Assembly: GCA_007133495.1 (NCBI GenBank)
Contig: SLMS01000012.1
Span: 1 to 36,296, forward strand
Length of the DNA: 36,296 nucleotides
Direction: 5' to 3'
Origin: Candidatus Sumerlaeota bacterium
GTDB taxonomy: Bacteria; Sumerlaeota; Sumerlaeia; SLMS01
Of the stretch, positions 1-36,296 are shown piece by piece. Position numbers and translations under genes: made by a program. The first letter of the stretch is position 1; each line of letters starts with the position of its first letter. The notes under the pieces were generated by a model that saw only the letters and a list, made by a program, of their open reading frames with translations, searched no databases and had not been told where the DNA came from.

Positions 1-20
1 GCCTTGTCCAGCCTTTCCAT

Positions 21-50
21 TTGACAGCCCGAACGCCCCCTACCTACCTT
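21..50 (+). promoter_or_regulatory. possible sigma70-type promoter for the yajC operon
   Basis: TTGACA at 21-26 matches the -35 consensus exactly. The best -10 at an 18-base spacing is TACCTT (45-50), only a half match. It lies about 60 bases before the yajC start. The organism's promoter consensus is unknown, so this is weak. Confidence 0.25.
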
Positions 51-108
51 CCCACCCCCGTTGCTGCCGGGCTTCTCCCGGCGGAGCGATCTCCTATCGG
101 TACAGGTT

Positions 109-609
109 ATGGACCTCAATAGCTTCATTGTTACGCTGGCCACCACCGCCGGTCAGGCGCCGGAGACCGAGCCCGAGGCACCGGGCTTCTTCAACCCCAC
201 CTTCCTGATCGCGATGATCATCATCATCGTGGCCTTCTACGTGCTCATCCAGCGCCCCCAGCGCCAACAGCAGGAGGAGCGCCAGCGCCAGACCAACGAA
301 ATGAAGAAGGGCGACAAGGTCGTCAGCGTCGGCGGCATCCACGGCGCCGTCGCCCGCATGAACAAGGAGAAGGACACCGTCCTCGTCACCGTCGCCAAGG
401 GCGTCGAGATGGAATTCAACCGCACGGCACTGACCATCGTCCGCGAGGACCCCGCAAAGGCCAAAGACAAGAAGCAAAAGGAAGAGGAGCAGGAGCCCGA
501 CTCCGGCGAGGCCGCCTCCTCCGCCGCCCCGGAGGAAACACCCGCCTCCAAGCCTCCCGCGCGCGGACCTGCAAAGGGCCGCCAGAAGGGGAAGAAAGCA
601 AGGGCCTGA
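109..609 (+). CDS. yajC: preprotein translocase subunit YajC
   Basis: YajC is a small inner-membrane protein that associates with SecDF and the SecYEG translocon. The 166-residue product has a short polar N-terminus, one hydrophobic helix around residues 30-47 (core FLIAMIIIIVAFYVLI), and then the family hallmark: a basic stretch leading to MKKGDKVVSVGGIHGAVARM and a small beta domain. The C-terminus (about residues 120-166) is a Lys/Glu/Ala/Pro-rich tail, longer than in the roughly 110-residue E. coli protein and probably disordered. I chose the ATG at 109 because the in-frame TTG at 61 would add a non-conserved segment. The HD-domain gene follows after 24 bases and secDF after that, so the three are probably one transcript. 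Confidence 0.93.
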   Translation: MDLNSFIVTLATTAGQAPETEPEAPGFFNPTFLIAMIIIIVAFYVLIQRPQRQQQEERQRQTNEMKKGDKVVSVGGIHGAVARMNKEKDTVLVTVAKGVEMEFNRTALTIVREDPAKAKDKKQKEEEQEPDSGEAASSAAPEETPASKPPARGPAKGRQKGKKARA

Positions 610-633
610 ACGCCCCCACCGCTACGGAACCAC

Positions 634-1419
634 ATGGCAGAGCGCACACCCGCACAGGCAGCCCAGAACAACAAGAGGAACGGACGGCCGGGAACCGTCC
701 GGCCCCGCCGCCGTGCCTCCGCCAAGCGCGCTGCTAAGCCCGCCCCCGAGGCCGGCACCGTCCGCTTCGAACACATCCGCAAGGACCCCGAAGTCCTCGA
801 ACTCATCGAAGGTGCCGACCTGGCCCTGGCCGCCATTGGCTTCACCGACCACGGCATCCGCCACATCGCCCGGGTCGCCAACCGCGCCATGAACATCTGC
901 CGCGACCTTGGCCTGCCCGCCCGCGACCGCGAACTCGCCGGCATCGCAGGCTACCTCCACGACATCGGCAACACCGTGCACCGCAACCGCCACGCCCAGT
1001 CCAGCGCCCTCATGGCCCAGCGCATCCTCTCCCGCATGGGCATGGGCCCCGCCGAAACAGCCGCCATCATGGCCGCCATCGGCAACCACGACGAGGGGGA
1101 CGGGGAAGCCGTCAACAACCCCGGCGCGGCCCTCATCCTTGCCGACAAGTCCGACGTCCTCCGCCAGCGCGTCCGCTCCTCAACCCCCATGTTGACCCGC
1201 GACATCCACGACCGCGTCAATTACGCCGCCACCGACAGCAAGATGGACGTTGATCGGCCCGGCCGTCTGATTACCCTCAACCTCTCCATCGACACGAGGG
1301 TCTCCCCGGTCATGGAGTACTTCGAAATCTTCCTCGGCCGCATGGCCATGTGCCGGCGTGCCGCGAATTACCTCAACTGCGACTTCTCCCTGGTCATCAA
1401 CGGTGTCCGCCTCCTGTGA
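634..1419 (+). CDS. HD-domain metal-dependent phosphohydrolase (between yajC and secDF)
   Basis: This 261-residue protein has the HD-superfamily ligand pattern. His77 lies in DHGIRH, the paired His109-Asp110 in YLHDIGN, a further His152-Asp153 in GNHDEG, and a late Asp171 in LADKSD. Such proteins are metal-dependent phosphohydrolases acting on nucleotides or cyclic nucleotides; the substrate here cannot be told. The first 45 residues are Arg/Lys/Ala/Pro-rich and look disordered, and there is no signal peptide or membrane helix, so it should be cytoplasmic. The conserved C-terminal part includes a run reading DRPGRLITLNLSID. It sits 24 bases after yajC and 42 bases before secDF, suggesting co-expression with Sec accessory factors. 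No strong Shine-Dalgarno sequence precedes the ATG. Confidence 0.85.
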   Translation: MAERTPAQAAQNNKRNGRPGTVRPRRRASAKRAAKPAPEAGTVRFEHIRKDPEVLELIEGADLALAAIGFTDHGIRHIARVANRAMNICRDLGLPARDRELAGIAGYLHDIGNTVHRNRHAQSSALMAQRILSRMGMGPAETAAIMAAIGNHDEGDGEAVNNPGAALILADKSDVLRQRVRSSTPMLTRDIHDRVNYAATDSKMDVDRPGRLITLNLSIDTRVSPVMEYFEIFLGRMAMCRRAANYLNCDFSLVINGVRLL

Positions 1420-1461
1420 GAAGCACACCTGCCCAACGAACAAGAGGATAGCTTTCCCACG

Positions 1462-4278
1462 ATGCAGAAAATCTTCACACCGCGCCTGATCATCGTCCTT
1501 CTCGTCACCGCCGGGTGTCTCTTCGTCACCTGGCCGACGATGCGCTACTTCATCCACATCAACACCATGGGCGAAGAGCCCACCGAGGCCCAGATCGAGC
1601 GCCGCAACGAGCTGCTCGAATCGCCCGGCGTCATCACCCTCGGGCTCGACCTCCAGGGCGGTGCGGACTTCCTGCTCACCGTTGACCAGGACCTCCTCGC
1701 CCGCCGCATCCTCGAAAATCAGGCCGAAGGCCTCCGCGAAGCGTTCCGCCGCGACGCAGTCGACGCCTCCGTCTCCATAGACTTCGAGAGCATCGACGAC
1801 ATGAGCGTCCGCGTGCAGCTCAACGACGAGCGCGACCTCGACTTCGCCACCGAGACACTCGAAGACGTCCTCGGCACCTCCGTCGAACTCTCCGCACAGG
1901 GCAACATCCGCAACCAACTCGCCCAAAGTGAACTCCTTCTCGTTCCGCCCTCGGCCGAACTCCAGGAGTCGCTCGAGCAGGCCGTCGAAAGCGCCCTGCG
2001 CGTCATCCGCCGGCGCGTGGACGAATTCGGCCTCACCCAGCCGATCGTCGCCCGCGCCGGGCCGGACCGCATCCTCGTCCAGATACCCGGCGAAAACGAC
2101 CCCGAACGCATCCGCGAATCGCTCCTTCGCACCGCAGCGATGGAGTTCCGCCTGCTCCACCCCAACCACGAAGACCTCATTACCGAATTCGTCGAAGACG
2201 GCGCCGACGGCGTCGTCCAGGATGGCACCGGACCCGTCAAACGCGAGTTCCTTGAAGAAGTCGAGGAACCCGCCACCGGCCGCACCGTCATGCGCCTGCA
2301 GGACGACATACCCGGCGTGCCCTCCGGCTATACGCTCCGCCTTGGCAGGCGCGTCCACATAGACCCCGTCACCGGCACGGTGGACCCCGAGCGAAGTTAC
2401 GACGATCTGGCCTACCTCGTGGAGGCGCGGGCCCCCATTGTCGGCGAACACCTCCGCCGCGCCGCCGTCTTCACCGACCCGATGGACCACCGCGACCCGA
2501 TCAAGGTCACCATCGACTTTAACCGCCAGGGCGCGGACCTCTTCGCCCGCATTACCTCGGACAACGTCGGCCGGCGCTTTGCCATCATCCTCGACGACGT
2601 TGTCTATTCAGCCCCCAACATCCGCGAACCCATCCTCGGCGGCAGCGCCCAGATATCCGGCGGCTTTAGCCAGGCGGAGGCGCTCGACCTCTCCCGCGTG
2701 CTAAACGCCGGCGCCCTCCCGGCCCCCCTGCAGGTCATCACTGAAAACACCGTCGGGCCCACGCTCGGGGCGGAGTCCATCCGCAACTCTGCCCGCGCTC
2801 TGATCATCGGCGCCGCGCTCATCGTTGTCCTGATGGTCTTCATGTACGTCCACGCGGGGATCATCTCGATTTTCGCCATGACGCTCAACCTACTGCTCAT
2901 CATGGCCATCCTGGGTCTCATGGGGGCCACCCTCACCCTCTCCGGTATCGGTGGCATCCTCTTAACGATGGGTATGGCGGTGGACGCCAACATCCTCATC
3001 TATGAACGATTACGCGAGGAGCTGGACAGCGGCAAACCCTTGCGTGCTGCCATCAACCAGGCCTTCGACAAGGCGTTCTCCGTCATTGTGGACTCCAATA
3101 CCACCTCGCTGCTCCCTGCCCTTGTGCTGGTTCTCTTCGAGGTCGTGGACGGGTCCGTGAAGGGCTTCTGGACCGCCATCGCCATCGGCCTGATCGCCAA
3201 CCTCTACACCGGCATCGTCGTCACCCGCACCCTGATGGAGACGTGGTACACGCAGTTCCGCTCCATCTCGGTGGGCAAGCTGCGGCTGCTCAAGAACGTC
3301 CGCATCCCGTGGATGAAGTACCGTGCCGTCGGCATCGGCGTCTCCGGCACGCTGGCGATCGTCGCTGCTGGTTACCTCATCATCGAAGGGCCGAGTTGGG
3401 GCATCGACTTCACCGGCGGCGTCCTCACCACGGTCGAAATCCAGGACACCCAGGGCGAGGACCGCCTCGTCCTCCTCGGTATGTTCGAGGACCAGTTCGA
3501 CGACGTCCGCGCCATCCGCGTCGTCGGCCAGGAACAGTGGCAGCTCACTGTCCCCCGCGTCGCCGACCGGGAGACGGGGGAGGTGCCCACACTCGACGAG
3601 ATACGCGGTCTTATCTCCGAGCGCATCGGCGACGAATACGGCGAACGCGCCCAGATCATGAGCACCCAGTCCGTCGAGCCCTTCGTCGGCACCGAGTTCC
3701 GCATGACGGCCTTCATGACCATGCTCGTCGCCTGCGCTGTCATCCTCAGCTACATCGCCTTCCGCTTCCAGTGGGTCTTTGGCGCCGGCGCTGTCATCAC
3801 CCTGCTGCACGACGTGTTCCTCGCGCTGGGCCTGTTCAAGCTCCTCGGCCACACGCTCACCCTGGACATCGTCTCCGCCCTGCTCATCATCCTCGGCTAC
3901 TCGGTGAACGACACCATCGTCGTCTTCGACCGTATCCGCGAGAAGATGCAGGAGCGCCACAGCGCCAAGCTCTTCGAGGTCTTCAACCGCGGCATCAACG
4001 AAACGCTCAGCCGCACCCTGATGACCTCCACCACGACGCTGACCGTCGTGGGGCTCATGTTCCTCTTCGGCGGCGCGGGCCTGAGTGCCTTCGCTCTCGT
4101 CCTGCTGATCGGCATCGCCCTCGGTACATACAGCTCCATCTTCGTCGCCAGTGCCCTTGTCTATACATACCTGAACAGCCGCGGCATCACCACCGCCATT
4201 CAGGCCAAGAAGGCAACCACCCGCGTGGCGCTTCCCAAGGCGAAGAAGGCACCCGCCGCGGGCCAGCAGGCACGCTGA
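1462..4278 (+). CDS. secDF: fused protein translocase subunit SecDF
   Basis: SecD and SecF use the proton gradient to pull exported proteins through the SecYEG channel. This 938-residue protein carries both in one chain. The SecD half has an N-terminal membrane helix, the motif LGLDLQGG at about residue 59, a large periplasmic region, and then five helices (about 450-595) with [13 protein letters not shown], where Asp508 is the conserved proton-relay acid. The SecF half starts near residue 610, has WGIDFTGG at about 645, and five more helices with [17 protein letters not shown], where Asp817 is the matching acid. The fused form occurs in Bacillus and several other phyla. A basic Lys/Ala tail ends the protein. 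It follows yajC and the HD gene. Confidence 0.97.
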
Positions 4279-4296
4279 GAGAAGTCCCTCGCCAGA

Positions 4297-4321
4297 CCGG
4301 CCGGGCCAACCGCCCGGCCGG
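4297..4321 (+). terminator. GC-rich hairpin after secDF
   Basis: A perfect 10-bp stem (CCGGCCGGGC with GCCCGGCCGG) and a 5-base loop begin 18 bases after the secDF stop codon. No T-run follows, so it may be a U-less terminator or a transcript-end stabiliser rather than a classical intrinsic terminator. Confidence 0.5.
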
Positions 4322-4399
4322 CCACGGCAACCCGAGTTTCCGGTTAGTCCCCGGGGCCGGAGCGCCCCGGCACATCACCCGATGGAGTGCGCGAACGCT

Positions 4400-5407
4400 A
4401 TGGGAGAACTGAACGTCTATTACGAGAAGGACGCAGACCTCGGCCTGCTCAAAAGCAAGACCATCGCCGTCGTTGGCTACGGCAGCCAGGGTCACGCACA
4501 GGCCCAGAACATGCGCGAAGCGGGCATGAACGTCATCGTCGCCCAGCGCCCCGGCGGCCCCAACCACAAGCTCGCCCTGGAGCACGGCTTCGACGTCATG
4601 AGCGCCGCAGAAGCCGCACAAAAGGCCGACATCATCCAGATTCTCCTCCCCGACGAACGCCAGGGCGCCGTTTACGAAAACGACATCGCCCCCAACCTCA
4701 AGTCCGGCAAGGCCATCGTCTTCAGCCACGGCTTCAACATCCACTTCGGCTGCATCCAGCCACCCAAGGATATAGACGTCTATATGGTCGCCCCCAAGGG
4801 CCCCGGCCACCTCGTCCGCTCCGTCTATGCCGAAGGCGGCGGCGTCCCCTGCCTCATCGCCATCCATAACGACGCCACCGGCAAGGCCCGCGACCTGGCC
4901 CTCGCCCACGCATCCGCCGTCGGCGGCGGCCGAGCAGGCATCATCGAAACAACCTTCAAGGACGAGACCGAAACCGACCTCTTCGGCGAGCAGGCAGTCC
5001 TCTGCGGCGGCATCAGCGAACTCATGACCGCAGGATTCGAGACACTCGTCGAAGCCGGCTACCCCGAGGAAATGGCCTACTTCGAATGCCTCCACGAAAT
5101 GAAACTCATCGTGGACCTCGTCTATAAGAAGGGCCTCTCCGGCATGCGCTATTCCATCAGCGACACCGCCGAGTACGGCGATTACTCGCGCGGCAAGCGC
5201 ATCGTCACCGACGAGACACGCGCCGAAATGCGCCGCATCCTGCGCGAAATCCAGTCCGGCGAATTCGCCCGCGAATGGCTCCTCGAAAACATCGCCGGCC
5301 GGCCACACTTCAACGCCATGCGCCGCCTCAAGGCAGAGCACAACGTCGAACAGGTCGGCGGCCGGCTCCGCGACATGATGCCCTTCCTGGACGGCCCGAA
5401 AAAGTAA
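4400..5407 (+). CDS. ilvC: ketol-acid reductoisomerase
   Basis: This is the second common enzyme of branched-chain amino acid synthesis. It isomerises and reduces acetolactate or acetohydroxybutyrate with NADPH and Mg2+. The 335-residue product has the Rossmann motif [14 protein letters not shown] near residue 21, the acidic metal-binding region with [12 protein letters not shown], and [17 protein letters not shown] in the knotted C-terminal domain. Length and layout fit the short class I enzyme. I prefer the ATG at 4400 ([14 protein letters not shown]); an in-frame ATG at 4382 adds six residues. No ilvB, ilvN or leu gene is in the window. A strong hairpin follows the stop, so it looks monocistronic. 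Val-Tyr pairs in it are written GTC TAT, part of the motif enrichment described in the findings. Confidence 0.97.
4770..4785. repeat. 16-bp perfect palindrome inside ilvC
   Basis: ATATAGACGTCTATAT is a perfect inverted repeat made of two GTCTATA heptamers back to back. It encodes Ile-Asp-Val-Tyr using the Ile codon ATA and the Tyr codon TAT, both uncommon in this high-GC sequence. Confidence 0.9.
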
Positions 5408-5437
5408 GCCGCCCACGTAACCGGCAGAACAAAACCG

Positions 5438-5470
5438 CCAAAGGGACACGGCTGCATCGTGTCCCTTTGG
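5438..5470 (+). terminator. strong hairpin after ilvC
   Basis: A 13-bp perfect stem (CCAAAGGGACACG with CGTGTCCCTTTGG) and a 7-base loop lie 30 bases past the ilvC stop. Only a short T-containing tail follows. A terminator role is likely given the position between two genes with a 121-base gap. Confidence 0.7.
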
Positions 5471-5528
5471 TCACTTAAGCCCCCTCCCCGGGCGCACAAC
5501 CACGTATAGACGCCACTGGCCACCATCA

Positions 5529-6299
5529 ATGCTCTTCGACTCTCACGCCCACCTCCACGACGCCAAGTTCCGCAAGGACCGCGCGGACGTCTTCGCCCGC
5601 GCCCGCGAAGCAGGTGTGACCCGCTTCCTCACGCTCGGGGACAATCTCCGCGCCTCCCGCGAGGCCATCGCCCTTGCCGAAACCGAGGACGGTGTCCTCG
5701 CCGCCGCCGGTATTCACCCCTCCGCCGCTGCAGGCTGGGACGAGGACACCGCCCGCCTCCTCGAACAACTCCTCGCCCATCCCAAAGTGCCCGTCCTTGG
5801 CGAAATCGGCCTCGACTACTACTGGGACAAGGAACCCGCCACGCACAAACGCCAGCAGGACTGCTTCCGCCAGCAGCTCCGCATCGCCAAGCGTCTCGGC
5901 AAGCCCGTGTCTATACACAGCCGCGAATCCAACGCGGACGTGCTCCGCATCCTCGCCGAAGAGCAGGCCGGCGAGCCCGGCGGCGTCCTCCACTGCTTCA
6001 TCGGCAGCTACGAGGAGGCCCGCCGCGGCGTGGACCTTGGCTTCCACCTCGGCGTCGGCGGCATCTCCACCTACCCGAAACTCGGTGACCTGCGCGAGGC
6101 CCTCAGCCGCATCGGCCCGGAACACCTTCTGCTCGAAACCGACTCCCCCTACCTTCCCCCCCAGCCCCGCCGCGGCAGGCGCAACGAACCCGCCTACCTC
6201 CGCCAAACCGCAGAGGCGCTCGCAGACCTGCTGTCCCTCCCCCTTGAGGAGATGGCCCAAATTGCAACCCGCAACACAGAACGCGCCTTCCGCCTCTGA
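5529..6299 (+). CDS. tatD: TatD-family metal-dependent hydrolase (DNase)
   Basis: TatD enzymes are cytoplasmic TIM-barrel metal hydrolases with DNase or 3'-5' exonuclease activity. The 256-residue protein shows all the family's metal-site motifs in order: DSHAHLHDAKF at the start, the Glu of GEIGLDYYW, the His of SIHSRE, the His of LHCFIG, and the Asp of LLETDSPYLPPQ, followed by the usual RRGRRNEPAYL. Length is normal. It stands between ilvC and the Rrf2 regulator (70 bases to the next gene). Bacterial genomes often carry several paralogues, so the exact orthologue (TatD, YcfH or YjjV) is not settled; the sequence looks closest to the YcfH type. Confidence 0.93.
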   Translation: MLFDSHAHLHDAKFRKDRADVFARAREAGVTRFLTLGDNLRASREAIALAETEDGVLAAAGIHPSAAAGWDEDTARLLEQLLAHPKVPVLGEIGLDYYWDKEPATHKRQQDCFRQQLRIAKRLGKPVSIHSRESNADVLRILAEEQAGEPGGVLHCFIGSYEEARRGVDLGFHLGVGGISTYPKLGDLREALSRIGPEHLLLETDSPYLPPQPRRGRRNEPAYLRQTAEALADLLSLPLEEMAQIATRNTERAFRL

Positions 6300-6369
6300 A
6301 CCGCCCCAAACCGCTTGCCCGATCCTGCCCTCTTCCCCTTCATGGGGCCCGGCTCAAGGGGGGCAAACC

Positions 6370-6831
6370 ATGCTGTCCAACAAGGCGAAATACGCCATCA
6401 AGGCAATGCTGGCCCTTGCGGACAAGCACGGTCAGGGCCCCGTTCTGATCGGCGATCTGGCCAGCCAGGAGGCCATCCCCCGCAAGTTCCTCGAACTTAT
6501 CCTCCTCGAACTCAAAGCCGCCGGCCTGCTCCACAGCAAAAAAGGCCGTGGCGGCGGTTACCTCCTCCGCCATCCGCCCGAGGAAATCGCCGTCGGCCAG
6601 GTCATCCGCGCCATCCACGGCCCCCTTGCCTGGGTGCCCTGCGCCAGCGCCGGCAGCAAAATGCCCTGCCCGGAATGCACCGACTGGGAAACCTGCTCCA
6701 TCCGCATCGCCATGAAGCAGGTGCGCGACGCCACCGCCGAAATACTCGACAACAAATCCCTGCTCGAAATGCTGGAGGAATCGCGCCAGGCCGCCGAGGA
6801 CAAACGCAACGTCATCGACTTCACCATCTGA
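6370..6831 (+). CDS. Rrf2-family transcriptional regulator with four cysteines
   Basis: Rrf2 proteins are small winged-helix repressors or activators, many of which sense iron-sulfur status, nitric oxide or redox through a bound cluster. The 153-residue protein starts with the typical MLSNKAKYAIKAMLALA and has IPRKFLELILLELKAAGLL (recognition helix region) and SKKGRGGGYLL (the wing). Cys91, Cys100, Cys103 and Cys109 lie in the sensor loop, spaced C-x8-C-x2-C-x5-C, unlike the three cysteines of IscR. A strong ribosome site (AAGGGGGG) precedes the ATG at 6370. No isc, suf or cys genes are nearby, so its targets are unknown. It converges with the next gene, 12 bases apart. Confidence 0.92.
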   Translation: MLSNKAKYAIKAMLALADKHGQGPVLIGDLASQEAIPRKFLELILLELKAAGLLHSKKGRGGGYLLRHPPEEIAVGQVIRAIHGPLAWVPCASAGSKMPCPECTDWETCSIRIAMKQVRDATAEILDNKSLLEMLEESRQAAEDKRNVIDFTI

Positions 6832-6843
6832 CCCCGCCGCTGT

Positions 6844-7812
6844 CTATACTGACCGCGCTCCCCGCCTTCTCTCGCGCCAACGCCGGCAAAGGTCCCGCGC
6901 CGCCTCCGGCCACTCCGCAAACTCGAACTCGAAGCCCGACTCCAGCAGCCGGCCCGGCACGACCCGCCGGCTCTTCAGCACCAGCTCCGACTCCGTCCTC
7001 ATCAGAAACGTTCCGATCTCCAGCATCCACGCCGTCGCGGGGAGCCCGATCCGCGTCCCCCACGCCTGCCGCAGCGCCCGCATGAACTCCGCATTCGGCA
7101 GGGGATTCGGCGCCGCGATGTTCACCGGCCCCTCCAGCTCCTCGTGCTCCATCAGCCAGTACAGCGCCCGCACGAAATCCCGGTCGTGCACCCACGAGAT
7201 ATACTGCCGCCCGTTGCCGCAGGTTCCTCCAAGACCGGCGCGCACCAGCCCCAGCAGCACGTCGAAGATACCGCCCCCGTCCGGGCTCATCGTCATCGCT
7301 GAGCGCATCAGCACCTTGCGCGTCCCCGGCGTTCTTGCCTCATTCGCCGCCTGCTCCCACGCCGTTGCCACGTCTATACTGAACCGCCACGTGTCCGGCG
7401 CATTCGGTTCCCCCCCCCCGATGATCCCCGACGCCTCGTCGTTCGGAGCATCGTACCGGTGCGCGTAGATCGTCGCCGTGCTTGCCTGAAGCCACACCGC
7501 CGGAGGCCGCTCCGCCCGGGCGACCGCCTCGCCCACTGCCCGCGTCGAATCCAGCCGCGAGTCCATGATCTCCCGCCGGTTCCTTGCGTGGTAGCGGCAG
7601 TTCACGCTCCGCCCTGCCAGGTTCACCACCACGTCCGCCCCGTCCACCTCGCGTGCCCAATCGCCCGGGGTTTTTCCGTCCCACTCCACCACCCGCCACG
7701 GAGCCTCCCGCGCCCCCCGGCTCAGCACCACCACCTCGTGCCCGTCCGCATGGAACGCGCGGGCAAGCACCGTCCCCACCTGTCCGCTCCCGCCAGGAAT
7801 CACGATCCTCAT
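6844..7812 (-). CDS. TIGR01777-family NAD(P)-dependent epimerase-like protein
   Basis: This 322-residue extended short-chain dehydrogenase-like protein begins with the Rossmann motif MRIVIPGGSGQVGTVLARA. It carries the family signature VVNLAGRSVNCRY followed by NRREIMDSRLDSTRAVG, the WVHDRDFVRAL segment, and the C-terminal DUF1731-type domain with NAAPNPLPNAEFMRALRQAWG. The family includes E. coli YfcH; the substrate is not established, although some plant and cyanobacterial relatives affect cell division or chloroplast function. A run of ten G residues on the coding strand encodes three glycines in GIIGGGEPN. The stop codon overlaps a GTCTATAC motif at 6842-6849. The gene points against its neighbours and appears to be a single-gene unit. 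Confidence 0.9.
   Translation of the reverse strand: MRIVIPGGSGQVGTVLARAFHADGHEVVVLSRGAREAPWRVVEWDGKTPGDWAREVDGADVVVNLAGRSVNCRYHARNRREIMDSRLDSTRAVGEAVARAERPPAVWLQASTATIYAHRYDAPNDEASGIIGGGEPNAPDTWRFSIDVATAWEQAANEARTPGTRKVLMRSAMTMSPDGGGIFDVLLGLVRAGLGGTCGNGRQYISWVHDRDFVRALYWLMEHEELEGPVNIAAPNPLPNAEFMRALRQAWGTRIGLPATAWMLEIGTFLMRTESELVLKSRRVVPGRLLESGFEFEFAEWPEAARDLCRRWRERRRGARSV
7410..7419. repeat. C10 (G10 on coding strand) homopolymer inside a gene
   Basis: Ten consecutive C residues lie within the TIGR01777-family reading frame. The frame is intact in this copy. Tracts of this length are prone to slippage. Confidence 0.85.
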
Positions 7813-8199
7813 GGGTTGGTGCCCTCCCCGGGTGGATTGTCATGGATGCGATTCGGCTGTTCCGAACTGCCCGGCATTGGGCGGTGCCTCACAGTCTGGG
7901 TTTCCATGATCCTCTCTTTGGTGCCCCTCTGCGGGAGCCTTGTCAAACGGGCTTTCACGCCGATCAGTCCACAGGCACGATCATGGACGGCGTGGACAGA
8001 GCGGACTGTTACGCTGGTCCCCTCCGCCCCTTGCGTCGCTTCGGTCCCTCCGCGGCCCCACTCGCGCCGTCGCGCCGCGGCCCTTTATCCTTGACCGGCG
8101 GGGGGGTGGTGCCCCAAACAACCCGGCCGCATGCGCGACCGGTGGGAGTCCGCCCGTCCGCACGGCAACCAAACGTAAACCATTCAGGAGCACCAATCC
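7813..8199. other. gene-free spacer between the epimerase-like gene and rpsT
   Basis: This 387-base stretch holds the start-side regions of two divergent genes. No reading frame in it resembles a protein. It is C-rich on the + strand and includes a G7 run at 8100-8106. A ribosome site AGGAG lies at 8186-8190, nine bases before the GTG of rpsT. I could not find a convincing -35/-10 pair. It is long enough for an rpsT leader with autoregulatory structure, but I cannot show one. Confidence 0.6.
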
Positions 8200-8505
8200 G
8201 TGGCCAATAAGCTCTCTTCCCGCAAGCGCGTCCGCCAGAACGAGCGCCGCCGCCTGCACAACCGCTCCATCCGCAGTGGCATGAGGACCGCCGTCCGCAA
8301 GGTCAACGATGCCATCAGGGAGCACGACACCGAGGCCCTCGACACGGCTCTCCCCGCCGCCCAGTCCCGCCTCGGCAAGGCCGCAAAGCGCAAGGTCATC
8401 AAGAAAAACAACCTCGCACGCAAGCAGAGCCGCCTCATGAAGGCCGCCCACAAGGCCCGTATCGCCGCCGGCGAGCACGCCGAGGCCCCCGCTGAGGACG
8501 AATGA
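8200..8505 (+). CDS. rpsT: 30S ribosomal protein S20
   Basis: S20 binds 16S rRNA early in small-subunit assembly. The 101-residue, very basic product opens with MANKLSSRKRVRQNERRR, continues with LHNRSIRSGMRTAVRKV, and has KRKVIKKNNLARKQSRLMKA near the end, all typical of bS20. It is slightly longer than the usual 85-90 residues because of an Ala/Glu-rich acidic tail (about the last 15 residues). The start codon is GTG at 8200, supported by AGGAG nine bases upstream; many S20 genes also use non-ATG starts. It has its own terminator downstream, so it is a single-gene transcript. Confidence 0.97.
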   Translation: MANKLSSRKRVRQNERRRLHNRSIRSGMRTAVRKVNDAIREHDTEALDTALPAAQSRLGKAAKRKVIKKNNLARKQSRLMKAAHKARIAAGEHAEAPAEDE

Positions 8506-8546
8506 ACCACTGTCCCCCACGGACTTGACCTTGCCCACGAAGCCAC

Positions 8547-8578
8547 GGCGCCCGCTAACATCGGGCGCCTTTTCTTTT
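8547..8578 (+). terminator. rho-independent terminator of rpsT
   Basis: An 8-bp perfect stem (GGCGCCCG with CGGGCGCC) and a 7-base loop are followed by TTTTTCTTTT. This is the clearest classical intrinsic terminator in the window. It begins 41 bases after the rpsT stop. Confidence 0.9.
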
Positions 8579-8616
8579 CCTCACGATCACATCTCTAAGG
8601 CCGGGACCGATCGCCC

Positions 8617-10863
8617 ATGACACAACCCGCCATCACGCCGGAGATCATCGACGAACACGGCCTCAAACCCGAAGAATACCGCCTCATCCTCGACATCCTC
8701 GGCCGGGAACCCACCATCACAGAACTCGGCATCTTCAGCGTCATGTGGAGCGAGCACTGCTCCTACAAGAACAGCAAACCCCTCCTCCGCCTCCTTCCCA
8801 CCGAAGGCCCCGCCGTCCTCCAGGGGCCCGGAGAAAATGCCGGCGTCGTCGCCTTCGGGGACAAACTGGCCATCTGCTTCAAGATGGAGTCCCACAACCA
8901 CCCCAGCGCCGTGGAACCCTACCAGGGCGCTGCCACCGGTGTCGGCGGCATCCTGCGGGATATCTTCACCATGGGCGCCCGGCCCGTCGCCCTTGTGGAC
9001 GCCCTCTTTTTCGGCCAGCCCGGCACACCGGAGGTTGACCGCGTCGTCCAGGGCGTCGTCCACGGCATCGCCGATTACGGCAACTGCGTCGGCGTCCCGA
9101 CCGTCGCCGGCCAGGTCACCTTCGCCCCCGCTTTCGCCGGCAACCCGCTCGTCAACGCCATGGCTGTCGGCGTCATGCCGAAGGAGAACCTCACCCTCGC
9201 CCAGGCACGCACTCCCGGCAGCATTGTCGTCTATTACGGCAACGCCACCGGCCGCGACGGGGTCCACGGCGCCACCTTCGCCAGCGTCGAACTCACCGAG
9301 GAAACCATGGAGCAGCGCTCCGCCGTGCAGGTCGGCGATCCCTTCATGGGCAAGAAAATCCTCGAAGCCACCCTTGAACTCATCCACTCCGGCGCCGTCG
9401 AAGCCATCCAGGACATGGGCGCCGCGGGGCTCACCTGCAGCGGGTGCGAGATCGCAGGCCGCGGCCGGCTCGGCATGAAGCTCGACCTCGACGCCGTACC
9501 CCAGCGCGCCGAAAGCATGAACCCCTACGAAATGATGCTCTCCGAATCCCAGGAGCGCATGCTTGCCATCATACCGCCCGAGCGCGTGCGCGAAGCGATG
9601 GCCATACTCGAAAAATGGGAAGTCAACCCCGCCATCGTCGGCGAAGTCACCGAGGACGGCCTCTTCACCGTCTATCACCAGGGAGAAATATGCGCGAAGG
9701 TTCCCGCCCTCAAGATCAGCGCCGAATCCCCCGTCTATAACCGCGAAGCCAAACAGCCCGAGGCCTTCCCCACCGGACCCTACGTCCCCACCGGCGGCTG
9801 GGCGGACAATCTGAACACCGAAGCCGCACTGCTCGAACTCCTCGCCCATCCGACCATCGCCGGCAAGGCATGGATACACGAGCAGTACGACACCATGGTG
9901 CAGACCAACACCATCCTCGGGCCGGGCGCCGGCGCTGCCGTCCTTCGCGTCGAGGGGTCCTCCCACCTGCTCGCCATCTCCACAGGTGTCGATCCCCTCA
10001 AAGTCGCCTGCGATCCGTACCTTGGCGGCCAGATGGCTGTCGCCGAAGCCGCCCTCAACCTGTGGTCCGTCGGTGCCGTGCCACTCGGCCTTACCGACAA
10101 CCTGAACTTCGGCAACCCGGAAAAACCAGAGCAGTTCTGGTACTTCAAGCGCGCCGTCGAAGGTATCTCCCATGCCGCACGCGAACTCGATATCCCCGTC
10201 ACCGGCGGCAACGTCTCGCTATACAACGAAAACCCCACCGGGCCCATCTGGCCCACGCCCACCATCGGCATGGTTGGCACTGTTGAATTTCCCGAACGGC
10301 TGGTCCGCCCCGGCTTCAAGGAACCCGGAGAGCAGCTATACGCCCTCGGCACTCTCGCGCCGGACCTGTCCGGAAGCTGGCTCGCCTGGCTCAAGGAAAA
10401 CGGCCGCCTGCCCGCGCCCCTCACGCCACCGCCCGGGCACCAGGCCTCACTGGCCCCGCGGATGAAACGCCTTGCCGCCCTGATCGAGGAGGCGGTCGCG
10501 CATGGGCTTTTCTCCAGCGTGCAGGATGTCTCCGAAGGGGGCCTCGCCGTCGCCCTCGCCGAATCGCTGCTCTTCGCGCCAAAACCTCTCGGAGCGTCCA
10601 TATTCCTGCAGGGGCCTTCCCTGCCACTGCTGTTCGGCGAACCCGGCGCCCTTATCCTCGCCAGCGTCTCACCCGTGCACATTGACCAGTTCGAATACAT
10701 GCTCTCGTATCACACGGAGGTGGACATCACCGAGCTTGGCGTCACCACCGAACACCCCTCACTCGTCGTCCGGTCAGCGGACACCGGCGGAGAAACAAAG
10801 AAAATAAACCTCCCACTTAGCAGGCTCCGGAAGGCACGCTCCCGCGAACCCTACCCAACCTGA
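8617..10863 (+). CDS. purL: phosphoribosylformylglycinamidine synthase subunit PurL
   Basis: PurL performs the ATP-dependent amidation of FGAR to FGAM in purine synthesis, taking ammonia from the glutaminase PurQ with PurS as the bridge. The 748-residue length is that of the small, multi-subunit form. Motifs include [15 protein letters not shown] with catalytic His47, [20 protein letters not shown] (ATP/metal region) and [20 protein letters not shown]. In the second half come [43 protein letters not shown] and [14 protein letters not shown]. The C-terminal 40 residues are divergent. purS and purQ are not in the window. A small PH-domain gene follows after 31 bases and may be co-transcribed. 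Confidence 0.97.
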
Positions 10864-10894
10864 ACACCGGCGGACAAGGAATGGAGGACACCCC

Positions 10895-11281
10895 ATGGAG
10901 GAACAGGTACTCTACGACGAACGTCCCGCAATGTTCGGCAGCGAACCCCTCGGGTTCATTCTTTGCATCATTCTTATACCAGTCGTTATTGGCGCGGTCA
11001 TACTCCTTATCTGGTGGTTGCGCGTCCTCGCCACCCGGCTTATCGTGACCAACGAACGCATCACCCTCCGCGAAGGGCTCCTCTCCAAACACATCAACGA
11101 GGTGTACCACACCGACGTGCGCAACGTCCGCATCAGTCAGAGCTTCATGAACCGTATTTTCCGCGTTGGCAACGTCGGAATCTCCTCGGCCGGCCAGGGG
11201 AGCATCGAAATCTCCGTAAACGGAATCCCGGAGCCCGAAAGACTGAAGGAAATTATAGACACGCACCGGCGCCGGCGCTGA
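10895..11281 (+). CDS. small PH-domain (bPH2/YdbS-like) membrane protein
   Basis: The 128-residue protein has a hydrophobic segment at about residues 19-44 (core GFILCIILIPVVIGAVILLI) that could form one long or two short helices. A bacterial pleckstrin-like domain follows, with the signature LIVTNERITLREGLLSKHINEVYHTDV spread over residues 50-75 and a glycine-rich GNVGISSAGQGSIEI strand. Proteins of this kind are membrane-attached with unknown function; some relate to stress or envelope physiology. It lies 31 bases after purL and 47 bases before a VOC-family gene, so the three could form an operon, although nothing links their roles. The end contains a TATAGAC motif (11254-11260). Confidence 0.85.
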   Translation: MEEQVLYDERPAMFGSEPLGFILCIILIPVVIGAVILLIWWLRVLATRLIVTNERITLREGLLSKHINEVYHTDVRNVRISQSFMNRIFRVGNVGISSAGQGSIEISVNGIPEPERLKEIIDTHRRRR

Positions 11282-11328
11282 GGCCGCACCATGCCGGAGC
11301 AGGACAAGAAATCGATGCGAGGTGGACA

Positions 11329-11718
11329 GTGAAAACTCTCGGACGGATGGTCATCCTTGTCAAGGACCACGAAGAAGCCGTCGCCTTCTATACGAAGAAA
11401 CTCGGCTTTGAGGTGTACGCGGACATCCACGCCGGCCAACGCCGCCACGTACACGTCTGCTTCCCCAACCAGCCCGAAGTCGGCATCTGGCTCATGAAGG
11501 CGGAAAGCGCCGACCAGGCAGACCGCATCGGCAGGCAGACCCCCGGCCAGCCCTGCGCCGTGCTCTACTCCGAGAGTCTCGGCCACGACTATGGCGAGCT
11601 GGTGAGCCGCGGCGTCGAGTTCACCCGCGGCCCCAAGGAGGAGGCGGGAGTCCGCTTCGCCCACTTCGTGGACCTCTACGGCAATGAATTCGTCCTCGTC
11701 GAACTTGAGGAAGGGTAG
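11329..11718 (+). CDS. VOC-family (glyoxalase/dioxygenase fold) protein
   Basis: The 129-residue product has the vicinal-oxygen-chelate layout of two beta-alpha-beta-beta-beta modules. The first contains MVILVKDHEEAVAFYTKKLGFEV and the second ends AHFVDLYGNEFVLVEL. These proteins are glyoxalases, resistance proteins or dioxygenases; the substrate cannot be assigned. The first module lacks the usual His near its first strand (RMVILVKD), and the metal site is uncertain. I start at the GTG at 11329 because AGGTGG lies just upstream at 11320-11325; the ATG at 11347 is an alternative that cuts the first strand. It converges with the GT2 gene, with a GTATAGAC motif in the 22-base gap. Confidence 0.85.
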   Translation: MKTLGRMVILVKDHEEAVAFYTKKLGFEVYADIHAGQRRHVHVCFPNQPEVGIWLMKAESADQADRIGRQTPGQPCAVLYSESLGHDYGELVSRGVEFTRGPKEEAGVRFAHFVDLYGNEFVLVELEEG

Positions 11719-11740
11719 CGTATAGACACTCTCCTGCCCC

Positions 11741-12430
11741 TCACCGCACCAGACTGTGGCGGGCGATTAAGAAAAGGATCCGCGTTCCGGCACCGATCAC
11801 GCCGCGTACGGTGCCGGATATCTTCGACTTGCCAATCCGCTTGCGGTAGCGCACGGGCACCTCCCGGCAGACGAGCCCGCGCTTGAGCGCCTTGATCTGC
11901 ATCTCCACCGTCCACCCGTACCCCTCGTCCGTCATCCCGATTTTTTTCAGGTCGCGGTGGTGAATGGCACGGAATGGGCCCAGGTCGGTAAACCGTGCGC
12001 CCCAGGAAAGCCGCATCAGGCGGCACGCCAGCCAATTTCCGAAACGTGCCTGCGGGGTGAGTGCTCCCGCCTCGGCATCCCCGCGTGTTCTCGAACCTAT
12101 CATCAGGGAAGCCTCATTCCGGAGCACAGGCTCCACCAGACTCTCCATATCCGCAGGGTCATCACTTCCGTCGGCGTCCATAAAGACAAGCAACGAATCC
12201 TCCCTTGCCTCGGCAATTCCGCGAAGGCACGCTGCCCCGTAGCCGCGTTTTTTCTCCGGGACCACGTGCGCGCCGGCCGCCACGGCAACCTCAGCCGTCG
12301 CGTCTGTCGAACCATTATCCACGACGATTATATCATCCACCCAGCCGGGAATCCCGCGCAGCACACCATCAATGGCTCGCTCCTCGTCGAGTGCGGGTAT
12401 AATAACGGTGATATGGCAGTTGCCGCGCAT
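11741..12430 (-). CDS. glycosyltransferase family 2, polyprenyl-phosphate hexose synthase-like
   Basis: The 229-residue protein starts ITVIIPALDEERAIDGVL and has VDNGSTDATAEVA, the DxD-type metal site FMDADGSDDPADM, and DLGPFRAIHHRDL followed by YGWTVEMQIKALKRG. This is the layout of bacterial DPM1/dolichyl-phosphate-sugar-synthase-like GT2 enzymes, which transfer a hexose from a nucleotide sugar to a lipid phosphate at the inner membrane. There are no multiple membrane helices at the C-terminus, only a short hydrophobic stretch. Its ATG shares one base with the TGA of the upstream GT-C gene, so translation is coupled. The pair probably works together: this enzyme charging the lipid carrier and the GT-C enzyme using it (inference). 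Confidence 0.88.
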   Translation of the reverse strand: MRGNCHITVIIPALDEERAIDGVLRGIPGWVDDIIVVDNGSTDATAEVAVAAGAHVVPEKKRGYGAACLRGIAEAREDSLLVFMDADGSDDPADMESLVEPVLRNEASLMIGSRTRGDAEAGALTPQARFGNWLACRLMRLSWGARFTDLGPFRAIHHRDLKKIGMTDEGYGWTVEMQIKALKRGLVCREVPVRYRKRIGKSKISGTVRGVIGAGTRILFLIARHSLVR

Positions 12431-13884
12431 CAGGAAGCTTCCCCCCGCGGAGACAGGCCCACGGCGGGTGTTCGGTCCTCCTCCGCCGGCCCATTCTCCA
12501 CGCCCAATGCCGGAAGCACATCCTCCCGCGTGCGGGTCAAAAGCGTTGCGGCCAGAAGCAACAGGACCGGCCCGTGCTCCACCCAGACCACCCAATGATC
12601 GAAAACACCTTCGATTCCCAGACCCTGGTAACGGAAACGCAAATAATAGAGAGGAAGCGTGAGCGCATAAAACATCAAAGCAAAATGTGGCCGAAGAGCC
12701 AGAAACGGCAGAAACCAAAGTGAGTACCAGGGAAACTGCGTTGGGCTGACAAGAAACAGCGCTGCAACAATCGCCAGCGCCCGGCCACCCATGTCCGCAA
12801 GTCCTCCCACCGGCCTCCGGCAAGCAAGAGCAACCACTGCGAGCACAATACCTCCGGCGATGCCGCTCGCCACCGTCCTTGCGGAACCTTCCATACCACT
12901 CATGCCCTCCCATGCCCTGCCTGCCGCCAGGAATAGTAGATAGGGGCCGTTGTTCATTTCCCATCCTCCTGCGTACGCCACAAACCCGGACGTGGAGTCC
13001 AGGCCAGGCGTATAGACAGGTATATGTATCGCCGCCACTGCGAAAGCATATACACCCGTGGCTGCCGCCACATGCCGCAATGAGACACCCCCCACACGCA
13101 ACAGCAGCGGCAGAAGCAGCACCGGCCAGAGCTTCACCCCCGTCGCCGCCGCAAGCACAAGAACCGCCGGAGCAAGTTGCCGGCGGCAGGCGAGCAGCAT
13201 CGCACCCAGAAGAAACGGCGCCAGCAAGACGTCCATATGGGCCGCGTTATAGTACTCCTTGAAAACAAGAGGGTTCCACCAGTAGAGAAGCGAGAGCGCG
13301 GCCGGCAACTTCGCTTCCCGCAGCACGAGAAGCAACAGCCCGAGTGCGGCAACATCCGCAAGCAGTATGACAAGCCGCCACGCATTCAGGCTCCAGGGCT
13401 GAATTATATAGGCTGCCGCAAAGAACACCTGCGACACCGGCGGGTAGATCGTCCGCAAATGCGGATGATTAATGCGCCAGACGACCGGGTTGGACTCGCG
13501 CGCCAGATCACCGAGCGGGCTCTCCTCGTATATCACCTCCCGGGGGATGGGGCGGTAGGGATTCTCCCACTGAGCGGTAACGGCACCGTCCCAAAGATAA
13601 CGATAGAAGTCAGTCTCGAGAATCGGGCCCGAGAAAAACAGCCCAACCCGCACCAACAGGCCCAGTGCCAGCGCCGCCCCCACTGCTGACGGAGCAATGC
13701 GAACGCGCAGCACCTGCCGCGCGAACAGCAGAAACAACGCGCCCTGCAGGCACAGGATGCCCACAAGAAGCTCAATTGGCCTGTCGGCGATCGGTGTCCC
13801 GTAGGCGAAGTCCACCGAGACCGGAATGAGCAGCAGGGCGCTCACGCTGATCGCGGCGAGAAGCACAATGGCCGATCGCGTCAT
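12430..13884 (-). CDS. multi-spanning GT-C glycosyltransferase (GT87/mannosyltransferase-like)
   Basis: About 484 residues, with roughly ten hydrophobic helices throughout. The loop after the second or third helix has ETDFYRYLWDGAVTAQWENP, the acidic DxxRYxWDG-type signature of GT-C transferases that take sugars from polyprenyl phosphates on the outer face of the membrane. Further signs are LLYWWNPLVFKEYYNAAHMD and FLVSPTQFPWYSLWFLPFLA. The C-terminal 40 residues are polar. The ATG at 13893 is only a base or so from AAAGGGG, whereas the ATG at 13884 lies nine bases from it, so I chose the latter. Base composition is somewhat less C-rich than that of its neighbours. The GT2 gene follows with a one-base overlap. 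Confidence 0.85.
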   Translation of the reverse strand: MTRSAIVLLAAISVSALLLIPVSVDFAYGTPIADRPIELLVGILCLQGALFLLFARQVLRVRIAPSAVGAALALGLLVRVGLFFSGPILETDFYRYLWDGAVTAQWENPYRPIPREVIYEESPLGDLARESNPVVWRINHPHLRTIYPPVSQVFFAAAYIIQPWSLNAWRLVILLADVAALGLLLLVLREAKLPAALSLLYWWNPLVFKEYYNAAHMDVLLAPFLLGAMLLACRRQLAPAVLVLAAATGVKLWPVLLLPLLLRVGGVSLRHVAAATGVYAFAVAAIHIPVYTPGLDSTSGFVAYAGGWEMNNGPYLLFLAAGRAWEGMSGMEGSARTVASGIAGGIVLAVVALACRRPVGGLADMGGRALAIVAALFLVSPTQFPWYSLWFLPFLALRPHFALMFYALTLPLYYLRFRYQGLGIEGVFDHWVVWVEHGPVLLLLAATLLTRTREDVLPALGVENGPAEEDRTPAVGLSPRGEAS

Positions 13885-13917
13885 TCCCGCCATCCCCTTT
13901 GGATGCAGCCATCAGTT

Positions 13918-13927
13918 CCCCCCCCCC
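13918..13927. repeat. C10 homopolymer upstream of the GT-C gene
   Basis: Ten consecutive C residues lie 34-43 bases upstream of the preferred GT-C start. They sit in the gap after the peroxiredoxin-like gene and overlap the foot of a hairpin. Length changes here could alter the leader or promoter spacing of the glycosyltransferase pair. Confidence 0.8.
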
Positions 13928-13955
13928 GGCCCGGATGTAGTTGTCTCCGGGCCGG
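13926..13955 (-). terminator. GC-rich hairpin after the peroxiredoxin-like gene
   Basis: A 10-bp perfect stem (CCGGCCCGGA with TCCGGGCCGG) and a 10-base loop lie about 33 bases after the stop codon of the - strand gene at 13988. No U-tract follows; a run of G residues does. Its terminator role is uncertain. Confidence 0.45.
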
Positions 13956-13987
13956 AGGAGATGCCACTGATCACCTGTTCGTGGTAT

Positions 13988-14779
13988 TTACTTGTTCGCG
14001 CTTCCGGGCTCCCTCGGGGCGCTTCCTGGTTCCCTGGGGGCCGAGCCCGGCTCGTCCACCGGTTTCACCCCGGCCGCCTTGAGGAGTTCCTCCCCGCTCA
14101 GCCGCACCGTATAGTCGGGTTCGGCGTGGGCGAACGTGATCTCATACTCTTCATTCACCACGAAAACCGCCGGCACCGGCAGGATGTTTTCCGGATTGCC
14201 GGACCACTCCGCCAGGTCCATCCCGTACCCACGGAGCTGCTCCACCGTCTCCTCGTCCACGGCAAACGCCACGCCGAAGGCCGCCATCGCCTGCGCGTTG
14301 CTGTCCGAAAGCAGTCTATACGGAAGCTCCCGGTCCTCGAGGTGTTCCGCCACCTTCTCCGGCTTGTCCGGAGAGAGTGCCAGAAGCTCCACTCCGGCGT
14401 TCTCGAGCTCCGGTGCCACCTGCGCCAGCTCCGCAAGGTGCGTCGTGCAGTACGGGCACCAGCCCCCGCGGTAGAACACCAGCACCGTCGTCGCGCCTTC
14501 CTTCAGCGTATCGCGCAGCATCGCGTGCTCGCCGTCCTTGTCGCGGACCATGACCGGGTGCGGCACCTTGTCGCCGGTCTCCAGCGGCTTGATGTCTTCG
14601 GCCGAAGGATGGATCGTTGTGCGCGGAGCCTCGCTGGCCTCCTTCGGCGCAGAACCTTCTTCCACCCTTGGTGCCGAACCCGGCTCGGGCTCCTTCGGGC
14701 CGGATTGCCCCGGAGCGAACCCGCCCAACGAAAGGGCAAGCGCCAAGGAAAGTGTGGAAACGTGGGGTGAGTATTTCAT
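13988..14779 (-). CDS. exported peroxiredoxin-like (AhpC/TSA) protein
   Basis: The 263-residue protein has a Sec-type signal (MKYSPHVSTLSLALALSLGG) and then a thioredoxin-fold core with TTVLVFYRGGWCPYCTTHLA. Cys108 and Cys111 form a CPYC pair where peroxiredoxins keep their peroxidatic cysteine. This is the PRX-like2 type of AhpC/TSA proteins, probably a periplasmic thiol reductase or peroxidase. Short PGSAP repeats flank the domain on both sides: one set after the signal peptide and three copies of EPGSA(PR) at the C-terminus. There is no lipobox cysteine. I use the ATG at 14779, preceded by AGGAG, and not an in-frame start at 14848. The gene lies downstream of the phosphodiester glycosidase gene with a terminator between them. 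Confidence 0.88.
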   Translation of the reverse strand: MKYSPHVSTLSLALALSLGGFAPGQSGPKEPEPGSAPRVEEGSAPKEASEAPRTTIHPSAEDIKPLETGDKVPHPVMVRDKDGEHAMLRDTLKEGATTVLVFYRGGWCPYCTTHLAELAQVAPELENAGVELLALSPDKPEKVAEHLEDRELPYRLLSDSNAQAMAAFGVAFAVDEETVEQLRGYGMDLAEWSGNPENILPVPAVFVVNEEYEITFAHAEPDYTVRLSGEELLKAAGVKPVDEPGSAPREPGSAPREPGSANK

Positions 14780-14882
14780 AGCTGCATTCTCCTTTGGATA
14801 CGGGTGCTGCAAACTTCCGGCCCAGAATGCCCGCCCTGCCCTCGTCATGCTGTGAAGAATTTACCGCCTTCCCCCACCCAAT

Positions 14883-14921
14883 GGAAAAGGGCTCCAGCCG
14901 GGCACGAACCCGGCCGGAGCC
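14883..14921 (-). terminator. rho-independent terminator of the phosphodiester glycosidase gene
   Basis: Read on the - strand, the stem is GGCTCCGGCCGGG with CCCGGCTGGAGCC (two 6-bp halves around one mismatch) with a 6-base loop, followed by CTTTTCC. It begins about 35 bases after the stop codon at 14957. Confidence 0.7.
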
Positions 14922-14956
14922 CCCCATTGCTTCATCCTGCAACTCTGTTGTTCCAG

Positions 14957-16537
14957 TCAGCCCCCGGACTTGTCCTGGCGTTTCACCGCGAGGAAAACCG
15001 GCATGATCCGCTCCCGGCCACCCGCGTCCGACGGCACGTTCACCACCCCGTAGGGACTGTTGTCCCGCAGCATTTCCGCCAGCGTCGCCCCCTCGATCGC
15101 CATGATCGAGGACCCGCCGCCGTCCAGGTTCACCACCGTTTCGCAGGCGAGCTTCTCCATCAGGTGCGCCAGCCCTTGCAGCGTCAGCCCGCAACTGTGC
15201 TCACCGCTGCGCCGGCCATCGACCACCACGATCTTCAGCCCTCCGGCCGCCGTCGTCCCGATCGCCGTCCGCGGCGCCTGCGTCTTCTCCGTGTCGTAAG
15301 GGAACCGTGTCGGCGGTGGCCCGCCCGGGCGGAACTCCCCCGCGTTCTCCCGCCGGAAAATGCTGTCCGCGCTCAGGAGCGCCTTCCCCTCCCGCACAAG
15401 GAACGGCCCGGCGCTCACCAGCCATTCCGGCTCGCCCTCATCGAAGCGCCGCATCCGCACCTTCGCGCGCAAGCCCTCCCGGCCGAGGTTTTCCATGACG
15501 TAGTTCGCATGCTCGCCCTCCACCCAGACCGTCGCGCCGCCGGAAGGCGGAGCCAGCGCGTGCGACCCGTCCGCCGCGTCCACCAGCAGCGAGCCCGTGA
15601 AGGCAAGCTGCGCCGCGTCCGGCCCCGGCGCGGGCACCGGCTCCTCGAAATTGCGCCACGTCTTGCCGTGCACCGGCACCTTGCCGCTCGCCGGGTTCAG
15701 CCGCACCGGTGGCAGCCCGCCCAGGTGCAGCTCCATGTCCTGGACGCCGAAAAGCTCCGCCCGGAAATCCCCGTTGCGGAAACTCAGAATCCCCGGCCGT
15801 TCGAACCAGCAGGGGAACACCAGCCGGCCGTCCACCATGTGCCCGCCCACCGGCTGATGCAGGCAGGACACCCCGTCGGCGTACTCCTCCGGAAAGTTCA
15901 GAAAGTATCCCGCATTCGTCGCGGCAATGATCTCGTCGCTGGACTGGACCAGCCGGGAGGCGGCAAAGGCCGCCGCGTAGCGCCCCACCGCGAGCGTACC
16001 GCCCTCGTAGGGGATCACCTCCGGGTCGAACGGTTCCAGTTCCTTGCGGACTTCTTCCCACGCCTCCGGGCTTTGATCCACCTTGCGCAAAAGCTGCGCA
16101 AGATTACGCACGTCGTGACCAATATCCCCCGCCAGAAAGTGCGACATGTTCAGGAAAAGCCGCGCCTCCTTGCGCGCCTCGCTTGCACGGATCGCCCCCA
16201 TGGCGAACGTCGTCGCCCAGTAGGCGTTCTCGATCTCCTCCATATCGACAAGGCCACTGTGCTCGGCCGCCAGCACCGGAGTGATCTCCGCGTCCGCATG
16301 GCTGTCCACGATGATCTCGTTGATGCACAGGCCCTCGTGCTGCGGCTCCTCCGGCTGCTCCGGGTTCGTCAGCAGGAACCGGAACCGCCTGCGCCGCCAT
16401 GTCACACCCGGCGCAAGGTCCTTCCAGTGGTCCTCCTCCAACGTGAAGCCCTTCTTCAGGACATCGGCGTCCAGGAACTTCGACATCGCGACACAATCGA
16501 TCTTGTTGTGGGAAAGCACGGCGTTCGATACCACCAT
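14957..16537 (-). CDS. phosphodiester glycosidase (NAGPA/DUF2233) family protein
   Basis: The C-terminal third contains GLKIVVVDGRRSGEHSCGLT and VVNLDGGGSSIMAIEG, the hallmark of the NAGPA family. It includes the mammalian uncovering enzyme and bacterial exopolysaccharide-associated proteins that hydrolyse sugar phosphodiesters. The 526-residue protein also shows ATNAGYFLNFPEEY and AIGTTAAGG, normal for the fold. The first 200 residues (before the glycosidase core) resemble nothing I recognise. I see no signal peptide, which is unusual because relatives are usually exported. The ATG at 16537 has AGGA about ten bases upstream; the longer frame from 16606 has no support. Nearby glycosyltransferases suggest a role in envelope or secreted glycans. 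Confidence 0.85.
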   Translation of the reverse strand: MVVSNAVLSHNKIDCVAMSKFLDADVLKKGFTLEEDHWKDLAPGVTWRRRRFRFLLTNPEQPEEPQHEGLCINEIIVDSHADAEITPVLAAEHSGLVDMEEIENAYWATTFAMGAIRASEARKEARLFLNMSHFLAGDIGHDVRNLAQLLRKVDQSPEAWEEVRKELEPFDPEVIPYEGGTLAVGRYAAAFAASRLVQSSDEIIAATNAGYFLNFPEEYADGVSCLHQPVGGHMVDGRLVFPCWFERPGILSFRNGDFRAELFGVQDMELHLGGLPPVRLNPASGKVPVHGKTWRNFEEPVPAPGPDAAQLAFTGSLLVDAADGSHALAPPSGGATVWVEGEHANYVMENLGREGLRAKVRMRRFDEGEPEWLVSAGPFLVREGKALLSADSIFRRENAGEFRPGGPPPTRFPYDTEKTQAPRTAIGTTAAGGLKIVVVDGRRSGEHSCGLTLQGLAHLMEKLACETVVNLDGGGSSIMAIEGATLAEMLRDNSPYGVVNVPSDAGGRERIMPVFLAVKRQDKSGG

Positions 16538-16658
16538 TATGGGAAATTCCTGAGCAGGGAGTTGGGCATCCGGAGTCCCCCGGAGCAAGGTGCTGCTCAG
16601 ACCCACCTTGCCATAAGGAGGCCAACCTCCTTGGGGGAGCGCGGCATCACTGTTTCTT

Positions 16659-17444
16659 CTACCGCACTCGCGATTCTCCGATTTCGTTTATCGTATCGGC
16701 CAGAAACCCGGCGCCAAACCCGTTGTCAATGTTCACGACGGAGATTCCGGGGGAGCAACTGTTTAACATGGTCAAAAGCGACGATATGCCATGGAACGAG
16801 GCGCCATAGCCGATGCTTGTCGGCACTGCAATTACGGGCGCCCGGGTAAGGCCCGACGCGACCCCCGGCAGCGCGCCTTCCATGCCCGCCACAGCCACCA
16901 GCACCCGCGCCTCCCGCAGCAGGTCCGCCTGACGCATCAGCCGGTGAACCCCCGCCACCCCCACGTCGTAGGCCCGCCGCACCGTGCTCCCGAGGCACTC
17001 GGCCGTGAAGGCAGCCTCCTCCGCGACCGGCAGGTCACTCGTCCCGCCGGCCAAAACGCCCACCACGCCCCTCTTCTTCGGGACAATCTTGCACGCGACG
17101 TGCAATGAGCGTGCAATTGCACACTCGGTTCGTGACTCCTTCGGCAGCCGCCGCAGCAGCTCCTTCCATGCCTCCGGCCGCACGCGGGTCAGCAGCACGT
17201 TCTGCCCCGCCTCCATCATCCGGCGCGTGATCTCCACAATCTGGTCCGGAGTCTTCCCCTCGCAATAGACCGCCTCCGGGTGCCCGCGGCGTGCCTCGCG
17301 CTGGAGGTCGAGCGCGGCCCACCCCATGTCGGCGACCTGGTCCCGCTGGATCACTTCCTCGGCGTCGGCGGGGGAGAGTTGCCCCGCTGCAACGCGTTGC
17401 AGGATCGCACGGAGACTCTCTCCGCGCGTTGCATCGCTGCTCAT
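16659..17444 (-). CDS. larB: LarB, nickel-pincer cofactor biosynthesis carboxylase
   Basis: LarB carboxylates and hydrolyses nicotinic acid adenine dinucleotide in the first step toward the nickel-pincer cofactor of lactate racemase and related enzymes. The 261-residue protein has an N-terminal domain with YCEGKTPDQIVEI, then a PurE-like domain with LAGGTSDLPVAEEAAFTAE, YDVGVAGVHRL, VAVAGMEGALPGVASGL, VPTSIGYGASFHGISSLLTM and VVNIDNGFGAGFLA, all LarB signatures. The PurE resemblance is expected and does not make it a purine gene. The ATG at 17444 overlaps the TGA of recD2 (ATGA), so the two are translationally coupled. No larC, larE or larA is in the window. Confidence 0.93.
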   Translation of the reverse strand: MSSDATRGESLRAILQRVAAGQLSPADAEEVIQRDQVADMGWAALDLQREARRGHPEAVYCEGKTPDQIVEITRRMMEAGQNVLLTRVRPEAWKELLRRLPKESRTECAIARSLHVACKIVPKKRGVVGVLAGGTSDLPVAEEAAFTAECLGSTVRRAYDVGVAGVHRLMRQADLLREARVLVAVAGMEGALPGVASGLTRAPVIAVPTSIGYGASFHGISSLLTMLNSCSPGISVVNIDNGFGAGFLADTINEIGESRVR

Positions 17445-19675
17445 TCGAACAGGTCCCCTTTCTCTGGTGGCCGAAGCAGCCACTCCGCCAGCGCTGTGCG
17501 CCTGTCGCGCTCGCGCACCGTCCGCACGGCCTGGTTGACGGCCGACCGGTTGCCCAGCACCACCACCAGCTTCTTCCCCCGTGTCACGGCCGTATAGAGC
17601 AGATTCCGTTGCAGCATGATGTAGTGGCTCTTGTGCAGGAGCACGACCACGGCCGGGTACTCGCTCCCTTGGGACTTGTGGATTGTGATGGCGTAGGCCG
17701 GCTCCAGGTCGCTCAACGATTCGATCGGGTAGAGCACCAGCCGTTTGCCGAAGCGCACCCGCACCTGCCCGGTCTCGCGGTTCATCCCGAGTACGCGCCC
17801 CACGTCCCCGTTATAGACATCCAGATCGTAGTTATTGGAGGACTGGATGACCTTGTCGCCCGCGCGGAAGGGAATCGTGGGCCCGAGCGGCGCCCCGTCC
17901 GGATTGAGCCGCTCGCGCAGCAGTGCATTCAGCACCTGGGTGCCGACCGCCCCGCGGCGCATGGGGGCGAGGACCTGCACGTCCTCGATCGGGTCGAGGC
18001 CGAAGCGCTGGGGAATCCGCTCGGTGAGCAGCGCCAGCAGCGCGTCGGCGATATCCTCCGGCTCGCGCTTGGGCACGAGGTAGAAGTCCGCGCCTTCCTC
18101 GAATTGTCCTTCGAGCAGCGGCAGGGTACCCTCGTTGATGCGGTGGGAGTTCTGGACGATGAGGGACTGTCTTGCCTGCCGGAAGACGGCCTCCAGCCGG
18201 GTGGTGCGCGCGCGGCGCGAAGCGATCAGGTCCCGCAGGAACGCGCCCGGGCCCACGCTGGGGAGCTGGTCCACGTCCCCGACTAAGACGACCGTGCTGC
18301 CCGGCTTGAGCGCCCGCAGCAACGCCCAGGCGAGCTGCACGTCCAGCATCGACGCCTCGTCAACCACCAGCAGCTCCGTCTCCATCGGCGTCTTGGCGTC
18401 GTGCTGGAACCTGCCGCGCTCGCTGTTCCACTTGAGCAGGCGATGGATGGTGAGCGCCTCGCGCCCGGCCGCCTCGGAGAGCCGCTGCGCCGCCCGCCCG
18501 GTCGGGGAGCAGAGCGCCACCTCCCGCATCGAACCGAACAGGTGCATGATCGCCCGCACTAGCGTCGTCTTGCCCGTGCCGGGCCCTCCGGTCAGGACGC
18601 ACACACCGCCACCAGCCACACTGCGCAGCGCCTCCCGCTGCTGTGCCGCCAGCCCGAACCGGAACCGCCCCTCGAACCGGGCGATGGCCCGGTCCACCTG
18701 GTCTGCGGGCATGAGCGGCTTCCCCTGGCGGACCAGCTCCAGCGTCATCGACGCCAGTTGCCGCTCGCAGTGGAAGAGCGAGGCCATGAAGTAGCCCTCC
18801 GCCTGTCCGCCCACCTTGGCCCGGACGACGTGGCGCGCACGAATGGCAGCTTCGAGCTGCTCACGCAGCACCGCCTCGCCGTCCTCCAGCTTGAGCAGCT
18901 TGGCCGCCCGCTCCATCAGCTCTTCCAGCGGCAGGTGGGTATGTCCTTCGGAGGCGGCCTGATCGAGTACGTGAACGAAGGAGGCCTGGAGGCGGTGCGG
19001 CGAATCGCGGGCGATGCCGAAGTTGGCCGCGATCTCGTCCGCCTTGAAGAATCCGACCCACGGGACCTCCAGCCCTGCGCGGTAGGGATTCTCGCGCAGC
19101 AGCCCGACGACGCCCTCGCCGTAATGCCGCAGCAGCCGGGCGCTGATGGCGTTGGAAAGGCCGAGACTCTTGAGCGTCAGCATCGCCTCACGGGACTGAC
19201 GCTGGGCGGTGAGGCTCTCGGCGATCTGCCGGGCCCGCTTGCGGGAGATGCCCTTTACCTCCTGGAGCGTTTCCGGCGCCTCGTCGAGGATTTCGAGCGT
19301 CCGCTCGCCGAAGTGGTCCACGATCGCCCGGGCGCGCACCGGCCCCACCCCCCTAACCAGACCGCTCCCCAGGTAGGCCACCAGCGCATCCTCCGTGGAG
19401 GGCGGCACGGGGACCGCCTTCTCCACCTGGAGCGTCCAGCCATACTTTGGATGCTCGCGCCAGGTCCCCTCGATTCGCATTGGCTCGCCTTGGCGGACAC
19501 CGTGCAGCGGCCCGGCGGCTTTGAACTTCCGGCCGTCGGGCAGCTCGAAGGTGACGACCTTGAAGTTGTCGTCCTCGCTGGCGTAAGTGACCCGGCGCAC
19601 CGAGCCTTCGAAGCTCCGCTCGTTGCGGAGCGCGGCATCTGGATCGGGAAGGCCACGCCGGGCGAAGCTGGTCAT
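17441..19675 (-). CDS. recD2: RecD2-family ATP-dependent DNA helicase
   Basis: RecD2 is a RecBC-independent 5'-3' superfamily 1 helicase involved in fork repair and damage tolerance. The 744-residue protein has an N-terminal OB-like part, paired helix-hairpin-helix elements (LGSGLVRGVGPVRARAI and VKGISRKRARQIAESL), and Walker A TGGPGTGKTTLVRAI at about residue 362. Walker B with DEASMLDV lies near 440, VLVGDVDQLPSVGPGAFLRD follows, and the C-terminal AITIHKSQGSEYPAVVV and LLYTAVTRGKKLVVVLGNRS complete the set. The length is typical. It starts with ATG at 19675 and ends overlapping larB by four bases. The preceding Kelch-type gene ends 108 bases upstream after a hairpin. Confidence 0.96.
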   Translation of the reverse strand: MTSFARRGLPDPDAALRNERSFEGSVRRVTYASEDDNFKVVTFELPDGRKFKAAGPLHGVRQGEPMRIEGTWREHPKYGWTLQVEKAVPVPPSTEDALVAYLGSGLVRGVGPVRARAIVDHFGERTLEILDEAPETLQEVKGISRKRARQIAESLTAQRQSREAMLTLKSLGLSNAISARLLRHYGEGVVGLLRENPYRAGLEVPWVGFFKADEIAANFGIARDSPHRLQASFVHVLDQAASEGHTHLPLEELMERAAKLLKLEDGEAVLREQLEAAIRARHVVRAKVGGQAEGYFMASLFHCERQLASMTLELVRQGKPLMPADQVDRAIARFEGRFRFGLAAQQREALRSVAGGGVCVLTGGPGTGKTTLVRAIMHLFGSMREVALCSPTGRAAQRLSEAAGREALTIHRLLKWNSERGRFQHDAKTPMETELLVVDEASMLDVQLAWALLRALKPGSTVVLVGDVDQLPSVGPGAFLRDLIASRRARTTRLEAVFRQARQSLIVQNSHRINEGTLPLLEGQFEEGADFYLVPKREPEDIADALLALLTERIPQRFGLDPIEDVQVLAPMRRGAVGTQVLNALLRERLNPDGAPLGPTIPFRAGDKVIQSSNNYDLDVYNGDVGRVLGMNRETGQVRVRFGKRLVLYPIESLSDLEPAYAITIHKSQGSEYPAVVVLLHKSHYIMLQRNLLYTAVTRGKKLVVVLGNRSAVNQAVRTVRERDRRTALAEWLLRPPEKGDLFE

Positions 19676-19738
19676 AACGGGCGGGAGGCTCCCCCGGCCC
19701 CGCGCCGCGCCGCAAATCGAAGATGCACAGTACCGGAT

Positions 19739-19775
19739 GCGGCCCCTTCCCCGGTAGCGTCAGGGAAGGGGCCGC
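19739..19775 (-). terminator. strong hairpin after the Kelch/dockerin gene
   Basis: A 13-bp perfect stem (GCGGCCCCTTCCC with GGGAAGGGGCCGC) and an 11-base loop lie just past the stop of the Kelch-type gene. No U-tract follows. This is another example of the U-less post-gene hairpins seen at 4297 and 13926. Confidence 0.55.
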
Positions 19776-19783
19776 CCAGAGTT

Positions 19784-21838
19784 TCAGCAGCCTTCGCCCC
19801 AGTTCTCGAGCAGCGCGAGGAAATCATCGAAACCCAGCGGCTCGCCGTCGAGTTCCTCGCCCCAATTTTCCAGCAGGAAGACGAAGTCCTCGAAGTCCGT
19901 GCATCCGTCGTTGTTGAAATCGCCGATGGCGCGGCCGGGGGAGGGGTCTCCCGCTCCGTAAAGCCAGGTGTCGTTGGTCCAGGCGGTGTCACCGCTCCCG
20001 GCGAAGCGGAGCACGCCGTCGCCGTTTACGTTGGTGGACATGGCGTGGAGGGAAGTGGGGTGCGTGCCGGCTGTCTCCACGGCCTCCCACTGCTCGCCGT
20101 CCCACTCCCATGTTTGGCCGGTTCCGCCTGTCCCTCCCTGAAGGACGATGCGTTCACGGCCGGGGTGGTAGGCCATCCGGGCGTCTTGACGGGGAGCGGG
20201 GCCACCGGTTGCAGCGAGTTCCCATTCCTCGCCGTCCCACTCCCAGGTATCGCCGAGGGGGTCTCCGTTATATTGTTCCGCGCCGCCGAAGAGGACGACG
20301 CGCTCGCGGACCGGGTCGTAGGCCATCGCCTGACCCCCGCGCCCGGAGGGACCGGAGGTGGCCGCCTCCTCCCACTGTCCGCCGTCCCATTCCCAGGTGA
20401 CTCCATCGTCAATGAGCGACCCCCACCAGTTGCCGAAAAGGACCACGCGGCCGCGCCCGGAGTCGTGCACCATTTCATGCCCCCAACGTGGGCCCGGATT
20501 CGGGTTCCCCGCGCTGACCTGCTCCCATTCCGTGCCGTCCCACCCCCACATGTCGCTCGCGATGGGGGACCCGCCGTAGAGGATCACACGTTCACCGGCA
20601 GAATCCCAGGCCATGGCGTGACCCATGCGGGATTCCGGGCCGGAGGTGGCGGCTTCCTCCCATTGTTCACCGTCCCACTCCCACGTGCCGTCCGTCGGGT
20701 TCTGTTCGGGGTCGCTCCCGCCGAAGACGACCACCCGGCCGCGCTCCCGGTCCAGTGCCATCGCATGCCAGCCGAGCGGCGGCGGGCTGGTGAACGGAGG
20801 GACCTCCGTCCAGTTCTCCCCGTCCCATAGCCATGTGTCTTCCACCCGCTCCCGGTTCGCGGTGGCCCCACCAAAAAGCACGGTTTCCCTGCGGGCGGCA
20901 TCATAGGCCATTCCGTGGGCCTGCCGGAACACTGGCACGGTCGCCGGGATCGTTCCGGTCCAGTTCTCGCCGTCCCACTCCCAGGTTGTTTCCATCATCT
21001 GCTGCTCATCCCAGCCGCTGAACAGGACGAGGCGTTCCCTTTCCTGATCGTACGCCATGCCGGGGAAGCCACGAGGGGAAGGCGAGGAGCCGGTGAAACT
21101 GACCTCGGTCCACTCCTCACCGTCCCACTCCCACATGTCGCCCAGATAGTCCGTGCCATCATACCCCCCGAAAAGCACCAGTACCTCCTGGGCGGTGTCG
21201 TAAACCATGGCACTCGTCATACGGGCCGAAGGGGTGGGGACGTTCAGTTCAGTCCACTCATTCCCGTCCCAGGACCACATGTCACCAATTTCGTCGGACA
21301 CGCCCACATCGCCCCCGAAAAGGATGGTCTCACCGCGGGCTGCATCGTAAGCCATTGCCGGGCTCTGGCGGTTGGATGGACCGGTGGTGGCGAGCTCCTC
21401 CCAAGCCTCCCCATCCCATGCCCAAGTGTCTCCGGTTCTGCCATCCTCGTCCCGGCCGCCAAAGAGGAGAACCGCTTCGTGCCCGGCGTCGTAGGTCATG
21501 GCGTTTCCTGCCCGCGCAGAGGGGCGCGGTCCGGAGGGCCTGATCTCGACCCACCGGGAGCCAGTCCATTCCCAAGTGTCATCCATGTAGTTGTCTCCAT
21601 TGAGGCCGCCGAACGCAACAACGCGTTCCCGCACCGAATCATAGGCCATGCTGACACCGGCCCGTTTGGGGGGTGTGCCGATGCGTTCCCACTTGGGAGC
21701 GGGTCCCGGCACGGAGGAGGTCTGAGCTTCCAGTGCCCCTCCAGTGCCGGGTTCGGCGGGGATTTCCTTCGGTGTTGCTGCCATCCCCACGAAGGGGAGC
21801 ATGGCGATCAGGGGTAAAAAACGAGTGTGTCCGGCCAT
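19784..21838 (-). CDS. secreted Kelch-repeat protein with dockerin-like C-terminus
   Basis: The 684-residue protein begins with a Sec signal (MAGHTRFLPLIAMLPFVGM) and contains about twelve Kelch-like repeats of 45-50 residues. Each follows the pattern AMAYDxxRxxVVLFGG, then DTWEWDGxxWxEx, with the last one degenerate. This should fold as two beta-propellers or one large one. The C-terminus has an EF-hand-like loop (DFNNDGCTDFEDF) and two copies of LLENWGE, ending in Cys. Such dockerin-like endings on exported proteins are common in Planctomycetes-type bacteria and may serve sorting or anchoring; that role is inferred. A perfect AGGAGG precedes the ATG at 21838. It is a single-gene unit between a GT4 gene and recD2. 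Confidence 0.85.
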   Translation of the reverse strand: MAGHTRFLPLIAMLPFVGMAATPKEIPAEPGTGGALEAQTSSVPGPAPKWERIGTPPKRAGVSMAYDSVRERVVAFGGLNGDNYMDDTWEWTGSRWVEIRPSGPRPSARAGNAMTYDAGHEAVLLFGGRDEDGRTGDTWAWDGEAWEELATTGPSNRQSPAMAYDAARGETILFGGDVGVSDEIGDMWSWDGNEWTELNVPTPSARMTSAMVYDTAQEVLVLFGGYDGTDYLGDMWEWDGEEWTEVSFTGSSPSPRGFPGMAYDQERERLVLFSGWDEQQMMETTWEWDGENWTGTIPATVPVFRQAHGMAYDAARRETVLFGGATANRERVEDTWLWDGENWTEVPPFTSPPPLGWHAMALDRERGRVVVFGGSDPEQNPTDGTWEWDGEQWEEAATSGPESRMGHAMAWDSAGERVILYGGSPIASDMWGWDGTEWEQVSAGNPNPGPRWGHEMVHDSGRGRVVLFGNWWGSLIDDGVTWEWDGGQWEEAATSGPSGRGGQAMAYDPVRERVVLFGGAEQYNGDPLGDTWEWDGEEWELAATGGPAPRQDARMAYHPGRERIVLQGGTGGTGQTWEWDGEQWEAVETAGTHPTSLHAMSTNVNGDGVLRFAGSGDTAWTNDTWLYGAGDPSPGRAIGDFNNDGCTDFEDFVFLLENWGEELDGEPLGFDDFLALLENWGEGC

Positions 21839-22016
21839 CTGGGCGCCTCCTTGGCCTGCGCCGCGAATTGCTTTGATTCGCCAACGGGTGTATTTGGATG
21901 AAAGGAGGGGCACCTATCGGCCGCGGCAGTGTCAACCCGTTCGTGCCGAGAATCCGGGCCGCAACGCTGCACGAGCCGGAGGCTGGGTTGCCGGGGAGGG
22001 TGGCGGCTGACTCCTG

Positions 22017-23117
22017 CTACTCTCCGTTGCTTGCGGCTCTACCGTAAACGGCCAGGGTGCCCTCGACCATGGCGTCCGCGGTGAAGTGCTCCTGGACGTG
22101 CCGGAGGGCGTTTTCGGCGAGGCGCTGGCGGCGGGGCGGGTCGTTCCACAGGCTCGTGACGGCTTCGGCAAGGGTCAGCCGGTCGAGTGGAGGCACCAGG
22201 ACGCCGGTCTTCCCGTCCACGACAAGGTCCGGGATGCCCCCGGCCTGACTGGCGACACAGGGCACACCAGCGGCCATGGCTTCGGCGATGGCGGTGCACA
22301 GGCCCTCCTCCTTGGAGGGCATGACGAACAGGTCGAGCGCGGCGAGGCAATCCGCCAGGTCGTCCCGCCACCCGGCAAGGTGGATCAGCTCTGGGTAGCG
22401 GTGCTGGAGTTCCTCGATTTCGGGCCGGCATTCTCCTTCGCCGAGGAAGATGACGCGGGCGCCGGGCAGGCGTTCGACGATTGCGGGGGCGGCTTCGGCG
22501 AGGGTCCAGGGTGCCTTGTGGTCCACGAGCGCCCCGATGAAGCCGATGAGCGGGCCCTTCCGTCCGGCGAGCCATTCGCCGCGGAGCTTGCTGCGGTCGC
22601 CCCCGGCCGGCCGGTCCAGGTCGATGCCGCTGTACACGGTGGTGATGCGCTCGTCCGGCACCCCGCCGCGGAGCAGGGCGGCGCGGACGCCGGAGGAAAT
22701 CGCGATGAAGTGCTGGCCCGGGGCGGTGTACTTGCGGCGCGTGGCGGCGTTGTCCTTGTTGTCCTTCAGCGCGAAGTCCACCCGCCGCGTGGTGACGACC
22801 GGCAGCCGGCCGAGGAAGGCACCGGCAGCGAGCGTGTGAGCGTTGCCGGTGTGGGCATGGACGATGTCGGCACCGAACTCCTCGGCGATGCGGCGCACCC
22901 GGCTGCGCAGGCGCGGGGAGTGCACTCCGAGCAGAAGGGGCCGGCGGACGCCGGCGGCGGGAATGTCCTCCACCGCGAGCTGGTGGTAGAGCGCCTCGTC
23001 CTCAAGGCAGACCACCTGCTGGTTGTGGCCACGCCGCCTCAAACCGTGGGCGAGGAGCAGCAACTGCCGCTCCCCGCCACGGAAACCTTTTTCGGTGTTG
23101 AGATGGAGGATTCTCAA
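22017..23117 (-). CDS. glycosyltransferase family 4 (GT-B fold)
   Basis: The 366-residue protein starts LHLNTEKGFRGGERQLLLL, the donor/acceptor glycine loop of GT4 enzymes, and has DIVHAHTGNAHTLAAGAFLG and FIAISSGVRAALLRGGV. In the second Rossmann half are GPLIGFIGALVDHKAP, ADCLAALDLFVMPSKEEG and CTAIAEAMAAGVPCVASQAGG, the EX7E-like nucleotide-sugar site. It probably adds a sugar to an envelope glycan on the cytoplasmic side; donor and acceptor cannot be told. The start codon is TTG with GGGGGG five bases upstream. It begins 39 bases after the secretin gene stops, so it is likely read through from the secretin promoter. Confidence 0.9.
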   Translation of the reverse strand: MRILHLNTEKGFRGGERQLLLLAHGLRRRGHNQQVVCLEDEALYHQLAVEDIPAAGVRRPLLLGVHSPRLRSRVRRIAEEFGADIVHAHTGNAHTLAAGAFLGRLPVVTTRRVDFALKDNKDNAATRRKYTAPGQHFIAISSGVRAALLRGGVPDERITTVYSGIDLDRPAGGDRSKLRGEWLAGRKGPLIGFIGALVDHKAPWTLAEAAPAIVERLPGARVIFLGEGECRPEIEELQHRYPELIHLAGWRDDLADCLAALDLFVMPSKEEGLCTAIAEAMAAGVPCVASQAGGIPDLVVDGKTGVLVPPLDRLTLAEAVTSLWNDPPRRQRLAENALRHVQEHFTADAMVEGTLAVYGRAASNGE

Positions 23118-23156
23118 GCGAGCCCCCCGGGTTGGGCCCCGGAAGGGGGCCGGTGA

Positions 23157-25346
23157 TCAGTAAGGCGTTTCGGTCTGTGGCGGCGGGGGTGGTGGTTGCT
23201 CCTGGCCGTCCGGAGGTTGCTCGACGGGCACGACCGGCGCGGCGCCGTCGGGTGCGGGTTCTGGTGCCTCGCCGGGGGGGGCGGGGGAGCGCCTGTCCGG
23301 TGCGGAGGGCTGGCGCGGGGTGCCGAGTGTGGTGTGGCCGAAGCCGGCCTGTGGCTGGTAGTTGCCGGGGCCGACGTCCTCAAGGGCGCGCTGGCGCTCG
23401 CGCTGGAGTTCGAGGTAGCGCTCGAGCGTCTGTGCCTCGTCCTCAGGGCTTCCGGAGAGCAGGTCCTCCGGGTCGACGGGGTCGAAGTCGTAGTCCTCAA
23501 GATAGGCGAACGGGTCGTCGGCATCGAGGCCGAGATCGTAAGCACCCGCGACGCGGTCATAGTCGGTAACGAGCCGGCCGCGGCGGCCATCCTCGGGCTG
23601 GTAGGGGATCGAGTCGGTGTCGTCCACGACGGTCGGCGTGAGGAAGATCATCAGGTTCGTGGAGGACTCGGAAGTGGTCTGGGAGCCGAAAATGCTGCCG
23701 ATGATCGGGATGGAGGAGATGAAGGGGACGCCGGTGCTGCCCTCCGAGCCGCGGTTGCGGATCAGGCCGCCGATCATGCGGGTCTGGCCGCTGGGAATCT
23801 GGAGGATGGTTTCAACGTTCTGGCGGTCACGGCCGACCACTCGGCGGGTAACGCCGCCATCGGGGATGTCCTGGGGGCGTGCCTCGTCGTTTTCGATCCG
23901 CAGGTCCATCTCGATCAGGTGGTTGTTTGATATCGAGGGGGTGACCTGAAAGGTGAGACCGGAGCGGACGGTGCTCTGTGTGGTGGTGCGGCGCCCCTCG
24001 ATCCCGTCGCCGCGATCATCGAAGAAGGTGGTGAGGAAGGGGACCTCCTCACCGACGAAGATGTTCGAGGGCTGCTGGTTCTTCACCAGCAGGCGGGGCT
24101 GGAGCAGGACGCGGGTGGACGAGTCCTCGAACGTGGCGCGGTACTGCATGTAAACGCTGTTGGAGAGGTAGTTGCCGGTGATCGTGTCGCCGGCCAGGGT
24201 GAGGTTGGGGAAGATCGCGTCGATGTCGGTGAATTCGCCAATGGCGTCGAACTCGCCGCCGAGTGCGCCTTGCTGGGCGGCGGAGAACAGGTCATCGGCG
24301 ATGGCGAACCGGCGCAGGCCAAAGCCGAAGGTGCGTTCGAACTGGGTGGAGAGAATCTCACCCTGAATGAGCACCTGCTTCACCGGCCGGTCGAAGCTGG
24401 CGAGAATCTGTTCCACGCGCTCGTGGACCTCCGGCACGTCTTCGAGGATGAAAACGCCCTGGCGGTGGTTGATCTCGAAGAGCAGCTCGGGCGTGCGGAT
24501 CGTATCGATGATCTGGGCGAGCTCTTCGAGGTCCTGTCCGTCGATGCCGATGTTGGTGACGTCGTAGATGACGATCTCGGGCCCGACATCGAGGATGTCG
24601 ATCAGCAGCTCCATCATTTTAATGTTGGAGAGCAGGTCGGTGACGATGATCTGGTGGGTGGTGACGTCCACCTCGATGGTGCCCGGGCCGGAGGAGTATT
24701 GCTCGATCTTTGCGGCGACGTCCTCGACGTTGGCGTGGCGGATGTAGAAGACGCGGATGACGAGCTGCACGTCCATCTGCCGGATCAGGCGCTCGATGCG
24801 TTCGAGGACCTGCGGAAGGTCCTCGACGATGAGCTGGTTGGTCCGGTCGTCGGCAATCGAGCGGCCCACGTTCGGCGTGAGCATGTTCTGGATGGCGCTT
24901 TCGAGTTCGCTGGCCGTGACGTTGTTGGGGCGGAAGGTTTTTTCGATCACCTGCTTGGGCAGGATGTTTTGCTCGAAGTAATCGCGGTCGGAGAGGCCGT
25001 AATTTACCCCGTCATCCTCCTGCCACCAGACCCACCCCTGGGGGTTGGCGATCTGGTTGAGGGCGTCCTCGATGTTCACCTCCTCGGCAAGGACGGTGAC
25101 GCGCTCGCCGGTCACCTGGCCGTAGATGTTCACCGAGCCTTCGAACTGGGAGTTGAGCATGGCGATGACGCCGTCGATGCGGCTGTCGTTGGCGACGACG
25201 GTGACGCGCTCGTTGTTTTCCTGCGCGGAGGCGGCCGGCGGCAGCACGGCGTACGCAACGGCCAGGAGGACGCCAACTATCGTCACCCCCGCCCATTGAA
25301 CTGGTCTTCGGCGAAGGTGCGGAGTGGTGGCTTTCGGTCGGATCAT
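23157..25346 (-). CDS. secretin family outer-membrane channel (GspD/PilQ type)
   Basis: Secretins form multimeric outer-membrane gates for type II/III secretion or type IV pili. The 729-residue protein has an export signal ending near PPAASAQ (about residue 41), an N0/STN-like domain, repeated N-type domains (for instance TNQLIVEDLPQVLERIERLI and QGVFILEDVPEVHERVEQIL), and the secretin core. The core has VLIQGEILSTQFERTFGFG, LLVKNQQPSNIFVGEEVPF, GLTFQVTPSISNNHLIEMDL and the hallmark VPFISSIPIIGSIFGSQ. The last 90 residues are Pro/Gln/Glu-rich. The start ATG at 25346 has GGAAAG just upstream; a longer open frame extends to 25919 but is unsupported. No pilin, ATPase or other secretion gene is in the window, so its system is not known. 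Confidence 0.92.
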   Translation of the reverse strand: MIRPKATTPHLRRRPVQWAGVTIVGVLLAVAYAVLPPAASAQENNERVTVVANDSRIDGVIAMLNSQFEGSVNIYGQVTGERVTVLAEEVNIEDALNQIANPQGWVWWQEDDGVNYGLSDRDYFEQNILPKQVIEKTFRPNNVTASELESAIQNMLTPNVGRSIADDRTNQLIVEDLPQVLERIERLIRQMDVQLVIRVFYIRHANVEDVAAKIEQYSSGPGTIEVDVTTHQIIVTDLLSNIKMMELLIDILDVGPEIVIYDVTNIGIDGQDLEELAQIIDTIRTPELLFEINHRQGVFILEDVPEVHERVEQILASFDRPVKQVLIQGEILSTQFERTFGFGLRRFAIADDLFSAAQQGALGGEFDAIGEFTDIDAIFPNLTLAGDTITGNYLSNSVYMQYRATFEDSSTRVLLQPRLLVKNQQPSNIFVGEEVPFLTTFFDDRGDGIEGRRTTTQSTVRSGLTFQVTPSISNNHLIEMDLRIENDEARPQDIPDGGVTRRVVGRDRQNVETILQIPSGQTRMIGGLIRNRGSEGSTGVPFISSIPIIGSIFGSQTTSESSTNLMIFLTPTVVDDTDSIPYQPEDGRRGRLVTDYDRVAGAYDLGLDADDPFAYLEDYDFDPVDPEDLLSGSPEDEAQTLERYLELQRERQRALEDVGPGNYQPQAGFGHTTLGTPRQPSAPDRRSPAPPGEAPEPAPDGAAPVVPVEQPPDGQEQPPPPPPQTETPY

Positions 25347-25713
25347 TCTTTCCGGTGCTCTTCTGGATGATTGCCGGTTGTTGGGGACAACGGATTCCGT
25401 TTGGAAGGACCCCTCCACCTCGCGGAAAGTTAGCCGCGGCCCCTGTTGATCGTGGCTCGGTGGGGAGTCTGTCAACCCGCACTGGCACACGGAACCGCCT
25501 CCGCTACCGGAAGCTTTCCCCGGCCGGCAGGATCGCTCAGCAGCAACCTGCGGGCCGCATTGCTCAAGGGCCGGGCTCGGCCTCCGGCGGGCAGGGCGCA
25601 CGGGGACCGTAATATTCCCGCAGGCGGGCCGGAGAATTACGGTTTGCGCACCCCTCCGCGGCCCATGCCTCCTCTCCCCGGACAGCGGTTTCAACCAGTT
25701 GTGGCGGTGAGGC
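25347..25713. other. divergent spacer between the secretin and ymdB-type genes
   Basis: This 367-base stretch separates two genes reading away from each other, so it should contain both promoters. I see no protein-like frame. Candidate - strand promoter elements are listed separately. An inverted sequence GTAATATTCCC...GAATTAC (25607-25640) is imperfect and of unknown meaning. Confidence 0.6.
25447..25475 (-). promoter_or_regulatory. possible promoter for the secretin-GT4 pair
   Basis: On the - strand TTGACA (25470-25475) is a perfect -35 match. After 17 bases comes CGATCA (25447-25452), a poor -10. It lies about 100 bases before the secretin start. Only the -35 and the position support it. 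Confidence 0.28.
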
Positions 25714-26499
25714 ATGAACCTTCTTTTCGTAGGGGACATTTTCGGCAACCCCGGCCGCAGTGCCGTGCGCAAGCTGCTCCCTGATCTGCGGCGAGAGCAC
25801 GAGGTGGATATCGTGGTGGCCAACTGCGAGAACGCCGCCGGGGGGAAGGGCGTGACGGAAAAGATCGGGCGGGAGCTGTTCGCCGCCGGCTGCGACGTGC
25901 TGACGGGGGGCAACCACATCTACGCACAGCGGGAAAGCGCCGGCTTCATCGAGCGGGAGGAGAGGCTCGTGCGGCCGCTGAACTACCCGCCCGGGGCGCC
26001 CGGAAGGGGGTATCTGCTCCACCATAGCGAGGCGGGCTTTCCGCTCGGGGTGGTGAACATCTGCGGGCGGGCGTTCATGGGGCCCCATTACGACGATCCG
26101 TTCCGGGCGGCGGACGCGGCCATCGAGGCGCTGCGGCCGCAGACGCCGCTGGTCCTCGTGGACTTTCATGCTGAAACAACCAGCGAGAAAGTCGCCATGG
26201 GATGGTACCTTGACGGACGGGTGACCGCACTTGTTGGTACGCATACCCACGTTCCGACGGCGGACGAGCGGCTGCTTCACGAAGGGACGGCCTACATCAC
26301 CGACGTGGGAATGACGGGGCCTTACGATTCCGTCATCGGCATGGACAAGCAGATCGTGCTGGAGGGGCTGCGCACCCAGCGGCCCAAGCGCTACGAGGTG
26401 GCCGCGGCGCGGGAGGTGGCGCTCTGTGCGGTGCTCATCGGGGCGAATGCGGAGAGCGGCCGTGCGGAGTCGATCCGGCGTATCCGGGTGGAGCTTTAG
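25714..26499 (+). CDS. ymdB: YmdB-family metallophosphoesterase
   Basis: YmdB proteins (TIGR00282) are dimetal phosphodiesterases; the Bacillus enzyme hydrolyses 2',3'-cyclic nucleotides and affects biofilm and motility decisions. The 261-residue product has every metal-site motif: MNLLFVGDIFGNPGRSAV, ANCENAAGGKGVT, LTGGNHIYAQ, LVDFHAETTSEK and VGTHTHVPTAD, followed by TDVGMTGPYDSVIGMD. Length is normal. It starts the + strand block that includes dnaE (179 bases downstream). In many genomes ymdB lies next to rny, but rny is not here. The ribosome site (GGTGAGG) is modest. Confidence 0.93.
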   Translation: MNLLFVGDIFGNPGRSAVRKLLPDLRREHEVDIVVANCENAAGGKGVTEKIGRELFAAGCDVLTGGNHIYAQRESAGFIEREERLVRPLNYPPGAPGRGYLLHHSEAGFPLGVVNICGRAFMGPHYDDPFRAADAAIEALRPQTPLVLVDFHAETTSEKVAMGWYLDGRVTALVGTHTHVPTADERLLHEGTAYITDVGMTGPYDSVIGMDKQIVLEGLRTQRPKRYEVAAAREVALCAVLIGANAESGRAESIRRIRVEL

Positions 26500-26678
26500 C
26501 CGGCCGCGGCCGCTGGGCAGCATTGGATTCCAGGTGCCTGACAGGCCCGAACGGCAAGGGAAATCGGACGGGGAAAAGGCGGTTGCCCAGCCGCGCAGCG
26601 GCGGGCCACTGTTGCCCCCACACGGCCGTTCCGCGGCGTTCGTTCCGATCTCAATTCCTGCTGCCGTAGCTGTCCGCG

Positions 26679-29600
26679 ATGCCGATCCGCGCAAGCGACT
26701 TCGTTCACCTTCATGTTCACTCGGAGTTCTCGCTCCTGGACGGGGCGAACCGTATCGGGCCGCTGGTCGATTACGTGAAGCAACTCGGCATGCCCGCGGT
26801 GGCGCTGACCGACCACGGCGTCATGTTCGGAGTGCACGAGTTCCAGAAAGCGTGCGCCAAGGCGGAGATCAAGCCAATCGCCGGCTGCGAGGTGTACATC
26901 ACCGCGGGGGACCGCCGGGCGCGCAGCCCAAGCCAGAACGGCCGGAATTACAACCACCTGCTGCTGCTGGCGGAGAATTATCAGGGGTACAAGAACCTGA
27001 TGAAGCTCTCCACGCTGGGGCACACCGAGGGTTACTACTACAAGCCGCGGGTGGACTTCGAACTGCTCGAGCAGTACAGTGAGGGCGTGGTCGCCACGAC
27101 GTCGTGCCTTGCGGGGTTGATTCCCCAGGCACTGCTGAATGGACGCGAGAAGCAGGCGGCGGAGATGACCGGCCGCTTTGTGGAACTCTTCGGCCGCGAG
27201 CGCTTCTTCGTCGAAATCCAGGACCACGGGCTCACCGAGCAGCACACCGTGAACGCCGGGCTCCTGCGCATCGCCGAACAGCAGAACCTCAAGCTCATTG
27301 CCACCAACGACTGCCACTACATGCGGCCTGAGGACGCCACGATGCACGACATCCTGCTCTGCGTGCAGACGGGGTGTTGCGTCAACGATGCGAACCGGCC
27401 TCTCAAATTCGATACGAATGAGTTCTACGTAAAATCCACCGAGGAAATGGCCCACCTTTTCCGCCATATTCCCGAGGCGGTGACGAACACGCGGTTGGTG
27501 GCGGAAATCTGCAACCTGGAGATGCCTCCCAAGGAGTACCACCTGCCGAAGTTCCCCTGCCCGGACGGCATGACGGAAAAGGAGTACCTGCCGGTGCGGG
27601 TGCGGGAGGGCGCTCGGGAACGTTACGGCGCCCGGGCGGACGAGGACGAGGACCTGCGCAAGCGGATCGAGTTCGAACTCGGCGTTATCGAAAACATGGG
27701 CTTTTCCGCCTACTTTCTGATCGTGGCGGATTTTATCGACTACGCACGGCAGACGGGGATTCCTGTCGGCCCGGGGCGCGGGTCGGCGGCGGGGTCCGTG
27801 GTGGCCTATTGCCTCGGGATCACGCAGCTCTGTCCGCTTCGGCACGGACTGCTTTTCGAGAGGTTCCTGAATCCCGACCGCGCCACGATGCCGGATATAG
27901 ACATCGATTTCTGCTTCGAGCGGCGGGGCGAGGTGATTGAGTACGTCCGGCGCAAGTACGGCGCGGAATGCGTGGCGCAGATCGTGACGTTCGGGACGAT
28001 GAAGGCCAAGGCGGCGGTGCGGGACGTCGGGCGCGCGCTCGGGGTGGAGCTGCCACGCGTGGACCGGGTGGCGAAGATGATCCCGGACGGGCCGAAGGTG
28101 ACGCTGGAGACGGCCGTGCAGGAAAACGAGGAGCTGGCGCGGCTTGTGGACTCGGACAGGGAGCTGGGACGTCTATACGGTACGGCCCGCAAAATCGAGG
28201 GCATGGTGCGCCACGCCAGCACGCACGCCGCCGGGGTCGTGATCGCGGACAGGGACCTGACCGAGTACATCCCCCTCTACCGATCGCCGAAGGAAGACGT
28301 CGTCGCCACGCAGTTCAACATGACCGAGGTGGAGGAACTCGGCCTGCTCAAGATGGATTTCCTCGGGATCAAGAACCTGACGATCATCCATCGGGTGGAG
28401 AAGTGGCTGCGCGAGCGCGATGGTATCGAAATTGACTGGGCGGCGCTGGACTACAAGGACAAGAAGACTTACGAGAACCTGCATCGCGGGCAGACGGCGG
28501 GGGTGTTCCAGCTCGAATCGGGTGGCATGACGGCGCTGGTGAAAGCGCTCAAGCCGACGGAGTTCGCCGACCTGACAGCGCTGCTGGCGCTATACAGGCC
28601 GGGGCCGCTCAAGGCCGACATGCACATGATGTATGTCAAGCGCAAGCACGCCCAGGAAAAGGTCGTTTACGACCATCCGAAACTGGAGCCGATCCTGAAG
28701 GAAAGCTACGGCATTTTCCTCTATCAGGAGCAGGTGATGCGCGTGGCGATGGAGCTTTGCGGTTTCACCCGCGGCGAAGCGGACGTGCTGCGCAAGGCGA
28801 TGGGGAAAAAGCAGGAAGACGTGATGGCGCGGATGGAGGAGAAGTTCATCCGCGGCGCGGCGGAACATAGCGGGGTGGAGGAGGGCCTGGCGCGGCATAT
28901 CTGGGACCAGATCGTGACGTTCGCAGGCTACGGGTTTAACAAATCGCACTCGGCCGCATACGCCGTCATCACTTTCGAGACGGCCTACCTGCGGGCGAAT
29001 TATCCGGCCTATTTTCAGGCAGCCCTTCTGACCAACGAAATTGGCGGCTCGACGGACAATATAGCCAAGTACGTGACAAACGCCCGCGAGATCGGTATAG
29101 ACGTATTGCCGGCGGACGTGAACCGGTCGCTCTCCTATTTCAATCCGGACGGCAACCGCATCTGGTACGCGATGGGCGCGGTGAAGACGGTCGGCGAGAA
29201 GCTGGTGGAAACGATCATCGCCGAGCGCGAAAAAAACGGCCCGTTCCGCAGCTTCCAGGATTTCATTTTCCGCATCCCGCACAACGCCATCAATTCGCGC
29301 ATGGTGGAGGCGCTGATCAAGGTCGGTGCGTTCGATTCGCTGCACACGAACCGGCACGCGCTGCTGGTGGCGCTGCCGGAATTGCTGGAAATGGCGCGCC
29401 AGCGGGAGCAGTCGCAATCCGAGGCGGATTTTTTTGCGGTGGGCGGCGAGGAGGAGAGCTTCTTCGAGGAGCAACCGCTCCCGGACGTGCCGGACTGGGA
29501 GGACAAAACGCGCGCCAATTACGAGAAGGAGTTCCTCGGCTTTTTCCTCACCGAGCACCCGCTCAACAAGTACCGGGTCGAGATGGCGAGTTTCCGCCAC

Positions 29601-30149
29601 GTGGGGAGCAGCCAGCTTTCCGAAATGGCGGAAAAGCTGGTGGGCGAGGACACCGTGGACGTGATGGTGCTCGGCTGTATTACAAACGTGATGATCCGGC
29701 ACAGCCGCAACGGCCGGCCGTTCGCCATCGTGGCGATGGAAGACCTGGAGGGGAGTTTCGAGGTAAAGCTCTTCGGCAAGAATTTCGAGAAATTCCGCGG
29801 CGAACTGGAGCAGGACCGCGTGGTGCAGGTGCGCGCGCGTCTTGGAGTGTGGCAGAACCGGCCGAGCCTGGACGTTTTCGATATGCGGCCGGCGGAGGAA
29901 TTACGCGACCAGGCAAGCGGTGTGGAACTGGAGTTCTCTCCCGCGGAGCTGACCGAGGACACGTTCCGCGAGCTGCGGGAGGTCTGCCGGCGGTTCGGCG
30001 GCAACCGGCAGCTCCGCGTGCGCCTGCGCCATCCGCAGTGCGGCGAGGTGGAGCTGCGCCTGAACGGGGACCTGCGGGTGAAGCTGACGGAGCCGGTGCT
30101 GAATGACCTTGAGAGAATTCCCGGCCGGCCTGTCATCAGGTTCTATTAA
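26679..30149 (+). CDS. dnaE: DNA polymerase III alpha subunit
   Basis: This is the replicative polymerase (1156 residues, DnaE1 length). The N-terminal PHP domain keeps all nine metal ligands: His12, His14, Asp21, His46, Glu71, His93, Cys143, Asp211 and His213, so it may have its own proofreading exonuclease. The catalytic block GRGSAAGSVVAYCLGI leads to MPDIDIDF with Asp406, Asp408 and Asp410. GIFLYQEQVMRVAMELCGF, VLRKAMGKK and FNKSHSAAYAVITFETAYL follow. A QSEADFF sequence near residue 914 fits the beta-clamp binding motif, and an OB-fold (IVAMEDLEGSFEVKLFG) lies near residue 1020. No Shine-Dalgarno sequence is evident before the ATG at 26679, but the FVHLHVHSEFSLLDG start matches family expectations. 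A repeat region follows. Confidence 0.97.
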   Translation: MPIRASDFVHLHVHSEFSLLDGANRIGPLVDYVKQLGMPAVALTDHGVMFGVHEFQKACAKAEIKPIAGCEVYITAGDRRARSPSQNGRNYNHLLLLAENYQGYKNLMKLSTLGHTEGYYYKPRVDFELLEQYSEGVVATTSCLAGLIPQALLNGREKQAAEMTGRFVELFGRERFFVEIQDHGLTEQHTVNAGLLRIAEQQNLKLIATNDCHYMRPEDATMHDILLCVQTGCCVNDANRPLKFDTNEFYVKSTEEMAHLFRHIPEAVTNTRLVAEICNLEMPPKEYHLPKFPCPDGMTEKEYLPVRVREGARERYGARADEDEDLRKRIEFELGVIENMGFSAYFLIVADFIDYARQTGIPVGPGRGSAAGSVVAYCLGITQLCPLRHGLLFERFLNPDRATMPDIDIDFCFERRGEVIEYVRRKYGAECVAQIVTFGTMKAKAAVRDVGRALGVELPRVDRVAKMIPDGPKVTLETAVQENEELARLVDSDRELGRLYGTARKIEGMVRHASTHAAGVVIADRDLTEYIPLYRSPKEDVVATQFNMTEVEELGLLKMDFLGIKNLTIIHRVEKWLRERDGIEIDWAALDYKDKKTYENLHRGQTAGVFQLESGGMTALVKALKPTEFADLTALLALYRPGPLKADMHMMYVKRKHAQEKVVYDHPKLEPILKESYGIFLYQEQVMRVAMELCGFTRGEADVLRKAMGKKQEDVMARMEEKFIRGAAEHSGVEEGLARHIWDQIVTFAGYGFNKSHSAAYAVITFETAYLRANYPAYFQAALLTNEIGGSTDNIAKYVTNAREIGIDVLPADVNRSLSYFNPDGNRIWYAMGAVKTVGEKLVETIIAEREKNGPFRSFQDFIFRIPHNAINSRMVEALIKVGAFDSLHTNRHALLVALPELLEMARQREQSQSEADFFAVGGEEESFFEEQPLPDVPDWEDKTRANYEKEFLGFFLTEHPLNKYRVEMASFRHVGSSQLSEMAEKLVGEDTVDVMVLGCITNVMIRHSRNGRPFAIVAMEDLEGSFEVKLFGKNFEKFRGELEQDRVVQVRARLGVWQNRPSLDVFDMRPAEELRDQASGVELEFSPAELTEDTFRELREVCRRFGGNRQLRVRLRHPQCGEVELRLNGDLRVKLTEPVLNDLERIPGRPVIRFY

Positions 30150-30235
30150 TTACAGACCGCGAGAGCCACGGGGAAGATGCTTCAGGAATAGCGAACTCGG
30201 GACGAAAAACAAAATGAGCCACTCAATCGCGAAGG

Positions 30236-30929
30236 GCATGGAAGCAGCCTCCCGCGGTGTATGACCGCCGGGGAGGTATTCCATCGGTGTTCATTCCCTT
30301 TGTCCGTGGTTTCTTTCACGCCACTGATGGAGAGGATAAACACAGATTCAGGGGTACGGACCCAAAAGCGGCCCGAAGGGACGTAGAAGGTCCTATTGAT
30401 GGGACGGCATGGAGACACTCCTTCGCGGCGTATGAGCGCCGGGCAGGTGCTCCATCGGTGTTCATTTCCATTATCCGTGGTTCTTTTCACGCCACTGATG
30501 GAGAGGATAAACACAGAATCAGGGGTACGGACCCAAGAGCGGGCCCGATGAGATATACAAGGCTCTATGTGATGGGATGGCGTGAAGGCAGCTTTCCGCG
30601 GTGTATGAGCGCCGGGGAGGTATCCCATCGGTGTTCATCCCCTTTATCCGTGGCTCTTTTCACGCCACTGATGGAGAGGATAAACACAGATTCAGGGAGA
30701 CGAACCCAAAAGCGGGCCCGATGGGACATACAAGGCTCTATGTGATGGGATGGCATGGAAACATTCCTTCGCGGCGTATGAGCGCCGGGCCGGTGCTCCA
30801 TCGGTGTTCATTTCCATTATCCGTGGCTCTTTTCACGCCACTGATGGAGAGGATAAACACAGATTCAGGGAGACGGTCCGTAAAGCGGGCCCGATGGGAC
30901 GTAGAAGGTCCCATTGATGGGATGGCGTG
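30236..30929. repeat. tandem array of about 172-bp intergenic repeats
   Basis: Four partial or full units begin with CCACTGATGGAGAGGATAAA at 30321, 30492, 30665 and 30838 (steps of 171, 173 and 173 bases), preceded by a partial unit. Each unit contains the element in both orientations: CCACTGATGGAG...AACACAGATTC forward, and CCATCGGTGTTCAT...TATCCGTGG, its inverted relative. Units differ by scattered substitutions. The period is not a multiple of three and open frames run on both strands, so I do not regard it as coding. There are no spacers as in CRISPR. The flanks 30150-30235 and 30930-30992 show nothing recognisable. Confidence 0.9.
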
Positions 30930-30992
30930 CTGCTCGTAGAAGGGTCTGAAGGCTTCTGTTGCGGATGCTTCTTCGCGGCTGGGTAAGACATT

Positions 30993-31122
30993 CTCCGTGC
31001 CTCTGTGTCTCCGTGGTGTGGGCCCTTTTTATAGATGTCGTGCGACACGGAGCCACGGAGCAGGAACGTTTTACTGGTCGTTGTGATATATTGACCACGA
31101 AGGGCACGAAAAGCCACGAAAG
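30993..31122. repeat. CACGGAG / CACGAAG short-repeat cluster
   Basis: CTCCGTGCCTCTGTGTCTCCGTGG (two related halves) faces its inverted counterpart ACACGGAGCCACGGAG across about 30 bases. CCACGAAGGGCACGAA and GCCACGAAAGG follow. I recognise CACGGAG and CACGAAG runs as intergenic elements in many genomes of Planctomycetes-like and other environmental bacteria. No coding function is apparent. Confidence 0.8.
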
Positions 31123-31152
31123 GTGCTCTGCCGGTGGGCGGTGCGGCTTTGC

Positions 31153-31983
31153 TCAGCGGGAGGGGTCATCGGCCGGCGGGTTTTCTTTTTTCCCGTTCTG
31201 CTTTTCGCCGGTGCCGAGTTCCTGCCGTTCCCAGACATGTGCGTATTTCAGGAATACCGAATGCGCGGCCATCCAGCAGATGATGAAACCCATGATGCCG
31301 TCGCGCCAGCCCCCGTACAGCACGAACTGACGGAAAAAACGCCAGACGGGGCGCAGCATGATGTGGCGGTAGCCCACCTTTGGCGTACGCTTTTCGCGGT
31401 CATGGGAGGCCCACTCGGCGTAGCGTCCGTGCTTGTATAGATACTGGGAGAAGGAGTCGAACGTATAGTGCAGCAGGCGGCCCTTGAGGTGGGCGGTGCG
31501 GTAGGGCTTTTCGTCGGCGGGAATCACGTCCGGGTGGACGCGGCGCTTGATGTAGCGTGACCGGTCGCGGCGGAAAAGGCGCAGCACGTCGTCGCGCTGC
31601 CAGCCGCAGCCGCGCACCAGCCGGCCGGCGAAGTAGTTCTGGCGATAGACCCGGTAGCCGTCGTGCGGCCCGTCGCGGCGGAGCACTTCCTGGACCTCGC
31701 GGGCCAGTTCGGGGGTGACGCGCTCGTCCGAATCGACGACGAGCACCCAGGGGTGACTGGCCTTCGGGATGCCGAAGTTCTTCTGCGCGGCGGCGCCCTT
31801 GTACTCGTTGAGGTAAACGGTGGCGCCCATCTCCCGGGCGATCTGCTCCGTGCGCCCGCCGGCGGAGGCGTCCACGATGACCACCACCTCGTCGGCGAAG
31901 CGCACGCTCTCGATGCACGGGCCGATGTGCTCTTCCTCGTCTCCGACGGTGATCAGGGCGGTAAGTTTCTGGCGTTCTGTCAT
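31153..31983 (-). CDS. glycosyltransferase family 2, LPS core glucosyltransferase-like
   Basis: The 276-residue protein starts KLTALITVGDEEEHIGPCIE and has the nucleotide-sugar and metal motifs ADEVVVIVDASAGGRTEQIA and VLVVDSDERVTPEL, then GYRVYRQNYFAGRLVRGCGW. This fits the WaaE/KdtX-like group that adds a sugar to the inner core of lipopolysaccharide. A family-typical ICWMAAHSVFLKYAHVWE lies near the end, and the last 25 residues are polar and charged. One departure is VDASAGGRT where relatives usually have VDSxSTDxT. The start at 31983 is chosen because homology begins there; the open frame extends to 32319 without support. The gene is isolated: repeats lie downstream and a divergent small gene upstream. 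Confidence 0.88.
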   Translation of the reverse strand: MTERQKLTALITVGDEEEHIGPCIESVRFADEVVVIVDASAGGRTEQIAREMGATVYLNEYKGAAAQKNFGIPKASHPWVLVVDSDERVTPELAREVQEVLRRDGPHDGYRVYRQNYFAGRLVRGCGWQRDDVLRLFRRDRSRYIKRRVHPDVIPADEKPYRTAHLKGRLLHYTFDSFSQYLYKHGRYAEWASHDREKRTPKVGYRHIMLRPVWRFFRQFVLYGGWRDGIMGFIICWMAAHSVFLKYAHVWERQELGTGEKQNGKKENPPADDPSR

Positions 31984-32160
31984 GCGGACTCCCCGGGTGC
32001 GCGGTGAATGGGAGCTTTGGCAGGCCCGCCGGACGGGGTCACGCCCTATTTGGTGGTGCGCTTTCGCGTTGCGGCAGGGTGGTCCTGTGGGCAGCTTCCC
32101 TCCTCCCGCGTGCCTGTCCGGGCGCGGCCCCAGATTACGCCGGAGGAACGAAAACCCGTC

Positions 32161-32310
32161 ATGGAACCACGCGATTACATCATGCTGGGACTGCTGGTGG
32201 GTATCGCCGTGGTGGGCTCGGCGATCCTGGTTTACGTGCTGCGGAACCTGGACAAGGAGAACGGCAACGGTTCTTCTTCGGAGCAGGGTGGCGGGCACGG
32301 GCACGAGTAG
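32161..32310 (+). CDS. small single-helix membrane protein, histidine-containing tail
   Basis: This predicted 49-residue protein (MEPRDYIMLGLLVGIAVVGS at the start) has one hydrophobic helix of about 20 residues, then LRNLDKENGNG and a Ser/Gly/His tail (GGGHGHE). GGAGGAA lies about 14 bases upstream of the ATG, a little far. I do not recognise a family. It ends 96 bases before the HtrA-type gene in the same direction, so it may share its transcript. A longer frame starting at 32008 is unlikely because the added part looks random. Confidence 0.55.
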   Translation: MEPRDYIMLGLLVGIAVVGSAILVYVLRNLDKENGNGSSSEQGGGHGHE

Positions 32311-32406
32311 CCGCTCCACTCCCTTTCCTCACCCCTCTAAACGGGCAAAGCTTTTGCAAACACCCCATCGCGGAGAAAACCATCCCCACGGGAGGAACGC
32401 TTGGTC

Positions 32407-33576
32407 ATGGCCAATCGTGGACTGATGAAGCTCATGCTGGCGGGCTGTCTGGTGCTTGGAGGTGTGTTGGTTGGGGCCTCGTTCCAGCATCTACTGGCGC
32501 CTGGTGAAACAGCCGCAAATCCAGCGGCTTCAGAGGTTGACGGCTCCGATTCCACCGGCGTGCTGCCGGCCTCCCTCGGGGTGCCGAAGGAGCCCAGCCG
32601 CGTTTCGCGCATCTACGAGGAGGTCAACAGCTCCATCGTGACCGTCGGCGCCGTGAAACGCCAATTCGTGGCTCAACCGTGGGTTCGCGACTTTTTCGCG
32701 CCTTCGATCCGCATTCTGGAACGCCAGCAGCGGCTGCCCTACCTGGGCAGCGGCTTCCTTGTGGACGATCGCGGCCACGTGGTGACGAATTTCCACGTGA
32801 TCGAGGACTCGGTGGAGATTTTCGTCACGTTCCCGGACGGCCGGGAGTTCGAGGCGAAGCTGGTGGACGCCGACCGGTTCGTGGACGTGGCCCTGCTGCA
32901 GATCGATGCGGACGGGCGCGACCTGCCTAAGCCGCTGCGCTTCGCCGATTCCGAATACATCCGCATCGGCGAGCAGGTGATCGCGCTGGGCAACCCCTTC
33001 GGGAACCTGATCGAGGACTCGCGGCCGACGGTGACGGTCGGTCACGTGAGCGCCCTCCAGCGCACCTTCCGGCCGGACCAGCGCCAGCAGCGCGTTTATC
33101 CGGACATGATCCAGACCGATGCGGCCATCAACCCGGGCAACAGCGGAGGGCCGCTGGTGGACATAAACGGCGAGGTGGTCGGGATGAACACGTTCATCGT
33201 CTCGCCAACGGGTGCCAGCGCGGGGGTCGGCTTCGCGATCCCGTCCAACCGCATCCGTAACTTCGTGCAGGAGATCATCACGCACGGCCGGCTGAGACCG
33301 TTGCTGCTGGACTTTGACTTCCAGTCGGTGCGCTCGGCGGAGGGCCGGGCGATTCGGGTGCTGGAGGTGGCTCCGGGCGGACCGGCGGAAGATGCGGGGC
33401 TGCGCGCGGGCGACGTGATTTTGGAGGCGGATGGCCGGCCGGTCGAATCGCGGGAAAACTTCCTCCTGGTGCTGCGCGGCAAGCAGGTGGGCGACACGAT
33501 CCGGCTGACGGTCTGGCGCGGCGGGGACGTGTTGAGCAAGGACTACAAAGTGCTCGAAGCTCCGGCAATGACGTAA
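32407..33576 (+). CDS. HtrA/Deg-type trypsin-like serine protease with PDZ domain
   Basis: HtrA proteases are periplasmic quality-control enzymes that cut misfolded envelope proteins. The protein (389 residues from this start) has a membrane anchor or signal at residues 7-25, then the protease domain with the catalytic triad His130 (VVTNFHVIED), Asp160 (RFVDVALLQID) and Ser246 (INPGNSGGPLVDINGEVVGM). One PDZ domain follows (APGGPAEDAGLRAGDVILEADGRP near residues 320-345). It has one PDZ domain as in DegS, where DegP has two. GGAGG at 32391-32395 is 11 bases from the ATG at 32407 but 5 from an in-frame TTG at 32401, so the start may be two residues earlier. Confidence 0.93.
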   Translation: MANRGLMKLMLAGCLVLGGVLVGASFQHLLAPGETAANPAASEVDGSDSTGVLPASLGVPKEPSRVSRIYEEVNSSIVTVGAVKRQFVAQPWVRDFFAPSIRILERQQRLPYLGSGFLVDDRGHVVTNFHVIEDSVEIFVTFPDGREFEAKLVDADRFVDVALLQIDADGRDLPKPLRFADSEYIRIGEQVIALGNPFGNLIEDSRPTVTVGHVSALQRTFRPDQRQQRVYPDMIQTDAAINPGNSGGPLVDINGEVVGMNTFIVSPTGASAGVGFAIPSNRIRNFVQEIITHGRLRPLLLDFDFQSVRSAEGRAIRVLEVAPGGPAEDAGLRAGDVILEADGRPVESRENFLLVLRGKQVGDTIRLTVWRGGDVLSKDYKVLEAPAMT

Positions 33577-33634
33577 AGCCGGTGGCCGCGGCGGGTGCGC
33601 GGGCCGGTCAGCCCATCGCCTTCATGCAGTCCAC

Positions 33635-33916
33635 TCAGTCTGTAGAGTCCATGGGCCGGCGGGGCAGGCGGCCTCGGGGCGGCTCGGGGCTGGCTTTCTC
33701 CCCTCTGGTGGCGGCGTTGACCATGAGCGACATGATCATAATCGCTGCGGGCACCCAGAGCATGGCGAGCCAGAAGCCAATGGCTCCGGCGGCGATGGTG
33801 GCCGGGCTGCCGGCACCGTAACCAGCTATGACAACGGCGAGCGGCACTACGCAGGTGATGACGAGGCAGATGCTCACAACGCCCCAAGCGATTTCGAGCT
33901 TCTCGCTGGTCCGCAT
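33635..33916 (-). CDS. small two-helix membrane protein of unknown function
   Basis: The 93-residue product has two hydrophobic segments (around residues 9-31 and 38-66, cores VVSICLVITCVVPLAVVIAG and AIGFWLAMLWVPAAIMIMSL) and a basic, proline-rich C-terminus (GEKASPEPPRGRLPRR). An excellent ribosome site AAGGAGAG lies a few bases before the ATG, which argues for a real gene despite the small size. I do not recognise a family. It converges with the protease gene and stands alone next to a palindromic repeat pair. Confidence 0.6.
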   Translation of the reverse strand: MRTSEKLEIAWGVVSICLVITCVVPLAVVIAGYGAGSPATIAAGAIGFWLAMLWVPAAIMIMSLMVNAATRGEKASPEPPRGRLPRRPMDSTD

Positions 33917-34052
33917 GGTATCTCTCCTTGTCCGACTGTGAAAGCTGGGAGGATTGCTGCGCCGCGGTGGGAACGGGTGTCATGACCGGATGCGTTGGGG
34001 GGCAGGGGGGTGCTGCTCACGAAGTCGCGGGATTACCGTTGTGGTCGGTTTC

Positions 34053-34277
34053 GCCCTTTCAGGGCTTCGCTTCCTTTTGCGTGCTTGTTCCCAGGGCGTT
34101 GCCCTGGGCTATCATCCCGCGCCCCGTTGGGGCTTTTTCTTCCGGTGGGTGGCCACCGATGGGGGACTGCAGAACGCTGCTCCGCCCCTACCCAAGCGGC
34201 CCAACGGGCCAAAATATGACAGCCCCGGGCAACGCCCGGGGTACCTGGTTCCGCAGCGCTTGACGCCCTGAAGGGGC
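34053..34277. repeat. inverted pair of GGGCAACGCCC palindromic elements
   Basis: The left copy holds GCCCTTTCAGGGC (34053-34065), the perfect hairpin CCCAGGGC-GTT-GCCCTGGG (34090-34108), and CGCCCCGTTGGGGC. The right copy is the same order in reverse: GGCCCAACGGGCC, the hairpin CCCCGGGC-AAC-GCCCGGGG (34223-34241), and GCCCTGAAGGGGC (34265-34277). The pair faces inward about a centre near 34165. Elements of the form AGCCCAGGGCAACGCCCTGGG are, to my knowledge, widespread between genes in Planctomycetes and some neighbours. The rest of the gap 33917-34413 shows nothing else. Confidence 0.85.
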
Positions 34278-34413
34278 ACAACAGAGGCACAGCAAATCCG
34301 CCCGGCGGCTCAGGGAGCCATTGTCCCCAGAGAAGCTGGAGTGCTCCCGCAGGCAGGGACGGCGGATTCTGCGGACGGGATGGAGCCCGGAAAACGGGCC
34401 CGAGCCAGCGTGT

Positions 34414-35049
34414 CTACCCGTTTCCGCGTATCAGGCTGAGGAACTCGTTGCGGGTCTGTGGCCGGTCGCGGAAGGCGCCGATCATGGCGGAGGTGGTGGT
34501 CATGGAGTTTTGCTTCTGGATGCCCCTCATGCACATGCACATGTGCTTTGCTTCGGAGACGACGGCGACGCCGCGGGGCTTGAGCACGTCTGTCAGGCAT
34601 CCGGCGATTTGCTGGGTCATGCGCTCCTGAAGCTGGAGGCGGCGGGCGAAGACCTCCACGATGCGCGGTATTTTGGAAAGGCCGATGACCTTCCTGTCCG
34701 GGATATACGCGACGTGTATGGTCCCGAAAAACGGGATCATGTGGTGTTCGCAGAGGGAGTAGAATTCGATGTCCTTGACGAGGACCATCTCGTCGTACTC
34801 GCGGTCGAAGCCCTCCTCGAAGACGGCGTCGTTGACGACTTCCTCGACGTTTGCGCGGTAGCCCGCGGTGAGGAATTCCATGGCGCGGTCCACGCGCCGG
34901 GGGGTCTTGGCCAGCCCCTCGCGATCGGGGTCTTCGCCGATACAGATGAGCATCTCGCGGACGAGTTTCTCCATCCCGAGGCCCTCGCCCTGCGGGGTAT
35001 CGTCGTCGTCCATGGCGGTCAGGTGGGGGTCTGTGATACCGAAAGACAT
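34414..35049 (-). CDS. folE: GTP cyclohydrolase I
   Basis: FolE converts GTP to dihydroneopterin triphosphate, the first step toward folate, and also supplies queuosine and biopterin-type pathways. The product (211 residues from this start) has [19 protein letters not shown], then [20 protein letters not shown], where the CEHH supplies a Zn-ligand Cys and His. [19 protein letters not shown] and [15 protein letters not shown] (second Zn-ligand Cys) come next, and [11 protein letters not shown] follows. This is the standard type IA enzyme, zinc-dependent. I start at the ATG at 35049; ATG at 35088 would add 13 residues and is also possible. It reads away from the sugar-kinase gene, 274 bases apart; no other folate gene is near. 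Confidence 0.95.
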
Positions 35050-35323
35050 ATCGTTGGGTGCCTTTTGTTTGCGGCTTGCCGGAGTCATTCCGTACTCGAT
35101 TCGCGCTGCGTCGCCGGCGCAAGGTGGTTGGTGCGGGCCGATGGCGAGCGTTTCCGCTGCACGGCTCCGGAGGAACGAGAAGTGTGCCAACGCGGGGCGG
35201 GTGGCTCGCACGCTGACTGGTCCGCCGTGCGCGGGTGACCCTTGCAATTGACTCCCGTTGGGCGTGTGGGGCTCCCTTCCCTCGCCCCGGCGGTGACCGG
35301 GAGCCTGTCCGAAGGAATTCTGC

Positions 35324-36277
35324 ATGGCGAAGGCACTAATAGTCGGCTCTGTGGCGCTGGACACGATCGAGACGCCGCACGGCACGGCGGAACGGATTCT
35401 CGGAGGATCGGCCTCTTTCGGGTCCTACGCGGCCTCCTACTTTACGGACGTGAGCATCGTCGGGGTGGTGGGGGAGGACTTCCCGCCCGAGGCGATCGAT
35501 CAGTTCAAGGCACGCGGCATCGGCGTGGAGGGGCTGGAGGTCCGCGAGGGGAAGACGTTCCACTGGTCGGGCCGCTACGAGTACGACATGAACGAGGCGC
35601 ACACGAAGGCCACGGAGCTGAACGTGTTCGCGGATTTCCGTCCGAAGCTGACCGCGGAACAGCGCAAGACGCCCTACGTGTTCCTGGCGAATATCCACCC
35701 GCAGCTTCAGCTCGACGTGCTCGAGCAGATGGAGGCGCCCAAGCTGGTCGCCGTCGATACGATGAATTTCTGGATCGAGGGCTTCAAGAAGGAGCTGACC
35801 GGAGTGATCGAGCGCTGCGATTTCCTGCTGATGAACGACGGGGAGGCGCGGCAGTTCTGCGAGAAGCCGAACCTTATCGAGTGCGGGCGCGAGCTGCGCC
35901 GGCTCGGCCCCTCCACCGTCGCGATCAAGAAGGGCGAGCATGGGGCGCTGCTCTTTCACAACGGCGGCATCAGTTTCTTCCCCTCCTATCCGGTGATGGA
36001 GCTGAAGGACCCCACCGGCGCGGGCGATACGTTCGCCGGGGCGCTGATCGGCTATCTGGCGCGCAAGGACGACACGGGCGCCGACAACCTGGTGCGTGCC
36101 GTGCAGGCGGGCACCTGCATGGCCTCGTTCGTGGTGGAGGACTTCAGCCTGACCCGGGTGGCGAACCTTGGGCCGGGAGAGCTGCGCGAGCGCGTGGCGA
36201 TGCTCCGGGAGATGGTGCGTCTTCCCGAGCCGGACGAGGCGGCCCTCGAAAGCCGGCTGGCCTCGGGTGTCCTGTGA
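35324..36277 (+). CDS. PfkB-family carbohydrate/nucleoside kinase
   Basis: PfkB (ribokinase-fold) enzymes phosphorylate sugars or nucleosides with ATP. The 317-residue protein begins [20 protein letters not shown], has the N-terminal substrate region [30 protein letters not shown], and the C-terminal signature [17 protein letters not shown] with catalytic Asp (about residue 235). The residues [14 protein letters not shown] and [12 protein letters not shown] are typical of a subgroup found in Planctomycetes-type and other genomes whose substrate is unknown. It could be a ribokinase, adenosine kinase or another sugar kinase. The gene is complete within the window and has no partner on its + side. 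Confidence 0.9.
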
Positions 36278-36296
36278 TCCGCCCCGGCGCCTGCCC

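Follow-up and report, generated by a model that had tools for sequence, protein, structure and literature searches.

PMC3733652 describes, as REP/REPtron and TIRtron systems, small nuclease genes that have short palindromic or inverted repeats at their flanks, further copies of these repeats lying between other genes without the nuclease gene; according to the same paper, a REP carries the tetranucleotide GTAG (or CGTC) at one end. MITEs are characterised in PMC10969869 as short, non-coding and dispersed, with inverted arms, and Rpn/YhgA-like proteins (Transposase_31) are linked to DNA mobility in PMC5350276. The tandem array reported here is located in a stretch of 36,296 nucleotides from Candidatus Sumerlaeota bacterium (contig SLMS01000012.1 of GCA_007133495.1; this whole stretch is the window), the genome assembly of which (3.73 Mb, 344 contigs) is 89% complete. 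Its element resembles a MITE in being short, non-coding and dispersed; putative outer inverted arms pair significantly in one copy (C285) of the three compared; unlike a MITE, it has a presumed partner that is not a known transposase, and the arms of its hairpins point inward (R arm, loop, L arm). This partner, GxxExxY (PF13366/TIGR04256, about 125 aa), is a predicted Cas4-like nuclease of the PD-(D/E)XK type. As a small nuclease gene with inverted repeats and scattered gene-less copies it resembles a REPtron or a TIRtron; it differs from the REPtron gene (RAYT, an HUH nuclease) and the TIRtron in the predicted nuclease type, which is not HUH, and in the arms, which are built of 8–10 bp modules without a GTAG or CGTC tag. 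The bracketing of this gene by such arms in several bacterial phyla suggests an undescribed kind of mobile DNA, with the array as its gene-less, tandemly expanded relic; the reading towards which we lean is that of a tandemly expanded interior of a non-autonomous element with arms from the GxxExxY-cassette family.

The array (30226–30908; Table 1) was obtained in a repeat search as copies of 166 nt. Repeat searches confirmed the original prediction of a tandem array of units of about 172 bp, each with an inverted pair; of the "four to five units" given there, four were found and a fifth was not. The steps, put at 171–173 bases, were measured as 171, 173 and 173, and the units are indeed imperfect, being 86–90% alike (pairwise identity 0.856–0.904, highest between units 2 and 4). 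Tandem Repeats Finder gave a period of 173 (3.9 copies, 85% matches, score 954) and, with the higher score, a period of 346 (2.0 copies, 88%, score 1093); because the 346-bp period scores higher and units 2 and 4 are closest, the four-unit array probably originated by the doubling of a dimer. The array starts 77 bases past the last base of dnaE (30149), in agreement with the position directly after this gene that had been noted. Three open frames across the array were scanned and no Pfam match was obtained; the array is without a recognised protein in these frames. Each hairpin consists of an R arm (ATC...GTGG), an 11-base loop and an L arm (CCAC...GAT), and the pairing of the arms is imperfect.

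Table 1. Features of the array and its surroundings (positions in the window)
Feature	Position	Strand	Basis or remark
Tandem array, units 1–4	30226–30396, 30397–30569, 30570–30742, 30743–30908	+	repeat searches
Hairpin 1	30281–30349; R arm 30281–30309, 11-base loop, L arm 30321–30349	.	arm sequences, folding
Hairpin 2	30452–30520; R arm 30452–30480, L arm 30492–30520	.	best RNA fold is a different one
Hairpin 3	30625–30693; R arm 30625–30653, L arm 30665–30693	.	strongest fold
Hairpin 4	30798–30866; R arm 30798–30826, L arm 30838–30866	.	arm sequences, folding
Left outer arm, degenerate, GAG type, AAAATGAGCCACTCAATCGCGAAGGGCATGG	30211–30241	+	likeness to C285, C200 and C172 copies, not pairing
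Right outer arm, GAG type, CTCCGTGCCTCTGTGTCTCCGTGG	30993–31016	+	further genomes of the class also show matches to ~30991–31018
Second GAG-type arm, L orientation, CACGGAGCCACGGAG	31046–31060	+	sequence
GAA-type arm, L orientation, CCACGAAGGGCACGAAAAGCCACGAAAGG	31095–31123	+	sequence
dnaE, DNA polymerase III alpha	26679–30149	+	context
Family 2 glycosyltransferase, convergent	31153–32319	-	context

Three arm module types are present within about 1 kb between dnaE and the next gene. Pairing of the outer arms around the window array was not significant (245 of 500 shuffles reached the score), and the outer GAG arms were dropped as a proven pair for this reason.

A hairpin model search of the window genome gave 11 intact hairpins and one half copy on six contigs: four in the window, three on C16 and single ones on C200, C285, C167 and C172; C167 carries an extra L arm besides its intact hairpin. 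The hairpin is therefore not a single occurrence in the genome; the sister species (G001) gave one by the same search. The C200 copy is a single hairpin with both inner flanks of the array, while C172 retains mainly the left inner flank and C285 mainly the right one. Since these three contigs carry one hairpin with array flanks, the single hairpin probably represents the earlier arrangement, from which the array arose by internal duplication. The single-hairpin relatives, C200 above all, point to internal tandem duplication, and so it is improbable that what moved was the 172-bp unit. Two other short arrays have other lengths (L arms of C167, 224 bp apart; hairpins of C16, 160 bp apart); because of this difference, internal duplication probably happened more than once. 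Read by eye, the duplication joint in the window and on C167 coincides with a GGCATGG-like match that the two inner flanks share. The outer inverted arms of C285 were significant (none of 500 shuffles reached the score); for those of C200 the pairing was not above shuffles (248 of 500). Phage and plasmid records searched with one array unit gave no DNA match at E ≤ 1e-3.

In the sister species the glycosyltransferase–HtrA–pfkB–hom block is inverted relative to dnaE (window 30149–31153 compared with G001:C291/L084 and G000:C236/L095), and the array is at one junction of the inverted block. At the other junction no array copy was found, and a 3.6-kb stretch of other genes is present there; inversion by recombination between two arrays was dropped, since the second junction is without an array copy. 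At the contig ends, 96 bases are identical between the sister assemblies (G000:C131:11017-11112 and G001:C291:1-96), the aligned genes being about 80% alike; this is either a shared repeat or cross-assembly.

Folding of the single array hairpins gave -20.1 to -29 kcal/mol (z -2.7 to -5.2), and the 717-nt array stretch gave z -5.7 vs 20 shuffles. Folding better than shuffles, together with the position between convergent genes, is what would be expected of a structural or RNA element used by the host and kept by selection (attenuator, terminator or protein-binding array). This explanation is nevertheless quite improbable: in 12 hairpin copies only 1 of 23 pairs was changed on both sides, the same as in shuffles; no Rfam match was obtained in the window at gathering scores; the copies sit at unrelated places; terminator-like sites numbered 2 vs 0.9 expected; and in the sister species the contig with both genes that adjoin the array contains nothing that matches it. 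The copies have the look of decaying duplicates. Of two ideas put forward in the original prediction, the structural site is unsupported, the hairpin pairs being without covariation, and the mobile non-autonomous element is supported as the better one: the element is dispersed and its arms are of a type that brackets GxxExxY genes, only the 172-bp unit itself being, as said, a poor candidate for what moved.

In the sister species, the matched region of a GxxExxY gene (TIGR04256, E 3.5e-36) is followed 20 bp later by the start of the hairpin; of the 12 closely alike hairpins that this genome and the window genome have together, no other lies beside such a gene. With a window-type R arm pattern of 21 fixed bases and one two-base choice, the arm was found in 44 public genome stretches from six phyla (seven with Geobacteraceae counted separately): Acidobacteria, Bacteroidetes (Pedobacter, Cecembia), Verrucomicrobia, FCPU426, Acetobacteraceae, Geobacteraceae, a proteobacterium and Chloroflexi. 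A GxxExxY gene is present in 5 of these 44 stretches, 47–139 bp from the nearest arm and (read by eye) on its inner side; it is absent from the other 39. In three FCPU426 species (L279; L293 = L196; L186) a GxxExxY gene has window-type arms on both sides, and these cases count as one event because they occupy one orthologous site. A similar arm pair brackets a GxxExxY gene in a genome of the same family as the window genome (L215). The window genome (89% complete) yielded two PF13366 genes, both without GAT-type arms; the GxxExxY gene on C247 (L201) has GAG-type arms. Gene-less L–R pairs with a short interior were read by eye in 6 of the 18 window-type-arm stretches shown, and neighbouring arms of the same direction lie within 250 bp in 7 of the 44 stretches, six of these being in one Bryobacterales genome. 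Single-arm tandem runs were seen in Bryobacterales MAG-245 (L159, L168, L175, L182, L189 and L198; periods 174, 76, 90, 94, 88/93 and 38 bp), which seems to have its own way of amplifying arms.

By genome, PF13366 was present in 18 of 18 genomes with window-type arms vs 3 of 14 control genomes (p 3e-6; an unmatched comparison, the 18 having been chosen for the arm); within the class, hairpin and gene presence showed no significant link (7/7 vs 24/32, p 0.31). Linkage of arms to individual genes was scored as the best inverted match between 200 bp upstream and 200 bp downstream of the gene; swapped flank pairs served as control. The home-class set consisted of 77 records from 70 stretches; 4 records with less than 100 bp on one side were excluded; two records each in L200, L205, L246, L260, L261, L267 and L268 (split or neighbouring genes) were kept, and one GxxExxY gene was counted in both L205 and L231. 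PF13366 coverage was 70 stretches of 91 places (home class) and 70 of 101 (18 genomes of other groups), the places left out being mostly lower-scoring. Score at least 16: home class, 34 of 73 records vs 0 of 300 swapped pairs; other groups, 30 of 70 vs 2 of 400; combined, 64 of 143 vs 2 of 700. Score at least 14: home class, 39 of 73 vs 2 of 300; other groups, 32 of 70 vs 7 of 400; combined, 71 of 143 vs 9 of 700 and vs 0 of 66 other open reading frames of the same stretches. Clear arms were absent from the remaining 72 of the 143 records (score below 14).

RAYT genes, taken as positive control, reached a score of at least 14 in 22 of 27 cases, with their own, different REPs (27 of 30 loci, strand-aware; three weak partial matches were left out). 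That the arms are REP-like palindromes of the RAYT system could be thought of, since they are palindromes scattered between genes and the Y1 transposase family (PF01797) was over cut-off in 26 of 39 genomes of the class; the flanks of the Y1 genes carry, however, the other palindromes just mentioned, and modules were found at only 1 of 30 (strict motif) or 2 of 30 (three modules) RAYT loci vs 8 of 30 and 13 of 30 GxxExxY loci. The window arms have neither a GTAG or CGTC end tag nor an association with RAYT. A RAYT/REP identity is scarcely credible on these data and was rejected.

The layout of the cassettes is L arm, GxxExxY gene, R arm, the arms being inverted to each other; among the 71 records with score at least 14, CCRC was distal in the upstream arm in 32, GYGG in 2, and the polarity was unclear in 37. 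The arms consist of about three modules of 8–10 bp, of many types (CACGGAG, CACGAAG, CACAGAT, CGCCAAG, CGCTAAT, CACCAAA, CATATAAG). For the duplication and rhythm tests, 63 arms were taken (score at least 16 and no fewer than 150 bp on either side); for 59 of them the flanks served in the duplication test; the best lag was 8–10 bp in 58 of 62 cassette arms. The window arms have the CCRC/GYGG polarity, and the 8–10 bp rhythm was read there by eye only. Module palindromes of the same kind, several of them much more perfect, were found in five other genera of the class. Arm similarity follows protein similarity between genomes (r 0.377) and, likewise, when the home class is compared with other groups (r 0.338), neither value being reached in 999 permutations; this would fit either a protein that recognises its arms or cassettes that descend as wholes from common ancestors. 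A perfect inverted repeat of 106 bp, far longer than the others seen, surrounds the GxxExxY gene of L294 (G078:C15) and may be a misassembly or a different structure. In Sphingomonas parapaucimobilis (L345, 1483–1911) a GxxExxY gene is placed between fabD and fabG of the fatty acid operon; a clear inverted pair is absent, and a run of arm-like modules lies upstream.

A cassette of 468 bp, 95.7% alike, is present at two places of genome G014 with unrelated flanks. Another cassette splits the ATP synthase genes PF00231 and PF00006, which we take to be those of the gamma and beta subunits and normally neighbours. At one locus of two Verrucomicrobia (L284 and L285; flanks about 87% alike) the cassettes differ in arms and gene, pointing to either a natural exchange or an insertion hot spot. 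A Bacteroides finegoldii record contains a cassette with clean arms following radA. GxxExxY protein was found in seven plasmid records and in no phage record; arms on five of the seven plasmid stretches and on one viral contig scored 21 (Bacteroides finegoldii) and 6–11 (the other five). Target-site duplications of at least 4 bp were seen in 5 of 59 GxxExxY cassettes vs 10.6% of swapped pairs, so that none was detected beyond the control; MITEs have such duplications in young copies, and old copies may have lost them. Comparison of the flanks of 151 gene records with the stretches examined gave no empty site: among the matches listed, every stretch matched by both flanks has a GxxExxY gene itself.

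These results bear on two further explanations. A MITE-like element, moved by an ordinary transposase (DDE/HUH) with GxxExxY as a frequent passenger inside, would account for a dispersed short element with inverted arms and for the gene-less L–R pairs of other phyla (6 of 18 stretches shown); it is made unlikely by the repeated bracketing of GxxExxY genes, by arms that follow the protein sequence, by the missing target duplications, and by the single Y1 transposase gene detected in the window genome, which has an internal stop and a different flanking hairpin. A variant of the preferred explanation is a homing-type selfish nuclease: the arm palindromes would be pre-existing cut sites, the gene would be copied in by repair, and the hairpins would be empty targets. 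Gene-less arms are commoner than gene-adjacent ones, both in the sister genomes and in the public stretches, target duplications were not found, and one locus of two species holds different cassettes, all of which suits this variant; we still regard it as rather doubtful, because the shared 468 bp of the G014 cassettes begins 14 bp beyond the left arm, so that the arms and some outer DNA moved together. The Y1 gene mentioned above occupies ~1380–2030 of L115 (G000:C330), and its own hairpin is GGTGGTCGAGCGGAGCGAAGACCACC.

For the favoured reading, a non-autonomous element with cassette-type arms, the following course is proposed. The GxxExxY nuclease would recognise its own arms and promote copying of the DNA bounded by them, gene-less derivatives like the array included; the order R–loop–L may represent the joined ends of one element (a circle or a tandem junction), because L and R are defined by the gene cassettes; and the four units would have arisen in the window through duplication between short GGCATGG-like matches. 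The linkage of genes to arms, the arm polarity, the joint change of arms and protein, the duplicated cassette, the cassette inside an operon and the dispersal of the hairpins are observations. That the GxxExxY nuclease moves the arms is our best guess, and it is called a guess and not a result because duplications and empty sites did not appear, about half of the records lack clear arms, most window-type arms have no gene nearby, the outer arms of the window are not a significant pair, and hairpin and gene are not significantly linked within the class. At somewhat less than an even chance, GxxExxY cassettes as a whole may be an undescribed cross-phylum mobile element: a selfish gene of about 450 bp whose product, a Cas4-like nuclease, recognises the modular arms around it, the arm type changing with the protein, and the source of the widespread unexplained CACAGAT-, CACGGAG- and CACGAAG-type intergenic repeats, the array among them.

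In the literature searched, which was largely open-access, no description of these arms or of their link to GxxExxY was found, nor a name or function for the modular repeats, which are intergenic in several phyla. The tie between arms and nuclease offers a candidate DNA substrate for the GxxExxY protein and a candidate maker for unexplained hairpins; each arm type, set beside the sequence of its protein, adds to a ready table for specificity testing.

The GxxExxY protein itself appears well conserved: at least 96% of 71 proteins retain D, E-x-K and Q-x3-Y; dN/dS was 0.045–0.354 in 7 of 9 pairs, the other 2 being saturated and hence undefined. Rpn/YhgA-like proteins, which are PD-(D/E)XK nucleases, would resemble it in a link to DNA mobility and differ in Pfam family. 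A PDB sequence search with one GxxExxY protein gave no match at E ≤ 1. The structure predicted from five sequences (pLDDT 91) had as the nearest solved fold SSO0001 (4ic1; Foldseek E 1.3e-3), which we take to be a Cas4; structural alignment: Z 10.4, 99 residues, rmsd 3.6, 16% identity. GxxExxY thus resembles SSO0001 in predicted fold and in the conserved D...ExK...QxxxY; it differs in sequence, as the low identity indicates, and in that its genes are bracketed by inverted modular arms.
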